Of a stretch of 64,000 nucleotides of DNA, positions 1 to 64,000 are shown one piece after another. This stretch comes from Amycolatopsis endophytica. Lineage in GTDB: Bacteria; Actinomycetota; Actinomycetes; Mycobacteriales; Pseudonocardiaceae. The stretch's first letter is position 1. Each line of letters starts with the position of its first letter. The notes below the pieces were generated by a model. That model made no database searches. It was not told where the DNA came from and was given only the letters and a program-made list of their open reading frames with translations. Location: positions 3,038,001-3,102,000 of the forward strand of contig NZ_JACCFK010000001.1 of assembly GCF_013410405.1 (NCBI RefSeq), read 5' to 3'. The position numbers and the translations under genes are program-made.

Positions 1-1
1 G

Positions 2-427
2 ATCAACAAACAGCTCACCAAACCGCTCGCGATCCTGCAGAACCTGGGCGACAAGGACTACCTCGCGCAGATCGAGGCGGTCGACCACTTCATGGACAAC
101 ATGATCGCCTACCCCGGCCGCACGTTCGGGCAGATCTACCACCGGTTCTTCCGCGCCAATGACCTCGTGGAGGGCGGGCTCGACCTGAACGGCCGCATCA
201 TCTCGCTGTCGGGCGTGAAGGTGCCGACGCTCGTGATCGCCGGCCACAACGACACCATCGCCCCGCGGCGCGCCGTGGAGCGGCTGGTGCCGTTGCTGGA
301 AAACGCGCCGTCCGTGCGGTTCGAGACCGCACCCGGCGGGCACCTCGGCGTGCTCACCGGACGCCGCGCCCGCGACACGACGTGGCACTGCATCGACGAA
401 TTCCTGGACGAGCAGAGGAAACCCTAG
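2..427 (+). CDS. C-terminal part of an alpha/beta hydrolase (PHA-synthase-like)
   Basis: The reading frame is open from the first bases, so the start lies outside the window. The visible 141 residues carry the end of an alpha/beta-hydrolase fold. The stretch PTLVIAGHNDTIAPRRAVE resembles the strand and loop holding the catalytic Asp, and PGGHLGVLTGRRA holds the probable catalytic His. The segment DHFMDNMIAYPGRTFGQIYH resembles the cap region of polyhydroxyalkanoate-synthase-like hydrolases of actinobacteria. The nucleophile region is not in the window, so the substrate cannot be stated. The family is fairly sure; PHA synthase versus a general acyl hydrolase is open. Confidence 0.75.
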   Translation: MNKQLTKPLAILQNLGDKDYLAQIEAVDHFMDNMIAYPGRTFGQIYHRFFRANDLVEGGLDLNGRIISLSGVKVPTLVIAGHNDTIAPRRAVERLVPLLENAPSVRFETAPGGHLGVLTGRRARDTTWHCIDEFLDEQRKP

Positions 428-474
428 CGGAAATACCGGCGACGGGACTGCGATGACCCGTCTAGAATTCCGGG

Positions 475-900
475 ATGACCATGGTGATCCGCGAGTGCGA
501 CGGCGAGGTCGCGGTCCACCTGCGCGGAGCGACGTCCCAGCACGGTTTCGTCACCTTCGGCGTGGAGATCTCGGGTTCCGGCCCTCGCGCGGAGACCTAC
601 GGTGTCACGGCTGACGGAACCGTCGGCGACCTCAGCCACGACCTCGATGCGTTCGTCCGCCAGCTGGCCGAGGGCTTCCGCGGTTGGCCGGGCGCCCGCT
701 CGTGGTCAGCGCTCAGCGGAAACCTGACGGTGATCGCCGAACACCGTCCAGGCGGCCACGTCGATCTCACCTGGACGATCGGCTCCACCTGCCGACAGGG
801 CGCCGCTCGGTGGAACGCCTCGGTCGTGATCACGGTCGACGCCGGTGAGGATATGCGGCACCTGGCCGCCGATCTGCAAGCTTTCCTGCACTCGAGTTGA
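475..900 (+). CDS. Hypothetical protein, possibly DUF6228-like
   Basis: A 141-residue protein starting at ATG with no signal peptide or membrane segment. It alternates short beta-like stretches with charged loops and ends in a helix rich in Asp, Leu and Ala. The tandem start residues MTMVIRE leave a second possible ATG two codons in. Composition and third-position GC match the neighbours. It loosely resembles small immunity-like DUF6228 proteins, but I do not recognise it with certainty and assign no function. It is followed directly by a strong hairpin, so it is probably transcribed alone or as the last gene of an operon with the hydrolase upstream. Confidence 0.6.
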   Translation: MTMVIRECDGEVAVHLRGATSQHGFVTFGVEISGSGPRAETYGVTADGTVGDLSHDLDAFVRQLAEGFRGWPGARSWSALSGNLTVIAEHRPGGHVDLTWTIGSTCRQGAARWNASVVITVDAGEDMRHLAADLQAFLHSS

Positions 901-901
901 C

Positions 902-941
902 AAACCGTCCGGCTCTCTGCCTCACGAGAGCCGGACGGTTT
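902..941. terminator. Bidirectional hairpin terminator between convergent genes
   Basis: A perfect 16-bp stem (AAACCGTCCGGCTCTC at 902-917, complement at 926-941) encloses an 8-nt loop. The A and T runs at the stem ends give a T-tract in either direction. It sits just after the hypothetical gene at 475 and just before the convergent stop of the acyl-CoA dehydrogenase at 957, so it can end both transcripts. Confidence 0.85.
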
Positions 942-956
942 CCGTTCCCGCACAAG

Positions 957-2165
957 CTATTTCAGCTCGGCCGAAGTCTTCCCCAGCAACCGGCGCGCCA
1001 CGATGAGCTGCTGGATCTGCTGCGTGCCCTCAAAAATGTCCAGGATCTTCGAGTCCCGCGCCCACTTTTCGAGCAGCATGTCTTCGGTGTAGCCGAGCGT
1101 GCCGATCAGTTCGACGCACCGCAGGGTGATGTCGACGACCGACCGGCCGGCCTTGGCTTTCGCCATCGAAGCCTGCAGCGAATTCGGCTTGCGGTTGTCG
1201 GCCATCCAGGCCGACTCCAGCGTCAGCAGGTACGCCGCTTCGTAGTCGGCTTCCAGCTCCAGGTACACCGCCGCCGCGGCGTGCTGCTGGTGCGCGGGGC
1301 GGTCGTAGTCCACCACGACGCCCGCTTCGGCGAGGATCCGCGCCGTCTCCTCCAGCGCGGCGCGCGCCAAGCCGACGGCCATGGCGGCCACCAGGGGACG
1401 TGTGTTGTCGAAGGTCTGCATGACGCCCGCGAAACCCTTGGAGGTGTTGACCTCCGGCGAGCCGAGCAGGTTCTCCTTCGGCACGCGGCAGTTGTCGAAC
1501 CGCAGCACCGCCGTGTCCGACGCGCGGATCCCGAGCTTGTGCTCCAGCCGCACCACCTCGAACCCGGGCATGCCCTTCTCCACCACGAACGACTTGATCG
1601 CCGCGCGCCCGGCGCTCTTGTCCAAAGTGGCCCAGACGACCACCGCGTCCGCGCGGTCGCCGGAGGTCACGAAGATCTTCTCGCCGTTCAGCACGTAACA
1701 GTCGCCGTCTTCGGTGGCCGTCGTGGTGATGTTCGCCGAGTCCGAACCGGTGTCCGGCTCGGTGATCGCCATCGCGGCCCACGTCTTCGCGAACCGGGTC
1801 AGCTGCTCGTCGTTCGCCACCGACGCGATCGCCGCGTTGCCCAGGCCCTGCCGTGGCATCGACAGCAGCAGACCGACATCGCCCCAGCACATCTCGATCG
1901 TGCCGAGCACCGTGGACAGGTTGCCGCCGTTGCGGTTCCCGGTCTGCTTCTCCTTTTCGTTGCGCCGCACGCCCGCGGCGCCCGCGCCACCCTCTCCGGA
2001 GGAGTTCAGCCCGTCCAGCACCGCGGCGAACATGTCCAGCTCGACCGGGTACTCGTGCTCGGCGCGGTCGTACTTCCGCGAAACCGGCCGCAGCACTTCC
2101 GACGCCGCCTGGTACGCCTGGTTGATCAGCGCCCTGGCCTTCTTCGGGGTTTCCAGATTGATCAT
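957..2165 (-). CDS. Acyl-CoA dehydrogenase, FadE23-like
   Basis: A flavoprotein of 402 residues predicted to desaturate acyl-CoA (alpha-beta) in beta-oxidation, with FAD as cofactor. ITEPDTGSDSANITT is the FAD/substrate-binding signature and DIFEGTQQIQQLIVARRLLG near the C-terminus carries the usual catalytic Glu in the EGT motif. I chose the ATG at 2165 because GGAAGG lies 5 nt upstream; the open frame extends further to 2222 without a good site. It follows the second dehydrogenase by 19 nt and is surely in one operon with it. Paired neighbours of these lengths recall the fadE24-fadE23 pair of mycobacteria, which suggests a heteromeric enzyme. Substrate unknown. Confidence 0.85.
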   Translation of the reverse strand: MINLETPKKARALINQAYQAASEVLRPVSRKYDRAEHEYPVELDMFAAVLDGLNSSGEGGAGAAGVRRNEKEKQTGNRNGGNLSTVLGTIEMCWGDVGLLLSMPRQGLGNAAIASVANDEQLTRFAKTWAAMAITEPDTGSDSANITTTATEDGDCYVLNGEKIFVTSGDRADAVVVWATLDKSAGRAAIKSFVVEKGMPGFEVVRLEHKLGIRASDTAVLRFDNCRVPKENLLGSPEVNTSKGFAGVMQTFDNTRPLVAAMAVGLARAALEETARILAEAGVVVDYDRPAHQQHAAAAVYLELEADYEAAYLLTLESAWMADNRKPNSLQASMAKAKAGRSVVDITLRCVELIGTLGYTEDMLLEKWARDSKILDIFEGTQQIQQLIVARRLLGKTSAELK

Positions 2166-2184
2166 GATGACCTTCCCAGGCTTG

Positions 2185-3525
2185 TCAGAGGAGGACGACG
2201 CCCTCGAGCACACCGATCGCACGCAGGTCGCGGTACCACCGCTCGACCGGGTGCTCCTTCACGAACCCGTGCCCGCCGAGCAGCTGGACACCGGCGCTGC
2301 CGATCCGCATCCCCTTGTCCGCGGCCAGTTTCCGGGCCAGCGCGACCTCACGTGCATACGGCTTGCCCTGTTCCGCCCGAGCCGCCGCGCGCAGCGTGAC
2401 CAGGCGCATTCCCTCCAGCTCGATCGCGATGTCGGCGACCGAGAACGCGACCGCCTGACGGTGGCTGATCGGCTCACCGAACGCGGTTCGCTCGTTGACG
2501 TAGGGGATCACGTAGTCCAGCACGGCCTTTGCGGTGCCGGTGGCCAGGGCCGCCCACCCGAGGCGGGACAGTCGCACGGCCTCGGTGAAGACGTCCGGTG
2601 AGCCGCCGCCCAGGAGCGCGCCCGCGGGCAGCGACACCTTCTCCAGGTGCAGCTTCCCGGTCGCCGCGCCACGCAGGCCCATCGCCGGGTCGGCCTCGAT
2701 GGACACGCCCGCGGTCGAGGACTCGACGAGGAACAGCGCGGGACCGCGCCCTTCGAGGTCGGCCGAGACGATGAACAGCTCCGCCTGCCCCGCGCGGGGG
2801 ACCAGCGACTTCACGCCGTCGAGCTGATAGCCCTTCGGGGTGCGACGCGCCCTGGTGGCGGGCTTGAACGGGTCGAACAGCGGCTTGGCCTCCAGCAGCG
2901 CGAGCGCCGCGGCAGGCACGTTCTCGCCGACGAACTCCGGCAGGTAGTCGGCCTGCTGCTGGGCGTCGCCCCACAGGACGAGCGCGTTGCTGACCGCGGA
3001 CGGCGCCAGCACGGCGACCGCGAGACCGAGGTCGCCGTGCGCGAGGGCCTCGGCGACCAGGGCGTTGGTGACGACCGAGCGCTCCGCCCCGGCGCCACCC
3101 AGCTCCTCCGGGATGCCGATGAGCGTGACGCCCAGCTCGGCGGCGCGGGTGAGCAGACCGTCCGGCGGGCTGAGTTTCTCGTCTGCCTCGGCGGCCGCGG
3201 GCCGCAGCTGCTCGGCCGCGAACTCGCCCACCGTCTCGACGATCATCTGCTGGTCTTCGGACGGTGTGAGGTCGAAGAGGCCCTTGTCCTCGGCCGGTGC
3301 CGGGCGGGCCGCGTCGCCGCCACGCTTCCGGGACGAGGCGAAGGTCCGGCTCGCCGCGCCGGCGGCCTTGAAGCCGCCCTTGGTCGCCGCGGACACCAGG
3401 TTCTGCACCGGCTGCCTCAGCCCGGTGCGTTCCAGGGTCCTGCTGCCCGCGAGCCGGGAGAGGGCGGCCAGGCCGAGGCCCATCACGTCCCGTTTCCGCC
3501 CGCTGTTCTCCCTGAGCGCTGCCAC
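2185..3525 (-). CDS. Acyl-CoA dehydrogenase, FadE24-like
   Basis: First gene of the pair, 446 residues, with a long basic N-terminal extension (about 1-75) before the dehydrogenase fold (LFDLTPSEDQQMIVETVGEF). Later motifs are ERTAFGEPISHRQAVAF and GVQLLGGHGFVKEHPVERWYRD, typical of the C-terminal helical domain. The C-terminal EGT motif is replaced by LEGVV, so this subunit may rely on its partner for catalysis or be tuned differently. Start is GTG at 3525 with GGGAG about 6 nt upstream. An 18-bp palindrome lies 20 nt upstream of the start. The N-terminal extension fits mycobacterial FadE24-type proteins. Family is sure, orthology probable. Confidence 0.82.
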   Translation of the reverse strand: MAALRENSGRKRDVMGLGLAALSRLAGSRTLERTGLRQPVQNLVSAATKGGFKAAGAASRTFASSRKRGGDAARPAPAEDKGLFDLTPSEDQQMIVETVGEFAAEQLRPAAAEADEKLSPPDGLLTRAAELGVTLIGIPEELGGAGAERSVVTNALVAEALAHGDLGLAVAVLAPSAVSNALVLWGDAQQQADYLPEFVGENVPAAALALLEAKPLFDPFKPATRARRTPKGYQLDGVKSLVPRAGQAELFIVSADLEGRGPALFLVESSTAGVSIEADPAMGLRGAATGKLHLEKVSLPAGALLGGGSPDVFTEAVRLSRLGWAALATGTAKAVLDYVIPYVNERTAFGEPISHRQAVAFSVADIAIELEGMRLVTLRAAARAEQGKPYAREVALARKLAADKGMRIGSAGVQLLGGHGFVKEHPVERWYRDLRAIGVLEGVVLL

Positions 3526-3545
3526 GTCGCACTCCCATCGCCGTT

Positions 3546-3563
3546 ACCTACTCACGAGTAGGT
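3546..3563. promoter_or_regulatory. Operator-like palindrome upstream of the fadE pair
   Basis: ACCTACTCACGAGTAGGT is an inverted repeat with perfect 8-bp arms around a central AC. It lies 20 nt upstream of the FadE24-like start. Size and symmetry suit a TetR- or FadR-type repressor of fatty-acid genes. The cognate regulator is not identified. Confidence 0.6.
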
Positions 3564-3599
3564 TAGCGTATCAGGGCTGCTCGGCGCCAGCGGGCGTGG

Positions 3600-4127
3600 T
3601 CAGGGGTGCCAGGTCGGCAACACCGGCACGGGCGGACGCAGCGACGAGGGCGGCGGGCCGACGGCCCCGGAGACGAGCCGGAGCACGGCGATGCCGTCCC
3701 GGACCTCGACCACCTGCATCGCGAGCACCCCGTCGACCGGCTTCGGCTTCTCCGGCTCGCCGCTGCTGCAGCTGGAGCCGCTGCCGTTCTCGTAGAGAGT
3801 TGACACGCAGCCGGGCGTGAGGGAGCCGGTCCCGCCGCCGTCGGTGGCGAAGTCGATGCCGTCGGCGGTGACGGCCGCGACGGAGAGCTGGTGGAGACCG
3901 CCCTGCCCGGTCAGCGCGATGTCGACCGGACCATCGACCATGACTTCACAGGTGCCGTCCGCGCAGGCGTTGTAGTCGCGCCCGTCCGCGGCGGTGAGGG
4001 CCGGTGGCGCGGACGACGAGGGGGTCGCAGCCGACGACGAGGGGGCCGCGGCCGGGGTGGCGGGCTGCTCGTCGCCACTGCAGCCGGCCAGTAGCACGAG
4101 GAGGACCAGAACTGCGGCACGTTTCAC
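3600..4127 (-). CDS. Secreted lipoprotein of unknown function
   Basis: A 175-residue protein whose N-terminus VKRAAVLVLLVLLAGCSG is a lipoprotein signal peptide with lipobox LAGC, so it should be anchored outside the membrane by its Cys. A Pro/Ser/Ala linker (about 20-45) precedes a small domain with cysteine pairs (ACADGTCEV and SGSSCSSG) likely forming disulfides. It ends in a Pro-rich tail. GTG at 4127 is chosen to place the signal peptide at the start; GTG at 4136 is equally possible. No enzyme motif is visible. Confidence 0.7.
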   Translation of the reverse strand: MKRAAVLVLLVLLAGCSGDEQPATPAAAPSSSAATPSSSAPPALTAADGRDYNACADGTCEVMVDGPVDIALTGQGGLHQLSVAAVTADGIDFATDGGGTGSLTPGCVSTLYENGSGSSCSSGEPEKPKPVDGVLAMQVVEVRDGIAVLRLVSGAVGPPPSSLRPPVPVLPTWHP

Positions 4128-4312
4128 GTCGATCACGCTAGTGCGGATCGGTGCGATCAGGAGGCGGATCGGCAGGATGCGGTCAGCTCGGACGCAGCTC
4201 GGTCGAGGCTCGGCGCGGGCGGTTCCCGAGGTGGGTGGTGCGGTGAAACGCGCTCCGCCGCGCCCCATTGCCTTGTACGCTGTGTAGGCGAGGTATCACT
4301 GATGGGGGCAAG

Positions 4313-4592
4313 GTGGCTGAGGACGGCGAGGCAGTCGAGCAGGTCGGTAGTGCGATCCCGGGCATGCCGATGAGCCCGGTGCGCACCGAAGCTGGGCAAC
4401 GACGAGTACGCCCTTCGCGTTTCCGAGCACATGCGGATGGCGATGGATTCGGACGATCGCTCATTGGTGCCGGTCTTCCACGCCTTGATGGAGGGGTTGG
4501 ATAGCCTCCTGGACGCGTTGGATGTGGCGATGCGCAACTACGAAGACGCGGACGCCGCTGCTGAGGACCAGCTCAGGCAGTTCGAGGACTGA
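4313..4592 (+). pseudogene. Small helical protein gene broken by a one-base frameshift
   Basis: GTG at 4313 opens a frame reading VAEDGEAVEQVGSAIPGMPM. At about 4388 the sense continues in another frame as KLGNDEYALRVSEHMRMAMD, ending with QLRQFED and a stop at 4592. Joined, they give one ~92-residue Glu/Asp-rich helical protein that looks like a single family product. One extra base near 4387-4390 explains the break, by mutation or sequencing error. The stop lies 6 nt before the lipoprotein start at 4599, so the two were probably co-transcribed. Function unknown. Confidence 0.6.
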
Positions 4593-4598
4593 GGACAC

Positions 4599-5114
4599 GT
4601 GACTCGTATGGTTCGCGCCGTCGGCCTCCTGGCATGCGCCGTCGCGGTTGTGGCGATCTCCGGTTGCGCGAGCACGGTGAATGGCAGTCCTTCGCCGGAT
4701 CCGCAGGCGGCCGCGCCGTCAGGGAGTGCGGATTTGGGGGCCCTCGACGCGTGCACAATCCTCAATCAGCTGCTCACCGGTCAGGGCTTCGACCCAGGGG
4801 AACGCAAGACCGTGCGCAACGAGTGTGTCGCGACGAAGATCGACTCCGGTGCTCGCGGTATCGCGTTGGATCCCGCGCAGGGCCTCGCCGAGTATCCAGC
4901 GCAGGTGCCTGGCGCGGTTCCCGTCGAGGTCAACGGGCGGAAAGCTCTGCAGGGGGCGCCGACCGGTGACAGTTCGTGTGAGGTGGCGCTCGCGGTGGGC
5001 GAGAATGCCCGAGCCCTGGTCACGGCGGTGATCTCCGGTACGGCACATGCTCAGGTCTGCGCCGCCGCGCAGGAGCTAGCCGCTGACCTCGAACCACTGC
5101 TTCCCGGAAGCTGA
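4599..5114 (+). CDS. DUF3558-like lipoprotein, first copy
   Basis: A 171-residue lipoprotein starting at GTG with GAGGAC just upstream. The signal peptide ends in a lipobox (AISGCAS, Cys about 23). The mature part begins after a Ser/Pro linker with LDACTILNQLLTGQGFDPGE and includes GERKTVRNECVATKI and VEVNGRKALQG, with Cys residues spaced as in DUF3558 lipoproteins of actinomycetes. Role unknown; the family is secreted and membrane-anchored. It closely resembles the next gene and is clearly a tandem duplicate. Confidence 0.75.
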   Translation: MTRMVRAVGLLACAVAVVAISGCASTVNGSPSPDPQAAAPSGSADLGALDACTILNQLLTGQGFDPGERKTVRNECVATKIDSGARGIALDPAQGLAEYPAQVPGAVPVEVNGRKALQGAPTGDSSCEVALAVGENARALVTAVISGTAHAQVCAAAQELAADLEPLLPGS

Positions 5115-5171
5115 TCAGCTTCCAGGCCCGGAGCTCGGCGGAGGCGCTGGAAGTGGCGCCGACGAAGCCGC

Positions 5172-5218
5172 GACGCAGCATCTGGGGTGATTCAAGGACT
5201 GAGGATCACGTGACTCGT
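5172..5218 (+). repeat. Duplicated junction carrying the tail of the small helical gene
   Basis: The bases before the second lipoprotein (ending AGGACTGAGGATCACGTGAC) match those before the first (AGGACTGAGGACACGTGAC). In frame they read ...DEAATQHLG, a TGA, then FKD and a stop, similar to the end QLRQFED of the small gene at 4592. The tandem duplication therefore included the end of the small gene, of which only this degenerate tail survives. Confidence 0.55.
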
Positions 5219-5731
5219 ACGCTACGCGTCGTTCGGCCGTTGGTTGCTGCAACTGTTGCGTTGACGCTGGCCGCCTGTACCGCGACGGTCAGCGGAACTC
5301 CGTCGCCGGAGCAGCGGCCTTCCGAGGCGCCAGGTGCCGGTGATGCCTTGAAGTCACTCGATGCCTGCACCGTTCTCAACCAGCTGCTCGCTGATCAGGG
5401 TTTCAACCCGGGTGAGCGCAAGACCGTGCGCAACGAGTGCGTCGCGACGAAGATCGAGTACGGCGCTCTCGGGATCGCTTTGGATCCGGTGCAAGGGTTG
5501 GACGACCTGGCGGGCCAGCTGGCGGGAAGCGCGACGCTCGAGGTCAACGGGCGGAAAGGAATCATCGGTCAACCGAGCGGCGAAGGATCGTGTGAGGTGG
5601 GTCTTGAGGTCGGTGAGCACGCACGGGCCGTAGTCATCGCGTCCATTTCCCGCTCTGACCTCCGAGCCCAGGTCTGCACCGCCGCTCAGGAACTCGCCGC
5701 CGAGCTCGAACCGTTGCTTCCCCGGGGCTAA
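5210..5731 (+). CDS. DUF3558-like lipoprotein, second copy
   Basis: A 173-residue paralogue of the preceding lipoprotein. The signal peptide has lipobox LAACTAT. The shared core includes LDACTVLNQLLADQGFNPGE, GERKTVRNECVATKIE, VEVNGRKGIIG and a C-terminal QVCTAAQELAAELEPLLPRG. GTG at 5210 is chosen because it aligns with the first copy's start and places the signal peptide correctly; the open frame could begin at 5153. The stop overlaps by 4 bp the stop of the convergent double-TetR gene. Function unknown. Confidence 0.75.
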   Translation: MTRTLRVVRPLVAATVALTLAACTATVSGTPSPEQRPSEAPGAGDALKSLDACTVLNQLLADQGFNPGERKTVRNECVATKIEYGALGIALDPVQGLDDLAGQLAGSATLEVNGRKGIIGQPSGEGSCEVGLEVGEHARAVVIASISRSDLRAQVCTAAQELAAELEPLLPRG

Positions 5732-6906
5732 CCGAGGTCCAGCACCGCCGCCATCAGCACCCTCAGCTCGGCCGCCAGCGAAGCCCTCTGGTTGACCCGC
5801 CGCGTGCGGGACAGATCGTTGGCGATCGTCAGCGCGGCGTGGACCGTGATCTTCGCTTCGCGCGCGTTCAGTGCGGGGCGCGCGGCCCCCAGTAGCGCCA
5901 CCCACTGCGACACGTAGTCCCGCTGGATGCGGAGTAGTTCGGCGCCCTCCTCCGTCGTGTAGGTGAGCGCGTCGGTGGAAAACGACACCGCCAGTTCGAC
6001 CGAGCCGGTCAGGACCCGGACATAGGAGTCGATCAACCCGCGCAGCGCCTCGACCTCGTCGGCGCTGGCCAGGCGGACCCGTTCGGCGTCCAGCAGCAAC
6101 CGGTCGGCCGCACGGCGCGCGATGGCGCTCAGCAGGGCCGCCTTGCTCGCGAAATGCCGGTACACGCTGGGGCCCGCGATGCCGGCGGCGGCCCCGATGT
6201 CCTCCATGCTCACCGCGTGGAAACCCCTGCGGTGGAACAGTTCCGCGGCCGCCGACAGCAGCTGCTCACGCCGGGACAGGACGCCGAGACCACCGGGAAC
6301 CGGCCCTTCGGGCGATGCTTCCGAGGGTAACCGCACGTGCAGCACGCGCCGGGCCAGCTCCGCCAGCAACTCGGCGAACCGTTTGCGCGCCACCGCGGTC
6401 CGGTGCACCGAGACGCTACCGAACACGCTCAGCGCGGCCCAGCACAGCAGCTCCGCGTCCTCGGGTCCCAGATCGGGCCGCAGGGCCATCAGCTCCTTGG
6501 CCCACGACGTCAGCAATGCCGTCGACCGGCGCCCGATCTCCCGCTGGTCCTCCGGCGCCAGGTGCCTGCCCTCCCACCGCCACAGCGCGGCCACGTCCCG
6601 TCGCTCCACCGACGACTCCGCGATGCCCCGCAACAACCGGTCGACCTCGGCGCCGTCCGGCCTGCGCAGCGTCGACAACGCGGCCGCCGTGGCGTCCTCC
6701 ATCTCCTGCACGCCGCCGAGCAGCACGTACGCCAGGATCGCCTGCTTGTCCGCGAAGTGCCGGTACACCGCGGGCCCGGTGATGCCCGCCGCCGCGGCGA
6801 TGTCGTTGATGCCCACGCCGTGGTAGCCGCGAGCCCGGAACAGCTCGGCGGCGAGGCCCGCGAGCTGGCTCCTGCGGTCGGGGTGACGACGGGAAATACT
6901 CGGCAT
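5728..6906 (-). CDS. Fused double-TetR transcriptional regulator
   Basis: A 392-residue protein with two complete TetR modules in one chain. The first HTH is at about 31-51 (GINDIAAAAGITGPAVYRHF) and the second at about 231-252 (MEDIGAAAGIAGPSVYRHF); each is followed by its own helical ligand-type domain. Such tandem TetR proteins are known in actinobacteria, for example Mce3R of M. tuberculosis, and can bind asymmetric sites as monomers. The gene is divergent from fadA-fadB, so control of that operon, probably by an acyl-CoA or lipid ligand, is the likely role. ATG at 6906 has GGGAT upstream. Domain assignment is sure; target is inferred. Confidence 0.85.
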   Translation of the reverse strand: MPSISRRHPDRRSQLAGLAAELFRARGYHGVGINDIAAAAGITGPAVYRHFADKQAILAYVLLGGVQEMEDATAAALSTLRRPDGAEVDRLLRGIAESSVERRDVAALWRWEGRHLAPEDQREIGRRSTALLTSWAKELMALRPDLGPEDAELLCWAALSVFGSVSVHRTAVARKRFAELLAELARRVLHVRLPSEASPEGPVPGGLGVLSRREQLLSAAAELFHRRGFHAVSMEDIGAAAGIAGPSVYRHFASKAALLSAIARRAADRLLLDAERVRLASADEVEALRGLIDSYVRVLTGSVELAVSFSTDALTYTTEEGAELLRIQRDYVSQWVALLGAARPALNAREAKITVHAALTIANDLSRTRRVNQRASLAAELRVLMAAVLDLG

Positions 6907-6914
6907 GGTGATCC

Positions 6915-6950
6915 CACTCTAGCCCGAGTGACAACCGGCGCAAGCGGTTG
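6915..6950. promoter_or_regulatory. Two adjacent inverted repeats in the fadA/TetR divergent promoter
   Basis: CACTC-N6-GAGTG lies at 6915-6930 and CAACCG-N7-CGGTTG at 6932-6950, side by side between the regulator and fadA. The second overlaps the probable -35 box of fadA. They are candidate operators for the double-TetR protein. Confidence 0.45.
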
Positions 6951-6978
6951 ACACCAGGGGATTCAGGGGGGCTATGTT
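6948..6978 (+). promoter_or_regulatory. Probable fadA-fadB promoter
   Basis: TTGACA at 6948-6953 and TATGTT at 6973-6978 are separated by 19 bp, close to a housekeeping promoter. The fadA GTG start follows 55 nt later, with AGGAAGG as ribosome binding site near 7018. Confidence 0.5.
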
Positions 6979-7033
6979 AGTGGTGATTAGCGTCAGACCC
7001 AGACGGATGCAGTAAGCAGGAAGGACCGTCGGT

Positions 7034-8245
7034 GTGAGCAACGAGGCATACATCTACGAGGCGATCCGGACGCCTCGTGGCAAGAACAAGGGCGGTGCCC
7101 TGCACGGGGTCAAGCCGATCGACCTCGTGACCGGACTGATTCACGAGCTCCAGGCGCGGCATCCGGGCCTGGATCCGGCCGCGATCAACGACATCGTCCT
7201 CGGTGTGGTGTCCCCGGTCGGTGACCAGGGCGCCGACATCGCGCGTGCCGCCGCCATGGCTTCCGGGCTGCCCGACACCGTCGCCGGCGTCCAGCTCAAC
7301 CGCTTCTGCTCCTCGGGTCTGGAGGCCGTCAACCAGGCCGCCGCCCGCGTGCGGTCCGGGTGGGAGAACCTGATCATCGCCGGTGGTGTGGAGTCGATGT
7401 CGCGGGTGCCGATGGGCTCCGACGGCGGCGCGATGTTCACCGACCCGGCCACGAACTACGACACGTACTTCGCGCCGCAGGGCATCGGCGCGGACCTGAT
7501 CGCCACCATCGAGGGCTTCGGTCGTGAGGACGTCGACGCCTTCGCGGTCCGCTCGCAGGAGAAGGCCGAGGCAGCCTGGTCCGGCGGCTACTTCGCGAAG
7601 TCCGTGGTGCCGGTCAAGGACGTCAACGGCGTCACGATCCTCGACCACGACGAGCACCGCCGCCCCGGCACCACGCTGGAGAGCCTGGGCAAGCTCAAGC
7701 CCGCCTTCGAGGCGATCGGCGAGATGGGCGGCTTCGACGCGGTGGCACTGCAGAAGTACCACTCGGTCGAGAAGATCAACCACGTCCACACCGGCGGCAA
7801 TTCCTCCGGCATCGTCGACGGGGCCGCGCTGGTGCTGCTCGGCAACGAGCAGGTCGGCAAGGACCTGGGCCTGACCCCGCGCGCCCGCATCGTGGCCGCC
7901 ACGATCACCGGCTCCGACCCGACGATCATGCTGACCGGCCCGACCCCGGCCACGAAGAAGGTCCTCGACATCGCCGGCCTGACCACCGACGACATCGACC
8001 TGTTCGAGCTGAACGAGGCGTTCGCCTCGGTCGTGCTCAAGTGGATGAAGGACCTGAAGCTGCCGGACGAGAAGGTCAACGTCAACGGCGGGGCGATCGC
8101 GATGGGCCACCCGCTCGGTGCGACCGGTGCGATGATCCTCGGCACCATGGTCGACGAGCTGGAGCGGCGCCAGGCGCGGCGCGCGCTGCTGTCGCTGTGC
8201 ATCGGCGGCGGAATGGGTATCGCGACGATCATCGAGCGGGTGTGA
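7034..8245 (+). CDS. fadA: Acetyl-CoA acyltransferase (thiolase) FadA
   Basis: Cytosolic thiolase of 403 residues that cleaves 3-ketoacyl-CoA with CoA in the last step of beta-oxidation. The nucleophilic Cys is C92 ([10 protein letters not shown]), the catalytic His is H359 ([11 protein letters not shown]), and the second Cys is C389 (LCIGGGMG). Length equals mycobacterial FadA of the trifunctional complex (403 residues). GTG start at 7034 has AGGAAGG about 10 nt upstream. fadB follows after 2 nt, so both are translated from one mRNA and the products probably form the alpha2beta2 trifunctional complex. Confidence 0.93.
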
Positions 8246-8247
8246 CC

Positions 8248-10407
8248 ATGACCAACACTATTCGCTGGGACTCCGACGCCGACGGCATCGTCGTGCTCAC
8301 CCTGGACGACCCCAACCAGTCGGCCAACACGATGAACGCCGACTTCCGCGAGTCGTTCAAGAACATCGTCGAGCGCCTGGAGTCCGAAAAGGACTCGATC
8401 ACCGGTGTGGTGATCGCCTCGGCCAAGAAGACGTTCTTCGCGGGTGGTGACCTCAACGACCTGATCCAGGCGTCGCCGGAGCTGGCCGAGGAAATCACCA
8501 ACAGCACCAACGCGATGAAGGACCAGCTGCGCCGACTGGAGACGCTGGGCAAGCCGGTCGTTGCGGCGATCAACGGCGCCGCGCTCGGTGGTGGCCTGGA
8601 GATCGCGCTGGCCACGCACCATCGCATCGTCGCGGACGTCCCGGGCTGCGTCGTCGGCCTCCCCGAGGTGAGCCTGGGCCTGCTGCCCGGCGGTGGGGGC
8701 ATCGTGCGCACCGTCCGGCTGCTCGGCATCCAGAGCGCCGTGCTGAACGTGCTGGTGCAGGGCCAGCGGCACAAGCCCGCCAAGGCGCTGGAGATCGGTC
8801 TCGTGCACGAGGTCGTGTCCAGTGTGGACGAGCTGCTGCCGAAGGCCAAGGAGTGGATCAAGGCCAATCCCGAGGCGCAGCAGCCGTGGGACGTCAAGGG
8901 CTACAAGATGCCCGGCGGTTCCCCCACGAATCCGAAGTTCGCGGCGAATCTGCCCGCGTTCCCGGCGAACCTGCGCAAGCAGATCAAGGGTGCGCCGATG
9001 CCCGCGCCGCGGGCGATCCTGGCCGCTGCGGTCGAGGGTGCGCTGGTCGACGTCGAGACCGCGACGCAGATCGAGACCCGGTACTTCGTCAGCCTGGCCA
9101 CCGGTCAGGTCGCGAAGAACATGACGAAGGCGTTCTTCTTCGACTTGCAGCACATCAACTCGGGGGGCTCGCGGCCCGACGGGTACGACAAGTACAAGGC
9201 GCAGAAGGTCGGCGTGCTGGGCGCGGGCATGATGGGCGCCGCGATCGCCTACGTGTCGGCGAAGGCGGGCATCGACGTAGTGCTCAAGGACGTCTCGCAG
9301 GAGGCGGCCGAGAAGGGCAAGGGCTACGCGGTCAAGCTCGAAGAGAAGGCGCTGTCCCGTGGCAAGACCACGAAGGAGAAGTCGGACGCGCTGCTGGCGC
9401 GCATCAAGCCGACGGGCGACCCGGCGGACTTCGCGGGCGTCGACTTCGTGATCGAGGCCGTGTTCGAGAGCCAGGAACTCAAGCACAAGGTCTTCGGCGA
9501 GATCGAGGGCGTCGTCAACCCGGATGCCGTGCTCGGTTCGAACACGTCCACCCTGCCCATCACCGGCCTCGCGCAGGGTGTGCAGCGGCAGGAGGACTTC
9601 ATCGGCATCCACTTCTTCTCGCCGGTGGACAAGATGCCGCTCGTGGAGATCATCCGCGGTGAGAAGACCTCGGACGCGACCCTGGCGAAGGTCTTCGACT
9701 ACACCCTGCAGATCAAGAAGACCCCGATCGTCGTCAATGACAGCCGTGGTTTCTTCACCAGCCGGGTGATCGGCACGTTCATCAACGAGGCCGTGGCCGC
9801 GGTGGGTGAGGGTGTCGAACCGGCGTCGATCGAGCAGGCTGGTTCGCAGGCGGGCTACCCGGCGCCGCCGCTGCAGCTGATGGACGAGCTGACCCTGACC
9901 CTGCCGCGCAAGATCCGGCAGGAGACGAGGGCGGCCATCGAGGCGGCGGGCGGCACCTGGCAGGCGCACGCCTCCGAAGCGGTGATCGACCGCATGATCG
10001 AGGAGTTCGACCGCAAGGGCAGGTCGACGGGCGCCGGTTTCTACGAGTACGAAGACGGCAAGCGCACCCGCATCTGGCCGGGCCTGCGTGACGCGTTCAA
10101 GTCCGGCAGCGGCACCGTACCGTTCAAGGACCTGCAGGAACGCATGCTGTTCGCCGAGGCGCTGGAGACCGTGAGGTGCTTCGACGAGGGTGTGCTGACC
10201 TCGGTGCAGGACGCCAACATCGGCTCGATCTTCGGCATCGGTTTCCCGGCGTGGACGGGTGGTGTCATCCAGTACATCAACCAGTACGAGGGCGGCCTCG
10301 CAGGTTTCGTCGCACGGGCCGAGGAACTGGCCGCGAAGTACGGCGACCACTTCCAGCCGCCGGAGTCGCTGGTGAAGAAGGCCGAAGCAGGCGAGAAGTT
10401 CGAATAG
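8248..10407 (+). CDS. fadB: Multifunctional fatty-acid oxidation enzyme FadB (enoyl-CoA hydratase/3-hydroxyacyl-CoA dehydrogenase)
   Basis: A 719-residue protein. The N-terminal crotonase domain (about 1-300) has FFAGGDLNDL, INGAALGGGLEIALA and GLPEVSLGLLPGGGG for the oxyanion hole and catalytic acids. The NAD-binding domain begins near 321 (VGVLGAGMMGAAIAYVSAKA), followed by NTSTLPI and IGIHFFSPVDKMPLVEIIRG of hydroxyacyl-CoA dehydrogenases, then the C-terminal helical domain. It hydrates enoyl-CoA and oxidises the product to 3-ketoacyl-CoA, passing it to FadA. Length and order match mycobacterial fadA-fadB. Start ATG at 8248 is 2 nt after the fadA stop. A hairpin terminator follows. Confidence 0.93.
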   Translation: MTNTIRWDSDADGIVVLTLDDPNQSANTMNADFRESFKNIVERLESEKDSITGVVIASAKKTFFAGGDLNDLIQASPELAEEITNSTNAMKDQLRRLETLGKPVVAAINGAALGGGLEIALATHHRIVADVPGCVVGLPEVSLGLLPGGGGIVRTVRLLGIQSAVLNVLVQGQRHKPAKALEIGLVHEVVSSVDELLPKAKEWIKANPEAQQPWDVKGYKMPGGSPTNPKFAANLPAFPANLRKQIKGAPMPAPRAILAAAVEGALVDVETATQIETRYFVSLATGQVAKNMTKAFFFDLQHINSGGSRPDGYDKYKAQKVGVLGAGMMGAAIAYVSAKAGIDVVLKDVSQEAAEKGKGYAVKLEEKALSRGKTTKEKSDALLARIKPTGDPADFAGVDFVIEAVFESQELKHKVFGEIEGVVNPDAVLGSNTSTLPITGLAQGVQRQEDFIGIHFFSPVDKMPLVEIIRGEKTSDATLAKVFDYTLQIKKTPIVVNDSRGFFTSRVIGTFINEAVAAVGEGVEPASIEQAGSQAGYPAPPLQLMDELTLTLPRKIRQETRAAIEAAGGTWQAHASEAVIDRMIEEFDRKGRSTGAGFYEYEDGKRTRIWPGLRDAFKSGSGTVPFKDLQERMLFAEALETVRCFDEGVLTSVQDANIGSIFGIGFPAWTGGVIQYINQYEGGLAGFVARAEELAAKYGDHFQPPESLVKKAEAGEKFE

Positions 10408-10424
10408 CCCAGACCTAGCAACAC

Positions 10425-10460
10425 AAGTGCCCCTTCCGCGCAAGCGGGAGGGGCACTTTT
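10425..10460 (+). terminator. Rho-independent terminator of fadA-fadB
   Basis: AAGTGCCCCTTCCGC pairs with GCGGGAGGGGCACTT (15 bp, one mismatch) around a short loop, followed by TTTT. It lies 18 nt after the fadB stop. Confidence 0.85.
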
Positions 10461-10465
10461 CGTTG

Positions 10466-10720
10466 TCCGGCAACGAAAGCCAAGTACCCGACCGCCCCAG
10501 ACCTCCCCCGCCCCGATCCCCAGCCCGCTTCGGTCGCCGATCAGACGGGTCAAGGTACTCTTTCCCGCCTTGACCCGTCTGCTCGGCGACTGGAACCATC
10601 CGCGAGGAGGGGCGGGGGAGGTCGTGAGGTGACCGACTACTGCACGGCAGCGCGCCCAGCGGCTCGCCTGCCCCACGCGCCGGTTCAAAGATCAAGGGAT
10701 AGTCCTCGCCGGACGGGCTG
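10466..10720. repeat. Dispersed nested-palindrome element, copy 1
   Basis: This gene-free stretch has a second, inverted copy at 43468-43725. Its core folds as nested stems: 10501-10514 with 10609-10622 (ACCTCCCCCGCCCC, 14 bp), 10533-10540 with 10583-10590 (GTCGCCGA), and 10542-10555 with 10568-10581 (CAGACGGGTCAAGG, 14 bp, perfect). Homology between copies extends outward to CCGGCAACG on one side and to GTCCTCGCCGGAC on the other. There is no coding content. It may be a MITE-like or REP-like element, or a structured RNA. Confidence 0.7.
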
Positions 10721-10774
10721 GCTCCGGGAGGACCGCTCAGCTTCGGGGTTACTGCAGCTCGCTGGCGCTCGCCG

Positions 10775-12328
10775 CTAAAGCAACGGCGGAATGGCCGCGT
10801 CGATCAGGTGCGGGCCGGGCTCGTCCACGGCCTTTCGGAACTGCTCCGCCAGCTCTTCGGCCGTCGTAGCACGGGTGGCCGGGACGCCCATTCCCTCGGC
10901 GATCTTCACGAAGTCCAGGTCGGGGCGCGCGAGGTCCAGCAGGTCCTTCGCCTTGGGGCCGGCCGCCTCGGCGCCCACGCGCTGCAGTTCCATCCGCAGG
11001 ATCGCGTACGCGTGGTTGTTGAGGATCACCGTCGTCACGTTCAGATTTTCCCGTGCCATCGTCCACAGCGCGGAGATGGTGTAGAGAGCGCTGCCGTCGG
11101 CCTGCAGGGCGATCACCGGGCGGTCCGGTGCGGCGATGGCTGCGCCCACCGCCGCGGGCAGGCCCTGTCCGATCGCGCCGCCGGTCAGGGTGAGCACGTC
11201 ATGCCGGGGTGCGCCCGCCGTGGCGCCCGGTAACAGCAGGCCCGAAGTATTGGCCTCGTCGGAAATGATCGCGCCCTCCGGCAACAGCGCGCCGATCACG
11301 TCGACCCAGTTCTGCACCGTCAACTCACCGCTGGGCAGCTCGGGCCGGGATGGGGCCTGCAACACGGGCTCGGTGTCGGGGGCGACCTCGTCGGCCAGCG
11401 CTTCCAGTGCGGCGACGACGTCCTGGTCCAGCCCGGCCAGCGTGTGGACCTGCGCGCCCTCCGGAACCAGGTCGCTGGGCTTGCCGGGGTAGGCGAAGAA
11501 CGACACTGGCGCCTTCGTTCCGGCGACGACGACGTGCTTGATGCCTTCCAACTGCCAGGCGACCTGCTCGGCCAGGTACGCCAGGCGCTCGATGGTGGGC
11601 AGACCGGCGCCGCGTTCCAGGCGGGCCGGGAAGGTTTCCACGAACGGCTTGCACCCGGTGGCCGTGGCGATGCGGCTCAGGGCGCGGAGGCCGGGCTCAC
11701 GGCACGCGGCGCCCCCGATGAGCAACGCCACCGGCTCCCCGGAGCGCAGCACCTCGGCCACCGACTTGACCGTAGTGTCGCCGACGGTCTGCGGGACGCG
11801 TGGCGGCACCGGCTTCACGGCGACCCCACCATCGCCCCACGAGACGTCCGCGGGCAGGATCAGGGTGGCGACCCGGCCCGGTGCCTCACGTGAAGCGGCG
11901 ACGGCGAAAGCCGCGTCGGCCCCGACCTCGGCACTGCTCACCGACCGGCGCACCCACCCTTCGAGGGAACCGGCGATCGCCTCGATGTCCGACTCCAGCG
12001 GCGCGTCGTACTTCTTGTGGTAGGTCGCGTGATCGCCGATCACGTTCACCACCGGCACGTGCCCGCGCCGGGCGTTGTGCAGGTTCGCCAGGCCGTTGCC
12101 CAGCCCCGGCCCCAGGTGCAGCAGCGTCGCCGCCGGTTTGCCCGCGATCCGCGCGTAGCCGTCCGCGGCACCGGTCACCACGCCCTCGTACAGGGCGAGC
12201 ACACCGCGCATCTCGGGAACCGAATCGAGCGCGGCGACGAAATGCATCTCCGAGGTGCCGGGGTTGGAGAAGCACACGTCGACACCCGCGTCGACGAGCG
12301 TGCGGATCAGGGACTGCGCGCCGTTCAT
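10775..12328 (-). CDS. ThDP-dependent enzyme, IlvX-like (acetolactate-synthase family)
   Basis: A 517-residue thiamine-diphosphate enzyme. The activating Glu is E48 (LALYEGVVTGAADGYAR), and the ThDP/metal motif is ADGSALYTISALW followed by NN (VILNN). It strongly resembles mycobacterial IlvX (about 515 residues), which is annotated as an acetolactate synthase but is closer to benzoylformate-decarboxylase-like enzymes; the FAD-site signature of true IlvB is not evident. It lies 8 nt after the FAD-linked hydroxyacid oxidase gene in one operon, so a 2-oxo acid made by that enzyme is a plausible substrate. Exact reaction unknown. Confidence 0.8.
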   Translation of the reverse strand: MNGAQSLIRTLVDAGVDVCFSNPGTSEMHFVAALDSVPEMRGVLALYEGVVTGAADGYARIAGKPAATLLHLGPGLGNGLANLHNARRGHVPVVNVIGDHATYHKKYDAPLESDIEAIAGSLEGWVRRSVSSAEVGADAAFAVAASREAPGRVATLILPADVSWGDGGVAVKPVPPRVPQTVGDTTVKSVAEVLRSGEPVALLIGGAACREPGLRALSRIATATGCKPFVETFPARLERGAGLPTIERLAYLAEQVAWQLEGIKHVVVAGTKAPVSFFAYPGKPSDLVPEGAQVHTLAGLDQDVVAALEALADEVAPDTEPVLQAPSRPELPSGELTVQNWVDVIGALLPEGAIISDEANTSGLLLPGATAGAPRHDVLTLTGGAIGQGLPAAVGAAIAAPDRPVIALQADGSALYTISALWTMARENLNVTTVILNNHAYAILRMELQRVGAEAAGPKAKDLLDLARPDLDFVKIAEGMGVPATRATTAEELAEQFRKAVDEPGPHLIDAAIPPLL

Positions 12329-12336
12329 CTCACTCC

Positions 12337-13710
12337 TCAGTCGAACAGGACATCCGGGTTCAGGATGCCCTTCGGGTCGAAGGCCTGCTTGATCCGGCGC
12401 AGCAGCGCGACCTTGGCCGGGTCTTCGAGCGCGAGAAAGTGGTCCTTCTTCGCCTGCCCGATGCCGTGCTCACCGGAAATGGCCCCGCCCACCGCCACCG
12501 CGACGGCGAAGATGCCGTGCAGCAGCTTGTGCCGCTTCTCCGTGTCCTTGCAGAAGATCGCCAAGTGGACGTTCCCGTCGCCGGCGTGCCCGCAGCCGAT
12601 CGCCCCCGCTTCCGCGGCCGCCGCGAGTTCCCGCGCCTTCGCGAGGAAGCCGGGCATTTCGGAACGCGGCACGACGACGTCGATCACGTCGTCGGCACCG
12701 GCGGCCTTCGCGGTCCAGAACGCCTTTTCGCGGGCCTCGATCAGCTTGCGGGCCGAACCGCCGTCGAGCACGTACACGTCGCTCGCGCCCAGATCGCCGA
12801 GCAGTTCCCCGGCCCGCTGGACGTCACCGTCGAGACGGTCGCCGTCGCGGTTTTCCAGGCCCACCACCAGATACGCCTGGGTGGCGTTGCGGACCTCCTC
12901 CGGGACGCCCAGTTCCAGCTTCTCGTTGTAGCTGATCGCGGCCATGGTGAGGTTGTCGATGTATTCGAGGATGCTGGGGGTCAGCCCGCTCGCGATGATC
13001 TCCGGGACGGCCCGCATCACCTGGTCGAGATCGCCGAACGGGGCGAGCAGCGTCGCGGCGTGGGGCAGGCGCGGGTACAGCTTGACGGTGACCTCGGTGA
13101 CCAGCGCGAGGGTGCCCTCCGAGCCGATGATCAGCTGGGTCAGGTCGTAGCCGCTGGAGATCTTGGACGTCTTCCCGCCGGTCGTGATCACCTCACCGCC
13201 GGGCAGGACCGCCTGCAGGCCCACGATGTTGTGCCGCGCCACGCCGTACTTGACGGCGCGCATGCCCCCGGCGTTGGTGCCGACGTTGCCGCCGACGCTC
13301 GCGCTCAGCTCACCCGGGTAGACGGTGTAGGCGAGACCGGCTTCCCTGGTGGCCTCGTCCAGCTCCGACAGGGTGACTCCGGGCTGCACGACCGCCACCT
13401 GATTGGCGGTGTCGATCGCCAGGACCGCGTTCATCCGCTCGAACGAGACGACCAGGCCGTCCTCGCGTGGGCGAGCCGCCCCGGACAGCCCGCTGCCGGA
13501 GCCACGCGCCGTGACCGGGATTTCGTGCTCGGCGGCGAGGGCCAGCAGCGCCGAGACCTCGTCGGCCGTGGACGGCTTGGCCACGTACGCGGGCTTCGCG
13601 GCGCCGACCGTCAGGGACTCGTCGTGCGCGTAGTCCTCGGGAACCGCGTCACCCGTGAGCAGGTTGCGCTCGCCGACGATCTCGGCGATCCGCGCGGTTA
13701 CGTCGCCCAT
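12337..13710 (-). CDS. FAD-linked D-2-hydroxyacid oxidase/dehydrogenase (GlcD/Dld family)
   Basis: A 457-residue flavoprotein. The PCMH-type FAD-binding domain occupies about 35-215 (PVTARGSGSGLSGAARPRED, ELSASVGGNVGTNAGGMRAV, IIGSEGTLALVTEVTVKL). The FAD-oxidase C-terminal domain follows, with GCGHAGDGNVHLAIF and GGAISGEHGIGQAKK as ligands for metal and substrate. Members oxidise glycolate or D-lactate-type 2-hydroxyacids to 2-oxo acids. It is first gene of a two-gene operon with the ThDP enzyme downstream. Family is sure; substrate unresolved. Confidence 0.87.
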   Translation of the reverse strand: MGDVTARIAEIVGERNLLTGDAVPEDYAHDESLTVGAAKPAYVAKPSTADEVSALLALAAEHEIPVTARGSGSGLSGAARPREDGLVVSFERMNAVLAIDTANQVAVVQPGVTLSELDEATREAGLAYTVYPGELSASVGGNVGTNAGGMRAVKYGVARHNIVGLQAVLPGGEVITTGGKTSKISSGYDLTQLIIGSEGTLALVTEVTVKLYPRLPHAATLLAPFGDLDQVMRAVPEIIASGLTPSILEYIDNLTMAAISYNEKLELGVPEEVRNATQAYLVVGLENRDGDRLDGDVQRAGELLGDLGASDVYVLDGGSARKLIEAREKAFWTAKAAGADDVIDVVVPRSEMPGFLAKARELAAAAEAGAIGCGHAGDGNVHLAIFCKDTEKRHKLLHGIFAVAVAVGGAISGEHGIGQAKKDHFLALEDPAKVALLRRIKQAFDPKGILNPDVLFD

Positions 13711-13828
13711 GACGTGCCCATCCTTTCCTGCGCCTGCCGTTGACCCGCAGCGTAGTACGAGGCGGCGGCGGACCGGAAGCGAAGGAGATTCATGTCTTGG
13801 CGGGCGCGCGCGGTGGCACCATCTCGGT

Positions 13829-14338
13829 ATGCGTATTCGTCCTGCCGTACCCGGGGACGTACCGGGAATCGCGGAAGTGCACGTGCTGGCCTGGCAGTCC
13901 GGCTATCGCGGGTTGCTCCCGGACGAACTGCTCGACGGGCTCGAACCCGCGCAACGGTTCGAGAGGTGGACGGACATCGTTGCCACGAACGCGCTGCCGG
14001 ACCGGGGCACGCTCGTCGCCGTGCAGGAGGGGCGCGTCGACGGGTTCGTGCACCTGGGGCCCAACCGTGATGAGGGGCTCCCGGAAAGCGTGGGGGAAAT
14101 CTGGTCGTTCTACGTCCGGCCTGCGACCTGGCGGGGAGGCGTCGGACGGAAATTGATGGCCGAGGCTCTGCGGAACCTCTCGTCGGCGGGGTTCGAGGCC
14201 GCGACATTGTGGGTGCTCGACGGCAACGACCGCGCCATGAGCTTTTACCGCGCCTGTGGATTCGAACCGGACGGAGCAGTCAAGGCGGATTACCGGGGGG
14301 GCGCGCTCCGGAATCTGCGGTACCGCCGCGGTTTGTGA
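13829..14338 (+). CDS. GNAT-family N-acetyltransferase
   Basis: A 169-residue acetyltransferase. The acetyl-CoA binding segment is about 96-120 (SFYVRPATWRGGVGRKLMAE), followed by EAATLWVLDGNDRAMSFYRACGFEPDG, which is motif B with the usual Tyr. ATG at 13829 is chosen because the GNAT fold begins there (MRIRPAVPGDVPGIAEVH); upstream open frame is unlikely coding. Acceptor unknown. A terminator follows immediately. Confidence 0.87.
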   Translation: MRIRPAVPGDVPGIAEVHVLAWQSGYRGLLPDELLDGLEPAQRFERWTDIVATNALPDRGTLVAVQEGRVDGFVHLGPNRDEGLPESVGEIWSFYVRPATWRGGVGRKLMAEALRNLSSAGFEAATLWVLDGNDRAMSFYRACGFEPDGAVKADYRGGALRNLRYRRGL

Positions 14339-14340
14339 GC

Positions 14341-14374
14341 GCGGGGCCGGTCCGCGCCAACGTACCGGCCCCGC
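14341..14374. terminator. Terminator after the GNAT gene
   Basis: GCGGGGCCGGT at 14341-14351 pairs perfectly with ACCGGCCCCGC at 14364-14374 across a 12-nt loop, starting 3 nt after the stop codon. A TT follows. A second hairpin (CTGGCTGG-N6-CCAGCCAG, 14379-14400) overlaps the end of the small reverse ORF. Confidence 0.75.
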
Positions 14375-14387
14375 TTACCTGGCTGGA

Positions 14388-14474
14388 TCAGACCAGCCAG
14401 CCGAGGACGTGCGCGAGGCCGGCCAGGATGTTGCTGACGATGTCGTGGCCGTGGTGGAAGTGCGCGGCGAACAT
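14388..14474 (-). CDS. Putative 28-residue small protein
   Basis: ATG at 14474 opens a 28-codon frame with AAGGAG 8 nt upstream, an unusually good ribosome site. The N-terminal third is His-rich (MFAAHFHHGHD) and the rest is amphipathic/hydrophobic (IVSNILAGLAHVLGWLV), so a membrane-associated peptide is likely. The upstream leader is AT-rich compared with the genome, as expected for a promoter. The stop is followed by the terminator hairpins at 14341-14400. I know no named family; the case rests on start context and hydrophobic pattern. Confidence 0.5.
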   Translation of the reverse strand: MFAAHFHHGHDIVSNILAGLAHVLGWLV

Positions 14475-14677
14475 TCGGAGGGGCTCCTTAGTAAATCAAT
14501 TCTTGCCGAAATCTGACTGCTTTCGAAAGCAAGGAAAGATTTTCAGCTCGCCCGGGAAGTGTCAAACGGCCCGGGAAAGCAGGAAGCCCCGTCATCGTGC
14601 GGGGGGAAAATCCCGACAGCCTAAACATGTAACACTTTCGGGTCTGCGGGCGGGGTGGCATTGCGCCGCCGGTAGCG

Positions 14678-14746
14678 CGATCGGGCGGGGTCACCTGGGA
14701 CGATGCCGATCTTGATCCGGCACCCCGGGTGACTCCCGCCCGATCG
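14678..14746. other. Large intergenic hairpin
   Basis: CGATCGGGCGGG at 14678-14689 pairs with CCCGCCCGATCG at 14735-14746. Inside it TCACC (14691-14695) pairs with GGTGA (14728-14732), and TGCCG with CGGCA. The region 14475-14841 has no gene besides the leader of the small ORF. A second hairpin GGGGATC-N7-GATCCCC lies near 14801-14821. Possible structured RNA or terminator for either flank. Confidence 0.45.
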
Positions 14747-14841
14747 GGTGAGAGTTACTGCCACGTAAGGTGATTCCCCATGATCACGCTAATGAGTGAC
14801 GGGGATCTGGGGTTGATCCCCTAACGACCGCAGGTCGAGCG

Positions 14842-15342
14842 TCACTCCGCGCGGGCGAACGAGAGGGTTTCGCCCTCGACGCCGCGCAGCCAGAGGTCCT
14901 GGGCGGCCTCCGCCATTTCCGGCAGTCCCTCCACGATCGTGGCGAAGACGTTGCCCGGGACCCAGCCCGCGTCGCCGTTGATCAGGAGGTTGTTCCGGCC
15001 GTAGAAGATGGCCAGATCGGTCGCGCCCTGATCGCTGTGAGCCTCGCTGCTGTCCTCGTACCCGTACGCCGGATTACCGATTTCCCACGCCTCGAATCCG
15101 AAATAGACGACGTCGCCGGGAATGGGGGTGATGGTCGGGTTCTCGCGGCCCGGCTTCGGCTCGGCGAACGGCGGGACCAGTGTGTAGACCTCGTTGCGGG
15201 CGTACTTCGCGTGGTAGGCCGATCCGCTCTGTGGCAGCGCGTCCCACACCGCCTGGCAGGTCCGCGGCGCCTCCGCGTCCAGCAGCACGGCGCGGCAGGA
15301 CACGCCACGCTTGTCGAGCGAAATGGTGATGTAGCGGGACAA
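14842..15342 (-). CDS. DUF3830 family protein
   Basis: A 166-residue protein with the features of DUF3830, a cyclophilin-like beta barrel: SCRAVLLDAEAPRTCQAVWD at the front, GSAYHAKYARNEVYTLVPPF, PGDVVYFGFEAWEI, and TDLAIFYGRNN. DUF3830 genes often sit in catabolic clusters with amidases and aminotransferases, but no biochemical role is established. It starts 12 nt after the aminotransferase stop and ends that operon. Confidence 0.75.
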   Translation of the reverse strand: MSRYITISLDKRGVSCRAVLLDAEAPRTCQAVWDALPQSGSAYHAKYARNEVYTLVPPFAEPKPGRENPTITPIPGDVVYFGFEAWEIGNPAYGYEDSSEAHSDQGATDLAIFYGRNNLLINGDAGWVPGNVFATIVEGLPEMAEAAQDLWLRGVEGETLSFARAE

Positions 15343-15354
15343 AGTACGTTCTCC

Positions 15355-16614
15355 CTACTTGGAACCGGTGACGGTCGCGACGGTCTCGGCCCAGATCGCC
15401 AGTGCGTCGTCGATCTGCTCGGCGGTGACCACGAGCGGCGGGATCATCCGCACGACGTTCGAGTACGCTCCGCAGGTCAGCAGTAGCAGACCGCGCCGCG
15501 CCGCCTCCTGCTGCGCCGCCGCGGCCAGCGCGGTGTCCGGCGTGCCGTCGGCCTTGGTGAACTCCGACCCGACGAGCAGACCCAGCCCGCGCACCTCGCC
15601 GATCTCGGGCGTCTTGTCGGCGATCAGCCGGGCACCCTCGATCAGCTGCGTACCGCGTGCGGCCGCGTTTTCGACCAGGTTCTCCTCCTCGATCACGTCG
15701 AGGGTGGCCAGTGCGGCCGCGCACGAGACCGCGTTGCCGCCGTACGTGCCGCCCTGCGAACCCGGGAACGCCTTGGCCATCAGCTCCTTGGACGCCGCGA
15801 TGCCGGACAGCGGGAAACCGCTCGCCAGGCCCTTCGCGATCAGCACGACGTCCGGCTTGACGTCGAAGTGGTCGTGGCCCCAGAACCGCCCGGTGCGACC
15901 GAACCCGGTCTGGATCTCGTCGAGCACCAGCAGGATGCCGTGCTTGTCCGCGCGCTCACGCAGCCCGGCCATGAACTCCGGGTTGGCGGGCACGTATCCG
16001 CCCTCGCCGAGCATCGGCTCGATGAAGAACGCGGCCGTCTCGTTCGGCGCGCTCATCGTCTGGAACAGGTAGTCCAGCTCGCGCAGCGCGAACTTCGTGG
16101 CGGTCTGCTCGTCCCAGCCGTAGTGGTAGGCGTAGGGGAAGGGCGCGACGTGCACCCCGCCCATGAGCGGCGAGATGCCCGCGCTGAACCGGGTGCCGGA
16201 AGTGGTCATGGAGGCGGCGGCAACCGTGCGGCCGTGGAACCCGCCCTGGAAGACGACCACGTTCGGCCGTCCGGTGGCCTGCCGGGCCAGCCGCAGCGCG
16301 GCTTCGACGGCCTCGCTGCCGGAGTTGGCGTAGAACAGCGAATCCAGCCCGGCGGGCAGCACGTCGCCGAGCCGCTCGGTCAGCTTCAGCAGCGGCTGGT
16401 GCATCACCGTCGTGTACTGGGCGTGGATGACCTTGCCGATCTGCTCCCGCGCGGCCGCGACCACCTTGGGGTGGCAGTGGCCGGTGCTGGTCACGCCGAT
16501 GCCCGCGGTGAAGTCGAGGTGACGGTTGCCGTCGACGTCGTAGAGGTAGGCGCCTTCGCCGTGCTCGACGACGACCGGAGTGGCCTGCTTGAGCAGGGGG
16601 GAGAGCTGGGCCAT
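15355..16614 (-). CDS. Class III PLP aminotransferase (GabT-like)
   Basis: A 419-residue omega-aminotransferase. PLP-binding features are NSGSEAVEAALRLAR (about 97-111), LDEIQTGFGRTGRFW (231-245) and the Schiff-base Lys K261 (VVLIAKGLASGFPLSG). The product would be an aldehyde or oxo acid from an omega- or alpha-amino compound. It is divergent from an aldehyde dehydrogenase across a GntR-type operator, a pairing seen for GABA-like and other amine breakdown. ATG at 16614 with AGGAGT upstream. Substrate unknown. Confidence 0.88.
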   Translation of the reverse strand: MAQLSPLLKQATPVVVEHGEGAYLYDVDGNRHLDFTAGIGVTSTGHCHPKVVAAAREQIGKVIHAQYTTVMHQPLLKLTERLGDVLPAGLDSLFYANSGSEAVEAALRLARQATGRPNVVVFQGGFHGRTVAAASMTTSGTRFSAGISPLMGGVHVAPFPYAYHYGWDEQTATKFALRELDYLFQTMSAPNETAAFFIEPMLGEGGYVPANPEFMAGLRERADKHGILLVLDEIQTGFGRTGRFWGHDHFDVKPDVVLIAKGLASGFPLSGIAASKELMAKAFPGSQGGTYGGNAVSCAAALATLDVIEEENLVENAAARGTQLIEGARLIADKTPEIGEVRGLGLLVGSEFTKADGTPDTALAAAAQQEAARRGLLLLTCGAYSNVVRMIPPLVVTAEQIDDALAIWAETVATVTGSK

Positions 16615-16647
16615 GACGGCATGACTCCTAACGCGGTGAAGGCTTGT

Positions 16648-16663
16648 AGATTGTTGACAATCT
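16648..16663. promoter_or_regulatory. GntR-type operator, site 1
   Basis: AGATTGTTGACAATCT is a 16-bp palindrome with a central TG, midway between the divergent aminotransferase and aldehyde dehydrogenase genes. Its 14-bp core is repeated exactly at 25983-25996 and its ATTGT-NN-ACAAT skeleton at 25162-25173. This fits FadR-subfamily GntR sites. Confidence 0.7.
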
Positions 16664-16710
16664 GTCTAGCATGGCCGGTGGACAGGCGCAAGGTTGATCA
16701 GGAGGACTGG

Positions 16711-18174
16711 ATGGGCGAGCTGACCGAAACGGGTGTCGTGGACGCCGTCGGCAAGGAGCTGTTCATCGGCGGGAAGTGGGTCCCGTCGAGCACCGGCAGG
16801 ACCTTCGCCGTCGAGGACCCGGCAACTGGGCAGGTCCTCTGCGAGGTGGCCGACGCCTCGCCCGAGGACGGCAGGGCCGCCCTCGACGCGGCCGTCGCGG
16901 CACAGGCCGACTGGGCGAAGACGCCCCCGCGCGAGCGCAGCGAAATCCTGCGCCGCGCCTACGAACTGCTCAACTCGCGGGCCGACGAACTGGCGCTGTT
17001 GATGACCCTCGAAATGGGCAAACCGCTCGCCGAGGCGAAGGGCGAGATCGTCTACGCCGCCGAGTTCTTCCGCTGGTTCTCCGAGGAAGCCGTACGCATC
17101 GACGGCGGCTACCAGGTCGCCCCGAACGGCGCGGGCCGGTTCCTGGTCACCAAGCAGCCGGTCGGGCCGTGCCTGCTGATCACGCCGTGGAACTTCCCGA
17201 TGGCCATGGGCGGCCGCAAGATCGGACCCGCGATCGCCGCGGGCTGCACGATGGTGATCAAGCCCGCCGAGCAGACGCCGCTGTCGATGCTCGCGCTGGC
17301 CGCGATCCTCACCGAGGCGGGCTTGCCCGCGGGCGTGCTCAACGTCGTCACCACCAGCGACCCCGGCGGCGTGATGGAGCCGATGATCAAGGACGGCCGC
17401 GCGCGCAAGCTGTCGTTCACCGGGTCCACCGCGGTCGGCCGCAAGCTGCTCGAACAGTGCGCGGACAAGGTGCTGCGCACGTCGATGGAGCTGGGCGGCA
17501 ACGCGCCGTTCCTGGTCTTCGACGACGCCGACCTGGACGCGGCCGTCGAGGGTGCGATGCAGGCCAAGATGCGCAACATCGGCGAGGCGTGCACGGCGGC
17601 CAACCGGTTCTACGTGCAGCGCGGAGTGGCCGACGAGTTCGCCCGCCGCCTCACCGAACGGATGTCCGCGCTGCCGCTGGGCCGCGGCACCGAGCCGGGC
17701 GTCGTGGTCGGCCCGCTGATCGACAACGACGCGGTCGCCAAGGTGACCGAGCTGGTCACCGACGCCACGCAGCGCGGCGCGAAGGTGCTCACCGGTGGGA
17801 CCACTGTGGACGGTCCGGGCAACTTCTACCAGGCCACGGTGCTGACGGACGTGCCGCGGGACGCGCGGATGGCGAGCGAGGAGATCTTCGGCCCGGTCGC
17901 GCCGATCAGCGTGTTCGACGACGAGGACGAGGCGGTCGCGGCCGCCAACGACACCGAGTACGGCCTGGTCAGCTACGTCTACACCAACGACCTCAAGCGC
18001 GCGCTGCGCGTGTCGGAGTCGCTGGAGGCCGGGATGATCGGCCTGAACCAGGGCATCGTGTCCAACCCGGCGGCGCCGTTCGGCGGGGTCAAGCAGTCCG
18101 GGCTGGGCCGCGAGGGCGGCACCGTCGGCATCGACGAGTTCCTGGAGACCAAGTACGTCGCGGTGAGCCTGTGA
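16711..18174 (+). CDS. NAD(P)-dependent aldehyde dehydrogenase, succinate-semialdehyde-type
   Basis: A 487-residue aldehyde dehydrogenase. Motifs are LLITPWNFPMAMGGRKIGPA (Asn of the oxyanion site), MELGGNAPFLVFDDADLD with the general-base Glu at 260, and NIGEACTAANRF with the catalytic Cys at 294. Length and sequence resemble GabD-type succinate-semialdehyde dehydrogenases. ATG at 16711 has AGGAGG upstream. It is divergent from the aminotransferase, whose aldehyde product it may oxidise, and overlaps the next gene by 4 bp (GTGA), so the two are translationally coupled. Confidence 0.9.
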   Translation: MGELTETGVVDAVGKELFIGGKWVPSSTGRTFAVEDPATGQVLCEVADASPEDGRAALDAAVAAQADWAKTPPRERSEILRRAYELLNSRADELALLMTLEMGKPLAEAKGEIVYAAEFFRWFSEEAVRIDGGYQVAPNGAGRFLVTKQPVGPCLLITPWNFPMAMGGRKIGPAIAAGCTMVIKPAEQTPLSMLALAAILTEAGLPAGVLNVVTTSDPGGVMEPMIKDGRARKLSFTGSTAVGRKLLEQCADKVLRTSMELGGNAPFLVFDDADLDAAVEGAMQAKMRNIGEACTAANRFYVQRGVADEFARRLTERMSALPLGRGTEPGVVVGPLIDNDAVAKVTELVTDATQRGAKVLTGGTTVDGPGNFYQATVLTDVPRDARMASEEIFGPVAPISVFDDEDEAVAAANDTEYGLVSYVYTNDLKRALRVSESLEAGMIGLNQGIVSNPAAPFGGVKQSGLGREGGTVGIDEFLETKYVAVSL

Positions 18175-19229
18175 GCACCTACCGGATCGCGAGCATCCCC
18201 GGTGACGGCATCGGGGTCGACGTCACCGCGGAGGCGCGCCGGGTCCTGGACCGGGCGGGCGAGCTGCACGGCTTCGGTCTGGAGTGGACGGAGTTCGACT
18301 GGAGCTGCGAGCGCTACACCAAGACCGGCCGGATGATGCCGGAGGACGGGATCGAGCGGCTGCGGCCGTTCGACGGGATCTTCCTCGGCGCGGTCGGGTT
18401 CCCCGGCGTTGCCGACCACGTTTCGCTGTGGGGCCTGCTGATCCCCATCCGGCGGGCGTTCGCGCAGTACGTGAACCTGCGGCCGGTGCGGCTGCTGCCC
18501 GGCACGACGTCGGTGCTCGCGGGACGTGGCGCCGACGAGCTGGAGATGGTGATCGTCCGGGAGAACACCGAGGGCGAGTACTCGCAGATCGGCGGGCGGC
18601 ACAACCCCGGCCAGCCGAACGAGTTCGCGCTGCAGGAGTCGATCTTCACGCGGGTCGGGGTCGAGCGGATCGTCCGGTTCGCCTTCGAACTGGCGCGGAC
18701 GCGGAGCCACCGGGTGACCTCGGCGACGAAGTCCAACGGCATCATCCACACGATGCCGTTCTGGGACGAGGTGTTCGCCGAGGTCGCCGCGGAGTACCCG
18801 GACGTCCACAGTGAACAGACGCACATCGACGCGCTGGCCGCCCGCATGGTGCAGTACCCGGACCGGCTCGACGTGGTGGTCGGGTCGAACCTGTTCGGCG
18901 ACATCCTGAGCGATCTGGCGGCGGCGGTGACCGGCGGGCTCGGCATGGCGCCCTCCGGCAATGTGAACCCGCCGGGCGAGTTCCCGTCGATGTTCGAGGC
19001 CGTGCACGGTAGCGCCCCGGACATCGCCGGGCAGGGCATCGCGAACCCGGTGGCCCAGATCCTGGCGGGCGCGATGATGCTCGACCACCTCGGCGAGAAG
19101 GCGGCCGCGGCGGCGGTCAACGCCGCGGTCGAGCAGGTCCTCGCCGCCGGTGAGGTCGCCACGCCCGACCTCGGTGGCAAGTCCACGAGCACCGAACTGG
19201 GCGCCGCCATCACCGCCGCACTCGCCTGA
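18171..19229 (+). CDS. D-malate/tartrate-type decarboxylating dehydrogenase
   Basis: A 352-residue member of the isocitrate/isopropylmalate dehydrogenase family. It begins YRIASIPGDGIGVDVTAEA, has VIVRENTEGEYSQIGGR, SNGIIHTMPFWDEVF, and the metal site NLFGDILSDLAAAVTGGLGMAPS, ending in FEAVHGSAPDIAGQGIANP. The sequence around the substrate loop (LWGLLIPIRRAFAQYVNLRPV) suits tartrate/D-malate dehydrogenases, which give pyruvate or oxaloacetate-type products with NAD and a divalent metal. Its GTG overlaps the aldehyde dehydrogenase stop. Position beside maleate-isomerase-like genes supports a C4-diacid role, by inference. Confidence 0.82.
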   Translation: MSTYRIASIPGDGIGVDVTAEARRVLDRAGELHGFGLEWTEFDWSCERYTKTGRMMPEDGIERLRPFDGIFLGAVGFPGVADHVSLWGLLIPIRRAFAQYVNLRPVRLLPGTTSVLAGRGADELEMVIVRENTEGEYSQIGGRHNPGQPNEFALQESIFTRVGVERIVRFAFELARTRSHRVTSATKSNGIIHTMPFWDEVFAEVAAEYPDVHSEQTHIDALAARMVQYPDRLDVVVGSNLFGDILSDLAAAVTGGLGMAPSGNVNPPGEFPSMFEAVHGSAPDIAGQGIANPVAQILAGAMMLDHLGEKAAAAAVNAAVEQVLAAGEVATPDLGGKSTSTELGAAITAALA

Positions 19230-19328
19230 GCGCTGCCGGGGCTGCCGCACCGGTGGCCCCGGCACGCATATCTTCACCCGGAACGGGCAATACCCAGCAC
19301 CTGGTGACGTCGAGGTGCGGGAGTGTTC

Positions 19329-22300
19329 ATGGAGTTGCTGGGTGTCCGCGTGCCCGGTCCGGGGTCGGTGGTGAAGGGGCTGGCGGGTGCCGTGCGGGCT
19401 CCGCTGAGCCGGCCGCGCCGCCGGGTCTGGTCCTGCCCCGGCCGGCTGCACATCGAGGCGCACGGGGTGCACGGCCCGGGCGGTGAGGCCGTCGCGCGGC
19501 GCATCGAGCAGGCGGTGCAGAGGCACCCGGGCGTCGCGTGGGCGCGCGTGAACGCGCCGTCGTCGCGGGTGATCATCGGCGTCGACGACCCCGCGCCGGA
19601 CAGCGCCGAGCTGATCAGCGTCATCGAGCAGGCCGAAGGCGAGCCAGCCGGCATCGCCGAGGAACTGGCCGAGGACGAGCTGCACCACCCGGCCGACGGC
19701 CTGCGCGGTACGCGCCTGCTGCCGACGCTCGCGGCGGACACGCTCGGGCTGGGGTTGTCGCTGTTCACCCGGATCGCGCCGTGGGCGCCGTTGCCGACCG
19801 AGATCGCCGCCCTGCACAACGTCATCGACCTGCACCCGCGCCTGCGCGAACTCGCCGGTGAGCGGGCGGGCAGCCGGGAGAAGGCCGACTCCGCCACGTC
19901 CTCGTTCGGCGCGCTGGCCCAGGGGCTCGCGTCCGGCGGCGAGGGCACGGTGGTCGACATCCTGCAGCGCGCCGAGCAGTGGCGCGAAGCCCGCGCGCAC
20001 GAGCGGTTGTGGTGTCAGGCCGAGAGCCGCCTGATTCACGGCCCGGACGACGCGGCGGCGGGCCCGGTCGTCGTCGAGCGGCCGAGGGAGATCCCGGACG
20101 GTCCGGTCGAGAAGTACGAGCGGCGCATCCTCAACCTCGGCGCGGCCGCGGCGGCCGTGTCGCTGCCGTTCGCGCGCCCGCGCCGCGCGCTGGGCATCGG
20201 GCTGGCCGCCTTGCCGAAGGCCGCCGAGGCCGGGCGCACCGCGTTCGGTTCGCGGCTGGGCCGTGTGCTGGCCACCGAGGGTGTGCTGGTCATGGATCGC
20301 GCGGTGCTGCGCCGTCTGGACGCGGTCGACGTACTGGTCCTCGACGAGCAGGCATTCGACACCGGACGCATGGTGCTCAACGACCTCGTCGCGCTCGGCG
20401 GCGACGCCGACGAGCTGGTCGAACGAGCCTGGCAGCTGTTCGACGCGCACACGCCGTCCAAGGTGCACGAAGATGACGGCTGGCGGCTCGGCCCGCTCGG
20501 CGAACTGGGTGTCGACGCGGGCGCGGACGAGCGTGCACAGCTGGAGAAGCGCGGCGCGGCCGCCGTCCTCGGGCTGGTGCACGAGCAGCGGCTCACAGCG
20601 GTCATCGGTCTCGGCAGGCAGGTGCCGCCGGGCGTGGCCGCGGTGATCGCCGCCGCGCGCCGCTCGAACATCGAGGTGGTCAGCGCGAACGGTGGGCACG
20701 CCGCGTTCGAGGCCGACCGGCTGATGCCCGGCGGTGACCGTCTCGTGTCGACCGTGCGGGAGCTGCAGGGCGAGGACCGCGTCGTGATGCTGGTGTCCGA
20801 CAACCGGCAGGCGCTCGGCGCGTCCGACTGCGGCATCGGCACCCAACGGCCCGGCGAAACCCCGCCGTGGGGCGCGCACCTGCTGATCGGCGAGGAGATC
20901 GGCGTGACCGCGCTGGTCGTCGACGCCATCGCCGCGTCCCGCGAAGTCAACCGCGACAGCATCTGGCTCGCCCAGGGCGCGACCGGTGTCGGTGCCGTCA
21001 GCGCACTGCAGCCCGGTCGCCGCAGCCCGGCGAACCGCAGCATACGCGCGGTCAACCTGGGCGCGGCCGTCGCGCTCGCCAACGCGCACCGCCGCGCGAA
21101 GAAGCTCGCGGAGCGGGACCTGAGCCTGGCGGGCGATGCCGCGCCGTGGCACCTCATGCCGGTCGACGTGGTGCTCGACCGCCTCGGCACCGACCCCGAC
21201 GGACTCGCCGACGACGACGCGCAGCGCCGCGCCAAGGCCCGCGGAACCGGCAGCGGTGGCCGGACGAGCCTGATGCAGGCGTTCATCGACGAACTGTCCA
21301 ACCCGCTCACCCCGGTCCTGATCGGGGGTGCCGCGCTGTCGGCGTCGGTCGGGTCACCGGTGGACGCCGCGCTGGTCGCCGGGGTCACCGGCGTGTCCGC
21401 GCTGGTCGGCAGCGTCCAGCAGGTCCACACCGAGAAGCAGCTGGCCGAGCTGCTGAGCCGGTCGGCGATCACCACCACCGTGGTCCGGGGTGGCCGGGAC
21501 AGCGTGGTCAGCGCGGACGACCTGGTGCCCGGCGACGTCATCAAGCTGACCTCCGGCGACGTCGTGCCCGCCGACTGCCGTCTGCTCGAAGCCGACGGGG
21601 TCGAGGCGGACGAGTCCTCGCTGACCGGCGAATCGCTGCCGGTGGGCAAGGATCCGCGTCCGGCGATCGCGGCGGACGTCGCCGGTCGGTCGTCGATGCT
21701 CTTCGAGGGCACCACGATCGCGGCCGGGGAAGCGGTCGCGATTGTCGTGGCGACCGGTGCCGACACCGAGGCCGGCCGCAGCATGGCGATGGCCAGGGAG
21801 AACGCGCCGGTCACCGGTGTCGAGACGCGCCTGACGGAGCTGACGTCGAAGGCGATGCCGCTCGCCGTCGGGTCGGCGGCCGCGGTCGCCGGCGCCGGGC
21901 TGCTGCGCCGGGTGCCGTTGCGGGAGAGCCTGTCCGCCGCGGTCAACCTCGCCGTCGCTTCGGTGCCGGAAGGGCTGCCGTTCCTGGTCAGCGCCGCGCA
22001 GCTGGCCGCCGCCCGTCGCCTGGCCGGGCACAACGCGCTGGTCCGCAATCCACGCAGCATCGAGGCGCTGGGCCGGGTCGACGTGCTGTGCTTCGACAAG
22101 ACCGGGACGCTCACCGAGGGCAAGCTGTCGGTCCACGAGGTCGACGACGGGCGCAGGCGCACGAAGATCGAGGATCTGGACGGGGACACCGAGGCCGTGC
22201 TGCGCACCGCGTTGCGGGCGACACCGCAGGCGGACGACCCGTCGGACCTGCCGCACGCCACGGACCGGGCGATCGTCGAAGGGGCGCAAGGGATTTCCGT

Positions 22301-23627
22301 CGATGTCGGCGACTGCGAACTGGTCGACGCGATCCCGTTCGAGCCCTCCCGCGGCTACCACGCGTCACTCATGCGCAACGGCGGCGGGATGGTGCTCAGC
22401 GTCAAGGGCGCGCCGGAGTCGGTGCTGCCCCGGTGCGACCTGGACGAGGGCCGCCGCAAGAAAATGGCCGGGCGCATGAAGAAGCTGACCAGGTCGGGGC
22501 AGCGCGTGCTCGCGGTCGCCGAGTCCACACCGGACAGCTCGGAGATCGACGAGGATGCGGTGCAGGGTCTGCGGTTCAAGGGTTTCGTGGCGATCGCCGA
22601 CCCGGTGCGGGGGAGCGCGGCGGGCGCCGCGGCGGACCTGCGGGCGGCGGGTGTGCAGATCGTGATGATCACCGGTGACCACCCGGACACCGGTGAGGCG
22701 ATCGCTGGCGAGGTCAGCGAGGACGGCGCCGACCTGCACGTGGTGACCGGCGCCGAGCTGGACGCGATGGACGACGAGCAGCTGGCGTCGGCGCTGGAGA
22801 CCGTCGACGTGGTGGCCCGGTGCAGCCCGGCGCAGAAGGTGCGGATCATCAAGGCGTACCAGAAGCACGGCCACACGGTCGCGATGACGGGCGACGGCGC
22901 GAACGACGCCCCCGCGATCCGGCTCGCGGACGTCGGTATTGCGCTCGGCGGGCACGGCGCCCCGGCGGCGCGCGCGGCGGCCGATCTCGTGGTCACCGAC
23001 GACCGCCTGGAGACGATCATCGCCGCGCTCGTCGAGGGCCGCGCGATGTGGGCGTCGGTGCGGCAGGCGCTGGCGATCCTGCTCGGCGGGAACCTCGGCG
23101 AGATCGGGTTCAGCGTCCTGGGTGCGACGCTGACGGGCCGGTCCCCGTTGGGGGCGCGGCAGTTCCTGCTGGTCAACCTGCTGACCGATCTGGCGCCGGC
23201 GCTGGCGATCGCGTTGCGGCGGCCCGAGGACGGCTCGGATCTGCTCAGTGAGGGCCCGGAAAGCTCGCTGGGCAAGCGCCTGCAGAAGGACATCGGCGTG
23301 CGGGCGGGGGTCACCACACTGGGCGCGACCACCGCGTGGACGCTGGCGCGCGCGACGGGCCGCGGCCGCCGGGCGAGCACGGTCGCGCTCGCCGGGCTGG
23401 TCGGCACGCAGCTGGGCCAGACCCTCGCCACCGGCGGGATGAACCGCTCCGTGCTGGCGACCTCGCTCGGCTCGGTGGCCCTGCTCGCGGCGGTGATCCA
23501 GACGCCGGGCGTCAGCCAGTTCTTCGGCTGCACCCCGCTCGGCCCGATCGGCTGGAGCATGGCACTGGGCAGCGCCGGCGCCGCGACGGTCGCCGGAGCG
23601 GTGGTGGGCCGGGCGATCGAGGGGTGA
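19329..23627 (+). CDS. Very large P-type cation ATPase (CtpI-like) with a degenerate second ATPase module
   Basis: About 1432 residues, far longer than ordinary P-type ATPases. The active module is C-terminal: TGES (766-769), PEGL (from 880), phospho-Asp D923 in FDKTGTLTEG, and GDGANDAP from about 1188. The N-terminal half has an HMA-like start and then a module with degraded equivalents: VLVLDEQAFDTG (D339) where DKTGT would be, then a hinge-like VPPGVAAVIAAARRSNIEVV and SDNRQALGASDCGIGT (about 490). Long mycobacterial ATPases (CtpH, CtpI) are the nearest in size. The ion is unknown. ATG at 19329 has GGGAG 6 nt upstream; GTG at 19323 is possible. Confidence 0.87.
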   Translation: MELLGVRVPGPGSVVKGLAGAVRAPLSRPRRRVWSCPGRLHIEAHGVHGPGGEAVARRIEQAVQRHPGVAWARVNAPSSRVIIGVDDPAPDSAELISVIEQAEGEPAGIAEELAEDELHHPADGLRGTRLLPTLAADTLGLGLSLFTRIAPWAPLPTEIAALHNVIDLHPRLRELAGERAGSREKADSATSSFGALAQGLASGGEGTVVDILQRAEQWREARAHERLWCQAESRLIHGPDDAAAGPVVVERPREIPDGPVEKYERRILNLGAAAAAVSLPFARPRRALGIGLAALPKAAEAGRTAFGSRLGRVLATEGVLVMDRAVLRRLDAVDVLVLDEQAFDTGRMVLNDLVALGGDADELVERAWQLFDAHTPSKVHEDDGWRLGPLGELGVDAGADERAQLEKRGAAAVLGLVHEQRLTAVIGLGRQVPPGVAAVIAAARRSNIEVVSANGGHAAFEADRLMPGGDRLVSTVRELQGEDRVVMLVSDNRQALGASDCGIGTQRPGETPPWGAHLLIGEEIGVTALVVDAIAASREVNRDSIWLAQGATGVGAVSALQPGRRSPANRSIRAVNLGAAVALANAHRRAKKLAERDLSLAGDAAPWHLMPVDVVLDRLGTDPDGLADDDAQRRAKARGTGSGGRTSLMQAFIDELSNPLTPVLIGGAALSASVGSPVDAALVAGVTGVSALVGSVQQVHTEKQLAELLSRSAITTTVVRGGRDSVVSADDLVPGDVIKLTSGDVVPADCRLLEADGVEADESSLTGESLPVGKDPRPAIAADVAGRSSMLFEGTTIAAGEAVAIVVATGADTEAGRSMAMARENAPVTGVETRLTELTSKAMPLAVGSAAAVAGAGLLRRVPLRESLSAAVNLAVASVPEGLPFLVSAAQLAAARRLAGHNALVRNPRSIEALGRVDVLCFDKTGTLTEGKLSVHEVDDGRRRTKIEDLDGDTEAVLRTALRATPQADDPSDLPHATDRAIVEGAQGISVDVGDCELVDAIPFEPSRGYHASLMRNGGGMVLSVKGAPESVLPRCDLDEGRRKKMAGRMKKLTRSGQRVLAVAESTPDSSEIDEDAVQGLRFKGFVAIADPVRGSAAGAAADLRAAGVQIVMITGDHPDTGEAIAGEVSEDGADLHVVTGAELDAMDDEQLASALETVDVVARCSPAQKVRIIKAYQKHGHTVAMTGDGANDAPAIRLADVGIALGGHGAPAARAAADLVVTDDRLETIIAALVEGRAMWASVRQALAILLGGNLGEIGFSVLGATLTGRSPLGARQFLLVNLLTDLAPALAIALRRPEDGSDLLSEGPESSLGKRLQKDIGVRAGVTTLGATTAWTLARATGRGRRASTVALAGLVGTQLGQTLATGGMNRSVLATSLGSVALLAAVIQTPGVSQFFGCTPLGPIGWSMALGSAGAATVAGAVVGRAIEG

Positions 23628-23764
23628 GTCCAGGCGCGGACCGCGCGGCGGCCAGGAGGCGGCCGACCCGCGGAGGCTCCGCGTCCGCAGCTCGTGACCG
23701 TGGAGATCCCGCCGCGCGGACAACCCCGGACTCGCCGGAAGTGGATCTTCCGTTACGGCCGGAG

Positions 23765-24430
23765 TCAGGTGTAGAGGCTGGTTCCCGGCGCGAGGCGCTG
23801 CACCGCGTCCTCCATGTGCGCCTCCAGCAGTGCCGTCGTCTGCTCCTCGTCGCCGGAGGCGAGCGCTTCGGCGATGCGCTTGTGCTCGGTCACGCGCTCC
23901 TCGTTGGTCGCGTAGGTCCGGTGCAGCGCGGACAGGCACATGCGGGTCTCGATCAGCAGCGTCCGCGCCATGCGGCCGAGCCGTTTGCTGCCGGAGGCCG
24001 CGACCAGCTCCTCGTGGAACCGGACGTCCGCCTCCGCCACCGCGTCCCCGTCGGACGCGGTCGCCATGTCCTCGACCGCGGACATCAGCCGGAGCGCCAC
24101 CGCTTCGCCGTCGCCGTGGCGCAGCACCCGGATCACCGCGGCCCGCTCGATGGCGAAGCGCGCCGAGTAGATGTCGTGCACGTCGTCCGGTTCGAGGTCG
24201 ATCACGAACAGCCCGCGGTGCCGCTCGCTGCGCAGCAGGCCCTCCGACACCAGCCGCTGCATCGCCTCGCGCAGCGGTCCGCGGGACACCTGGAACCGGC
24301 CCGCCAGTTCGGTCTCACCGAGCTGCGTGCCCGGCGCGAACGTGCCGTTCATGATGGCTTCGCGGAGCTGCCGCGCGATGATCGCCGCGGTCGACTCCCG
24401 GCTCACCGGTTCGATGTCGGTCAGGGCCAT
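23765..24430 (-). CDS. GntR-family regulator, FadR/FCD subfamily
   Basis: A 221-residue repressor or activator. The N-terminal winged helix (about 12-75) has PGTQLGETELAGRFQVSRGP and LREAMQRLVSEGLL; the FCD ligand domain follows with HEELVAASGSKRLGRM and EHKRIAEALASGDEEQ, containing the His residues that bind metal in this class. It is the last gene after two isomerase-like genes (4 nt gap). Three ATTGT-NN-ACAAT palindromes at 16.65, 25.17 and 25.99 kb are its probable sites, so it likely controls the whole catabolic block and itself. Confidence 0.88.
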   Translation of the reverse strand: MALTDIEPVSRESTAAIIARQLREAIMNGTFAPGTQLGETELAGRFQVSRGPLREAMQRLVSEGLLRSERHRGLFVIDLEPDDVHDIYSARFAIERAAVIRVLRHGDGEAVALRLMSAVEDMATASDGDAVAEADVRFHEELVAASGSKRLGRMARTLLIETRMCLSALHRTYATNEERVTEHKRIAEALASGDEEQTTALLEAHMEDAVQRLAPGTSLYT

Positions 24431-24433
24431 GGT

Positions 24434-25144
24434 TCACCTGCCTTCTGCGAACAGCCTGCCCAGCCGTTCGCACGGGGGCACCTGGCCGGTCAGCCGGAGC
24501 CCTTCCCAGATCGTGACCTGGTTCGCGGTGAGCACGGGCTTGCCCAGCCGCTCCTCGATCGCGCCCAGCACGCCCAGTGTGCGCATCGCCGTGTCGGGGA
24601 CCAGGACGGCGTCGGCCGCCGGGTGATCATGCGCCACCGCCAGCTCGACGACCGCCTCGGGCGCCAGCCTGCCGACCTCGGCGGCCGTGTCGATGTCCTC
24701 GCTCGACATGGCGACCACCTCGACACCCCCGCGGTCGAGGAACTCCACGAACAGCTTCGCCACGTCGTCCGGGTAGCTCGCGGCCACCGAAACCCGCTTG
24801 AGGCCGAGCGCCCGCGCGGCCCGGACGAACGCGAACGACGTGCTCGATGCCGGCTTGTCCGCGGCCGCCGACAGCTTCGCCACCTGCTCGTGCGCGCCGT
24901 CCCAGCGGTAGACGAAGCTGCCGCTCGTGCAGGCCCACACCACCGCGTCCGGCTCGTGCTTCGCGAGCAGTCGCGCGCCCTCGGCCAGCCGTTCCTCGCT
25001 GCCCAGGTCGAGCAGTTCGGGCACGGCGTGCAGGTCGGTGCCGTAGATGTGCTCGACCGGAAGCCGCTGCCCCAGCAGCTCCTCGGCGAAGGGGTAGTCG
25101 TCCTCCGCGGCGTGGTCGGGGTAGATGAAGCCGACGGTCGTCAT
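24434..25144 (-). CDS. Asp/Glu-racemase-superfamily protein, maleate-isomerase-like, lacking the second Cys
   Basis: A 236-residue protein of the maleate isomerase/arylmalonate decarboxylase group. The first active-site Cys is C72 (VWACTSGSFVY). The position of the second Cys, normally in SCTNLRT, reads VPDTAMRT with D184, so a two-Cys racemase or isomerase mechanism is not available. It may be a decarboxylase-like or otherwise altered enzyme. It has a complete paralogue next door with both Cys. The operator at 25162-25173 sits 18 bp upstream of its ATG, so it and the GntR gene can be transcribed separately from the upstream paralogue. Confidence 0.75.
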   Translation of the reverse strand: MTTVGFIYPDHAAEDDYPFAEELLGQRLPVEHIYGTDLHAVPELLDLGSEERLAEGARLLAKHEPDAVVWACTSGSFVYRWDGAHEQVAKLSAAADKPASSTSFAFVRAARALGLKRVSVAASYPDDVAKLFVEFLDRGGVEVVAMSSEDIDTAAEVGRLAPEAVVELAVAHDHPAADAVLVPDTAMRTLGVLGAIEERLGKPVLTANQVTIWEGLRLTGQVPPCERLGRLFAEGR

Positions 25145-25161
25145 GCACCAACCTCCAGGAA

Positions 25162-25173
25162 ATTGTAGACAAT
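25162..25173. promoter_or_regulatory. GntR-type operator, site 2
   Basis: ATTGTAGACAAT lies between the two isomerase-like genes. It matches the skeleton of sites 1 and 3 with AG instead of TG in the centre. Its place just upstream of the ATG at 25144 suggests autoregulation of the isomerase-GntR pair. Confidence 0.65.
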
Positions 25174-25188
25174 CCTACATTATCGGTC

Positions 25189-25929
25189 TCAGGACACTTC
25201 GCGCAGCCATGTGCCGGGGCCGACGATCGGCAGCTCCATACGTCTCAGGCAGGCCCACATCGTGAGCTGGTTCGCGGTCAGCACGGGCTTGCCCAGTGCC
25301 GCCTCCAGCGGATCGATGACGTCGTACGTGGGGAGGTTCGTGCAGCTCACGAAAATCGCCTCGGCGTCGGGGTGGTTCGCGCCCAGGATCCGCTCGGCGA
25401 TGGTGCGGTAGCTGACCTTCCAGATCCCGCCGCCGAGCCCGAGGTGGTCACTGGACACGGTCTCCACGTTCAGCTCCGACAGGAACTCGTGCAGGCTCGT
25501 CGTCAGATCCGCGTCGTAGGGGGTGATGACCGAAACCCGGCTGACGTCGAGCAGGTGCAGCACCTCGGCCAGCGCGCCCGACGTGGTGACCGCGTCGGGT
25601 GCGCCGGCGTCGCAGATCGCCTTGCGCAGCGACCGTTCGTAGTCGACGCCGTTGACGAAACTCCCCGACGTGCACAGGTACGCGACCACCTCCGGCTCGA
25701 CGTGCAGCACGTCGCGCGTGGCCGCGGCCAGGTGCTGGTGGTTGCTGACCAGCTGGGCCATCTCCATGCTGACCGGCACCGGTTCGTACGGCGTGCGCGC
25801 GAGGTGCAGGGACACCTCGCCGGGGATCCAGCGCCAGAGCTCGCGCTCCAGGGCCAGGTCGAAGGGTGCGATGACTCCGATGCCTCGCTGCGCCAGGGGC
25901 CCGTCGAAGACAGGGAAGTCGAAATCCAA
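25189..25929 (-). CDS. Maleate-isomerase-like protein (Asp/Glu racemase superfamily)
   Basis: A 246-residue paralogue of the previous gene with both expected cysteines: C86 in YLCTSGSFVNG and C196 in IFVSCTNLPTYDVI. In this group two Cys flank the substrate C2, as in maleate cis-trans isomerase and aspartate racemase. The end PLEAALGKPVLTANQLTMWA is typical. It is divergent from the D-2-hydroxyacid dehydrogenase across operator site 3. The natural substrate could be maleate, a substituted maleate or a related C4/C5 diacid; context with a D-malate-type dehydrogenase and an amidase favours a diacid. Confidence 0.8.
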   Translation of the reverse strand: MDFDFPVFDGPLAQRGIGVIAPFDLALERELWRWIPGEVSLHLARTPYEPVPVSMEMAQLVSNHQHLAAATRDVLHVEPEVVAYLCTSGSFVNGVDYERSLRKAICDAGAPDAVTTSGALAEVLHLLDVSRVSVITPYDADLTTSLHEFLSELNVETVSSDHLGLGGGIWKVSYRTIAERILGANHPDAEAIFVSCTNLPTYDVIDPLEAALGKPVLTANQLTMWACLRRMELPIVGPGTWLREVS

Positions 25930-25982
25930 GGCTCAGCCTCCGAAGGAAGTGCTCTCAAGGAAGCCTCCGGGGTGGCTCCTCG

Positions 25983-25996
25983 GATTGTTGACAATC
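25983..25996. promoter_or_regulatory. GntR-type operator, site 3
   Basis: GATTGTTGACAATC, identical over 14 bp to site 1, lies in the divergent promoter between the isomerase-like gene and the D-2-hydroxyacid dehydrogenase. Confidence 0.7.
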
Positions 25997-26032
25997 ATAC
26001 GACCGGCTCATACCGTGTCAACGGTGATCGGC

Positions 26033-27019
26033 ATGGAGAAACCGGTGCTGGCGGTACTGTGCGGTGACGACCAGGCCCGGGAGCTCGCCGAATCGCCCGC
26101 TGTGCAGGGCATCGAATCGTCGGCCGTCGTGCGTTACACCGGGGAAGCCGGGCTTGCCGACGCGCTGCGGGACGCCGATGTCCTTTTTGTCTACGACTTC
26201 CTTTCCCGTGCGGTGCCGGACGCCTGGCACGCGGCGAACAAGCTGCGCTGGCTGCACATCGCGAGCGCCGGGGTGGACCCCGTGATGTTCCCGGGGATGC
26301 GCGACAGCGACGTCGTGCTCACCAACTCTCGGGGCGTGTTCGACGACTCGATCGCGGAGTACGTGCTGGGGGTGATTCTCACCTTCGCCAAGGACCTGCA
26401 CGGCTCGCTCGACCTGCAGCGCGAGAGCCGCTGGCAGCACCGGGAGAGTGAGCGGATCGCCGGGCGCGAAGTGCTCGTCGTGGGCACCGGGCCGATCGGG
26501 CGGGCGATCGCGCGGATGCTGACGGCCGTCGGGATGACCGTGTCCGGTGCCGGGCGCCGTGCCCGCGAGAACGACCCCGACTTCGGCACGGTCCACGCTT
26601 CGGCCGTGCTCACCGACCACCTGCCCGCCTACGACTACGTCGTCGCGGTCGCGCCGCTGACCGGGCAGACCAAGGGGATGTTCGACAGCGCCGCGTTCGC
26701 CGCGATGAAACGCACCGCCCGGTTCGTCAACGTCGGCCGCGGCGAACTGGTCGTCACCGCCGACCTGGTCGGGGCCCTGCGGGCCGGTGAACTGGCCGGT
26801 GCCGCGCTCGACGTGTTCGACACCGAGCCGCTGCCCCCGGAAAGTCCCTTGTGGACCATGAAGAACGTGCTGGTCTCGCCGCACATGTCGGGTGACTTCA
26901 CCGGATGGCGGGACACGCTGGTCGAGGTGTTCGCGGACAACTGGTCGCGCTGGCAGACTGGCGCCCCACTTCGGAATGTCGTGGACAAAGAGCTGGGGTA
27001 CGTGCCGTCGGATCGGTGA
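26033..27019 (+). CDS. NAD-dependent D-2-hydroxyacid dehydrogenase
   Basis: A 328-residue enzyme of the D-isomer hydroxyacid dehydrogenase family. The dinucleotide fold is at about 140-165 (VLVVGTGPIGRAIARMLTAV). FVNVGRGELV carries the substrate Arg, then LDVFDTEPLPPESPLW with the Glu, and VSPHMSG with the catalytic His. It interconverts a 2-oxo acid and a D-2-hydroxyacid. The start is set at ATG 26033; GTG 26024 is in frame and possible. It is followed after 9 nt by the amidase and is controlled by operator site 3. Confidence 0.87.
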   Translation: MEKPVLAVLCGDDQARELAESPAVQGIESSAVVRYTGEAGLADALRDADVLFVYDFLSRAVPDAWHAANKLRWLHIASAGVDPVMFPGMRDSDVVLTNSRGVFDDSIAEYVLGVILTFAKDLHGSLDLQRESRWQHRESERIAGREVLVVGTGPIGRAIARMLTAVGMTVSGAGRRARENDPDFGTVHASAVLTDHLPAYDYVVAVAPLTGQTKGMFDSAAFAAMKRTARFVNVGRGELVVTADLVGALRAGELAGAALDVFDTEPLPPESPLWTMKNVLVSPHMSGDFTGWRDTLVEVFADNWSRWQTGAPLRNVVDKELGYVPSDR

Positions 27020-27028
27020 GGAGTCACC

Positions 27029-28423
27029 ATGAGCACCCTGTTGACGGCGAGTGAGCTGGTCGCCGCGTTCTCCACCGGCGAGATCAGCCCGGTGGAGGCG
27101 ACCGAGGCCGCGCTCCGCTCGATCGAGGAGCGCGACGGGGAGTGCAACGCGTACTGCCTGGTCGACCCGGACGTGGCCCGCGACGGCGCCAAGGCGTCGG
27201 AGACCCGGTGGCGTGAGGGCAACCCGATCGGCTCGCTGGACGGGGTGCCGACCTCGATCAAGGACATGTTCCTCACCCAGGGCTGGCCGACCTTGCGCGG
27301 CTCGACGTGCATCGACCGCGACCAGCCGTGGGACACCGACAGCCCGGTCACCGCGCGGCTGCGGGAGAACGGGCTGGTCCTGCTCGGCAAGACCACCACG
27401 CCGGAGCTGGCGTGGAAGGGCGTCACGGACAACCCGCTGACCGGCGTCACCCGCAACCCGTGGAACCCGGCGATGACCCCGGGCGGATCCAGCGGCGGCA
27501 GCGCGGCGGCGGTCGCGGCCGGGATGGGTGAGCTGTCGGTCGGCACCGACGGTGGCGGTTCAGTGCGGATTCCCGCGTCGTTCTGCGGCATCGTCGGGCT
27601 GAAGCCGACGCACGGCCGCATCCCGCTGTTCCCGGCCAGCCCGTTCGGGCCGCTGTCCCACGCGGGGCCGATGGCGCGGTCGGTGTCCGACGTCGCGTTG
27701 ATGCTGGACGTGCTCGCGCTGCCCGACCACCGCGATCCGGCCGCGCTGGAGCCGCCACTCGGCTCCTACCGGGAGGCCGTGCGGCGCGACGTTCGCGGCC
27801 TGTACGCGGCGTTCTCACCGACGCTCGGCTGGGCGCGGGTGGACCCCGAGGTCCGCCGCATCGTCACCGAGGCCGTCCGGGCGCTGGACGAGGCCGGGTT
27901 GCGGGTCGAGGAGGCCGACCCCGGGTTCGCCGACCCGCGCGAGTCGTTCGACGTGCTGTGGTCGGCCGGTGCGGCGCAGTGGCTGAACACGTTCCCGCCC
28001 GGCTCCGAGGCGAAGATCGACCCGGGGCTGCGGCAGGTGTGGGAGCAGGGCCGCACGTACTCGGCCTCGGACTACCTGGCGGCGACAGCCGAGCGTGCCG
28101 CGCTGGGCATCCTGATGGGCGAGTTCCACACCCGGTTCGACGTGCTGATCACCCCGACCGTGGCGATCCCGCCGTTCGAGGCCGGGTTCGACGTGCCGCC
28201 GGGCAGCGGGATGACCGGCTGGCCGGACTGGACGCCGTTCACGTACCCGTTCAACATGACGCAGCAACCGGCGATCAGCGTGCCGGCCGGGGTCACCGGG
28301 GACGGGTTGCCGGTCGGGTTGCAGATCGTCGGGCCGCGTCATTCGGACGACCTCGTGCTGGCTGTCGCGCGGCTGGTCGAGGAGATCCGTCCGTGGCCGA
28401 CCGATCGGCCCGCGGGGCGCTGA
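27029..28423 (+). CDS. Amidase (amidase signature family)
   Basis: A 464-residue amidase with the Ser-cisSer-Lys triad: K78 (SIKDMF), cis-Ser S154/S155 (TPGGSSGGSAA) and nucleophile S178 (TDGGGSVRIP). It would hydrolyse an amide to acid and ammonia in the cytosol. Start is ATG at 27029 with GAGG just upstream. As last gene of the operator-3 operon it suggests that the cluster's substrate enters as an amide, or yields an amide intermediate. Exact substrate unknown. Confidence 0.88.
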   Translation: MSTLLTASELVAAFSTGEISPVEATEAALRSIEERDGECNAYCLVDPDVARDGAKASETRWREGNPIGSLDGVPTSIKDMFLTQGWPTLRGSTCIDRDQPWDTDSPVTARLRENGLVLLGKTTTPELAWKGVTDNPLTGVTRNPWNPAMTPGGSSGGSAAAVAAGMGELSVGTDGGGSVRIPASFCGIVGLKPTHGRIPLFPASPFGPLSHAGPMARSVSDVALMLDVLALPDHRDPAALEPPLGSYREAVRRDVRGLYAAFSPTLGWARVDPEVRRIVTEAVRALDEAGLRVEEADPGFADPRESFDVLWSAGAAQWLNTFPPGSEAKIDPGLRQVWEQGRTYSASDYLAATAERAALGILMGEFHTRFDVLITPTVAIPPFEAGFDVPPGSGMTGWPDWTPFTYPFNMTQQPAISVPAGVTGDGLPVGLQIVGPRHSDDLVLAVARLVEEIRPWPTDRPAGR

Positions 28424-28636
28424 GGACGGGGCCGGCGTCGCTCGTACCGTTTCGTGCGGCGATGAACGGTCGGTTCACCGCCGCGCGAGTGGGAACCTCG
28501 TGGTGGCCGGTCAGGCGTGCCGGGGTGAGTTGTCCGCTGGTGGCCGCTGATTTTCGCCGTCCACATCGGACCTCCCGGGTGCGGTGTGGAGTTTTCGGGT
28601 CGTGCGTGCCGCGATTTCCTGTGCTGTGCTTGAGGC

Positions 28637-29611
28637 ATGCGTAAAACGACTTTGGGCAAGAGTGGCCTCGATGTTTCCCGGATCGCCTTCGGTACCTGGC
28701 AGCTGAGCGGCGAGTGGGGATCCTTCGACGAGGACGCTGCCGTCACCGCCGTCCAGCACGCCCGCGAACTGGGCGTCAACTTCTTCGACACCGCGCAGGC
28801 CTACGGTTTCGGCAAGTCCGAGGCGTTGCTCGGCCGCGCGCTGCGGGAGGAGCTCAAACGCGATCGCGACAGCCTGGTGATCGCCACGAAGGGTGGTATC
28901 AACCCGGGCAGGTCACGACCACGCGACGCCGGCCGGGCATGGTTGCGCAAGGGCGTCGAGGAGAGCCTGCGTTTCCTGGACCTCGACCACATCGACCTGT
29001 ACCAGGTGCACTGGCCGGATCCGGACACGCCACCCGAGGAGACGGCGTCCGCACTGCAGGAGCTGGTCGACGAGGGCAAGATCCGCCACGCCGGCGTCTC
29101 CAACTACGACGCCGCACAGCTCGCCGCCTTCGACCGGACGCGCCCGGTGGAGACCCTGCAGCCGCCGTACCACCTCTTCCGCCGCGGGATCGAGCAGGAC
29201 CCGTTGCCGTACTGCCGCGAACACGACATCGGTGTGCTCGTCTACAGCCCGCTCGGCAGCGGGCTTCTCACCGGCGCGCTCACTCCGCGAACCACCTTCG
29301 ACGCCGACGACTGGCGAGCGAAGTCCAGCGCCTTCCAGGGCGCGAACCTGCAACGGAACCTGGAGGTGGTGGAGCAGTTGAAGAACCTGGCCGCCGAGAA
29401 GGGGGCCACCGTCAGCCAGCTCGCCATCGCGTGGACACTGCACCAGCCCGGGGTGCACGTGGCCATCGTCGGCGCCCGCCGCGCGGCCAACATCGAAGAC
29501 AGCCTCGGAGCCGCGAACCTGGACCTCACCGCCGACGACCTGACCCGCATCGCCGACCTCACCTCCCACGGGGTCCAGATCGAGGGCGCCAGCCCGGAGG
29601 GCATCGCATGA
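28637..29611 (+). CDS. Aldo/keto reductase
   Basis: A 324-residue NADPH-dependent aldo/keto reductase. The tetrad is D51 and Y56 (FFDTAQAYG), K85 (ATKGG) and H125 (YQVHWPDPD). The cofactor segment GARRAANIEDSLGAANLDL is near the C-terminus. Length and sequence resemble the YhdN/general-stress type. The upstream 213 bp (28424-28636) shows no gene. Carbonyl substrate unknown. Confidence 0.88.
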   Translation: MRKTTLGKSGLDVSRIAFGTWQLSGEWGSFDEDAAVTAVQHARELGVNFFDTAQAYGFGKSEALLGRALREELKRDRDSLVIATKGGINPGRSRPRDAGRAWLRKGVEESLRFLDLDHIDLYQVHWPDPDTPPEETASALQELVDEGKIRHAGVSNYDAAQLAAFDRTRPVETLQPPYHLFRRGIEQDPLPYCREHDIGVLVYSPLGSGLLTGALTPRTTFDADDWRAKSSAFQGANLQRNLEVVEQLKNLAAEKGATVSQLAIAWTLHQPGVHVAIVGARRAANIEDSLGAANLDLTADDLTRIADLTSHGVQIEGASPEGIA

Positions 29612-29782
29612 CCGCGACGAGGCTCGCCCGGCCCCCGCCCCGGCCGTGGTGGCGAGCGTGACGGGTATCGCGTCACGGCGTGCGGAGGCGCCGCCACGGC
29701 ATCGATCGCCCTGTCCGGTTCCGGGCGCGGTCCGCCGTCCCGGGCGCCGAACCTCAACCCACACCCACAGCAGTCCCGGGGG

Positions 29783-31147
29783 TCAGCGCGCGGCGAACTC
29801 CAGCTCTTCGAGCGCGGTGTCCAGGTGGGTCAGCAGCCGCTGCAGGTGCGGGACCGATCGGCGGCAGCCAGTGATGCCGAAGTCGAGGTTGTCGCCACTG
29901 TTGGTCAGCGTGATGTTGAGCGCCTGACCGTCCAGCAGCACCGACGCCGGGTAGATGCCGTCGAGCTTCGCGCCGTTCCAGTACATCTGCTCGCGCGGTC
30001 CGGGAACGTTGGAGATCACCAGGTTGAACGGCGGGCGGGTGTTGTTGACGAACCCGGGCACCGGCGAGACGCCCAGCTGCGCCACGTTGATGCCGGACAG
30101 CAGCAGCGCCTGCAGCGGCGTCAGCTCCTTGAAGATCCGCTTCGCATCCCGCATGGACTGGTGGATCGTCATCAGGCGCTTCGCCGGGTCGCTCTGGTCG
30201 GTGCCCAGGTTGCACAGCACGGCGCCGATCTGGTTTCCCGCCGCCTCACCGGTGTCGGTCGGCTTGCGCATGGACACCGGCACCATCGCGACCAGCGGCG
30301 CGTCCGGCAGGGCACGCTGTTCGATGAGGTAGTCGCGCAGCGCGCCGGAGCACATCGCGAGCACCACGTCGTTGCGGGAGGTTCCGGTGGCGGTCGCGAT
30401 CGCGCGTACCCGCTTGAGCGGCCAGGACTGGGCGGCGAAGCGGCGGGCACCGCCGATCGGCACGTTGAAGATCGTCTTCGGGGCCTGCATCGGGAGCAGG
30501 AGCGTGTGCTCCCGGAACGCCTCACGGGCGACCCTCGCCGCGGCAGGCGCGATCGTCGCGATCTGCTTCAGCGAGTCGCTGCCCGTCCGCACGAGTGACC
30601 GAGCGTTACGGGGCGGCTTGCCGCGCTGCATCTGCCGCGACCCCCAGGGCGGCGGGCAACTCCGGTCGTCCGGGTCGTCGGACAGCGTGCCCTGCAGGTG
30701 CCGCAGTGCCGAGACGCCGTCCATCAGGGCGTGGTGCACCTTGCTGTACATCGCGAACCGGCCGTCCTGCAGCCCTTCCACCAGGTGGATCTCCCACAGC
30801 GGCCGGTGCCGGTCGAGGAGGGTGCTGTGCCAGCGGGACGTCAGCTCCAGCAGTTCCCGGATCCGGCCGGGGTAGGGCAGGGCGGAGTGCCGGAAGTGGT
30901 AGTCGATGTCGAGGTCGTCGTCGCCGGCCCAGGCGGCGTAACCGAGAGTGTTCACCGGGCGGGCGACGCGCTGCCGGAACAGGGGGCGGATGTCGGTGTT
31001 CTTGACCAGGTCCTCGCGCAGGCTCCGGAGGTAGGTGTGATCGGCGCCGTCGGGAGTCCGGAAGAGCTGCAGGCCACCGACGTGCATCGGATGCTCGCGG
31101 CTTTCCACCAGCAGGAACATGGAGTCGGTGAAGGGCATCAACGGCAT
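29783..31147 (-). CDS. Wax ester synthase/diacylglycerol acyltransferase (WS/DGAT)
   Basis: A 454-residue acyltransferase that esterifies acyl-CoA to diacylglycerol or a fatty alcohol, building storage lipid at the membrane or lipid droplet. The catalytic motif is HHALMDG (H138, H139, D143). PLWEIHLVEGL precedes it and FNLVISNVPGPREQMYWNGA is the conserved C-terminal stretch. ATG at 31147 has GAGGTGG about 8 nt upstream. The 170 bp downstream (29612-29782) hold no gene. Confidence 0.9.
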   Translation of the reverse strand: MPLMPFTDSMFLLVESREHPMHVGGLQLFRTPDGADHTYLRSLREDLVKNTDIRPLFRQRVARPVNTLGYAAWAGDDDLDIDYHFRHSALPYPGRIRELLELTSRWHSTLLDRHRPLWEIHLVEGLQDGRFAMYSKVHHALMDGVSALRHLQGTLSDDPDDRSCPPPWGSRQMQRGKPPRNARSLVRTGSDSLKQIATIAPAAARVAREAFREHTLLLPMQAPKTIFNVPIGGARRFAAQSWPLKRVRAIATATGTSRNDVVLAMCSGALRDYLIEQRALPDAPLVAMVPVSMRKPTDTGEAAGNQIGAVLCNLGTDQSDPAKRLMTIHQSMRDAKRIFKELTPLQALLLSGINVAQLGVSPVPGFVNNTRPPFNLVISNVPGPREQMYWNGAKLDGIYPASVLLDGQALNITLTNSGDNLDFGITGCRRSVPHLQRLLTHLDTALEELEFAAR

Positions 31148-31242
31148 CGGTGACCACCTCTTCCAGTCCAGGACGATAGTGCCCCAGGGGAGTCGAGTCT
31201 ACGCGTACTGCTACGGCGCGGAACACAACCTACGCTGAGGGA

Positions 31243-32244
31243 ATGACCATCCCGACGGACCCGGAAACGGGCGAGTTCAAGCGGTCGCCGAACCGTTTCA
31301 CCGCGCGGATCACCGCCGACGGAGGTGACGGCTGGCCGGTCGAGGCGGGGCGTTACCGGCTCGTCGTCAGCCGCGCGTGCCCGTGGGCCAGCCGCGCCCT
31401 GATCGTGCGGCGGCTGATGGGACTGGAGGAAGCGCTCTCCGTCGCGGTCGCCGACCCCATCCAGGACGATCGCAGCTGGCGGTTCACGCTCGATCCGGAC
31501 GGCCGCGATCCGGTGCTGGGCATCGAATTCCTCGGCGAGGCATACCGTGCCGCCGTGCCGGACTACGACGGCGGCATCAGCGTGCCCGCGATCGTCGACA
31601 TACCCAGCGGACGGCTCGTGACCAACGACTACCCGCGGATCACGCTCGACCTGGACACCGAGTGGGGCGCCCACTACCGGCACGGTGCGCCGGACCTGTA
31701 CCCGGAGGAGCTGCGCGACGAGATCGACGAGATCAACCGGCACGTGCACCGCGACGTCAACGCGGCGGTGTACGAAGCGGGGTTCGCGACGAAGCAGCCG
31801 GCCTACGACGACGCCTACCGCCGCCTGTTCGCGCGGCTCGACTCGCTGTCGGACCGGCTGTCGGGGCAGCGTTATCTGGTCGGGGACACGATCACCGAAG
31901 CCGATGTCCGGCTGTTCACGACACTCGTCCGGTTCGACGCCGTGTACCACGGCCACTTCAAGTGCAACCGGAACAAGCTGACCGAGATGCCCGTGTTGTG
32001 GGCCTACGCCCGGGATCTGTTCAGCACGCCCGGTTTCGGGGACACCGTGGACTTCGACCACATCAAGCGGCACTACTACCAGGTGCACGAGCAGGTCAAC
32101 CCGACCCGCATCGTGCCGAATGGTCCGGACCTGTCCGGCTGGGCGGAGCCGCACGGCCGCGAGGACCTGGGCGGACGTCCGTTCGGGGACGGTACGCCCC
32201 CGGGCCCGCCGCCGGAGAACGAGGTCGTGCCGCCGCAGTGGTGA
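31243..32244 (+). CDS. Glutathione-S-transferase-family (Xi class), hydroquinone-reductase-like
   Basis: A 333-residue protein like glutathionyl-hydroquinone reductases (EcfG/YqjG/ECM4). The catalytic Cys is C46 in SRACPWASRALI. The thioredoxin-like part has ISVPAIVDIPSGRLVTNDYP and the helical domain has LVGDTITEADVRLFTTLVRFDAVY. In actinomycetes, which lack glutathione, the thiol is probably mycothiol; that is inference. It reduces thiol-conjugated hydroquinones. The next gene starts 22 nt later and may be co-transcribed. Confidence 0.87.
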   Translation: MTIPTDPETGEFKRSPNRFTARITADGGDGWPVEAGRYRLVVSRACPWASRALIVRRLMGLEEALSVAVADPIQDDRSWRFTLDPDGRDPVLGIEFLGEAYRAAVPDYDGGISVPAIVDIPSGRLVTNDYPRITLDLDTEWGAHYRHGAPDLYPEELRDEIDEINRHVHRDVNAAVYEAGFATKQPAYDDAYRRLFARLDSLSDRLSGQRYLVGDTITEADVRLFTTLVRFDAVYHGHFKCNRNKLTEMPVLWAYARDLFSTPGFGDTVDFDHIKRHYYQVHEQVNPTRIVPNGPDLSGWAEPHGREDLGGRPFGDGTPPGPPPENEVVPPQW

Positions 32245-32266
32245 GGCGGTGCCCTACGCTGGCCGC

Positions 32267-33913
32267 GTGACGAAGACCGGCGCCCAGCACCTCGCGGATG
32301 CGCTGCTCGAACTCGGGGCCGAGGTCGTGTTCGGTCTCCCGGGCGTGCACAATCTGCCGATCTGGGAGGCGCTCGCGGACAGTCCGCTGCGGCTGATCGG
32401 CGTCCGGCACGAGCAGACCGCCGGCTACGCCGCGGACGGGTTCGCCAGGGCGACCGGCAGGCTCGGTGTCGCGATCGTGACGACCGGCCCTGGCGCGGCG
32501 AACACGATCGCGGCGGTCGGCGAGGCGATGGCGTCGGGTTCGCCGGTGCTGGTGATCGCCACCGACATCCCGGCGAGCCTGCGGCGACCCGGCATGGTGC
32601 GCGGGGTGCTGCACGAGACCAGCGACCAGGCGGCGTTGTTCGCGCCGGTGACGAAGGCGGCGTTCACAGTCGAGAAGCCCGAGGACCTGGCGCCCACGGT
32701 GCTGCGCGCCGCGCGGCTGGCGCTGCGCCCGCAGAGCGGTCCCGTATATGTCGGTGTTCCGGCGGACTTCCTGCGGCACAACGGTTTCCGCGGCGCGGAC
32801 CCGGAGTTGACGGAGCCGTTCCCGGCGTTGGCGTTGTCGGATCTCGACGCGGCCCGGCGCATGCTGGCGATGGCGTCGAAACCGTTGATCTGGGCCGGTG
32901 GTGGCGCGGTGCGTGCCGGGGCCGGGCAGGCGATCGGGCAGCTGGCGGAAAAGCTGGCGGCGCCGGTGGTCACGACCTTCGCCGCTCGTGGCCTGCTTCC
33001 GCCCGCGCACCCGTGTGCCGCGCCGAACCCGGTGCACGCGCCCGAGGTGGGGGTGCTGTGGGACGAGGCCGATGTGGTGCTGGGAATCGGTACCGATTTC
33101 GACGGGCTCATGACGCAGAACTGGCTGATGCCCAAGCCGCCGAAGCTCGTCGTGATCAACGTCGACCCGAAGGACGCGGCCAAGAACTACCCGCCCGACA
33201 TCACGCTCGTCGGCGATGCACGGGATGTGGTGCCGCAGTTGCTGCAGGGGTTGCCGGCGCGGCCGGGGCTGGCGGAGCTGACCGAGCGGTTGCGGCGGAT
33301 CTCGGATCAGGTGCGCCGCCGGGTTCGCGACGAGGAGCCGCAGGCCGCGGATTTTCTGCGCACGCTGGAGGAAACGCTACCGGAGCGCGCGATGCTCGTG
33401 GCGGACATGTGCATCGCCGGATACTGGGCAGGCGGTTTCCACCGGGTGCCCGCGCCGCACCGGTTCGCCTATCCGATGGGCTGGGGCACGCTCGGCTTCG
33501 GTTTCCCGGCGGCGATCGGCGCGGCGGCCGCCGGGGCGGGCAGGGTGGTGTGCATCAGCGGCGACGGTGGTTTCCTGTACGGATGCGGTGACCTGGCCAC
33601 GTTGGCGCAGGAGTCGCTGCCGGTGACCGTGATCATCGTCGATGACGGCGGCTACGGCATGCTGCGTTTCGACCAGGACCGGGAGGGGCTGCCGCAGCGC
33701 GGGGTCAACCTGCACACACCGGATTTCGTGGGCCTGGCCCGCTCCTTCGGCGTCGACGCGGGCCGGGTGGACGGCTTCGGCCGCGCCTTCCGCCGGCTCC
33801 TGGGCGAGTTCGTCCGCAGCGACGAGCCCAATGTCCTTGTCGTGCGAGCCGCGCTGAAACCCCCGGTGAACACCTCGCCGCGCTGGTACCGCGCGCGCCG
33901 TTCGGGCCGCTGA
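32267..33913 (+). CDS. ThDP-dependent acetolactate-synthase-like enzyme
   Basis: A 548-residue three-domain ThDP enzyme. The activating Glu is E49 (GVRHEQTAGYAADGFARATG). The ThDP/Mg motif is SGDGGFLYGCGDLATLAQES with DDGGYGML following. The central domain (about 190-330) has IWAGGGAVRAGAGQAI. It is of the large-subunit class without a regulatory subunit neighbour, so a catabolic decarboxylase, lyase or synthase is as likely as branched-chain amino acid synthesis. GTG at 32267 is chosen because homology begins there (TKTGAQHLADALLELGAEVV). Confidence 0.8.
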   Translation: MTKTGAQHLADALLELGAEVVFGLPGVHNLPIWEALADSPLRLIGVRHEQTAGYAADGFARATGRLGVAIVTTGPGAANTIAAVGEAMASGSPVLVIATDIPASLRRPGMVRGVLHETSDQAALFAPVTKAAFTVEKPEDLAPTVLRAARLALRPQSGPVYVGVPADFLRHNGFRGADPELTEPFPALALSDLDAARRMLAMASKPLIWAGGGAVRAGAGQAIGQLAEKLAAPVVTTFAARGLLPPAHPCAAPNPVHAPEVGVLWDEADVVLGIGTDFDGLMTQNWLMPKPPKLVVINVDPKDAAKNYPPDITLVGDARDVVPQLLQGLPARPGLAELTERLRRISDQVRRRVRDEEPQAADFLRTLEETLPERAMLVADMCIAGYWAGGFHRVPAPHRFAYPMGWGTLGFGFPAAIGAAAAGAGRVVCISGDGGFLYGCGDLATLAQESLPVTVIIVDDGGYGMLRFDQDREGLPQRGVNLHTPDFVGLARSFGVDAGRVDGFGRAFRRLLGEFVRSDEPNVLVVRAALKPPVNTSPRWYRARRSGR

Positions 33914-33922
33914 CCGGGCTGC

Positions 33923-34540
33923 TCAGTCCTCGCCGCGGTCGACCGAGGCGGGTACCGGGTTCTCCCGCAGTGCGACGGCGGTCGCGTAGAGGTTCTTCGC
34001 CATCAGGCCGGCGACCTGGTGTGCGTACTGGTGGCCGTGGTCGGTGTCGGTGTAGCTGGGTCCCGGCCCCGGGCCCATGTTCCAGTAGACCCATGCCTGG
34101 CCGGGGATGGTGAAGCCGATTTCGTTGAGGCCGCCGCTGATCTCGCTGATCACGTGGTGGGCGCCGTCCTCGTTGCCGGTGACCACGACGCCGGCGACGC
34201 GATTGTAGGCGACCGGGGTGCCGTCGTCTTTGGTCTCGGACAGCATGGCGTCCATGCGCTCTAGCATCCGCTGGGCGATCGACGAGGGGTGACCGACCCA
34301 GGTCGGCGTGGCCACGACGAGGATCTCGGAGTTGAGAACCTCCTCCCGGATCCGCGGCCAATCGTCTCCCTCGCCCATGTCGCTGCTGACGCCGGGTTTG
34401 ATGTTGTGGTCGACCAGCCGGATGGTGCGAATCTCGGTACCGAGTTGACGCAGGCCGGCGGCGACGACCTCGGCCAGGGCGTCGGTGTTCGACTCCTCCG
34501 GTGAGGGCTTCAAGGTGCAGTTCAGGATGGTCGCGCGCAT
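33923..34540 (-). CDS. Flavodoxin-family NAD(P)H-dependent FMN reductase-like protein
   Basis: A 205-residue flavoprotein. FMN-binding elements are ILNCTLKPSPEESNTDAL at the N-terminus (phosphate loop), ATPTWVGHPSSIAQRMLERM in the middle, and VVVTGNEDGAHHVISEISGG. It resembles WrbA/flavodoxin-like reductases. ATG at 34540. It is convergent with the ThDP enzyme (9 nt apart) and divergent from the DUF2795 gene. Physiological partner unknown. Confidence 0.8.
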   Translation of the reverse strand: MRATILNCTLKPSPEESNTDALAEVVAAGLRQLGTEIRTIRLVDHNIKPGVSSDMGEGDDWPRIREEVLNSEILVVATPTWVGHPSSIAQRMLERMDAMLSETKDDGTPVAYNRVAGVVVTGNEDGAHHVISEISGGLNEIGFTIPGQAWVYWNMGPGPGPSYTDTDHGHQYAHQVAGLMAKNLYATAVALRENPVPASVDRGED

Positions 34541-34643
34541 GGTGACGGACTTCCCGCACGAGCCGATCGCGAAACGGACGACTGAGTGGCGAATGCGTGG
34601 GTAGCCCCCCGTGCGACGAACCGACGAGGAAAGGAGCGCGACA

Positions 34644-34835
34644 ATGTCGACGCCGAATCCGATTCAGATGCAGAAGTTCCTGTCCGGAGTGGACTACCCG
34701 TGCCAGCGGGACGAGCTGGTGGACCACGCGCAGAGCCAGGGCGCGCCGGACGACATCCTGGACCACCTGCGGCAGCTGCCGGACCGCGAGTACGACGGCC
34801 CGAACGCGGTGTCCGCCGAGTTCTCGAACACCTGA
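34644..34835 (+). CDS. DUF2795 protein
   Basis: A 63-residue protein with the DUF2795 pattern: an N-terminal helix (QMQKFLSGVDYPCQRDELVD), a loop (AQSQGAPDDILDHLRQLPDR) and the end EYDGPNAVSAEF. ATG at 34644 has AAAGGAG upstream. Members are small soluble proteins common in actinomycetes, with no proven function. It is followed by a gene-free repeat array. Confidence 0.85.
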   Translation: MSTPNPIQMQKFLSGVDYPCQRDELVDHAQSQGAPDDILDHLRQLPDREYDGPNAVSAEFSNT

Positions 34836-34968
34836 CCGCGGAGGCAGGCGCGGCGTCGTGGCGACCACGGCGCCGCGAGCGCTGCCCGCCGCAGCGCAGG
34901 TGGAGGCAGGCGGACGGAGGTCCGCCCCAGCCACACGCCGGGAGGGGCGCCAAGGCGGTGCCGTGAGG

Positions 34969-35073
34969 GGCGAACGCGGTGCCGGGAGCGGCCAACACGG
35001 CGCCCGGAGGGGCCAACACGGCGGCGGGAGCGGCCAACACGGTGCCCGGAGGGGCCAACACGGCGGCGGGAGC
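34969..35073 (+). repeat. Array of five 21-bp repeats (GGCCAACACG family)
   Basis: Five units start at 34969, 34990, 35011, 35032 and 35053. Each has GGCCAACACG (first one GGCGAACGCG) followed by 11 bases alternating between GCGCCCGGAGG- and GCGGCGGGAGC-like ends. The 21-bp period equals seven codons, but neither flank shows a start or a coherent protein. The surrounding 34836-35136 has no gene. The same unit recurs at 43781-43937. Confidence 0.75.
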
Positions 35074-35136
35074 GTGTTCCGGGCAGCGCCCGGCTGCGGC
35101 GGCGGGTGCTGCCGTGCGCGCGGGGGCTGGGGTGGC

Positions 35137-35964
35137 TCAGAAGGCTCCCAGGTGCTCCAGCAGTAGCGCGGTCAGGACCTCCGGCACCTCCTCCGGGACC
35201 CAGTGCGACACGTCCTCCAGCATCTGGAACGAGTACGCCCCGGTGACCCAGTTCTCGGTGTCCAAGGCGGCCGTGGAGCCCAGTGCGACGTCGTCGGTGC
35301 TCCACACGTAGAGCGTCGGCACCGAGACCTTGCCAATCTCGGCTCGGGGGCGGTTGGCCCGGTACCAGTTCAGGGCCGCGGTCAGGGCCCCGGGCTCGGA
35401 CAGGCGCCTGAGGTATTCGTCGACCCGGCTGGGTGGGACCTTCCACTCGAACATGCGTCGCAGGGCTTCGGCGTTGTTGGCGAGCATGCGCTTTTCCGTG
35501 CCGCTCGAACGCCAGTCCCGCATGTACTGCGAGCGCATCTGCTGGTCCTCGTCCGTCCGCAACGCCGCGCTCAGTGCGCCGGGGTGCGGGGTGGACACCG
35601 CGGTGAGCGTACGCAGCCGTCCGGGGTGTTCGGATGCCGTCCACCACGCGGCGGCCCCTCCCCAGTCGTGGCCGACCAGGTCGAAGCGGGGCCACTCCAG
35701 TGCGTCGGCGATGGCGAGGACATCGCCGACGATCTCGTCCATGCCGTACTCCGCGGCCGTGTCCGGGCGCACGCCCGGGGAGTAGCCGCGCTGGTCCGGC
35801 GCCACCGCCCGGTACCCGCGGTCGCCCAGCACCGCGACCTGGTGTTCCCACGAGATGGCGGCCTCGGGGAACCCGTGCAGCAGCAGGACGGGCCTGCCGT
35901 CGGCGGGTCCGGCGGCGATCGCGTCGAACGAACCGGCCGCGGTCGGGATGCTCAGGTAGTCCAT
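35137..35964 (-). CDS. Alpha/beta hydrolase, epoxide-hydrolase-like
   Basis: A 275-residue hydrolase. The oxyanion motif is LLLHGFPEAAISWE, the nucleophile is the Asp in VGHDWGGAAAW (D100 from this start), and the His is in DVSHWVPEE near residue 254. An Asp nucleophile with HGFP and GHDWGG is the hallmark of soluble epoxide hydrolases and haloalkane dehalogenase relatives. It follows the StyA-like gene by 33 nt, so hydrolysis of the epoxide made by that enzyme is the natural reading. The start could be GTG at 35967. Confidence 0.82.
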   Translation of the reverse strand: MDYLSIPTAAGSFDAIAAGPADGRPVLLLHGFPEAAISWEHQVAVLGDRGYRAVAPDQRGYSPGVRPDTAAEYGMDEIVGDVLAIADALEWPRFDLVGHDWGGAAAWWTASEHPGRLRTLTAVSTPHPGALSAALRTDEDQQMRSQYMRDWRSSGTEKRMLANNAEALRRMFEWKVPPSRVDEYLRRLSEPGALTAALNWYRANRPRAEIGKVSVPTLYVWSTDDVALGSTAALDTENWVTGAYSFQMLEDVSHWVPEEVPEVLTALLLEHLGAF

Positions 35965-35997
35965 CACGCCCCGAACCCTACGGCCTCCCTCCGACAG

Positions 35998-37227
35998 TTA
36001 TCCGGCCATCCCGTGCCGCGCCAGGAAGTGCTGCACCCGTTCGGGTGTCGCGAGGATGTCCCATTGCCGGTCGGGGTGGGCGAAGTTGTCGGTGAACGTG
36101 TCCGCGACCGCCTGGTTCGCCGACATCGCTCCGAGCATCCGCAGCAGGTGCGGCGCGGGCGGGGTGCGGACCATCAGGTTGGTCCAGTCCGCCGTCGCGT
36201 GCACGACGTTTTCCCTGCGCAGCGCCACCTTTCGGCAGAACCGCTCGTCGAACCCCCGGTCTTCGAGGATGGTCTGTCCCAGCTCCCACGCCGAGTACGA
36301 CGCGCAGTTCGCGCCCTGCCCGACGACCGGGTCCACCACCACGTGCGCGTCACCGAGCGCGACCACGTACTTCCCGTTCGGCAGCCGCGTGTAGTCCTCG
36401 CGCACGGACGGCAACACCCCGCCCTGCAACAGGTCCAGCGGTCCGGTCAGCCGGAACCGGGCCGGGTCGATGCGCTCGAACGTCCGCGGGTGGTGCCGCC
36501 GCGTCTTCTCCAGTACCAGCTTCTCGAAACCGGCCGGATCGTCGTCGTAACGCGTCTCCGCGAGGATTTCCGTGTCGCCGCCCGGAATGTTCTCGAACAG
36601 CAGCGCCGTCACGTGCCCGGCGAAGGAGAAGAGCGGAATCTCCAGCAGTTCCCCGTTGCCGGGCGAAATGCTCATCGTGACACCGCGTGGTTCGGAGTGT
36701 GCGATGCCTTCGTAGAGCCCGGCGCACAGCTTGCGCTGCGGGCTGTCGTAGGGCGACTTGCCGGCCCGGCGCGGGAACATCGCGCTCAGGCTGCCTCGCC
36801 CGGACGCCACCACGACGAGGTCGTGCCGTTCCGACAACTCTGTCACGTCGGCCGGGTCGACCGGCCGGATCCGCAGGTTCCCGCCGCGCTCGACGAAGTC
36901 TTCGAGGAGCCGCGGCAGGTAGATGCGGTAGTCCAGTGCCCGTGACGGCGCGCTGAAGAAACCGGGGAACGACAACGGCTCCGGCAGGCCGAGGTAGTGG
37001 TGGTGTCCGAAGTAGAAGTACTCGTCGGCGTCCCAGTGGTCGACACCGAGCAGCCGCTCGCGGGCGACCGTCGTGTGGTGGTGCGCGACGCTGTTGGGCA
37101 GCCGCCCGCCGGAGAGCTGTTCGATCGTCCGGTCGCTGTAGATCGTGACGTCGACGTCGTGCTGCCGCAGCTGCAGGCCCAGGTGCAGGCCGGCCACCCC
37201 GGCCCCGACGATCCCGATTCCCGCCAT
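35998..37227 (-). CDS. FAD-dependent styrene/indole monooxygenase oxygenase subunit (StyA-like)
   Basis: A 409-residue flavoprotein. The FAD-binding Rossmann motif is GIGIVGAGVAGLHLGLQL at the start, VVVASGRGSLSAMFPRR is the internal strand, and VVALGDAHVVVDPVVGQGAN is the GD motif. Length and sequence match group E two-component monooxygenases that epoxidise styrene or oxidise indole using FADH2 from a reductase. The reductase gene is 15 nt upstream in the same operon. True substrate unproven; styrene-type aryl alkenes or indole are typical. Confidence 0.85.
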   Translation of the reverse strand: MAGIGIVGAGVAGLHLGLQLRQHDVDVTIYSDRTIEQLSGGRLPNSVAHHHTTVARERLLGVDHWDADEYFYFGHHHYLGLPEPLSFPGFFSAPSRALDYRIYLPRLLEDFVERGGNLRIRPVDPADVTELSERHDLVVVASGRGSLSAMFPRRAGKSPYDSPQRKLCAGLYEGIAHSEPRGVTMSISPGNGELLEIPLFSFAGHVTALLFENIPGGDTEILAETRYDDDPAGFEKLVLEKTRRHHPRTFERIDPARFRLTGPLDLLQGGVLPSVREDYTRLPNGKYVVALGDAHVVVDPVVGQGANCASYSAWELGQTILEDRGFDERFCRKVALRRENVVHATADWTNLMVRTPPAPHLLRMLGAMSANQAVADTFTDNFAHPDRQWDILATPERVQHFLARHGMAG

Positions 37228-37242
37228 GACAACTCCTCCAGG

Positions 37243-37734
37243 TCAGTGCAGTGCGCGATAGGAACCGGTGAAGAAGACCAGCGGTTCGGCGTCCGAATAG
37301 GACAGTTGGGTCACGCGGCCGAGGAACAGCAGGTGGTCCCCGGCCGGATACACCTCGACGACATCGCAGCCGATGTGGCTGAGCGCGCCGTCGAGGAACG
37401 CGAAGCCGTCGTGGTGGTGGAACTCCGGACGCAGCCCGTGCACCGGTTGCCCGGCGAAATGCCGCGAGTGATCCTGCTGGTCGTCGGCCAGGACGCTGAC
37501 CGCGTACCGGCCGGTGTGGCGCAGCAGTCCGGCCATGCGCGAGCGGCGGCCGAGTGACACCAGGACCAGCGGCGGATCCAGGGACACCGACAGGAATCCG
37601 TTGGCGGTCATGCCGTGCACGTGCTCACCGTCGACCGTGGTGATCACGGTGACGCCGCTGGTGAACCGTCCCATGGTGCGGCGGAAGCGCGTGGGGTCGA
37701 CGGCCGAGTGGTCACCGAGTGACGTCCCGGGCAC
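37243..37734 (-). CDS. Flavin reductase (StyB-like)
   Basis: A 163-residue flavin:NADH reductase of the split-barrel HpaC/StyB family: FRRTMGRFTSGVTVITTVDG, GMTANGFLSVSLDPPLVLVS, and CDVVEVYPAGDHLLFLGRV. It supplies reduced FAD to the adjacent monooxygenase. GTG at 37734 is preferred because GGAGG lies 4 nt upstream; GTG at 37746 is in frame. It is divergent from the IclR gene, which probably regulates it. Confidence 0.85.
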   Translation of the reverse strand: MPGTSLGDHSAVDPTRFRRTMGRFTSGVTVITTVDGEHVHGMTANGFLSVSLDPPLVLVSLGRRSRMAGLLRHTGRYAVSVLADDQQDHSRHFAGQPVHGLRPEFHHHDGFAFLDGALSHIGCDVVEVYPAGDHLLFLGRVTQLSYSDAEPLVFFTGSYRALH

Positions 37735-37841
37735 GAAGCCTCCCACCAGCTCGAATACCGAGCGCCTAACGCTGTTCCAAGCTCGATATGCGAGCAGCTT
37801 ACCGTGTTAGGGTGACCCGGGCAACGAAGGGGAGCGGGGTG

Positions 37842-38525
37842 GAGGCCAAGCCGGGGGTCCGTGCGCAGACGCTGGACCGGGCGCTCGACGTACTGGACGT
37901 CCTCGCCGACGGGCAACCGCGCACGAGCCACCAGATCGCCGACGCGGCCGGGCTGCACCGCTCGATCGTCTACCGGATCCTGCGCACGCTGGAAGACCGC
38001 CAGCTCGCCCGCCGCACCGCCGAGGGCCGCTACACGCTGGGGCTCGGCCTGCTCGTCCTGTCGCGCACGGTTCTCGGTGACGTGCAGGCGCGCCTGCACG
38101 AGGTGCTCGGTGAACTCGCCGACAGCGTGGGCGCGACGGCGTTCTTCGCGGTGCCACGAGGTGGTCAGGTCGTGGCGGTGGTGACCGTCGAACCCACCCG
38201 GGTCACCGTCGCCTACCGGCCGTGGACGCGGGCGCCGCTGGACCGCGGGGCGTGCGGGCTGGCGATCCAGTCCACGGGTCCCGCGCATCCGGACGAGCGT
38301 CCCGAGGTCGGCCTGGCTCGCCAGACCGGGTATGTGCGCACGGTCGGCGAGATCCACGCCGGGCTCACCGAGATCGCCGCGCCGGTCCGGCTCGCCCACG
38401 GCGCCGCAGGCAGCGTGGCCGTGGTGTTCGTGCCGGGTGACGTGGACGAGGAGAGGGCCGTGAACGCGGTGCGGCGCACCGCGATCCACCTCACCCAGCC
38501 GGAGTCCGAGGTCTGGGAGCTGTAG
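37842..38525 (+). CDS. IclR-family transcriptional regulator
   Basis: A 227-residue regulator with an N-terminal winged helix (about 8-65: TLDRALDVLDVLADGQPRTS, IADAAGLHRSIVYRILRTLE) and a GAF-like IclR ligand domain (YTLGLGLLVLSRTVL, PVRLAHGAAGSVAVVFVPG). GTG at 37842 follows GGGGAG by a few bases; an upstream ATG at 37788 is in frame. It is divergent from the styB-styA-hydrolase operon, so it is its likely regulator, responding to an aromatic acid. The shared promoter has a GCTCG-N5-CGAGC inverted repeat. Confidence 0.87.
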   Translation, partial: EAKPGVRAQTLDRALDVLDVLADGQPRTSHQIADAAGLHRSIVYRILRTLEDRQLARRTAEGRYTLGLGLLVLSRTVLGDVQARLHEVLGELADSVGATAFFAVPRGGQVVAVVTVEPTRVTVAYRPWTRAPLDRGACGLAIQSTGPAHPDERPEVGLARQTGYVRTVGEIHAGLTEIAAPVRLAHGAAGSVAVVFVPGDVDEERAVNAVRRTAIHLTQPESEVWEL

Positions 38526-38528
38526 GGC

Positions 38529-39359
38529 TCAGGCCGCTTCTTCCTCGCCGACCAGTTCGTCCCAGTGCTGCTGCGCCGCCGGGCGCCACTCGACGTGCCT
38601 GCGGTGGAACAGTTCGGCCGCCTTGGCGCCGCTCCAGTTCGCGGGCAGCAGGCGGCCGGGCAGGCGCGGGTCGAGGAACGGGAAACGGCGCCACTCGTGC
38701 ACCAAACGGGTCTGCGCGTGCAGCACCGCCTCACCCGATGCGGGCGCCAGCGCGGCGAACTCGTCGATGAACCCCTCGTACCGCTCGTCCAGCGCGGTCA
38801 GGTCCCAGGCGCGGGCGACCATCGCTTCCTCGTCGCCGATCTGCCCGTAGGACGCGACGAACGACATCGCCTCGGCGTCCAGGCCGAGGTCCCGCACGAT
38901 CGAATCCGCCTCGCACTGGCGGCTCGGGTCCGGGCTGATCCACACGCCCGGCGTCGGCGAACCGAACCCGGCCCACGTCAGACGCGTGCGCAGGCTGTGC
39001 CGCAGGTCCCGTTTCGTCTCGGGCACGGACACCAGCAGCATCAGCCAGGTGCCGTCCCACGGCGTGGCCTCGCGGCCGAAACCGTAGATGCGCTCGGCGC
39101 CTTCGGTCAGCAGCCGCCTGCCCGGCGGGGTGAGCGACCACCGCACGCGGCGGCCCTGCCGCTCGGACACCAGCCAGCCCTCCGCGGCGGTGCGGGCGAG
39201 CGCCTGGCGGGCCGACTTCTCCTCGATGCCGAACGTGGCCAGCACGTCGACGAGGGTGGAGGTCCAGACCGGCCGCTCGCGGGGCAGGACGAACTCGCCG
39301 AGCACGGTCATCAGGACCGACCGCGCGCTCGTGTGGCTGACCTCGCGCCGCCTGCTCAC
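38529..39359 (-). CDS. PaaX-family transcriptional regulator
   Basis: A 276-residue regulator with the PaaX layout. The N-terminal winged helix includes SVLMTVLGEFVLPRERPVWT and VDVLATFGIEEKSARQALARTAAEGWL. The central segment has DGTWLMLLVSVPETKRDLRH and TWAGFGSPTPGVWISPDP. The C-terminal helical domain includes LVHEWRRFPFLDPRLPGRLL. PaaX represses phenylacetate degradation and responds to phenylacetyl-CoA. Its place 3 nt from the IclR stop, next to a styrene-type monooxygenase operon, links it to aromatic breakdown, though no paa genes are in the window. Confidence 0.9.
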   Translation of the reverse strand: MSRRREVSHTSARSVLMTVLGEFVLPRERPVWTSTLVDVLATFGIEEKSARQALARTAAEGWLVSERQGRRVRWSLTPPGRRLLTEGAERIYGFGREATPWDGTWLMLLVSVPETKRDLRHSLRTRLTWAGFGSPTPGVWISPDPSRQCEADSIVRDLGLDAEAMSFVASYGQIGDEEAMVARAWDLTALDERYEGFIDEFAALAPASGEAVLHAQTRLVHEWRRFPFLDPRLPGRLLPANWSGAKAAELFHRRHVEWRPAAQQHWDELVGEEEAA

Positions 39360-39471
39360 GGTGGGGCCGGCAAGGGTGTCCGCGATCGCCGCTCACCTCC
39401 CGTGAAGCTGACCTGACGCCGTTGGCGTGCTCAGGTTAGCCCATTCGGAAGGGCTCGCCGATCTCGGTAGG

Positions 39472-39699
39472 TCAATGCAGGAAATACGACAGGTCCTGCA
39501 CCAGATCCCATTCGGCGCGGTGCGCTGCGGGGGGTCCGGTCCACGGTTCGTGAATGATCCGCTCATCCCGGGCGCATTGCCCGCACAGCGGGTGGCCCTG
39601 GGCGTCGAAACACCATTCCTCGTCGGCGGGTGTCTGCTCGTGCGGAACCAGGCAGCCGTAGCAGCTTTCAGCGGGGCGGAAATCAACGTGAGTCGTCAT
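39472..39699 (-). CDS. Small zinc-ribbon-like protein
   Basis: A 75-residue protein with cysteines C13/C16 (ESCYGC), C30 (EEWC) and C39/C42 (PLCGQCARDE), suggesting a zinc-binding ribbon. The remainder is acidic and ends DLVQDLSYFLH. ATG at 39699 has GGGATG upstream; the longer open frame to 39831 lacks a good start. No catalytic motif. Function unknown. Confidence 0.6.
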   Translation of the reverse strand: MTTHVDFRPAESCYGCLVPHEQTPADEEWCFDAQGHPLCGQCARDERIIHEPWTGPPAAHRAEWDLVQDLSYFLH

Positions 39700-39817
39700 G
39701 ATCGCATCCCGTGGGTCGCAGTTGAACCATGGTAGGCACGGGTGAGAGCGCTCACGAAGACACGTCATCCGAATGTAGCAAACCGCTGTCTCGGCTGCTG
39801 AAACTCCGTTGAACCTT

Positions 39818-40267
39818 TTATTGACCGGCACGCTCGGCGGGTGCCGGAAACGCCTGGAAATTGACCGAGACCGCCTGTGTTCCGGCCCGTTCCGGGATGC
39901 GATCCTGATAATGCTTGATCAGTTTCCGCACTGACACGGCGAGATCATTCCGCTCCGCGGGTGTCAGGTGCAGCGTGGCGGAGAACGCTTCGCCACCGGA
40001 ACCTTCGGCGTGGAGATCGAATTCCGCGGATTCCGTCTCCGATTCCCATCGCAGCCGCCATGGTTTGACCCGGCCGCGGCCCCGCGGCGCTTCCTCGATC
40101 AGGCCCAGCCGGGCGAGCTGACGCAGGTGGAAGGAGCACAGGCCGGAGCTGTGCCCGAGGCGCCGGCTGGCCTCGTTCGCGGTCACGGTGCCCAGGTCGG
40201 CGAGCAGGTCCAGGAGCGCGACCCGGATCGGGTGCTCGGGCAGGGGGTTCTCGGGTCGGTTCTCCAC
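39818..40267 (-). CDS. Winged-helix (ArsR-like) regulator
   Basis: A 149-residue protein. The N-terminal winged helix (about 10-60) reads HPIRVALLDLLADLGTVTAN then EASRRLGHSSGLCSFHLRQL and ARLGLIEE, as in HTH-20/ArsR-type repressors. The C-terminal part has LTPAERNDLAVSVRKLIKHY, often seen in PadR/ArsR-like proteins with a YqaK-type tail. GTG at 40267 lies inside a double palindrome, so the protein probably represses its own gene and the divergent peptide deformylase gene. Inducer unknown. Confidence 0.78.
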   Translation of the reverse strand: MENRPENPLPEHPIRVALLDLLADLGTVTANEASRRLGHSSGLCSFHLRQLARLGLIEEAPRGRGRVKPWRLRWESETESAEFDLHAEGSGGEAFSATLHLTPAERNDLAVSVRKLIKHYQDRIPERAGTQAVSVNFQAFPAPAERAGQ

Positions 40268-40294
40268 TTTGCAAAGTGTGCTACTTTGCAAAGT
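40266..40294. promoter_or_regulatory. Twin-palindrome operator (ACTTTGCAAAGT twice)
   Basis: The perfect 12-bp palindrome ACTTTGCAAAGT occurs at 40266-40277 and again at 40283-40294, spaced 17 bp start to start. It covers the regulator's start codon and a TACTTT (-10-like, 40282-40287) for the divergent deformylase gene. A probable binding site for two dimers of the HTH protein. Confidence 0.75.
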
Positions 40295-40319
40295 CGTTGA
40301 CAAGGGTTGCGGAGGCGAG

Positions 40320-40955
40320 ATGGCCGTTTACGTGCAGGGACGTCCGGTCGGGGACTGCCCGCGGGTGCTGCCGGAAGCCGAACGGGGTACGCCGCGGCGG
40401 ATCACCGAGATCGGCGAGCCGATCCTCGCGCGCCCGTGCCGCACGGCGACCGAGTTCGGGACCGCGGAGCTGGCCGCCCTGATCGACGACATGTTCGCGA
40501 CGCTGTACGTCGCCGAGGGCGCCGGTCTCGCCGCCAACCAGGTGGACGTCGACCTGCGGTTGTTCGTGTGGGACTGCTGGGACGAGTACGGCGACCGGCA
40601 CATCGGCCACATCCTCAACCCGGTGCTCGACGAGGAGCCGGTGTCCTCCCGTCGCCTGCTCGAAGCGCCCGAAGGCTGCTTGTCGGTGCCCGGACCGTAT
40701 GCGAAGCTGCCGCGGGCCGAGCACGCCGTGGTGCGCGGCGTCGATCAGGACGGCAACTCGCTGGTAGTCGAGGGGCGCGGGTACTTCGCGCGATGCCTGC
40801 AGCACGAGTCCGACCACCTCGACGGCGGCCTCTACGTCGACCGGCTGCCGCAGCGCAAACGCAAGTCGGTGATGCGGGAAATGCAGAAGTCACGCGACGA
40901 GGTGATGGCCCGTCGCGCGGAACTCACCCGATCTCGTTCACCAGAAGGTCGCTGA
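40320..40955 (+). CDS. def: Peptide deformylase
   Basis: A 211-residue Fe/Zn enzyme that removes the formyl group from new proteins. All three motifs are intact: GAGLAANQ (67-74), EGCLSVPG (118-125) and QHESDHLDG (161-169). Metal ligands are C120, H162 and H166; E163 is the catalytic acid. GGAGG lies before ATG 40320. It is divergent from an HTH regulator over a double operator, which is unusual for a housekeeping gene and suggests a regulated or inhibitor-resistant paralogue. Its 3' end overlaps the convergent peptidase gene by 32 bp. Confidence 0.92.
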   Translation: MAVYVQGRPVGDCPRVLPEAERGTPRRITEIGEPILARPCRTATEFGTAELAALIDDMFATLYVAEGAGLAANQVDVDLRLFVWDCWDEYGDRHIGHILNPVLDEEPVSSRRLLEAPEGCLSVPGPYAKLPRAEHAVVRGVDQDGNSLVVEGRGYFARCLQHESDHLDGGLYVDRLPQRKRKSVMREMQKSRDEVMARRAELTRSRSPEGR

Positions 40956-41634
40956 GGTCCGCGCCGGGACGCAGTTCGGCCGGTTCCGAGCCGCGCTGGA
41001 ACAGCCGCGCGCCCGGTGCGTCGCCGCCCAGGGTGAGTTCCCGGTCCTCGCGGCGAAGCCAGGTGCCTTCGCGCATGCCGAGCACCGGGACGTCGTTCTC
41101 CTCGAGGAACTGTTCGATGCGTTCCTCACGCGTTTCGCCCATGTGGGTGGAGTTCGTGTCGGGGTCGGTGTAGTGCGGGTTGATCTGGAACGGCACGAAC
41201 CCGGCCGCGTCGAACGCGGGCGGTTGCACGATGGGCATGTCGTTGGTGGTGCGGATGGTGGGGCAGGCGACGTTCGTGCCCGCGCTCGATCCGATGTAGA
41301 CGGTGCCGTGCGCGACCCGGTCGCGGATCGGGGCCAGCAGTTCGCGGCGGTAGAGCTGGCGCAGCAGCCGGAACGTGTTGCCGCCTCCGGTGAACACGGC
41401 CTGGGCGGAGTTGAGGAGCTTGATGGGATCGTCCTGGTGTGCGCCGGCGACCTCGACGCCGAACGGGGCGAGGGCCTTGGCGACGGTCGAGGTGTAGCCG
41501 TCGTGGTCGGCGAGGGCGAACGGCACGAACACCAGACGCCGCACGTCGGCGAGCACTTCGGCCAGCGCGTCGGTGGCGTGCTCCAGGTAGCCGCGTCCGG
41601 GCGCGGTCGAGTTGGACAGCAGCAGCAGACGCAT
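40924..41634 (-). CDS. Peptidase E-like dipeptidase (S51 family)
   Basis: A 236-residue cytosolic Ser peptidase. TGGGNTFRLL is the S51 glycine motif, the nucleophile Ser is S117 in YIGSSAGTNVACP, and INPHYTDPDT carries the His region. PepE cleaves N-terminal Asp dipeptides. ATG at 41634. The last 32 bp overlap the deformylase gene on the other strand. Confidence 0.85.
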   Translation of the reverse strand: MRLLLLSNSTAPGRGYLEHATDALAEVLADVRRLVFVPFALADHDGYTSTVAKALAPFGVEVAGAHQDDPIKLLNSAQAVFTGGGNTFRLLRQLYRRELLAPIRDRVAHGTVYIGSSAGTNVACPTIRTTNDMPIVQPPAFDAAGFVPFQINPHYTDPDTNSTHMGETREERIEQFLEENDVPVLGMREGTWLRREDRELTLGGDAPGARLFQRGSEPAELRPGADLSDLLVNEIG

Positions 41635-41731
41635 CGACGTTCCCTTTCCCGGCGCACGCTTTCCGCATGCCTATCACGGGCGGTGTGCGAAGTTCCGGCG
41701 GAAGTGAGCCCGACCACTTACGCCGGGCGAC

Positions 41732-42163
41732 ATGGCAGGTGACGTGCTTCCCGACGCGGACAGCCCGTTCGGGCGACGAGTCCGCGAACGACTCGACACT
41801 GAACGGGTGATCTGGTTGACCACGGTGGGCGCCGACGGCACCCCGCAACCGAACCCGGTGTGGTTCCTGTGGGCTGACGGCGGTTTCCTGATCTACAACC
41901 GCCCCGACGCGAAGCGTCTCGACCACGTCCTGGACCGGCCCCAGGCCGCGCTCCACTTCAACAGTGACGACGGTGGCGGGGACATCACCGTGTTCCGGGG
42001 CCTGGCCCGCCCCATCGACACCCAGCCCGCGGCCCACGAGAACCCCGCGTACCTGGCGAAGTACGGCGATGCGATGCAGCGGATCAGCGGCAGCGTGGAG
42101 AAGTTCGGTGAAACCTATTCGCGGGTGCTTCAGGTCCGGGTGAACGGGGTGCGCGGCTTCTAG
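41732..42163 (+). CDS. Pyridoxamine-oxidase-like, F420-type split-barrel protein
   Basis: A 143-residue protein like the Rv3369 group of the FMN/F420 split-barrel fold: RVIWLTTVGADGTPQPNPVWFLWADGGFLIYNRPDAKRLDH is the core, RPQAALHFNSDDGGGDITVF the second half. Members bind F420 or flavin; the reaction is unknown. Its stop codon TAG at 42161-42163 includes the TA target of the IS630 element inserted immediately after, and the gene remains full length. Confidence 0.82.
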   Translation: MAGDVLPDADSPFGRRVRERLDTERVIWLTTVGADGTPQPNPVWFLWADGGFLIYNRPDAKRLDHVLDRPQAALHFNSDDGGGDITVFRGLARPIDTQPAAHENPAYLAKYGDAMQRISGSVEKFGETYSRVLQVRVNGVRGF

Positions 42164-43346
42164 TACCTCTTCAAGGAACGTTGACGTGGTAACCGTGTCG
42201 CGTGGACATCCGGGCGGGTGAGCGCGAGGCTTGCCAGTGGAGGTGAGTCATGGCACGTGCGCCGGAGGTGTTCGCGCGGTCGTTGGAGCCCGAAGAGGCC
42301 CAGCGGCTGGTCAAGATCACGAGGTCGACCCGGGATCGGGTGCGGCTGCGACGGTCCGGGATCGTGCTGGCCTCGACCCAAGGCCGGTCCGCGGGCGAGA
42401 TCGCAGCGATGTTCGCCGCGAGCGAGGGGTATGTGCGGGAGGTGATCCACGCGTTCAACGACTCCGGGTTCGCGGCGTTGTCCCCAAAATGGAGGGGCGG
42501 CCGCCCAGCTAAGTTCGGGCCGGCCGCCCGGGATCAGATCTGCCGCATCGCCGCCTGCCAGCCCGCTGAGCTTGGGTTGCCGTTCACCACCTGGAGCCTG
42601 ACCAAACTGGTCGAGTATTTAGCCGAGCACGCGTGGATCAGGGCGAGCACCGAGACCGTCCGGCAGATCCTGCGCAAGGAAGGCGTGTCCTGGCAGGCGA
42701 CGAAGACCTGGAAAGCCAGCAAAGACCCGGACTTCGTGGCCAAGAAGACTCGCATCCTCGACCTGTATGACCGACCACCCACGGACGGACGGGTGATCTG
42801 CGTCGATGAGTTCGGGCCGCTGAACCTGCAGCCCCGTCCCGGTCGCGGCTGGTTCCCTCGCGGCCGACCGGCCCGCCTGCGCGCGACCTACACCCGCACC
42901 AAGGGCATCCGGCACATGTTCGCCGCACTCGACCTCGCCACCGGGCAGATGTTCTACCGGTTCCGTGACCGCAAACGCTGGCCCCAGTTCCTCGACTTCT
43001 GCAAACAGCTACGCCGACGCTTCCCGGCCGGGAAGCTCTACCTGGTCTGCGACAACTACGGACCACACGGCAAGGCCGAGGTCACCGCGTGGTGCGCGGC
43101 CAACGGGATCGAGCTGGTCTACACACCCACCAACGCCTCCTGGCTGAACTGGATCGAATGCGAGTTCACCGCGGTCCGCTACTTCACCCTCGACGGCAGC
43201 GACTACCCCAGCCACGCCGCCCAAGAGGCCGCCATCGCCGGCTACCTGCGCTGGCGCAACCGCCACTGCCACCCAAAGCGTCACTTCGCCGTCAACTCCA
43301 AGATCCGCCGACCGGATTACCTACCCAACGTTGCTTGATGCGGCAC
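42163..43346 (+). mobile_element. IS630-family insertion sequence, intact copy
   Basis: About 1184 bp flanked by TA at 42161-42162 and 43347-43348. The left end (GTACCTCTTCAAGGAACGTTG) and the inverted right end (GTGCCGCATCAAGCAACGTTG) match at about 16 of 21 positions. Joining the flanks restores CTAG, the preferred IS630 target. One full transposase gene is inside. A deleted relative lies at 61.6-62.4 kb. Confidence 0.85.
42250..43338 (+). CDS. IS630-family DDE transposase
   Basis: A 362-residue transposase. The N-terminal HTH region includes VRLRRSGIVLASTQGRSAGE and IAAMFAASEGYVREVI. The DDE core has ICVDEFGPLNLQP (first Asp), YLVCDNYGPHGKAEV (second Asp) and NWIECEFTAVRYF (Glu). It ends YLPNVA in a form conserved in the second copy. 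No stop or frameshift, so it could be active. It catalyses cut-and-paste movement into TA targets. Confidence 0.92.
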   Translation: MARAPEVFARSLEPEEAQRLVKITRSTRDRVRLRRSGIVLASTQGRSAGEIAAMFAASEGYVREVIHAFNDSGFAALSPKWRGGRPAKFGPAARDQICRIAACQPAELGLPFTTWSLTKLVEYLAEHAWIRASTETVRQILRKEGVSWQATKTWKASKDPDFVAKKTRILDLYDRPPTDGRVICVDEFGPLNLQPRPGRGWFPRGRPARLRATYTRTKGIRHMFAALDLATGQMFYRFRDRKRWPQFLDFCKQLRRRFPAGKLYLVCDNYGPHGKAEVTAWCAANGIELVYTPTNASWLNWIECEFTAVRYFTLDGSDYPSHAAQEAAIAGYLRWRNRHCHPKRHFAVNSKIRRPDYLPNVA

Positions 43347-43467
43347 TAGCGCCCTGCCCTGCCCTGAATCGAGCTGGGTGGTCGTCCCGTCGCCTGACAA
43401 CGGGATGACCGCACAGCGGACCATGCACCCGAGGTGAGCCGGACTGCTCTTCCGTCATCCCGGAGTC

Positions 43468-43725
43468 TGCCTGTCCGGCGAGGACGTTCTTGATCTTGAA
43501 GGCCGCGCTTTGCGCGGCGGGGTGACCGCTGGGCGCGTGGGCTACCGGTAGTCGGTCGGCTCGTGCGCGACCTCCCCCGCCCCTCCTCGCGGAGGGTTCC
43601 AGTCGCCGAGCAGACGCGTCAAGGCGGGAAAGAGTACCTTGACCCGCCTGATCGGCGACCGAAGCAGGCTGGGGATGAGGGGCGGGGGAGGTCCGGGCAC
43701 GTCTTGGTTCGGCTTCCGTTGCCGG
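43468..43725. repeat. Dispersed nested-palindrome element, copy 2 (inverted)
   Basis: The reverse complement of this stretch aligns along its length with 10466-10720. It keeps the outer ACCTCCCCCGCCCC arms and the CGCCGA arms; the inner 14-bp stem has two mismatches here. It lies 120 bp after the IS630 element. The whole of 43349-43950 has no credible gene and consists of this element plus the 21-bp array. Confidence 0.7.
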
Positions 43726-43780
43726 GTGGCGGTTTCCGGGGGGCGCCGGGCTTGCGTTGCCGGGTGGTGTGTCCCGGAAG

Positions 43781-43937
43781 GGCAAACACGCCAGCGGGAA
43801 CGGCCAACACGCTGACCGGAAGGGCCAACACGGCGGCGGGAGCGGCCAACACGCGCGTGTTGGCCGCTCCGGGCCGCGTGTTGGCCGCTCCGGGTGGCGT
43901 GTTGGCTGCTGCGGGCGGCGTGTTGGCTGCTGCGGGG
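43781..43937. repeat. Inverted array of 21-bp repeats with a 32-bp central palindrome
   Basis: Forward units begin at 43781, 43802, 43823 and 43844 (GGCCAACACG type). From 43855 the same unit continues in reverse orientation (GTGTTGGCCGCTCCGGGC type) about four times. The turning point is a perfect 32-bp palindrome at 43839-43870, centred between 43854 and 43855. The array could extrude a cruciform or form a long RNA hairpin. Same unit as at 34969-35073. Confidence 0.75.
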
Positions 43938-43950
43938 GCGGTGGTTGTGC

Positions 43951-44214
43951 TCACCCGTGCCGGTCGTCCAGTAGCTCTGCCGGGTGCACTCCCAGTGCCT
44001 CGGCCATCCGGAACAGGGTGTCGAGCGTGATGTTGCGCGTCGGGCGTGGTGCTCCTTGCGCCAGCCGCGATCGTTCCAGTTCGGCGACCACCGAGCGCGA
44101 TACTCCGGCTCGTTCGGCGAGGTCGGACTGGCTCAGGTCGCGGTCCCGGCGCAGTTTGCGGATTCGCGTCGCCAGTGCGCGCAAGCGCGTGTCCAGTGTG
44201 TCCTCGGCAGTCAC
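43951..44214 (-). CDS. XRE-family HTH regulator
   Basis: An 87-residue protein made of one Cro/C1-type HTH domain: TRIRKLRRDRDLSQSDLAER, AGVSRSVVAELERSRLAQGA and ITLDTLFRMAEALGVHPAEL. GTG at 44214 has GGTAGG about 9 nt upstream. It is divergent from a GntR-type HTH protein with a 66-bp AT-rich promoter between them. No effector domain. Target genes unknown. Confidence 0.85.
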   Translation of the reverse strand: MTAEDTLDTRLRALATRIRKLRRDRDLSQSDLAERAGVSRSVVAELERSRLAQGAPRPTRNITLDTLFRMAEALGVHPAELLDDRHG

Positions 44215-44280
44215 GGTCGGGCAGCCTACCAACGATCGAGTTTGCCCTACTTTTTGTCTTTTCTATGGTACCGTGGAGGA

Positions 44281-44568
44281 GTGAGCAGAGAACTCGTCAC
44301 CCACGGTCCGGCCTACCTCTACCGCCTCGTCGCGGACGATCTCGAGCGGCGCATCGAGAGTGGGGAACTGGAGGTCAACAAGCCGCTTCCCGCGGAACAG
44401 GCGCTCGCCCGCGAGTACGGCATCTCGCTGGGCACGAGCCGTCACGCGACCAGGATTCTGCGCGAGCGGGGGCTGGTGTGCACGATCCCGTCGAAGGGCA
44501 CGTTCGTGACGGAGCGTCCGCGCCGGAACCGGGTGTACTGCCTCGACGCGCTCCGGCACGTGAGCTGA
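44281..44568 (+). CDS. Effector-less GntR HTH protein
   Basis: A 95-residue protein containing only the GntR winged helix (PAYLYRLVADDLERRIESGE, LPAEQALAREYGISLGTSRH, ATRILRERGLVCTIPSKGTF). The ligand domain normally following is missing, and the protein ends shortly after the wing. GTG at 44281 follows GGAGG closely. It is divergent from the XRE gene and faces the DnaJ-NERD gene (7 nt apart). Stand-alone GntR domains of this kind occur in actinomycetes and mobile elements. Target unknown. Confidence 0.82.
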   Translation: MSRELVTHGPAYLYRLVADDLERRIESGELEVNKPLPAEQALAREYGISLGTSRHATRILRERGLVCTIPSKGTFVTERPRRNRVYCLDALRHVS

Positions 44569-44575
44569 GAAGCGC

Positions 44576-45625
44576 TCACACCACTTGGGCGCGCACCGTC
44601 CGCAACAACCGTACGTCGACGTGGGACGGCTCGGCCGCCAGCCAGTCGCCGATCACCTGCACGAACTGGTCCGGCGTCATCGGCGGGGCGGGGGCATCGA
44701 AATCCTCGTCGGTGGTGATTTCGCCCGTGCGGCTGGGATACACGATCAGAGCGCCCCGCACCTCGGCACCCGGCAGGAGGGCGCGGAAGGCGTCCAGGGC
44801 CTCCGGCAACTGCGTCGCGCCGCCCAGGAAACGACGATCGTCGCGCCACAGATCGCCGTCCTCGTCAGCCGCGTAGTGGCCGGGCAGCCACGTCTTCGAC
44901 TCGATCAACACCAGACGCCGACCCGCCAGCACAGCGTGATCGATGTCGGCGAACACCGAACCCGGCCACGCGAGCCCGTGAAAAATCCGGGCACCCGGAA
45001 GGCGAGTCAGATACCGCTCCAGCAACTCCGCGGTCAGCCGCTCACCCCACTGGTCCGGCTCACCGCCCGGCGCCCCGAACACCACCGTGCCACCGAACTC
45101 GTCATCCAGCGCGCGCTCCGCACGCCCCAACTCCCGATGCCGCCGCACCAGCCAGATCGCCACCGCCGAAGCCACCAGCAACCACACCGCCACCGCGAGC
45201 GTCCCCGCCATGATCGGCAACACGACCAGCAACAACCACACCAACAACAACACCGCGGGCGCGTGCCCCGGCGCGGCACCCGGCCGTGCTCGTCCGCGCG
45301 CCGCGTCCCACCAGTCCAGCGCATCGGGATCGAGCACAGGCAACTCGGCCGTGAAACCCGGGTCCTCACCCAGCTTCCGGCCCGGCCGCCGCGCCCGCGC
45401 CGGACTCGCCGTCGCCGCCGCCCGCGCCAGCGCCCGGTCATAAGCCGCGCGCTGCAAGGGATCGATCAGAACCTCGTACGCCTGCCGCAACGCCTGGAAC
45501 TCGTCCGGCGAACCACCGGCATCCGGGTGCGCGAGCCGCGCCTTCTGGCGGTACGCCGACTTGATCTCCGTCGTCGAGGCACGCCGGTCCACACCGAGCA
45601 GGTCGTAGTAGCCCTCGCCGCGCAC
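44576..45625 (-). CDS. DnaJ-domain membrane protein with a NERD-like nuclease domain
   Basis: A 349-residue fusion. Residues 5-66 are a J domain with HPD at 33-35, which should stimulate an Hsp70. Two membrane segments lie at about 122-160. The C-terminal half resembles NERD domains: DQWGERLTAELLERYLTRLP, ADIDHAVLAGRRLVLIESKT with D227/D229, E242 and K244 forming a PD-(D/E)xK-like site. NERD domains occur in DNA processing and are suspected nucleases. The combination in one chain, anchored to the membrane, is uncommon. Role unknown. Confidence 0.78.
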   Translation of the reverse strand: MRGEGYYDLLGVDRRASTTEIKSAYRQKARLAHPDAGGSPDEFQALRQAYEVLIDPLQRAAYDRALARAAATASPARARRPGRKLGEDPGFTAELPVLDPDALDWWDAARGRARPGAAPGHAPAVLLLVWLLLVVLPIMAGTLAVAVWLLVASAVAIWLVRRHRELGRAERALDDEFGGTVVFGAPGGEPDQWGERLTAELLERYLTRLPGARIFHGLAWPGSVFADIDHAVLAGRRLVLIESKTWLPGHYAADEDGDLWRDDRRFLGGATQLPEALDAFRALLPGAEVRGALIVYPSRTGEITTDEDFDAPAPPMTPDQFVQVIGDWLAAEPSHVDVRLLRTVRAQVV

Positions 45626-45679
45626 GCGGTCACTTTATGTGGTCTCCGATTTCCCGCCACATCTGGCTAGAGTCACCCA

Positions 45680-46267
45680 GTGGTCCTCGACATCGCGGGC
45701 AGACTGGGCATCCGCACCGGCCGCCTCGTCGCGCCCACCGGGATCGCGGCCACCATCGCCGGTGCCGCGCTCTTCGTCCTCCCACCCCACAGCACCCTCG
45801 CCGCCATCGCACTCGGACTGGCCGGCATCGCGGCCTTCGCACTCGGCACCGCCCGGCAGGCCCACGGCCGCTGGTGGGCACTCGCCGCCGGAGCGATCAG
45901 CGCCGCCCTGCTGTTCGCGGCCCTCACCGTCGCCGGCCGCGGCATCGCGCTGCACGCATTCGGCACCGCCGAAACCTGCACGGTCACCGACCGCACCATG
46001 AACGAAACCGGAGTGCGCTACCACCACTACGGCTTCGTGCACACCCTCACCTGCGAAACCGGCACCCGCACCCTCCGCACCGACCCCGGTGACCGCGCCG
46101 CCACCGGGTCCACCGTGACGCTCCTGACCGACCGTGGCGGCCTCCTCGAACCCGACTTCGCCGCCCGCCACCCGCTGCTGCTGGAAGTGCCCGCCGTGCT
46201 CGCAGGCATCGCCCTGACCACGGCGACCATCGTGCTCGCCCGCCGATCGGTCAGGTCAGCGAACTAG
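45680..46267 (+). CDS. Hypothetical integral membrane protein
   Basis: A 195-residue protein with about four hydrophobic segments: near 20-36, 40-58, 66-86 and the C-terminal 167-186. A loop of roughly 80 residues with two Cys (ETCTVTDRTMN and HTLTCETGTRT) lies between the third and fourth segments, presumably outside. GTG at 45680. It is divergent from the DnaJ-NERD gene and overlaps the DUF2237 gene by 17 bp at the 3' end. No family recognised. Confidence 0.65.
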   Translation: MVLDIAGRLGIRTGRLVAPTGIAATIAGAALFVLPPHSTLAAIALGLAGIAAFALGTARQAHGRWWALAAGAISAALLFAALTVAGRGIALHAFGTAETCTVTDRTMNETGVRYHHYGFVHTLTCETGTRTLRTDPGDRAATGSTVTLLTDRGGLLEPDFAARHPLLLEVPAVLAGIALTTATIVLARRSVRSAN

Positions 46268-46643
46268 GGTCGGCCGGCACGTCGACCGCATGCCGTCGCA
46301 ACGCCTCCAGCGGAACGATGTCCAGCGCCCGCTCATGCGTCGACGCCAGCACCACCGGCGCCGCCGCCCCCGACTCGTACGCCTGCCGCCACCGCGCGGC
46401 GACCACGCACCACCGGTCACCCGGCTGCAGACCGGGGAAGCCGTACTCGGGGCGGGGCGTGGACAGGTCGTTGCCGACCCCGCGCTGGAACTCCAGGAAC
46501 TCCTTGGTCACCACGGTGCACACGGTGTGGCTGCCGAGGTCGTCGTCACCCGTCGTGCAGCACCCGTCCCGGTAGTAGCCGGTCATCGGATCGGTGCCGC
46601 AGGGCTCGAGGTCCCCGCCCAGAACATTGCGATCGGTCGTCAT
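46251..46643 (-). CDS. DUF2237 protein
   Basis: A 130-residue soluble protein with all features of DUF2237: NVLGGDLEPCGTDPMTGYYR and DGCCTTGDDDLGSHTVCTVV at the start, then EFLEFQRGVGNDLSTPRPEY and PGLQPGDRWCVVAARWRQAY, ending near LEALRRHAVD. Conserved cysteines suggest a metal or catalytic role, but no function is known. ATG at 46643. One isolated unit of the 21-bp repeat family (GTGTTGGCGCCCGGAAC, near 46701) lies upstream. Confidence 0.9.
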   Translation of the reverse strand: MTTDRNVLGGDLEPCGTDPMTGYYRDGCCTTGDDDLGSHTVCTVVTKEFLEFQRGVGNDLSTPRPEYGFPGLQPGDRWCVVAARWRQAYESGAAAPVVLASTHERALDIVPLEALRRHAVDVPADPSSLT

Positions 46644-46720
46644 GGCAGTCCGTGCTGTCGCTTCCCGTCGGCCTGGGTCAGAGCGTACTCGACGTCACCG
46701 TGTTGGCGCCCGGAACAGTC

Positions 46721-48058
46721 CTACGCCGGAGCGCCGCCAGGGGAGGTTACCGAGACCCTTCCGTCGTCGCTGTTCCTGCGGCCGAGGTCGGCCGTCGGGA
46801 CGCGGTGGTTGTCCCGGCCGGTCAGCACCGCGATCACGTTCACCAGGCACAGTCCCGCGGTGAAGATCGCGACGCCGGCCCAGTTCGCGGACTTGTCACC
46901 GGCGATCGCGGCCGCGATCGCCGGCGTGAAACCGGCGATCGCGAACCCGATCTGCGTGCCGATGGCCATGCCGGACAACCGCACCCGCGCCGGGAACATC
47001 TCGCCGTAGAAGGCGGGCCACACCGCGTTCGTCGCGCTGTAGACGATGCCGAACATCAGGATGCCCGTCGCGAACACGAGTACGTAGTTGCCGGACGCGA
47101 TCGCGCCGAGATAGGCGAAGATCAGCACCGCGCAGCCGAGCGAGCCGCCGATGAACACCGGCTTGCGCCCGATCCGGTCGGCGAGCATCGCCCACAGTGG
47201 AATGGCGCCGAGCGCGACGACGTTGGCCAGCACACCGACCCACAACATGGGGGTGCGGGCGAGCCCGGCCGAGTTGACCGCGTAGGACAGCGCGTAGACG
47301 GTGAAGATCGTGCTCACCGCGGCGATCACGGCCGCGAAGACGACCCGCAGCACATCGGCCCAGTGGTCCCGGAACAGCACCGCGACCGGCAGCTTCGCCT
47401 GCTCCTTTCCGGCGACCTCGCGCTCGAACACCGGCGTCTCGTCCAGCTTGCGCCGGATGACGAACGCGGCGACCACCACCACCGCGCTGGCCCAGAACGG
47501 CATCCGCCAGCCCCAGCTCCGCAACGCCTCCGTCGGCATGGCCGCGACGGGCAGGAAGACCGCGGTCGCCAGGATCTGCCCGGCCTGCGTGCCCGACAGG
47601 GTCCAGCTCGTGTAGTACGAGCGCCGGTCCTCCGGTGCGTGTTCGAGCGACATCGAGTTGGCCCCGGCCTGCTCACCCGCGGCCGACAGACCCTGCAGCA
47701 GCCGCAGGACCACGAGCAGCACCGGCGCGAGCACGCCGACCTGCCCGTAGGTCGGCAGGCAGCCGACCAGGAAGGTCGAGGCACCCATCAGCAGCACGGT
47801 GAAGACCAGGACCTTCTTGCGGCCGAACCGGTCGCCGACGTGGCCGAGGATGAACGCGCCGACCGGACGGGCGACGTAGCCGACGCCGAACGTGGCCAGC
47901 GCCAGTAGCGTTCCGGCCGTGGGGTCCGAGCTGGGGAAGAAGACCTTGCCGAAGACCAGTGCGGCGGCGGTGCCGTAGATGAAGAAGTCGTAGTACTCCA
48001 GCGCGCTGCCTACCCAGGCCGCCACCGCGGCTTTGCGGGGCTTTCCGTGCTCGACCAC
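46721..48058 (-). CDS. MFS transporter, metabolite:H+ symporter family
   Basis: A 445-residue carrier with about twelve membrane segments. The MHS signatures are WVGSALEYYDFFIYGTAAAL at the start, FGVGYVARPVGAFILGHVGD followed by RFGRKKVL, and DRIGRKPVF in the second half. Relatives import shikimate, alpha-ketoglutarate or aromatic acids. It neighbours a TetR regulator and a QsuB-like dehydroshikimate dehydratase, so shikimate, quinate or dehydroshikimate uptake is probable. GTG at 48058. Confidence 0.87.
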   Translation of the reverse strand: MVEHGKPRKAAVAAWVGSALEYYDFFIYGTAAALVFGKVFFPSSDPTAGTLLALATFGVGYVARPVGAFILGHVGDRFGRKKVLVFTVLLMGASTFLVGCLPTYGQVGVLAPVLLVVLRLLQGLSAAGEQAGANSMSLEHAPEDRRSYYTSWTLSGTQAGQILATAVFLPVAAMPTEALRSWGWRMPFWASAVVVVAAFVIRRKLDETPVFEREVAGKEQAKLPVAVLFRDHWADVLRVVFAAVIAAVSTIFTVYALSYAVNSAGLARTPMLWVGVLANVVALGAIPLWAMLADRIGRKPVFIGGSLGCAVLIFAYLGAIASGNYVLVFATGILMFGIVYSATNAVWPAFYGEMFPARVRLSGMAIGTQIGFAIAGFTPAIAAAIAGDKSANWAGVAIFTAGLCLVNVIAVLTGRDNHRVPTADLGRRNSDDGRVSVTSPGGAPA

Positions 48059-48176
48059 GTCGATACTCCTGTCGCGTCGGTGCTCCGTTGCGGGCGCGAT
48101 TAATGTACCGTTTGGTTACGTACCAGATGGTGAGTTAGCGTGAGTGGCCTGTCAACCCGCGGAAGGGACGAAACGC

Positions 48177-48815
48177 TCAGTGCGCGGTCAGGTACTCGAC
48201 CAGCAGGTCGCCGAGCATCTTCCGGTAGTGCTCGCGCCGGCCGGGGTCGAGCATGTCGCGCTCGAAGATGGCGTTGAACGTGTACCGGTTGGCGGTGCGG
48301 AACACGCAGAACGCGCTGATCATCATGTGCACGTCCAGCGCGTCGACGTCGTCGCGGAAAGTGCCGTCGGCACGCCCGCGCCGCAGGATGCGGGTCAGCA
48401 CGTCCAGCGCGGGGTTGGCGAGTTTCGACAGCACCTCGGACCGGCCGATGTGCTCGGCGTTGTGGATGTTCTCGATGCTGACCAGCCGGATGAAGTCGGG
48501 GTGCGACTCGTGGTGGTCGAAGGTCAGCTCGGCCAGCTGCCGCACCGCCTCGACCGGGTCGAGGTGGTCGACGTCGAGCTCCTGCTCCCTGGCCCGGATG
48601 CCGGAGTAGGCGCGCTCCAGTACCGCGATGTAGAGCCCTTCCTTGCTGCCGAAGTAGTAGTAGAGCATCCGCTTGGTGGTGCGGGTCTTCGCGGCGATCT
48701 CGTTGACCCGTGCCCCGGCGTAGCCCTGGTCGGCGAACTCGCGGCTGGCCACGTCGAGGATCTCGGCGCGGGTGCGCTCGGCGTCGCGGCGGCGTTCGGC
48801 GCTCTCGGTCGGCAT
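48177..48815 (-). CDS. TetR-family regulator of the dehydroshikimate module
   Basis: A 212-residue regulator. The N-terminal HTH (about 15-62) includes TRAEILDVASREFADQGYAG and ARVNEIAAKTRTTKRMLYYY, followed by FGSKEGLY. The C-terminal helices hold ESHPDFIRLVSIENIHNAEH, a segment common in TetR proteins near aromatic-catabolism genes. ATG at 48815 is preferred over the longer frame to 48854. It lies between the transporter and the divergent QsuB-like gene, and probably controls both. Confidence 0.87.
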   Translation of the reverse strand: MPTESAERRRDAERTRAEILDVASREFADQGYAGARVNEIAAKTRTTKRMLYYYFGSKEGLYIAVLERAYSGIRAREQELDVDHLDPVEAVRQLAELTFDHHESHPDFIRLVSIENIHNAEHIGRSEVLSKLANPALDVLTRILRRGRADGTFRDDVDALDVHMMISAFCVFRTANRYTFNAIFERDMLDPGRREHYRKMLGDLLVEYLTAH

Positions 48816-48880
48816 AGGCGCACCGTAGGACTCACCGTTCGGTTCAACCAACACCGGCCCGTGCGAGAGGAGCCCCGGCG

Positions 48881-50668
48881 ATGAGGCGAGGGATCGCGAC
48901 CGTGTGCCTGTCCGGCACGATCGAGGACAAGCTGACCGCGGCGGCCGCCGCCGGGTTCGACGGCGTCGAGATCTTCGAGAACGACCTGATCGTCTCCACG
49001 CTCTCCCCGGGCGAGGTTCGCCGCCGCTGTGACGACCTCGGCCTGTCGGTGGACCTGTACCAGCCGTTCCGGGACTTCGAGGCGGTGCCGCCGCCGGTGT
49101 TCGAGGCGAACCTGCGCCGTGCCGAACGCAAGTTCGACGTGATGGAGCAGCTCGGCACCGGCACGATGCTGGTGTGCTCGTCGGTGTCCCCGGACGCCGT
49201 GGACGACGACGACCTCGCGGCCGAACAAGTGCATGCGCTCGGTGTACGGGCTGCTCGGCGCGGGATGCGCATCGCGTACGAGGCGCTGGCGTGGGGCCGG
49301 TTCGTCGACACCTACGACCATTCGTGGCGCATCGTGCGGCGGGCGGACCACCCGGCGCTGGGCCTGTGCCTGGACAGCTTCCACGTCCTGTCGCGCGGGA
49401 GTGACCTGTCGCTGATCCGGACGATCCCCGGCGAGAAGATCTTCTTCCTGCAGCTGGCGGACGCGCCCCGGCTGCACATGGACGTGCTGCAGTGGAGCAG
49501 GCACCACCGGCTGTTCCCCGGGCAGGGCGCCTTCGACCTGACCGCGTTCGTCGGGCACGTGCTGGCCACCGGGTACGACGGGCCGCTGTCGCTGGAGGTG
49601 TTCAACGACGTGTTCCGGCAGTCCGATCCGGGCCGGGCCGCGGTGGACGCGATGCGCTCCGTGCTCGGGCTGGAGGAGTCGCTGGGCGAACCGGCGATCG
49701 CGGCGCCGGAGCTGACCGGGCACGCCTTCACCGAGCTGACCGTCGATCCGGTCACGGGCCCGCAGCTGGTGCGGGCGCTGACCGCGATGGGCTTCGCGCG
49801 CACCGGGCAGCACCGGTCGAAGCCGGTGCAGCTGTGGACCCAGGGTGCGGCGCGGGTGCTGCTGAACGAGACCGGTGGTCCGGCGGAGATCGGCGCGCTG
49901 GCGGTGGAGAGCGCGGATCCGGCGCGCTCGGCGTCGCGGGCGGAGTACTTCCACGCGCCCGTGTTGCCGCGTGAACACCGTGCGGACGAGGCGGACCTCT
50001 CCGCCGTCACGGCCCCGGACGGCACGGCGGTGTTCTTCTGCCGCGACGGGTGGCAGGCCGACTTCGAGCCGACCGGAGCGACCGCCGCGGGCGCGGGGCT
50101 TTTGGCGACCGACCACGTGTCGCTGAGCCAGCCGTTCGACAACTTCGACGAGGCCGCGTTGTTCTACCGGACCGTGCTCGGGCTGGACCCGGAGATGCCG
50201 ACGGAGTTCGCCGCGCCGTTCGGCCTGATCCGCAGCCGCGCGGTGACCAACCCGTCGAACACGGTCCGGGTCGCGCTGAACGTGGCGCTGCTGCGGCGCG
50301 GCGACTGGGCGCCGGGCGTGCCCGACCCGCAGCACATCGCCTTCACCAGCGACGACCTGATGGCCAGTGCCAAGGCGATGCGCGCCGCCGGTGCGCCGCT
50401 GCTGGAGATTCCCGCCAACTACTACGACGATCTGGACGCCGGGCTGGCCCCGACGCCCGGCCTGCTCGCGGCCCTGCGCGAGTACTCCGTGCTCTACGAC
50501 CGCGACGAGCACGGCGAATACCTGCACTTCTACACGGAGGTGCTGGGTTCGCGGGTGTTCTTCGAGGTGGTCCAGCGGATCGACGGCTACCGCGGCTACG
50601 GCGCGGCCAACGCCCCCGTGCGCATGGCGGCGCACCGGAGGCAGCGGCTGTCGCGCCAGGCGGACTGA
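48881..50668 (+). CDS. Bifunctional 3-dehydroshikimate dehydratase/HPPD-like protein (QsuB-type)
   Basis: A 595-residue two-domain protein. The N-terminal ~270 residues are a sugar-isomerase-like TIM barrel: MRRGIATVCLSGTIEDKLTA, GVEIFENDLI, RIAYEALAWGRFVDTYDHSW, GLCLDSFHVLSRG and SLEVFNDVFRQ give the metal ligands (Glu, Asp/His, Glu). The C-terminal part is a VOC fold as in 4-hydroxyphenylpyruvate dioxygenase (DHVSLSQPFDNFDEAALFYR, HIAFTSDDL, FYTEVLGSRVFFEVVQR). The same architecture in Corynebacterium QsuB converts 3-dehydroshikimate to protocatechuate. ATG at 48881 has GAGAGGAG upstream. Confidence 0.85.
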   Translation: MRRGIATVCLSGTIEDKLTAAAAAGFDGVEIFENDLIVSTLSPGEVRRRCDDLGLSVDLYQPFRDFEAVPPPVFEANLRRAERKFDVMEQLGTGTMLVCSSVSPDAVDDDDLAAEQVHALGVRAARRGMRIAYEALAWGRFVDTYDHSWRIVRRADHPALGLCLDSFHVLSRGSDLSLIRTIPGEKIFFLQLADAPRLHMDVLQWSRHHRLFPGQGAFDLTAFVGHVLATGYDGPLSLEVFNDVFRQSDPGRAAVDAMRSVLGLEESLGEPAIAAPELTGHAFTELTVDPVTGPQLVRALTAMGFARTGQHRSKPVQLWTQGAARVLLNETGGPAEIGALAVESADPARSASRAEYFHAPVLPREHRADEADLSAVTAPDGTAVFFCRDGWQADFEPTGATAAGAGLLATDHVSLSQPFDNFDEAALFYRTVLGLDPEMPTEFAAPFGLIRSRAVTNPSNTVRVALNVALLRRGDWAPGVPDPQHIAFTSDDLMASAKAMRAAGAPLLEIPANYYDDLDAGLAPTPGLLAALREYSVLYDRDEHGEYLHFYTEVLGSRVFFEVVQRIDGYRGYGAANAPVRMAAHRRQRLSRQAD

Positions 50669-50748
50669 ACCGCGGATTCCGGCAGGACACCCATCCGATT
50701 CCCGTGCCGCTCCGAACAACGGGTGTCGGCAGCAGGGAGGATGACGGG

Positions 50749-51339
50749 ATGGACGACTCGGTCCGGGCGATGCGCTCGGCCTCGGGCCCGGTGAGCCCTA
50801 CGCCCGAGGACCTGATGACGCAGGTCGCGCGGGGGAGCGAGGCGGCGTTCGAGCAGCTCTACGACGTCGTGGCCGGACCGGTGTTCGGGGTGGTGCGGCG
50901 GGTGGTGCGCGACGTCGCCCAGTCCGAGGAGGTCGCGCAGGAGGTCCTGGTGGAGCTGTGGCGCACCGCGGCGCGCTACGACCGCGAGCAGGGCAGCGTG
51001 CTGAACTGGACGCTGACCCTGGCGCACCGCCGCGCCGTCGACCGGGTGCGCTCGGCGCAGGCCCGTACCGACCGGGAGCAGCGTGCGGGCGCGACGGCAC
51101 CCGGACGCGAGTTCGACGAGGTGCTGGAGGCGGTCACCGCCCGGCTGGAGCGCGAACAGGTGCGGCGCTGCCTGGCCGGTCTCACCGAGCTGCAGCGCGA
51201 GTCGATCATGCTGGCCTACTACGGCGGCCACACCTACCCGGAGGTGGCCGAGCTGCTGAACAGTCCACTGGGGACGGTCAAGACCCGGCTGCGGGACGGC
51301 CTGATCCGGCTGCGCGACTGCCTGGGGGTGACCCGGTGA
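50749..51339 (+). CDS. sigK: ECF sigma factor, SigK-like
   Basis: A 196-residue ECF sigma factor. Region 2 includes AFEQLYDVVAGPVFGVVRRV and SEEVAQEVLVELWRTAARYD, region 4 includes LTELQRESIMLAYYGGHTYP and LLNSPLGTVKTRLRDGLIRL. ATG at 50749 has AGGGAGG 8 nt upstream. Its stop overlaps the anti-sigma start by 4 bp (GTGA), as in sigK-rskA of mycobacteria. It should be held inactive at the membrane until RskA is cleaved. Confidence 0.9.
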   Translation: MDDSVRAMRSASGPVSPTPEDLMTQVARGSEAAFEQLYDVVAGPVFGVVRRVVRDVAQSEEVAQEVLVELWRTAARYDREQGSVLNWTLTLAHRRAVDRVRSAQARTDREQRAGATAPGREFDEVLEAVTARLEREQVRRCLAGLTELQRESIMLAYYGGHTYPEVAELLNSPLGTVKTRLRDGLIRLRDCLGVTR

Positions 51340-52082
51340 ACCCGGATGTGCACATGCTGACCGGCGCTTACGCGCTGGACGCGCTCGACGAGCTGGAGCG
51401 GCGCCGGTTCGAGGCGCACCTGGCCGAGTGCGCGGACTGCGAGCGCGAGGTCGCCGAACTGCGCGCGACCGCGGCGCGTCTGGGGGCCGCGATCTCGGAG
51501 ACACCGCCCCCGGCGCTGCGCGGCCGCGTGATCGAGCGGGTCGCCCAGGTCCGGCAGGAGCCGCCCGGGCGCGGCTCCGCTGTGCACGGGACGAGGAACT
51601 GGGCGATGCGGCTGGTGTCGGCGGCGGCTGTGGTGGCGATCGCGGCGGCCGCGGTCGCCGGGGTGCTGGCGGTGCGGGCGGACCGGCAGCTGGACAGCGC
51701 GCAGGCGCGGCTGGAACAGGAGCAGACGCAGCTCGCGGCGCTGACCGACCTGCTGTCGGCACCCGACGTGCGCACCCTGTCCGGCACGGACGCCGGCATC
51801 CCCGGCGACGCGCGGATGATCATGTCGCTGACCCGCGACCGCGCGATGCTGACGATGACCGGCCTGCCCGACCAGTCCGCGGACTCGACCTACCAGGCGT
51901 GGACGATCGACGAGACCGGCCCGCACTCCGCCGGTGTCATGGGGAACGCGGGCACCACGGAGGCGCCCCTGGTGTTCGCGGGCGTGCAGGGCGTGCGCAC
52001 GGTCGCGGTGACCGTCGAACCCGCGGGCGGATCGGCCGCGCCGACGACGACGCCGGTCGTGGTGTTCACGATGCCGGTGTGA
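51336..52082 (+). CDS. rskA: Anti-sigma-K factor RskA-like membrane protein
   Basis: A 248-residue anti-sigma factor. The cytosolic zinc-binding domain has H28, C32 and C35 (EAHLAECADCERE). One membrane helix spans about 92-113 (LVSAAAVVAIAAAAVAGVLA). The extracellular RskA domain includes MSLTRDRAMLTMTGLPDQSA, TYQAWTIDETGPHSAGVMGN and a C-terminal VAVTVEPAGGSAAPTTTPVV. It is translationally coupled to sigK. Its last 17 bp overlap the convergent SnoaL-like gene. Confidence 0.9.
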   Translation: MNPDVHMLTGAYALDALDELERRRFEAHLAECADCEREVAELRATAARLGAAISETPPPALRGRVIERVAQVRQEPPGRGSAVHGTRNWAMRLVSAAAVVAIAAAAVAGVLAVRADRQLDSAQARLEQEQTQLAALTDLLSAPDVRTLSGTDAGIPGDARMIMSLTRDRAMLTMTGLPDQSADSTYQAWTIDETGPHSAGVMGNAGTTEAPLVFAGVQGVRTVAVTVEPAGGSAAPTTTPVVVFTMPV

Positions 52083-52551
52083 GACCCCGTGGTGACCGGA
52101 GCAGCCGCCTGCGGCCGAGGGCCGGGCCGAGGCCGGACCGCCACCAGGCCAGCCACGATCCCGGCCGCAGCGCGACGGCCGCCGCCACGGGTGCCGAGTC
52201 GAAGAACGAGTCCCGCCGGACGACCCAGCCGTCCGCGCTCAGCCACAGCTCGTCGACGGCGCGGAAGGCGAGCGGTTTACCGCGCAACGTGCCCGCCAGC
52301 CGCAGCTCGATGAACAGGCGGTCCTCCCGGCCCGCCCACGCGAGCACGTCGCCACGCAGGTCGGGCAGGAAGCCGAGGAGCCGTTCGGCCTCGCCCCACC
52401 ACGCCGCGCGGCCCCGTGCGGGCGGGACCATCGGCTGGTTCAGCTCGGCGTTCTCGGCCAGCATGCCGTCCCAGGCGTGCCGGTGCGGCCGTGCCCATCC
52501 CGCGGCGAAGGCCGTCACGACCTTCTGGTGAATGGCGGGCCAGTCGGTCAT
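52066..52551 (-). CDS. SnoaL/NTF2-like protein
   Basis: A 161-residue protein with a cone-shaped NTF2-like fold: helix start (WPAIHQKVVTAFAAGWARPH), MLAENAELNQPMV, then beta strands (DRLFIELRLAGTLRGKPLAF, RAVDELWLSADGWVVRRDSF). SnoaL-like proteins can be cyclases, isomerases or ligand binders, so function is open. ATG at 52551 has AAGGGA upstream. Probably a single-gene unit. Confidence 0.68.
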   Translation of the reverse strand: MTDWPAIHQKVVTAFAAGWARPHRHAWDGMLAENAELNQPMVPPARGRAAWWGEAERLLGFLPDLRGDVLAWAGREDRLFIELRLAGTLRGKPLAFRAVDELWLSADGWVVRRDSFFDSAPVAAAVALRPGSWLAWWRSGLGPALGRRRLLRSPRGLTPAS

Positions 52552-52685
52552 GGTCCGATCCCTTCTTGTAAGCGTTGCAAGAAGCATATCGCGGCCCGGA
52601 CGGCGGTGTCCGGAAAGCGCTGTGCCGACTAGCCTGTTTCCGTGCCAGTGGATGTGAGCACCGTCCCCGGAACGGGACGCCGTTA

Positions 52686-52898
52686 GTGCGCCGCCGCCCG
52701 GTTTCGTCGAGCGCGCTCGCGTCCGTCGGCTACGACAGGACGCGGCACGTTCTCGAGGTCGAGTTCCACCACCACGGCATTTACCGGTACCTGGGCGTGG
52801 AAAGCGCTATCCACCGCGCGCTCCTGGACGCGGAGAGCAAGGGTCGGTACTTCCAGGCCCGCATCCGTGATCGCTACCCCTGCGAGCGCCTGGTCTGA
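52686..52898 (+). CDS. KTSC-domain protein
   Basis: A 70-residue protein that is essentially one KTSC domain: SSALASVGYDRTRHVLEVEF, the core GIYRYLGVESAIHRALLDAE, and SKGRYFQARIRDRYPCERL. KTSC domains are found alone or fused to lysyl-tRNA synthetase-like and other proteins, with a suspected RNA-related role. GTG at 52686 is chosen as it directly precedes the domain. Confidence 0.75.
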   Translation: MRRRPVSSSALASVGYDRTRHVLEVEFHHHGIYRYLGVESAIHRALLDAESKGRYFQARIRDRYPCERLV

Positions 52899-52999
52899 AG
52901 GTTCGCCCGGCGTTCGCCTGAACGTCGTCTCCGGGCTTCGCCGGGGTCGGAATGGGCGGTTTGGATCTCCCGGCACGGTTCCCACCACAGGAGGTCGGC

Positions 53000-54382
53000 A
53001 TGGCTTCACTTTCCCGGCGTGATCTGCTGCGCACCGGCGCGGCGAGCGGTCTCGGCATCGTCGTCGCGGGCAGCGTCGACGCGATCGCGGCTCCCGCCGC
53101 CGCCGCGCAGGTCCGGCGCGAGGCCGGTTACGGTGCACTCGTGGACGACCCGGCCGGTCTGCTCGCGCTGCCCAAGGGGTTCCGCTACCGGGTCGTGGCG
53201 CAGGCGGGTGTGACGAAGCTGGACACCGGCGAACCGACCCCGAGCGACGCCGACGGAACGGCGTGCTTCCGCCACGGCCGCGGGTTCGTGCTGGTCAACA
53301 ACCACGAGATCGACGGCGGCGAGGACCACCCCGTGCCCGCGCTGCCCGGCCTCACCTACGACCCGGGTGCCGGTGGCGGCACGACGAACATCGTCGTGGA
53401 CCGAGACGGCAACCGGCAGTCGGAGTACGTCAGCCTGGCCGGCACGCACAACAACTGCGCCGGCGGCGTGACCCCGTGGGGAACGTGGCTGACCTGCGAG
53501 GAAACCGAGCAGCGCGCCGGCGGCGTCTACCAGAAGGACCACGGCTACGTCTTCGAGGTGGACGCGTTCGACCGCGACGCCAACCTCGAACCGATCCCGC
53601 TCAAGTTCCTCGGCCGCTACTCGCACGAGGCGCTCGCCGTCGACCCGCGGACCGACGCGATCTACCTGACCGAGGACGCGAGTGGCCCCAACGGCCTGTA
53701 CTTCCGCTGGCTGCCGCCGAAGCACTTCCGCGGCGGCAAGGGCGCGCTGCGGAAGCTGGCGCTCGCCGAGGGCGGTGACACGGCGGGCACGTTGCAGGCG
53801 ATGAGCTGCTTCAAGGGCAGCCGCCACATCGACGACCTGTCCGAGGCGACCACGCCCGGCACGAAGTACAAGGTCCGGTGGGTCGACGTGCCCGACCGCG
53901 ACGCGAAGAGCGTGTCGGTGCGCAAGCAGTTCGAGACCGGGCAGGTGACCCACAGTCGCAAACTGGAGGGAGCGTACTGGGGCGACGGCGGCGCCTACTT
54001 CGTCGCCAGCTACGCCCGGATCGACGACGGCAGCGTCAACGAGCACGACGGGCAGGTGTGGTTCTACGACCCGCGCTCGGAGACGGTCGAGTTGAAGACC
54101 ATCTACGGCGTGAACCCGGACCCGGAGGCCGACACCAACTACGACGGCCCCGACAACATCACGGTGTCCCCGCACGGCGGCCTGATCCTCGCCGAGGACG
54201 GCGAGGGCCTGAGCCACCTCGTCGGCGTCACGGCGCGCGGACAGTCGTACCCGATGGCGCGCAACGAACTCAACGACAGCGAGTTCACCGGCCCCACGTT
54301 CAGCCAGGACGGGCGCATCCTGTTCGCCAACATCCAGAGCCCGGGCCACGTCTTCGCCATCACGGGCCCCTGGGGTCACTGA
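53000..54382 (+). CDS. Tat-exported PhoX-like (DUF839) protein
   Basis: A 460-residue protein with a Tat signal (SLSRRDLLRTGAASGLGIVV) and cleavage near AAAAQ. The mature part is a PhoX/DUF839-type beta propeller: PKGFRYRVVAQAG, HGRGFVLVNNHEIDGGEDHP, GVTPWGTWLTCEETEQRAGG, GRYSHEALAVDPRTDAIYLT, DDGSVNEHDGQVWFYDPRSE and PDNITVSPHGGLILAEDGEG. PhoX enzymes are Ca/Fe-dependent alkaline phosphatases outside the membrane. AGGAGG precedes ATG 53000. A terminator follows the stop. Confidence 0.88.
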   Translation: MASLSRRDLLRTGAASGLGIVVAGSVDAIAAPAAAAQVRREAGYGALVDDPAGLLALPKGFRYRVVAQAGVTKLDTGEPTPSDADGTACFRHGRGFVLVNNHEIDGGEDHPVPALPGLTYDPGAGGGTTNIVVDRDGNRQSEYVSLAGTHNNCAGGVTPWGTWLTCEETEQRAGGVYQKDHGYVFEVDAFDRDANLEPIPLKFLGRYSHEALAVDPRTDAIYLTEDASGPNGLYFRWLPPKHFRGGKGALRKLALAEGGDTAGTLQAMSCFKGSRHIDDLSEATTPGTKYKVRWVDVPDRDAKSVSVRKQFETGQVTHSRKLEGAYWGDGGAYFVASYARIDDGSVNEHDGQVWFYDPRSETVELKTIYGVNPDPEADTNYDGPDNITVSPHGGLILAEDGEGLSHLVGVTARGQSYPMARNELNDSEFTGPTFSQDGRILFANIQSPGHVFAITGPWGH

Positions 54383-54390
54383 GTGCCCGC

Positions 54391-54422
54391 GTGGCCTCCC
54401 CGGTGGCGGCCGGGGAGGCCAC
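54391..54422. terminator. Hairpin terminator after the PhoX-like gene
   Basis: GTGGCCTCCCCGG (54391-54403) pairs perfectly with CCGGGGAGGCCAC (54410-54422) over a 6-nt loop, 8 nt after the stop. There is no long T-tract. Confidence 0.75.
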
Positions 54423-54430
54423 GTTGTGGC

Positions 54431-54448
54431 CTTCACACCGGTGTGAAG
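54431..54448. promoter_or_regulatory. 18-bp palindromic operator
   Basis: CTTCACACCGGTGTGAAG is a perfect 18-bp palindrome, 16 nt upstream of the aminotransferase ATG, with TACCTT (54452-54457) as a possible -10 box. The size resembles MerR/SoxR-type or TetR operators. No candidate regulator is adjacent. Confidence 0.55.
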
Positions 54449-54464
54449 CTCTACCTTGGACCGC

Positions 54465-55226
54465 ATGAGCGATTTCGTCGTGCAGCGCAATGGCAGGCCC
54501 GCCACGGTCGAGGACCTGGCTCCGCTCGCGTTCGCCGGGTACGCCCACTTCACCGCGATGCAGGTGCGCGGCCGCCGGATCCGGGGGCTGGACCTGCACC
54601 TGGACCGGCTGCGGTCGGCGTCGGCGGAGATGTTCGGGCGGCCGGTGCCGGACGAGGCCGTGCTGGCCTGCCTGCGCGCCGCGGTCAAGGACGGGCCGGA
54701 GGACGTTTCGCTCACGGCCACGGTCTACTCCGACGACGACGTGCTGGTCCGCACCCGCCCGGCGGCCTCGCCCCCGGCGGGCCCGCTCGCCCTGACCGCC
54801 GTCGAGTACGAGCGGGTCCTGCCGGAGTTCAAGCACGTCGGCGAGGTCGCGAAGACCTACTATCCCCGGCGCGCCGACGGCTTCGACGACGTCGCTTTCG
54901 TGGACCGCCGCGGCCACTTCACCGAGGCGTCGATCTGGAACCTCGCCTTCTGGGACGGCAGCGCCGTCGTGTGGCCGGACGCGCCCATGCTGAAAGGCAC
55001 CACGATGAACATCCTGCGCCGCAGACTGGACCGGCTCGGCGTGCCGCAGCGTTCCCGGGTCGTGACGCCCGCCGACCTGCCGTCACTGCGGGGCGCGGTG
55101 GTGATGAACTCGTGGACCCCGGGAGTGGCGGTGAGCCGCATCGACGACGTCGAGCTGCGCACGCCGGAGTCGTTCGTGAAGCTGCTGCACGACGCTTATG
55201 AGGAGGAGCCGCTCGTGGCGCCGTAG
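54465..55226 (+). CDS. Class IV aminotransferase-like protein
   Basis: A 253-residue protein of the branched-chain aminotransferase/ADC-lyase (fold IV) family. Visible features are GYAHFTAMQVRGRRIRGLDL then HLDRLRSAS at the start, EFKHVGEVAKTYYPRRADG with the probable PLP Lys (K123, alternatively K130), VDRRGHFTEASIWNLAFWDG, and a C-terminal GAVVMNSWTPGVAVSRIDDV. Reaction (transamination or aminodeoxychorismate lyase) unknown. ATG at 54465. It lies behind the 18-bp palindrome. Confidence 0.8.
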   Translation: MSDFVVQRNGRPATVEDLAPLAFAGYAHFTAMQVRGRRIRGLDLHLDRLRSASAEMFGRPVPDEAVLACLRAAVKDGPEDVSLTATVYSDDDVLVRTRPAASPPAGPLALTAVEYERVLPEFKHVGEVAKTYYPRRADGFDDVAFVDRRGHFTEASIWNLAFWDGSAVVWPDAPMLKGTTMNILRRRLDRLGVPQRSRVVTPADLPSLRGAVVMNSWTPGVAVSRIDDVELRTPESFVKLLHDAYEEEPLVAP

Positions 55227-55416
55227 CGCGGACGACTGCAGGTCGGAGCCGCGCGGTGCGCCTGCGTAGAGAGTCGGAGAACCTTTCCCCGGCACTGAGA
55301 GCCGTAGCTTCGTGCTGATCACGCGGTACTTACCGGCGTCATCAGAGGCCGTCTGAGCTCTCGATCACCGACTCGCGGGGTCGGCTGGTGCGCTCGGTTG
55401 GGACAGCTCAAACCTG

Positions 55417-55608
55417 GTGAGCTCGGCTCGGGTGGACGAGCTGGTGTCGCTGTACCGAGAGGGCATGACCCTTGCCGACCTCGGCTCGAGGTTCGGCATC
55501 TATCACCGCACTGTGACCGCGCATCCGGTCCGTCGCTCGGTTCCGCTTCGCAAACGGTGCTTGGCACGAAACAGTCGCGGATCGCCTGGTGGCTGGAGCG
55601 CGTTTTGA
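55417..55608 (+). pseudogene. C-terminal fragment of a serine recombinase/resolvase
   Basis: The translated stretch RVDELVSLYREGMTLADLGS and RFGIYHRTVTAHPVRRSVPL matches the HTH of the DNA-binding tail of serine recombinases. No catalytic domain precedes it and the frame ends at 55608. It abuts the IS21 relic. The rest of 55227-55640 shows nothing coding. Confidence 0.55.
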
Positions 55609-55611
55609 GTC

Positions 55612-56334
55612 CTACGACGGCGCCGATACCGCATATTGGCTGTGTCGGGTTCGTGTGACACCGCTTGTCGGTCTCGTTCGACACCGTTTGGTGGAGGACT
55701 CGTTCGACGCGATGGCGACCGATGCCTTCTCTTCTCTCTCGGTGAGGACTTGGAACAGCAACTCTGCGCCGCGTCGGTCGAGCTGCATGTAGCCGAGCTC
55801 GTCGATGCAGAGAAGGTCGACCCTGCCGTAGCGGGCGATGATCTTTGAGAGGATCTTCTCGTCGGCGGCTTCGACGAGCTCGTTCGCGAGCGTGGTCGCC
55901 AGGGTGTACTTCACGCGGTGGCCGATCATCGCGGCCTCGGTGCCAAGGGCGATGAGCAGGTGGGACTTTCCTGTTCCGGAGTCGCCGATGAGACACAGCG
56001 GCTGGCCCTTCTTTACCCATTCGCATTTGGCGAGGGTGTGGACTGCTGCCGGGTCGATGTTGGGGTTGGCGTCGAAGTCGAACGCGCGAAGGGACTTCTC
56101 TCTGGGGAACCGTGCGGCTTTGATGCGGCGCTCACAGCGTCGGCGGGCTCGGTCGTCGCATTCGGCGAGGAGCAGTTCGGCGAGGAATCCTCGGTAGGAC
56201 ATCTGCTCGGCTGCGGCGCGGTCGGCCTGGTCGGGAAAGTCCTGTCTGACGGTGGGTAGGCGGAGCATGCGGCAGGCGTGATCGATGGCCGCGTCAGCAG
56301 CCTCTTCGGTCATCCCGCGATGGCGGCTGGTCAT
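55612..56334 (-). pseudogene. istB: istB, IS21 helper ATPase, C-terminally truncated
   Basis: A 240-residue frame. The AAA+ ATPase core is intact: Walker A GDSGTGKSH, Walker B LLCIDELGYMQLDRRGAELL and sensor EREEKASVAIASNES. After SNES (about 55695) the usual GWTKTFTDPRL ending is lost and the frame runs into what looks like terminal-repeat sequence. The ATG at 56334 overlaps the istA stop by 1 bp. It assists IstA in target capture in intact elements. Confidence 0.78.
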
Positions 56335-57938
56335 CAGGTTCCTCCTTCGTTGGTGCGGCGCGGGCGGCGCAGCAGCTGGTCGTACTGGGTGACGGTCGGC
56401 AACGGGCGTGGATCGTCGGGCGGGGGCCTGCGGAGTCGGCGTTCGGTGAGCGACGAGATGCCCTCGGTGTCGTTGGCTGCCTGAGCGGTCGTGCCGTTGT
56501 CGATGTCGTCATTCCCGGCGGTGTCGTTGGCTTTGCGGGCTTCGAGTGCAACAACGTCGGCCGTGTACCCGCCGGCTTGAAGTGCGGCGGCGAGGCCGGC
56601 GACGACGTGCTCGTGCGGGAGGTGGCGGTGCAGCAGCAGTACCTCAATCAACGCCCGGGTTCCGTCGGCATCGCTGTGGGCCTTACGTGCGCCAGCCCAC
56701 CATTCGTCGTGGATCGGGGTGAACCTGCCTGCCTTCCGAGCCTGGTCGAGCGCGGTCGCTCCGGGTAGTGCGACGGGCTTGCGGAGGAGCATCTCGAGGT
56801 AATGATCCAGGTCGAGCTGGCTTCCGCCCTTGGTCATCAGGCGCTCGTGTCGAGCAACGACAGTTTGGTCGCCGTGGACGACCAGCTCGGACGCGTGCAG
56901 CAGCACCCGGAGTTTCCTGCCGACGTAGCGGGCGGGGACGGAGTACATGTTCATCCGAACCGTGACTTGAGCGAACCTGTCTACCCGTGGGGTGAACCAG
57001 CGACCCGTTTCAAAAGATTCGTCCGGGAGCGGCGCGAGGAGCGGTTGTTCGGTGCCGAAGTGCTCGCCGACCGTGTGGACGCGCGACGCGATCCGCCGGT
57101 CGTCGTCGGCGGCGTCCCAGGCGTCGATCATGGCGTTGAGTTCGTCGATCGAGTCGGCCTCGGGGATGGGGACGAGGTGCTTGCGGCGGACCCAGCCGAT
57201 GTCGCCCTCGACCCCGCCCTTCTCGTGCGCGCCCTGGATTCCGGGCTGTCAGTAGAAGGCATCGATGCCGTAGTGCGACCGGAACGCGGTCCAGCGATCG
57301 GTCTCAACCCGCTGCCGGGAGAATCCGATCACCCTGGCCACGGCGGCCTTGAGATTGTCGTAGCGGATCTTCCCCGTCGGCACCCCGCCCAGGATGCTGA
57401 AGGCGTGAGCGTGGCCCTCGAAGAACGCTTCCTGTCCAGCCGAAGCGCTGATGCGGTGGACGGCCTTGCCGGAGTACGACAGCCGCAGGCTGAACATGGT
57501 GCACGTCGCCAGCTCGCCACGCAGTCGAACTACGATCCCGCCGAAGTCGACCTCGGCCTCACGGCCAGGCAGGTGGGTTTGCGGGATGAACGTGTTCGCG
57601 GGCTCGCGGCTGGCTTCGATGCGGATCTCGCGGCGGCGGGTCGCGACGTAGTCGCGCACCATCCCGTACGAAACAGCCCCGGCAGCGCCGTGCTCGTCCA
57701 GGAGTCGGTCGAAGATGCGCTTCGCGGTGTGGCGCTGCTTCCTCGGCGCGTCCAGGTCGTCTCGCAGCCAGCGGTCGATGACCTCCCGGTACGGGTCGAG
57801 GCGGGATCCGCATTTCGGTGGTGGTTTCGGCTGCTTGGGCCATGCAGACTCCAACGCCGCAGCAACAGTGCGGTAACCGACACCGTGCTTGCGCTGCAGC
57901 GCGCGCCATGTGCTGCTCGGGTCCAGCTCAGTGGCAGG
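55641..57938 (-). mobile_element. IS21-family relic
   Basis: Degenerate istA (upstream) and istB (downstream) on the minus strand, with a terminal-repeat-like end near 55641-55690 (TGTGTCGGGTTCGTGTGACA). istB loses its C-terminus at that end, and istA lacks its N-terminal residues at the other, where it meets the stop codon of an SRPBCC gene. The element therefore looks truncated on both sides and cannot move. Confidence 0.75.
56334..57938 (-). pseudogene. istA: istA, IS21 transposase, nonsense mutated and N-truncated
   Basis: One frame reads from STWRALQRKHGVGYRTVAAA (about 57910) to the end at 56334. It is interrupted by TGA at 57249-57251, where the conserved Cys of the IstA motif (normally YCxPG, here FY-stop-QPGIQGAHEKGGVEG) has become a stop. 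The rve integrase core is otherwise recognisable (EVDFGGIVVRLRG, ISASAGQEAFFEGHAHAF, TGKIRYDNLKAAV). The N-terminal HTH region upstream of about 57938 is missing. Confidence 0.8.
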
Positions 57939-58430
57939 TCAGTTCGCCTCTTGGGAGACGTCCGTCCCATGCTCGGCGAACGCCTTGAAGTCCTGCATGT
58001 GCTGCCGTGATTGTTTGCGGAAGGTGCCGGGCATCAGACGTCCCATCAGCCGCATCAGCAACCCGTCCAACCGGAACTCGCTCTCGCTCTCCCACAGAGT
58101 CGTGTTCGGACCAGCGTCGGTGATTCGGTCTCGTTGAGCCTGCCACGTACCCCCGCCGACAATCTCGCGGTCGTAGTGCACGGCAACCGAACTCGGGATG
58201 GCGTGCAGATCTGCGGGTTCCAGGCGCGTGATGGTCTCGGTCGCCTCCATCCTCTGCTTCCCCATTTGAAACACGACTCGCGAGGTGGTGCCGAGCTGCC
58301 CGTGTACCCCGTTGACCGGCTCGTGCAGTACCAGGCCACGCAGCCACTTCGGCATCTGCGCCGGGTCGGAGATCAGGTCGACCACCTTCTGGCGAGGCAG
58401 GGCGATCTCGATCGAGGTCGTGTACTTCAT
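57939..58430 (-). CDS. SRPBCC-family protein
   Basis: A 163-residue START/SRPBCC fold protein: YTTSIEIALPRQKVVDLISD, PAQMPKWLRGLVLHEPVNGV, IPSSVAVHYDREIVGGGTWQ and TTLWESESEFRLDGLLMRLM. Such proteins bind hydrophobic ligands. ATG at 58430 overlaps the preceding stop by one base (TGATG), so it is translated from the ArsR operon. Downstream lies the broken IS21 element. Ligand unknown. Confidence 0.82.
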   Translation of the reverse strand: MKYTTSIEIALPRQKVVDLISDPAQMPKWLRGLVLHEPVNGVHGQLGTTSRVVFQMGKQRMEATETITRLEPADLHAIPSSVAVHYDREIVGGGTWQAQRDRITDAGPNTTLWESESEFRLDGLLMRLMGRLMPGTFRKQSRQHMQDFKAFAEHGTDVSQEAN

Positions 58431-59077
58431 CACTCGTTGCCTCCAGGGGCGTAGAACGCGGTGGTGGCCGCCACCGCGGCCGCCACGTGATTCGGATCGC
58501 CGCCGCCGGCCAGATGAGCTTCGCCCCATGCCGCGGCGCTGCGCCGAGCGAACTCGCGCCCTTCGGGCAAGGCCCGGAACTCGTTGTGGTCGAGGGTCTC
58601 GCCATCGGCGAGGAACCCGGCCAGGGTGAGTAGATGCAGGTCCCAGCCGACGCCGCCGGCACCGGGTCCGTAGGTCGGGAACATGGGCTCCCCGACGGCT
58701 GCTGCATGGACAAGTTCGAACTCGGTGCCCCCGGATTGGCCGCGGGACAGGCGAACCTCGACCTCGCTCGTCCCCGGCCACTCATCGGCCTCCGGCCCGA
58801 ACAGCCAGGACACTCGCAGCCGCTGCGGTGGGTCGCAGGCGAGGATCTCGCCGTGCTCACCGCCGTCCAGCTCGAACGATCCACCCAGCCGCAGGTCCCC
58901 GGTCACAGGCTTCAACCAGCGGCCCAGTCGCTCGGGGTCTGTGATGGCGTTCCACACGTCGTCGACCGGCGCGTCGTAGTGACGCCGCAACTCGATCGTG
59001 TACGCGTCGCCGGCGGGCAGGGTCGCTGAGCCCATCGTCCGGCGTGCAGCGGCCAGCTCGTCCAGTACGTCCTTCAC
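58430..59077 (-). CDS. AHSA1/SRPBCC-domain protein
   Basis: A 215-residue protein. The AHSA1-like domain (about 25-150) has IELRRHYDAPVDDVWNAITD, LGRWLKPVTGDLRLGGSFEL, EILACDPPQRLRVSWLFGPE and TEFELVHAAAVGEP. GTG at 59077 has AAAGGAATA upstream and begins 1 nt after the ArsR stop. ArsR plus AHSA1-type pairs are a common two-gene unit in actinomycetes. Ligand unknown. Confidence 0.82.
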   Translation of the reverse strand: MKDVLDELAAARRTMGSATLPAGDAYTIELRRHYDAPVDDVWNAITDPERLGRWLKPVTGDLRLGGSFELDGGEHGEILACDPPQRLRVSWLFGPEADEWPGTSEVEVRLSRGQSGGTEFELVHAAAVGEPMFPTYGPGAGGVGWDLHLLTLAGFLADGETLDHNEFRALPEGREFARRSAAAWGEAHLAGGGDPNHVAAAVAATTAFYAPGGNE

Positions 59078-59078
59078 T

Positions 59079-59447
59079 TCATATTCCTTTCGCTGGCCGA
59101 TCGGCCTGGCCATCGCCTCGGGGACGGGATGCACGCTTGCCGCGGGCCAGCTCGGTTCCGAGGGCATCGAGCCGCTGATCCCAGAACCCGCGAAATCGGT
59201 CCAACCACACGTCGACCTCGCTCAGCGGGGAGGGGTCGACGGCATAGAACCGACGTGCCCCCTCAGCTCGAACCGACGCGAACCCGTTCTCACGAAGGAC
59301 GCGCAGATGCTGGGAGACCGCTGGTTGAGACAGTGCGAACTCGGACCGGATCACCTCTGTGATCGCGCCAGAGGTGTGCTCGCCATCGGCGAGCAGCTCC
59401 AGGATGCGCCGGCGCACCGGGTCACCGAGGATGTCGAACGCGTGCAC
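59079..59447 (-). CDS. ArsR-family regulator
   Basis: A 122-residue winged-helix regulator: VHAFDILGDPVRRRILELLA, HTSGAITEVIRSEFALSQPA, VSQHLRVLRENGFASVRAEG and ARRFYAVDPSPLSEVDVWLD. No ArsR metal-binding CxC motif is present. GTG at 59447 is preferred over a longer start. First gene of the operon with the two SRPBCC genes, which it probably represses through the AT-rich promoter at 59458-59490. Confidence 0.88.
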   Translation of the reverse strand: MHAFDILGDPVRRRILELLADGEHTSGAITEVIRSEFALSQPAVSQHLRVLRENGFASVRAEGARRFYAVDPSPLSEVDVWLDRFRGFWDQRLDALGTELARGKRASRPRGDGQADRPAKGI

Positions 59448-59594
59448 ACCCGAATCGTACCAGTTATGGTTTATATAAGCCACGGCTGGCATGCTCGGCG
59501 AGCGGTGTTGGCTCCCATCGACATCCGATCCGTCTCACCAATGCTGGAGTTGACCGAGACCGACATCCGGTGTCAGGTGAGACCGACATAGCCA

Positions 59595-59653
59595 GCATAT
59601 CGCCGGCATATCCAAAAAGACATACGTGCAGGCAACATCGCTCCGCCTTGACT
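59595..59653 (+). promoter_or_regulatory. Probable VanR site and promoter of the vanK remnant
   Basis: GCATATC occurs at 59595-59601 and 59606-59612, an 11-bp spacing typical of OmpR/PhoB-type regulators. It is followed by AAAAA, CATACGTGC-GGCAAC and CCTTGACT. The whole arrangement is repeated upstream of vanH (62405-62463). Two GAGACCGACAT direct repeats (59556-59566 and 59579-59589) lie further up. Confidence 0.65.
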
Positions 59654-59659
59654 GGAGAC

Positions 59660-59725
59660 ATGCCGGATCGCGACTCACCCCGCACAACAGCCCAAGTTCT
59701 GGCGGCTTCCTCTCCATCCACATGA
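59660..59725 (+). CDS. 21-residue leader ORF coupled to the vanK remnant
   Basis: ATG at 59660, 4 nt after GGAG, opens a 21-codon frame beginning MPDRDSPRTT. Its TGA at 59723-59725 overlaps the vanK ATG (ATGA). The equivalent stretch in front of vanH is open in frame with MSLTVF, as if the same leader had been fused there. It may be a genuine leader peptide or just a conserved 5' leader. Confidence 0.4.
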   Translation: MPDRDSPRTTAQVLAASSPST

Positions 59726-60210
59726 GCCTGACCGTTTGTTCGATCAGCGGGGCCGGCCGCTTGGCCTTCATCCGAACACAGCGGAAAGCCAGCTTCTTCC
59801 AAACGCCGGCTTGGGGTCGCGTCAAGACCGAATGGCACAGCGATTCCCTTGGCTGGTACGACCGCCCGCGGCTGGTCGGGGCAGGTCTGGTTCTGTACCG
59901 GCCGGTGCCAAGGTTAGAGCGCTGGAGGCTGACCTATCTGCCTTGGGGTGGCATTGCTGACCCGACAAGGAAACGACTCACTCAGATGCCGAGCGAGGAG
60001 GAAGACCTCGTCGGTACTCAGGTGGTCAGCCAGCTCGCGGAGGCGGGTTGGCTACTGCAAAGCCCAGAAGACGGCTTCGGAGCCGGGCAGCCCCAGTTCA
60101 CCTACGAGATTACGCTGCGTCATCCCAGCGGCACCATGAGGACGGAGGATGACCTGCTCAGCGGCATGAACCAGTTGTGGCGTCGCAATATCCGAGATCT
60201 CCATGAACCA
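59722..60210 (+). pseudogene. vanK: vanK/femX-like peptidyltransferase remnant
   Basis: From ATG 59722 the product resembles actinomycete FemX/VanK: SFFQTPAWGRVKTEWHSDSL then GWYDRPRLVGAGLVLYRPVP and LTYLPWGGIAD. After that an internal segment (with the usual MGPPV core) is missing; RLTQMPSEEEDLVGTQVVSQ and LAEAGWLLQSPEDGFGAGQP follow, ending at MNQLWRRNIR. The C-terminal half is absent and murF2 begins after about 55 bp. Full FemX proteins have about 350 residues; here about 160. VanK adds the branch amino acid to D-Ala-D-Lac-ended precursors, so this copy cannot do so. Confidence 0.72.
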
Positions 60211-60265
60211 CCGCGAGCGCATGAGGCGACGCGGACGATGAAGCTCCAGTTGATCGGGGTTGGAC

Positions 60266-61609
60266 ATGATTCCGCTCAGTCTCGAAGAGATCGCCAGGGT
60301 TGCCGGCGGCACAGTCGAGGGCGATCGTGCGGTGACGGTGACCGCCCCTGCCGTGCTCGACGGTCGTGCGGCGGAACCGGGTGGACTCTTCGTGGCATTC
60401 GCCGGTGAGCATGTCGATGGCCACGACTATGCCGGTCAAGCCGCACGTGCCGGTGCGGTGGCGGTGATCGGCACGCGGCCCACCTCGCTGCCGACCGTGG
60501 TGGTCGAGGATGTCCAGGCTGCGCTACAGGCGCTCGCCCGTCACGTCGTGGCCCGGCTCCGCGATGGACTCACCGTTCTCGGGGTGACTGGCTCCCAGGG
60601 CAAGACCAGCACCAAGGACCTGCTGACGGCCGTGCTGTCGAGTAGTGCTGCCACTGTCGCAACCGTGGGCTCGCTCAACAACGAGTTCGGTGTGCCACTG
60701 ACCATGCTGCGCGCTGACCCGACCACGCGATTCCTCGTCCTTGAGATGGGGGCCCGTCATGTCGGCCACATTGCTGCTTTCGCCGATCTCGTCGCCCCCG
60801 ATATCGCGGTGGTTCTCAACGTCGGCACTGCTCACCTCGGCAAGTTCGGATCGCAGGCAGCCATAGCCAGGGCCAAGGGCGAGTTGGTGCAGGGGCTGGC
60901 TTCTGGTGGCACTGCGGTTCTCAACGCGGACGACCCCCGAGTGGCTGCGATGCGGACGCTCACCAATGGCCCGGCGCTGACGTTCGGACAAGCCAGGCAC
61001 GCTGACGTGCGCGTACACGATCTGGTGCTGGACCGGCTCGCCCGAGCATCGTTCACACTGCGGACTGCCGAGGCATCCGCACCTGTTGCGCTGTCGATCC
61101 TCGGTGCCCACCAGGCACTCAACGCCTCAGCCGCCGTAGCAGCGGGGCTGGCTGCTGGCGTTCCTCTCGGGGTGGCTGCGACAGCGTTGTCCACCGCCTC
61201 GGTGTCGAAATGGCGGCTGGAGATGCGCGATCTTGCCAACGGCGCGAGGCTGCTCAACGACTCCTACAACGCGCACACCGAGTCGATCCTCGCCGGGCTG
61301 GACACGCTGGCCGCGATCGAAGGGGGGCGACGTATCGCTGTTCTCGGCGAGATGCTGGAGCTTGGCGAGAACAGCGAGCGCGAACATCGAGTCGTCGGTG
61401 AGTATGCCGCCGCACGCGCTGATGTGGTGCTCGTCATCGGAGACGCTGCCCGGCCGATTGCTGAGGGGGCTGGGGACCGAGGGGCGTCGCTGGCCGACAA
61501 CGACGCGGCGGTCGATTGGCTGCGCCGCAATCTCACCGCCGGTGATGTCGTGCTTGTGAAGGCATCGCGCGGGGCGCGTCTCGACGAGGTCGCCTCTGCA
61601 CTCACCTAG
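60266..61609 (+). CDS. murF2: MurF-like UDP-MurNAc-tripeptide:D-alanyl-D-X ligase (MurF2)
   Basis: A 447-residue Mur ligase. The N-terminal UDP-binding domain is about 1-100, the ATP P-loop [13 protein letters not shown] starts at 106, the central domain has [20 protein letters not shown], and the C-terminal domain has [19 protein letters not shown]. It joins a D-Ala-D-X dipeptide to the muramyl tripeptide in the cytosol. A second murF beside vanHAX is known from glycopeptide-producing actinomycetes and is thought to favour D-Ala-D-Lac. ATG 60266 is preferred over TTG 60260. The TAG stop coincides with the IS630 relic junction. Confidence 0.87.
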
Positions 61610-62380
61610 TGCCGTGTCATGCAACGTTGGGTAGGTAATCCGGGCGTCGGATTTCCGAGTCGGGTGCGAAGTGGCGTTTGGGGTGGCAGTGCCGGTTGTG
61701 CCAGCGGACGTAACCGGCGGCTTCCTGGGCGGCGCGAGTGGGGTAGTCGCTGCCGTCGAGGTGAAGTAGCGCAGGGTGGTGAACTCGCATTCGATCCAGT
61801 TGAGCCAGGACGCGTTCTTTGGGGTGTGGACCAGCTCGATGCCGTGTGCCGCGCGCCGGGCGGTGACTTCGGCTTTGCCGTGCGGGCCGTGGTTGTCGCG
61901 GATTGGATAGAGCTTGCCTGTGGGGTAGCGGCGGCGGAGTTGTGTGCAGAAGTCCAGGAATTCCGGCCAGCGTGTGCGGTCGCGGAACGGGTAGAAGATC
62001 TGCCCCGTCGCGGAGGTCCTGCGCGGCGAACAGCTGCCGGATCCCGGCGTGACGGTTGTGGGTCGCGCGGCGGCGGGCTGGGTGTCCGCGGCGGAACCAG
62101 CCGTGTCCGGGTCGGGGTTGCAGGTTCAGCGGCCCGAACTCGTCCACGCAGAGCACTCGCCCGTCGGCGGGTGGATGGTCGTAGAGGTCGAGGACGCGGG
62201 CCATCTTCACGGTGAACTCGGGGCCCTTGCTGGTTTTCCAGGTTTTCGTGCGCTGCCGGGAAATTCCCGCTTCATGCAGAAGCGGTCAGCTTGTTCGGGC
62301 TCCCTCCGGCCCGACGCAACCGGACACGGTCGCGTGTCGACCTGGTGATCTTCACCAGGTTACCTCCGCGACCATCCGGG
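61609..62380 (-). mobile_element. IS630-family element, internally deleted relic
   Basis: The end GTGCCG...CAACGTTGGGTAGG at 61609 is the right end of the intact copy at 42.2-43.3 kb. The transposase reads on the minus strand, ending YLPNVA like the intact one. Deletions remove several hundred bp, so only about 770 bp remain against 1184 bp. The far end is not clear; a CTAG at 62389-62392 is one candidate. Confidence 0.75.
61617..62350 (-). pseudogene. Degenerate IS630 transposase
   Basis: The C-terminal half is readable with frameshifts: ARVLDLYDHPPADGRVLCVD then EFGPLNLQPRPGHGWFRRGH, and RWHNRHCHPKRHFAPDSEIR with RRPDYLPNVA. The middle (second Asp region) is in the wrong frame and the N-terminal part jumps from the early HTH region (VKITRSTRDRVRLRRAG) to the KTWK segment. 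Not functional. Confidence 0.78.
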
Positions 62381-62404
62381 GCACGACTCTAGCGTTCGGG
62401 GCCG

Positions 62405-62463
62405 GTGTATCGGCCGCATATCGAAAATCGCATACGTGCTGGCAACGCCCGGCCCTCTTGACT
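62405..62463 (+). promoter_or_regulatory. Probable VanR site and promoter of vanHA
   Basis: GTGTATC (62405-62411) and GCATATC (62416-62422) are spaced 11 bp, followed by AAAATCGCATACGTGC, TGGCAAC and CTCTTGACTTGAGG. The order and spacing copy those before the vanK remnant, and similarity continues through the leader to the codons MSLTV. A VanR/VanS pair, not in this window, is the expected regulator. Confidence 0.65.
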
Positions 62464-62469
62464 TGAGGC

Positions 62470-63525
62470 ATGGCCTACAGCGAACGGAGTTTGGTCGACA
62501 GTGAAGCGCCAGCCGACAGTCCGAACCGCGCAACAGCCGCGCGGGCTACCTCTGGCCCGTCCGCTATGAGTCTTACGGTCTTCGGCTGTTGCCGGGACGA
62601 AGCCACCTTGTTTCGAGAGATGGGCCGTCGTCTTGGGGTGAGGTTGACGATCACCGAGGCCGCGGTCTGTGAAGGCAACGCTGCGGTGGCGCGTGGAAGC
62701 CGGTGCATCAGCGTGAGTCATAAGACTCAGATCACCAAGTCGACGATTCTGGCGCTGAGCCGCGCGGGCGTGGAATACATTTCCACCAGAAGCATCGGAT
62801 ACAACCACGTCGACGTGGAGTACGCGGCGAGTGTCGGCATCACTGTCGGCAATGTCGATTACTCACCCGACAGCGTGGGCGACTACACCCTGATGTTGAT
62901 GCTGATGGCCGTCCGCAACGCGAAATCCATCATCCGCCGCACCGACGCCCATGACTACCGGTTAGACCAAACGCGCGGCAAAGAACTACGCGACATGACC
63001 ATCGGGGTCATCGGAGTGGGGAAGATCGGCACAGCAGTCATTGACCGGCTGCGCGGTTTCGGCTGCCGCGTGCTCGCCCACGACAGCCAGCCCCACCTCC
63101 CCGGGGGCGACAGCGTTTCGCTCAGTGAACTGTTTCAGAACAGCGACATCGTCTCCCTTCACACGCCCCTGACTCCGCGGACACATCACCTCCTCAATCG
63201 CGAACGCATCGAGCAGATGAAGCACGGCGCCTACGTCATCAACACCGGGCGCGGACCGCTCATCGACACTGCGGCCCTTCTTGCCTCCTTGGAGAACGGT
63301 CACCTGGGCGGTGCGGCGCTGGACGTCCTCGAAGGCGAAGAAGGCATCTTCTACGCCGACTGGAGAGACAAGCCCGTCGAGAACCAGGCCCTCCTGAGGC
63401 TCCAAGCGATGCCGAACGTGCTCATCAGCCCCCACACCGCTTACTACACCGACCACGCCCTGGCCGACACGGTCGAAAACAGCCTTGTCAACTGCATGAG
63501 CTTCGAGAGGAAGAGGACAGTATGA
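62470..63525 (+). CDS. vanH: VanH D-lactate dehydrogenase
   Basis: NAD(P)H-dependent enzyme that reduces pyruvate to D-lactate for D-Ala-D-Lac synthesis. As drawn it has 351 residues; the VanH fold begins at SLTVFGCCRDEATLFREMG, so ATG 62566 (319 residues) is an alternative start and the first 32 residues may be leader. Conserved features: ISTRSIGYNHVDVEYAASVG, the dinucleotide motif GVIGVGKIGTAVIDRL, NTGRGPLIDTAALL with the active-site Arg region, LDVLEGEEGIFY with the Glu, and ISPHTAYYTDHAL with the His. Stop overlaps the vanA start (ATGA), so they are coupled. Confidence 0.92.
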   Translation: MAYSERSLVDSEAPADSPNRATAARATSGPSAMSLTVFGCCRDEATLFREMGRRLGVRLTITEAAVCEGNAAVARGSRCISVSHKTQITKSTILALSRAGVEYISTRSIGYNHVDVEYAASVGITVGNVDYSPDSVGDYTLMLMLMAVRNAKSIIRRTDAHDYRLDQTRGKELRDMTIGVIGVGKIGTAVIDRLRGFGCRVLAHDSQPHLPGGDSVSLSELFQNSDIVSLHTPLTPRTHHLLNRERIEQMKHGAYVINTGRGPLIDTAALLASLENGHLGGAALDVLEGEEGIFYADWRDKPVENQALLRLQAMPNVLISPHTAYYTDHALADTVENSLVNCMSFERKRTV

Positions 63526-64000
63526 GCAAATTGAAGATCGGATTCATCTTCGGCGGTGTATCCGAAGAGCATCCCGTCTCGGTCAAGTCCGCACGTGAGG
63601 TCGCGGCGAATCTTGACACCGAGAAATACGAACCGTTCTGGATTGGCATCACCCGCGACGGCGAGTGGAAACTGTGCAACGACGCTCCCGGGGAAGCCTG
63701 GGAAAGCGGCGATTCGCGCCGGGTCACGCTGTCACCGGATCGCGACGTACACGGGCTGTTCGTTATGGAGTTTGATTGCTACGAGACGATCCGTCTCGAT
63801 CTGGTCTTCCCCATCCTGCACGGCAAGCTCGGCGAAGACGGGGCCATCCAGGGCCTACTCGAACTGTCAGGCATCCCCTACGTCGGCTGCGACATCCCGA
63901 GCTCCGCGCTGTGTATGAACAAAGCCTTGGCCTACACGATCACCAGAAGCGCCGGAATCTCCACACCGAACTTCCGGGTCATCGAAGGTGACGAGAAGGC
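63522..64000 (+). CDS. vanA: VanA-type D-alanine:D-lactate ligase, 5' part
   Basis: The open frame runs off the window after about 159 codons. It starts MSKLKIGFIFGGVSEEHPVS with VKSAREVAANL, the ATP-grasp N-terminal loop of Ddl/VanA, and has VFPILHGKLGEDGAIQGLLE then LSGIPYVGCD and NKALAYTITRSAGISTPNF. The HGKLGEDG segment (rather than HGxxGEDG of plain Ddl) suits D-Ala-D-Lac ligases. The decisive omega-loop residues lie outside the window. ATG overlaps the vanH stop. It ligates D-Ala to D-lactate in glycopeptide resistance or self-protection. Confidence 0.88.
   Translation, partial: MSKLKIGFIFGGVSEEHPVSVKSAREVAANLDTEKYEPFWIGITRDGEWKLCNDAPGEAWESGDSRRVTLSPDRDVHGLFVMEFDCYETIRLDLVFPILHGKLGEDGAIQGLLELSGIPYVGCDIPSSALCMNKALAYTITRSAGISTPNFRVIEGDEK

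Follow-up and report, generated by a model that had tools for sequence, protein, structure and literature searches.

In our judgement, a decayed vanO-type glycopeptide-resistance operon likely stands at the end of the window, by which we mean the whole analysed stretch of 64,000 nucleotides of Amycolatopsis endophytica DNA, and its promoters P1 and P2 would belong to a VanR regulon whose van mRNAs are probably leaderless. The preliminary description of an actinomycete van locus with a vanK remnant and paired promoters was borne out by the gene content and by the element that both promoters share. The features in the window are collected in Table 1; known RNA families gave no match in the window at the gathering score.

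Table 1 Features of the van locus in the window. Mismatches are counted over the 39 fixed positions of a consensus whose alignment itself contains P1 and P2.
Feature	Position	Strand	Comment
van promoter element P1	59596..59653	+	2/39 mismatches; spacing as at other van loci
Leader mini-ORF	59660..59725	+	21 codons and stop; starts 6 nt after CTTGACT
vanK remnant (vanK′)	59722..60195	+	Pfam FemAB, E 1.6e-9; tblastn against full-length VanK
murF2	60266..61609	+	Open, 447 aa; Pfam Mur ligase domains; NCBIfam murF 403.9 bits (cutoff 288.6)
IS630-type (DDE_3) transposase remnant	61605..62270	-	Between murF2 and the vanH promoter
van promoter element P2	62406..62463	+	2/39 mismatches
vanH	62470..63525	+	Open; 351 aa when read from the ATG inferred as leaderless start, 6 nt after CTTGACT
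vanO/vanA 5′ part (D-Ala-D-Lac ligase)	63522..64000	+	Runs off the window; best NCBIfam model VanO

Gene content and lesions of the operon

The genes are ordered vanK′-murF2-IS630 remnant-vanH-vanO-vanX-orf2-murG2, with vanS-vanR on the opposite strand; vanX, vanS and pieces of vanR were found just beyond position 64000, where the preliminary description had suggested looking for them. The vanK remnant aligns to residues 1–199 of a ~376-aa VanK with an internal gap, the C-terminal half being absent, and its open frame extends to 60408, within murF2. The IS630-type remnant starts at the stop codon of murF2 and matches four other places in the same genome at 80–81%; its own frame has no Pfam match, and a homologous 362-aa ORF in L002 is DDE_3. 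This remnant was not visible to the preliminary description. VanH scored 520.5 bits against NCBIfam vanH_gen, its best model, just short of the cutoff of 540, and VanX scored 371.8 bits, above the NCBIfam VanX cutoff of 320.

We assign the locus to the vanO type because orf2 and murG2 lie downstream, VanO and VanS-O are the best models, and the clade support is 0.984. The genes vanH, vanO and vanX follow one another on the same strand, and vanX is followed by orf2, identified by its position and by R. oryzae L016, and a murG-like gene. The 5′ piece of the ligase alone reached 503.7 bits against NCBIfam VanO, the best model among those listed (cutoff 750; R. oryzae VanO, 803.9 bits), and VanS reached 562.3 bits against VanS-O, the best model by far, below the cutoff of 720. 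Opposite orientation of vanS and vanR, which we take to be a mark of the type, was found here and in R. oryzae L016, and is presumably shared by the vanO operon of Rhodococcus equi S7B, reportedly the subject of Gudeta et al. (2014). In that operon, as given in the accessible part of PMC8698665, vanHAX-type genes likewise have orf2 and a murG-like gene after them; the present locus differs in having vanK′-murF2 ahead on the same strand and in its broken vanO, vanR and vanK.

As a lead only, orf2, found in 3 of the 397 genomes of the order including the present one, may encode a papain-like cysteine enzyme. Its AlphaFold model is of low confidence (mean pLDDT 51.9), and most of the 50 listed Foldseek matches are enzymes of this kind (C39 peptidases, phytochelatin synthase, PeiR). 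Cys64, Cys68 and His166 are invariant in 14 sequences, and Pfam C39 gave a sub-threshold match in one of three (E 0.097).

The locus has no whole D-Ala-D-Lac ligase gene, vanO being interrupted beyond the window by an IS256-family element of 1402 bp, which has an 8-bp target duplication and of which the genome holds a second, identical copy; because of this split, D-Ala-D-Lac synthesis from this locus has most likely been lost. The local vanR carries a frameshift and lacks ~20 residues of the DNA-binding domain, no single frame holds whole receiver and DNA-binding domains, and its product should be unable to bind DNA. The local vanS (vanS1) is an open frame of 366 aa with HAMP, HisKA and HATPase domains. 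With vanK truncated, vanO split and vanR both frameshifted and shortened, an intact operon is rejected. The broken local vanR, the ligase gene split by the insertion sequence and an intact VanR at a second locus had gone unnoticed in the preliminary description.

This second locus, L155, mirrors the first, since its vanR is open and its vanS frameshifted; it also carries vanY, alanine-racemase and Ddl-like genes. In its VanR2, which has 226 aa, 219 residues align to 7LZ9, the S. coelicolor VanR of the vanRSJKHAX cluster, and differences are few. According to the accessible part of PMC8698665, loci of Allonocardiopsis and Murinocardiopsis resemble L155 in combining vanRSY with racemase and Ddl genes, and L155 differs from them in its frameshifted vanS. 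Any residual control of P1 and P2 would need another VanR, and an open one stands at L155. It is conceivable, although we think it unlikely, that the open VanS1 phosphorylates VanR2, which would drive P1, P2 and the vanY of L155 (vanY2); that each locus has lost one partner would then be tolerated or even selected. The domains of VanS1, the closeness of VanR2 to 7LZ9 and the complementary damage to vanS2 and vanR1 would fit such a pair, as would the phosphorylation of S. coelicolor VanR by VanS orthologues of other actinomycetes, reported in the available part of PMC9779433. However, the pair is a prediction from sequence, one VanR was not phosphorylated by non-cognate kinases (PMC7325946, as far as the source was accessible), and the single visible lesion of vanS2 may be a sequencing error or leave a shorter protein.

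The promoter element in this and other genomes

P1 reads, from 59596, CATATCGCCGGCATATCC...CATACGTGC..GGCAAC...CTTGACT, and P2, from 62406, TGTATCGGCCGCATATCG...CATACGTGC..GGCAAC...CTTGACT, the two starts lying 2810 bp apart. The preliminary description had proposed that both share paired heptamers of the GCATATC type followed by the same ordered motifs. The order and fixed spacing held at both promoters, with heptamers 11 bp apart from start to start and internal gaps of 3, 4 and 10 identical; the exact GCATATC pair is present in P1 only, because P2 has TGTATCG as its first heptamer. For P1 the element is given as CATATCG-N4-CATATC..AAAA-N3-CATACG-N4-GGCAAC-N10-CTTGACT. At up to 3 mismatches, P1 and P2 were the sole sites in the 7.2-Mb genome, in which the reversed pattern had no match.

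Among the genes compared, the element was found upstream of 83/88 vanH, 20/27 vanK and 9/25 murF2 (0/420 shuffles), and was absent within 260 bp upstream of the other 5, 7 and 16, respectively. Elsewhere in Actinomycetes it also precedes vanY and vanZ-like genes, as well as vanJ-like genes named by eye. A chance likeness of P1 and P2 is rejected on the shuffles and on the lack of reversed-pattern matches, which extends to sets of 100 and 394 genomes. In 100 genomes including the present one, sites occurred in 27 of the 34 with VanS (the remaining 7 had none at 3 mismatches) and in 2 of the 66 without (Fisher p ~9e-16). Neither these counts nor those by gene are independent events, because van loci are related by descent and the consensus comes from an alignment containing P1 and P2. 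VanR control of P1 and P2 is predicted, and is well supported by comparison, because the element widely precedes van genes and tracks VanS.

It is improbable that some other regulator or sigma factor binds the element and merely accompanies van loci. VanR binding is itself a prediction, sites precede other genes (L129, L144, L191), and two genomes in which the VanS search found nothing, G006 and G013, carry sites; but the site in G006 is followed by a VanH frame that is broken, and the one in G013 by a 19-aa leader which, by eye, is like those of vanH in G002 and G017. The tight association with VanS also argues against such a factor, as does the activation of the S. coelicolor van cluster by VanR in the accessible parts of PMC6001138 and PMC9739842. 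We give very little credence to the reading that P1 and P2 are alike merely through recent copying of one from the other, with no common regulator: some of their likeness does continue beyond the element, in the leader region, but an identically spaced element precedes the non-homologous vanH, vanY, vanK and vanZ-like genes in many genomes.

In intact relatives, VanS would be the kinase that phosphorylates VanR. The CATATCG repeats, spaced by 11 bp, would be the binding site of VanR, with CTTGACT, probably the -10 region, downstream of them. A vanH fusion of S. coelicolor that vancomycin induces has been published; as far as that source is available, its reverse primer matches the core of the element, with 1 mismatch in 19 to that of Kitasatospora L060 vanH, the best of 6 loci tried. 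The fusion apparently stops within the element, ahead of CTTGACT, and was still induced ~20-fold; this is at odds with CTTGACT as an indispensable -10, unless the vector supplies one.

Relation to other van loci

The order vanK-murF2-vanHA, called unusual in the preliminary description, is indeed so: of 88 loci compared, the present one alone has a full-length murF2 ahead of vanH and on its strand, and in 19 the full-length gene lies on the opposite strand. The further suggestion that murF2 beside van genes marks glycopeptide producers was not supported, since full or partial murF2 lies near vanH in 26 of these 88 loci, and murF accompanies van genes in several orders listed as non-producing in the accessible part of PMC8698665. 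S. toyocaensis (L083) likewise has murF2 next to vanH and vanK nearby, with the same element ahead of vanH and vanK; in loci of its type, however, murF2 diverges from vanHAX, whereas here it shares the strand of vanH. The printed name of the S. coelicolor vanRSJKHAX cluster, in the portion of the source available, does not include orf2, murG2 or murF2, and that cluster is inducible, unlike the decayed locus described here. We consider it extremely unlikely that assembly errors account for these lesions in an operon that is in fact intact and inducible: single frame changes, as in vanR1 and vanS2, can come from sequencing errors, but vanR1 additionally lacks ~20 residues, the insertion in vanO has matching ends and a target duplication, with a second, identical copy at another place, and about half the length of vanK is missing.

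Start codons and leader sequences

Past the element, at a distance of 4–8 nt and mostly 6–7, comes a start codon whose frame is that of vanH in 83 of 84 cases, of vanK in 16 of 20 and of murF2 in 3 of 9. The van mRNAs are therefore probably leaderless, and VanH probably starts at 62470. The 5′ end of the transcript would coincide with the start codon 6–7 nt past CTTGACT or adjoin it, and the short N-terminal tail on VanH and VanY would result from the leaderless start. Ahead of some vanK and murF2 genes, a mini-ORF would end on the gene's own start. At P1 the TGA of the mini-ORF overlaps the ATG of vanK′ (ATGA); among 10 out-of-frame or closed cases examined, such an overlap precedes murF2 or vanK in 5 others, and in 4 the mini-ORF ends at some place other than the gene start. 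In 66 vanH leaders, conservation by codon position was 0.90, 0.84 and 0.78 bits; because positions 1 and 2 show no marked excess, selection may act on the nucleotides, or the likeness may reflect shared descent.

The type of locus is already known, and no description of the promoter cassette was found in the literature; in the portion of it accessible to us, neither the element nor leaderless van transcription was met in print, which is no proof of absence. We regard it as an evenly balanced proposition that one conserved cassette drives actinomycete van genes, comprising a fixed-spacing promoter of ~58 bp, a start codon 6–7 nt on and ~10 conserved codons. The mRNAs would be leaderless and the leader would form the N-terminal tail of vanH and vanY products; a mini-ORF with its stop overlapping the start would join the cassette to genes keeping their own N terminus, such as some murF2 and vanK. 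The cassette would move between genes as a unit and mark the VanR regulon, including genes not known as van.

With a fixed promoter signature that can be searched for, the glycopeptide-responsive genes of Actinomycetes could be listed directly and the start now predicted for VanH would be corrected; the signature also predicts that the resistance enzymes are translated from leaderless mRNAs. The decay of a resistance operon is exemplified by this locus, in which a regulator, an accessory gene and the ligase are broken while the promoters are still recognisable and a matching regulator is retained at another locus.

Layout and type of the window locus

The window (G000:C1:3038001-3102000) belongs to a genome of 7.2 Mb in two contigs, and the locus sequence L008, whose positions plus 56999 give window positions, extends it to position 76999. 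The preliminary description called for vanX, vanS and vanR to be sought past 64000; vanX and vanS were found there, together with vanR in pieces. The murF2, vanH, vanX, orf2, murG2 and vanS frames are open and of the expected length. In a tree of VanH, VanO and VanX covering 79 of 87 loci (in the other eight a piece was missing, short or contained a stop), the window locus sits on a long branch and groups with 12 other orf2-bearing loci (support 0.984), from Rhodococcus oryzae, Nocardia, six Actinomadura, Saccharopolyspora, Tamaricihabitans and two genomes of its own genus. This locus type is already known, because the vanO operon described in PMC8698665 includes orf2 and a murG-like gene. Orf2 has no above-threshold Pfam match; its invariant Cys64, Cys68 and His166, and what a low-confidence model was matched to, point towards a cysteine peptidase of the C39/papain-like kind.

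Features of the window locus, its surroundings and the second van locus (window positions unless marked)
Feature	Position	Remarks
IS21-type genes	55612-57131, minus strand	upstream of van locus; IstB and Mu-type transposase C-terminal domain
ArsR-type regulator and AHSA1-domain protein	58430-59492, minus strand	adjoining van locus
vanK' (truncated vanK)	59722-60195	
murF2	60266-61609	passes NCBIfam cut-off
IS630-type remnant	61605-62270	between murF2 and vanH
vanH	62470-63525	best NCBIfam model vanH_gen, under cut-off
vanO	3' of vanH	split by IS256-family (Transposase_mut) element; 5' piece best with NCBIfam VanO model, too short for cut-off
IS256-family element	L008:7391-8792	1402 bp, within vanO
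vanX	after vanO	passes NCBIfam cut-off
orf2	L008:9578-10222	after vanX
murG2		after orf2
vanS	beyond murG2, opposite strand	best NCBIfam model VanS-O, under cut-off
vanR pieces	beyond murG2, opposite strand	with vanS
L155 (second van locus)	G000:C2:1288000-1307999	open vanR (226 aa), vanS in two frames, vanY, racemase and Ddl-like genes

The gene order had been called unusual, and a full murF2 upstream of vanH on the same strand indeed occurs in one of 88 loci, that of the window. Elsewhere murF2 is lacking at 60% identity (62 loci), full-length upstream on the opposite strand (19), partial on the opposite strand (three, two being truncated where the contig stops), partial on the same strand (Nocardia L014 and Actinomadura L039) or full and downstream (L076). 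The two partial same-strand copies suggest that this arrangement was once commoner in the vanO group.

The locus, known in kind, is broken. VanK' retains only its first 158 residues, which match residues 1-199 of a ~376-aa VanK with an internal gap. The element in vanO is flanked on each side by GGGACTCG; an identical copy, beginning near C1:3239670, has a separate 8-bp duplication, GGTTCGTC, and since the two duplications begin alike, automated comparison sets the right end 2 bases further. In vanR1, the vanR of this locus, the two matching stretches lie in different frames, and the second lacks ~20 residues of the DNA-binding domain relative to S. coelicolor VanR (7LZ9). One sequencing error would not account for the frame change and the missing residues together. 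The lost stretch presumably contains the recognition helix of OmpR-type folds.

A shared promoter element

As proposed, both window promoters share an ordered element, with the consensus CATATCGNNCGCATATCGAAAA-N3-CATACG-N4-GGCAAC-N10-CTTGACT (39 fixed positions). We searched 260-bp upstream regions of 88 loci (L008, L010-L089 and L116-L122, with L122 and L033 being one locus), letting the gaps vary (2-5, 2-5, 8-14), and found it at ≤12 mismatches before 83/88 vanH, 20/27 vanK and 9/25 murF2 genes. Gaps were 3/4/10 in all listed matches except that of L085 vanH (3/4/9), and none of 420 dinucleotide-preserving shuffles reached 12 mismatches, the best having 14. When 1.70 Mb of loci were scanned with fixed gaps (≤11 mismatches), 85 sites lay ahead of vanH, 20 ahead of vanK, nine ahead of murF2 and 58 elsewhere. 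Judged by eye, the latter include about 30 before vanY, five before a vanJ-like gene (L017, L048, L060, L061, L067), one before an ABC-transporter ATPase (L027) and, in L123, which lies outside the gene table behind the 88-locus counts, three of four sites before vanH, vanK and probably murF2; the remainder are degenerate, lack a long frame or precede a gene without an assigned name.

Each of 113 sites (≤9 mismatches) has a start codon, usually ATG, downstream of CTTGACT, at a distance of 6 nt (83), 7 nt (28), 8 nt (1) or 4 nt (1). It is open and in frame with the gene at 83/84 vanH, 16/20 vanK and 3/9 murF2 sites. Ten of the 11 exceptions were examined: the frame's TGA overlaps the gene start (ATGA/GTGA) in six, including window vanK', and there is no overlap in four. 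Because 4-8 nt is too short for the usual Shine-Dalgarno sequence and spacer after a -10, we infer a leaderless mRNA. With the A of ATG as +1, CTTGACT would span the -10 region and the repeats would begin near -64 and -53, positions like those for OmpR/PhoB-type activators.

In S. coelicolor promoter fusions, vancomycin induced vanH about 20-fold and vanJ about 40-fold (PMC9779433). The sequence of the vanH fusion's reverse primer corresponds to the core of the element; compared with six loci, all of other strains, it best matched the Kitasatospora L060 vanH element (1 mismatch in 19), the best matches in the other five having 3-5 mismatches and some lying elsewhere. At the level of this primer match, the element is tied to an inducible promoter. 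In that fusion the fragment apparently stops short of CTTGACT and induction was nevertheless seen, which counts against that motif being indispensable. The excerpt of PMC7947799 reports leaderless transcripts as under-represented among glycopeptide-responsive genes and gives no statement on whether van genes are leaderless; those of PMC8329863 and PMC7148328 give no consensus site.

Co-occurrence with VanS and a second van locus

A 3-mismatch pattern found sites in 29 of 100 genomes, G000 included, and its reversed control found none in the same genomes. VanS (E 1e-80) occurred in 34 genomes, 27 of them with a site; seven had VanS without a site (G008, G039, G049, G071, G073, G074, G076) and two a site without VanS. 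In G006 the site stands before a VanH frame that breaks off after 137 aa, and in G013 before a 19-aa leader that resembles, by eye, those of vanH in G002 and G017. Nine site-bearing genomes lack VanX; reading one site in each (G006 and G015 have another) and naming genes by eye, we found vanY (4), the G006 and G013 cases, and VanZ-like, serine-hydrolase-like and TPR-like genes (one each). Pfam confirmed VanZ for L154 and VanY for L118. Among 394 genomes of the class, some probably of the same species as earlier loci and the set thus partly dependent, 44 carried a site, with none for the reversed control among the matches listed. The 30 sites in 29 further loci precede vanY (14), vanH (10), vanK (1), a vanZ-like gene (1) or no matched gene (4).

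With names given by eye, the element precedes genes for a TPR-like (L129), a serine-hydrolase-like (L144) and a small, probably secreted (L191) protein, which are not known van genes and are possible further regulon members.

Searching G000 with VanS revealed a second match, in L155, whose damage is complementary to that of the window locus: its vanS is frameshifted, and its VanR2 aligns with 7LZ9 over 219 residues with few differences, the stretch absent from vanR1 having none except at its far edge. Its racemase gene is of the alanine-racemase type. The element before vanY2, the vanY of L155, is weaker (8/39 mismatches; L155 8124, minus strand). Another weak one (8 mismatches) lies near the broken vanR1 at L008 13036, where L118 and L119, for example, carry the element before vanY at the corresponding place.

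The S. coelicolor van cluster is under VanR control (PMC6001138, PMC9739842), and A. balhimycina VanRS homologues are reported to substitute for those of S. coelicolor (PMC7325946). VanR control of the window promoters is likely, judging from sequence. The more interesting outcome is what appears to be a general van promoter cassette, probably leaderless.
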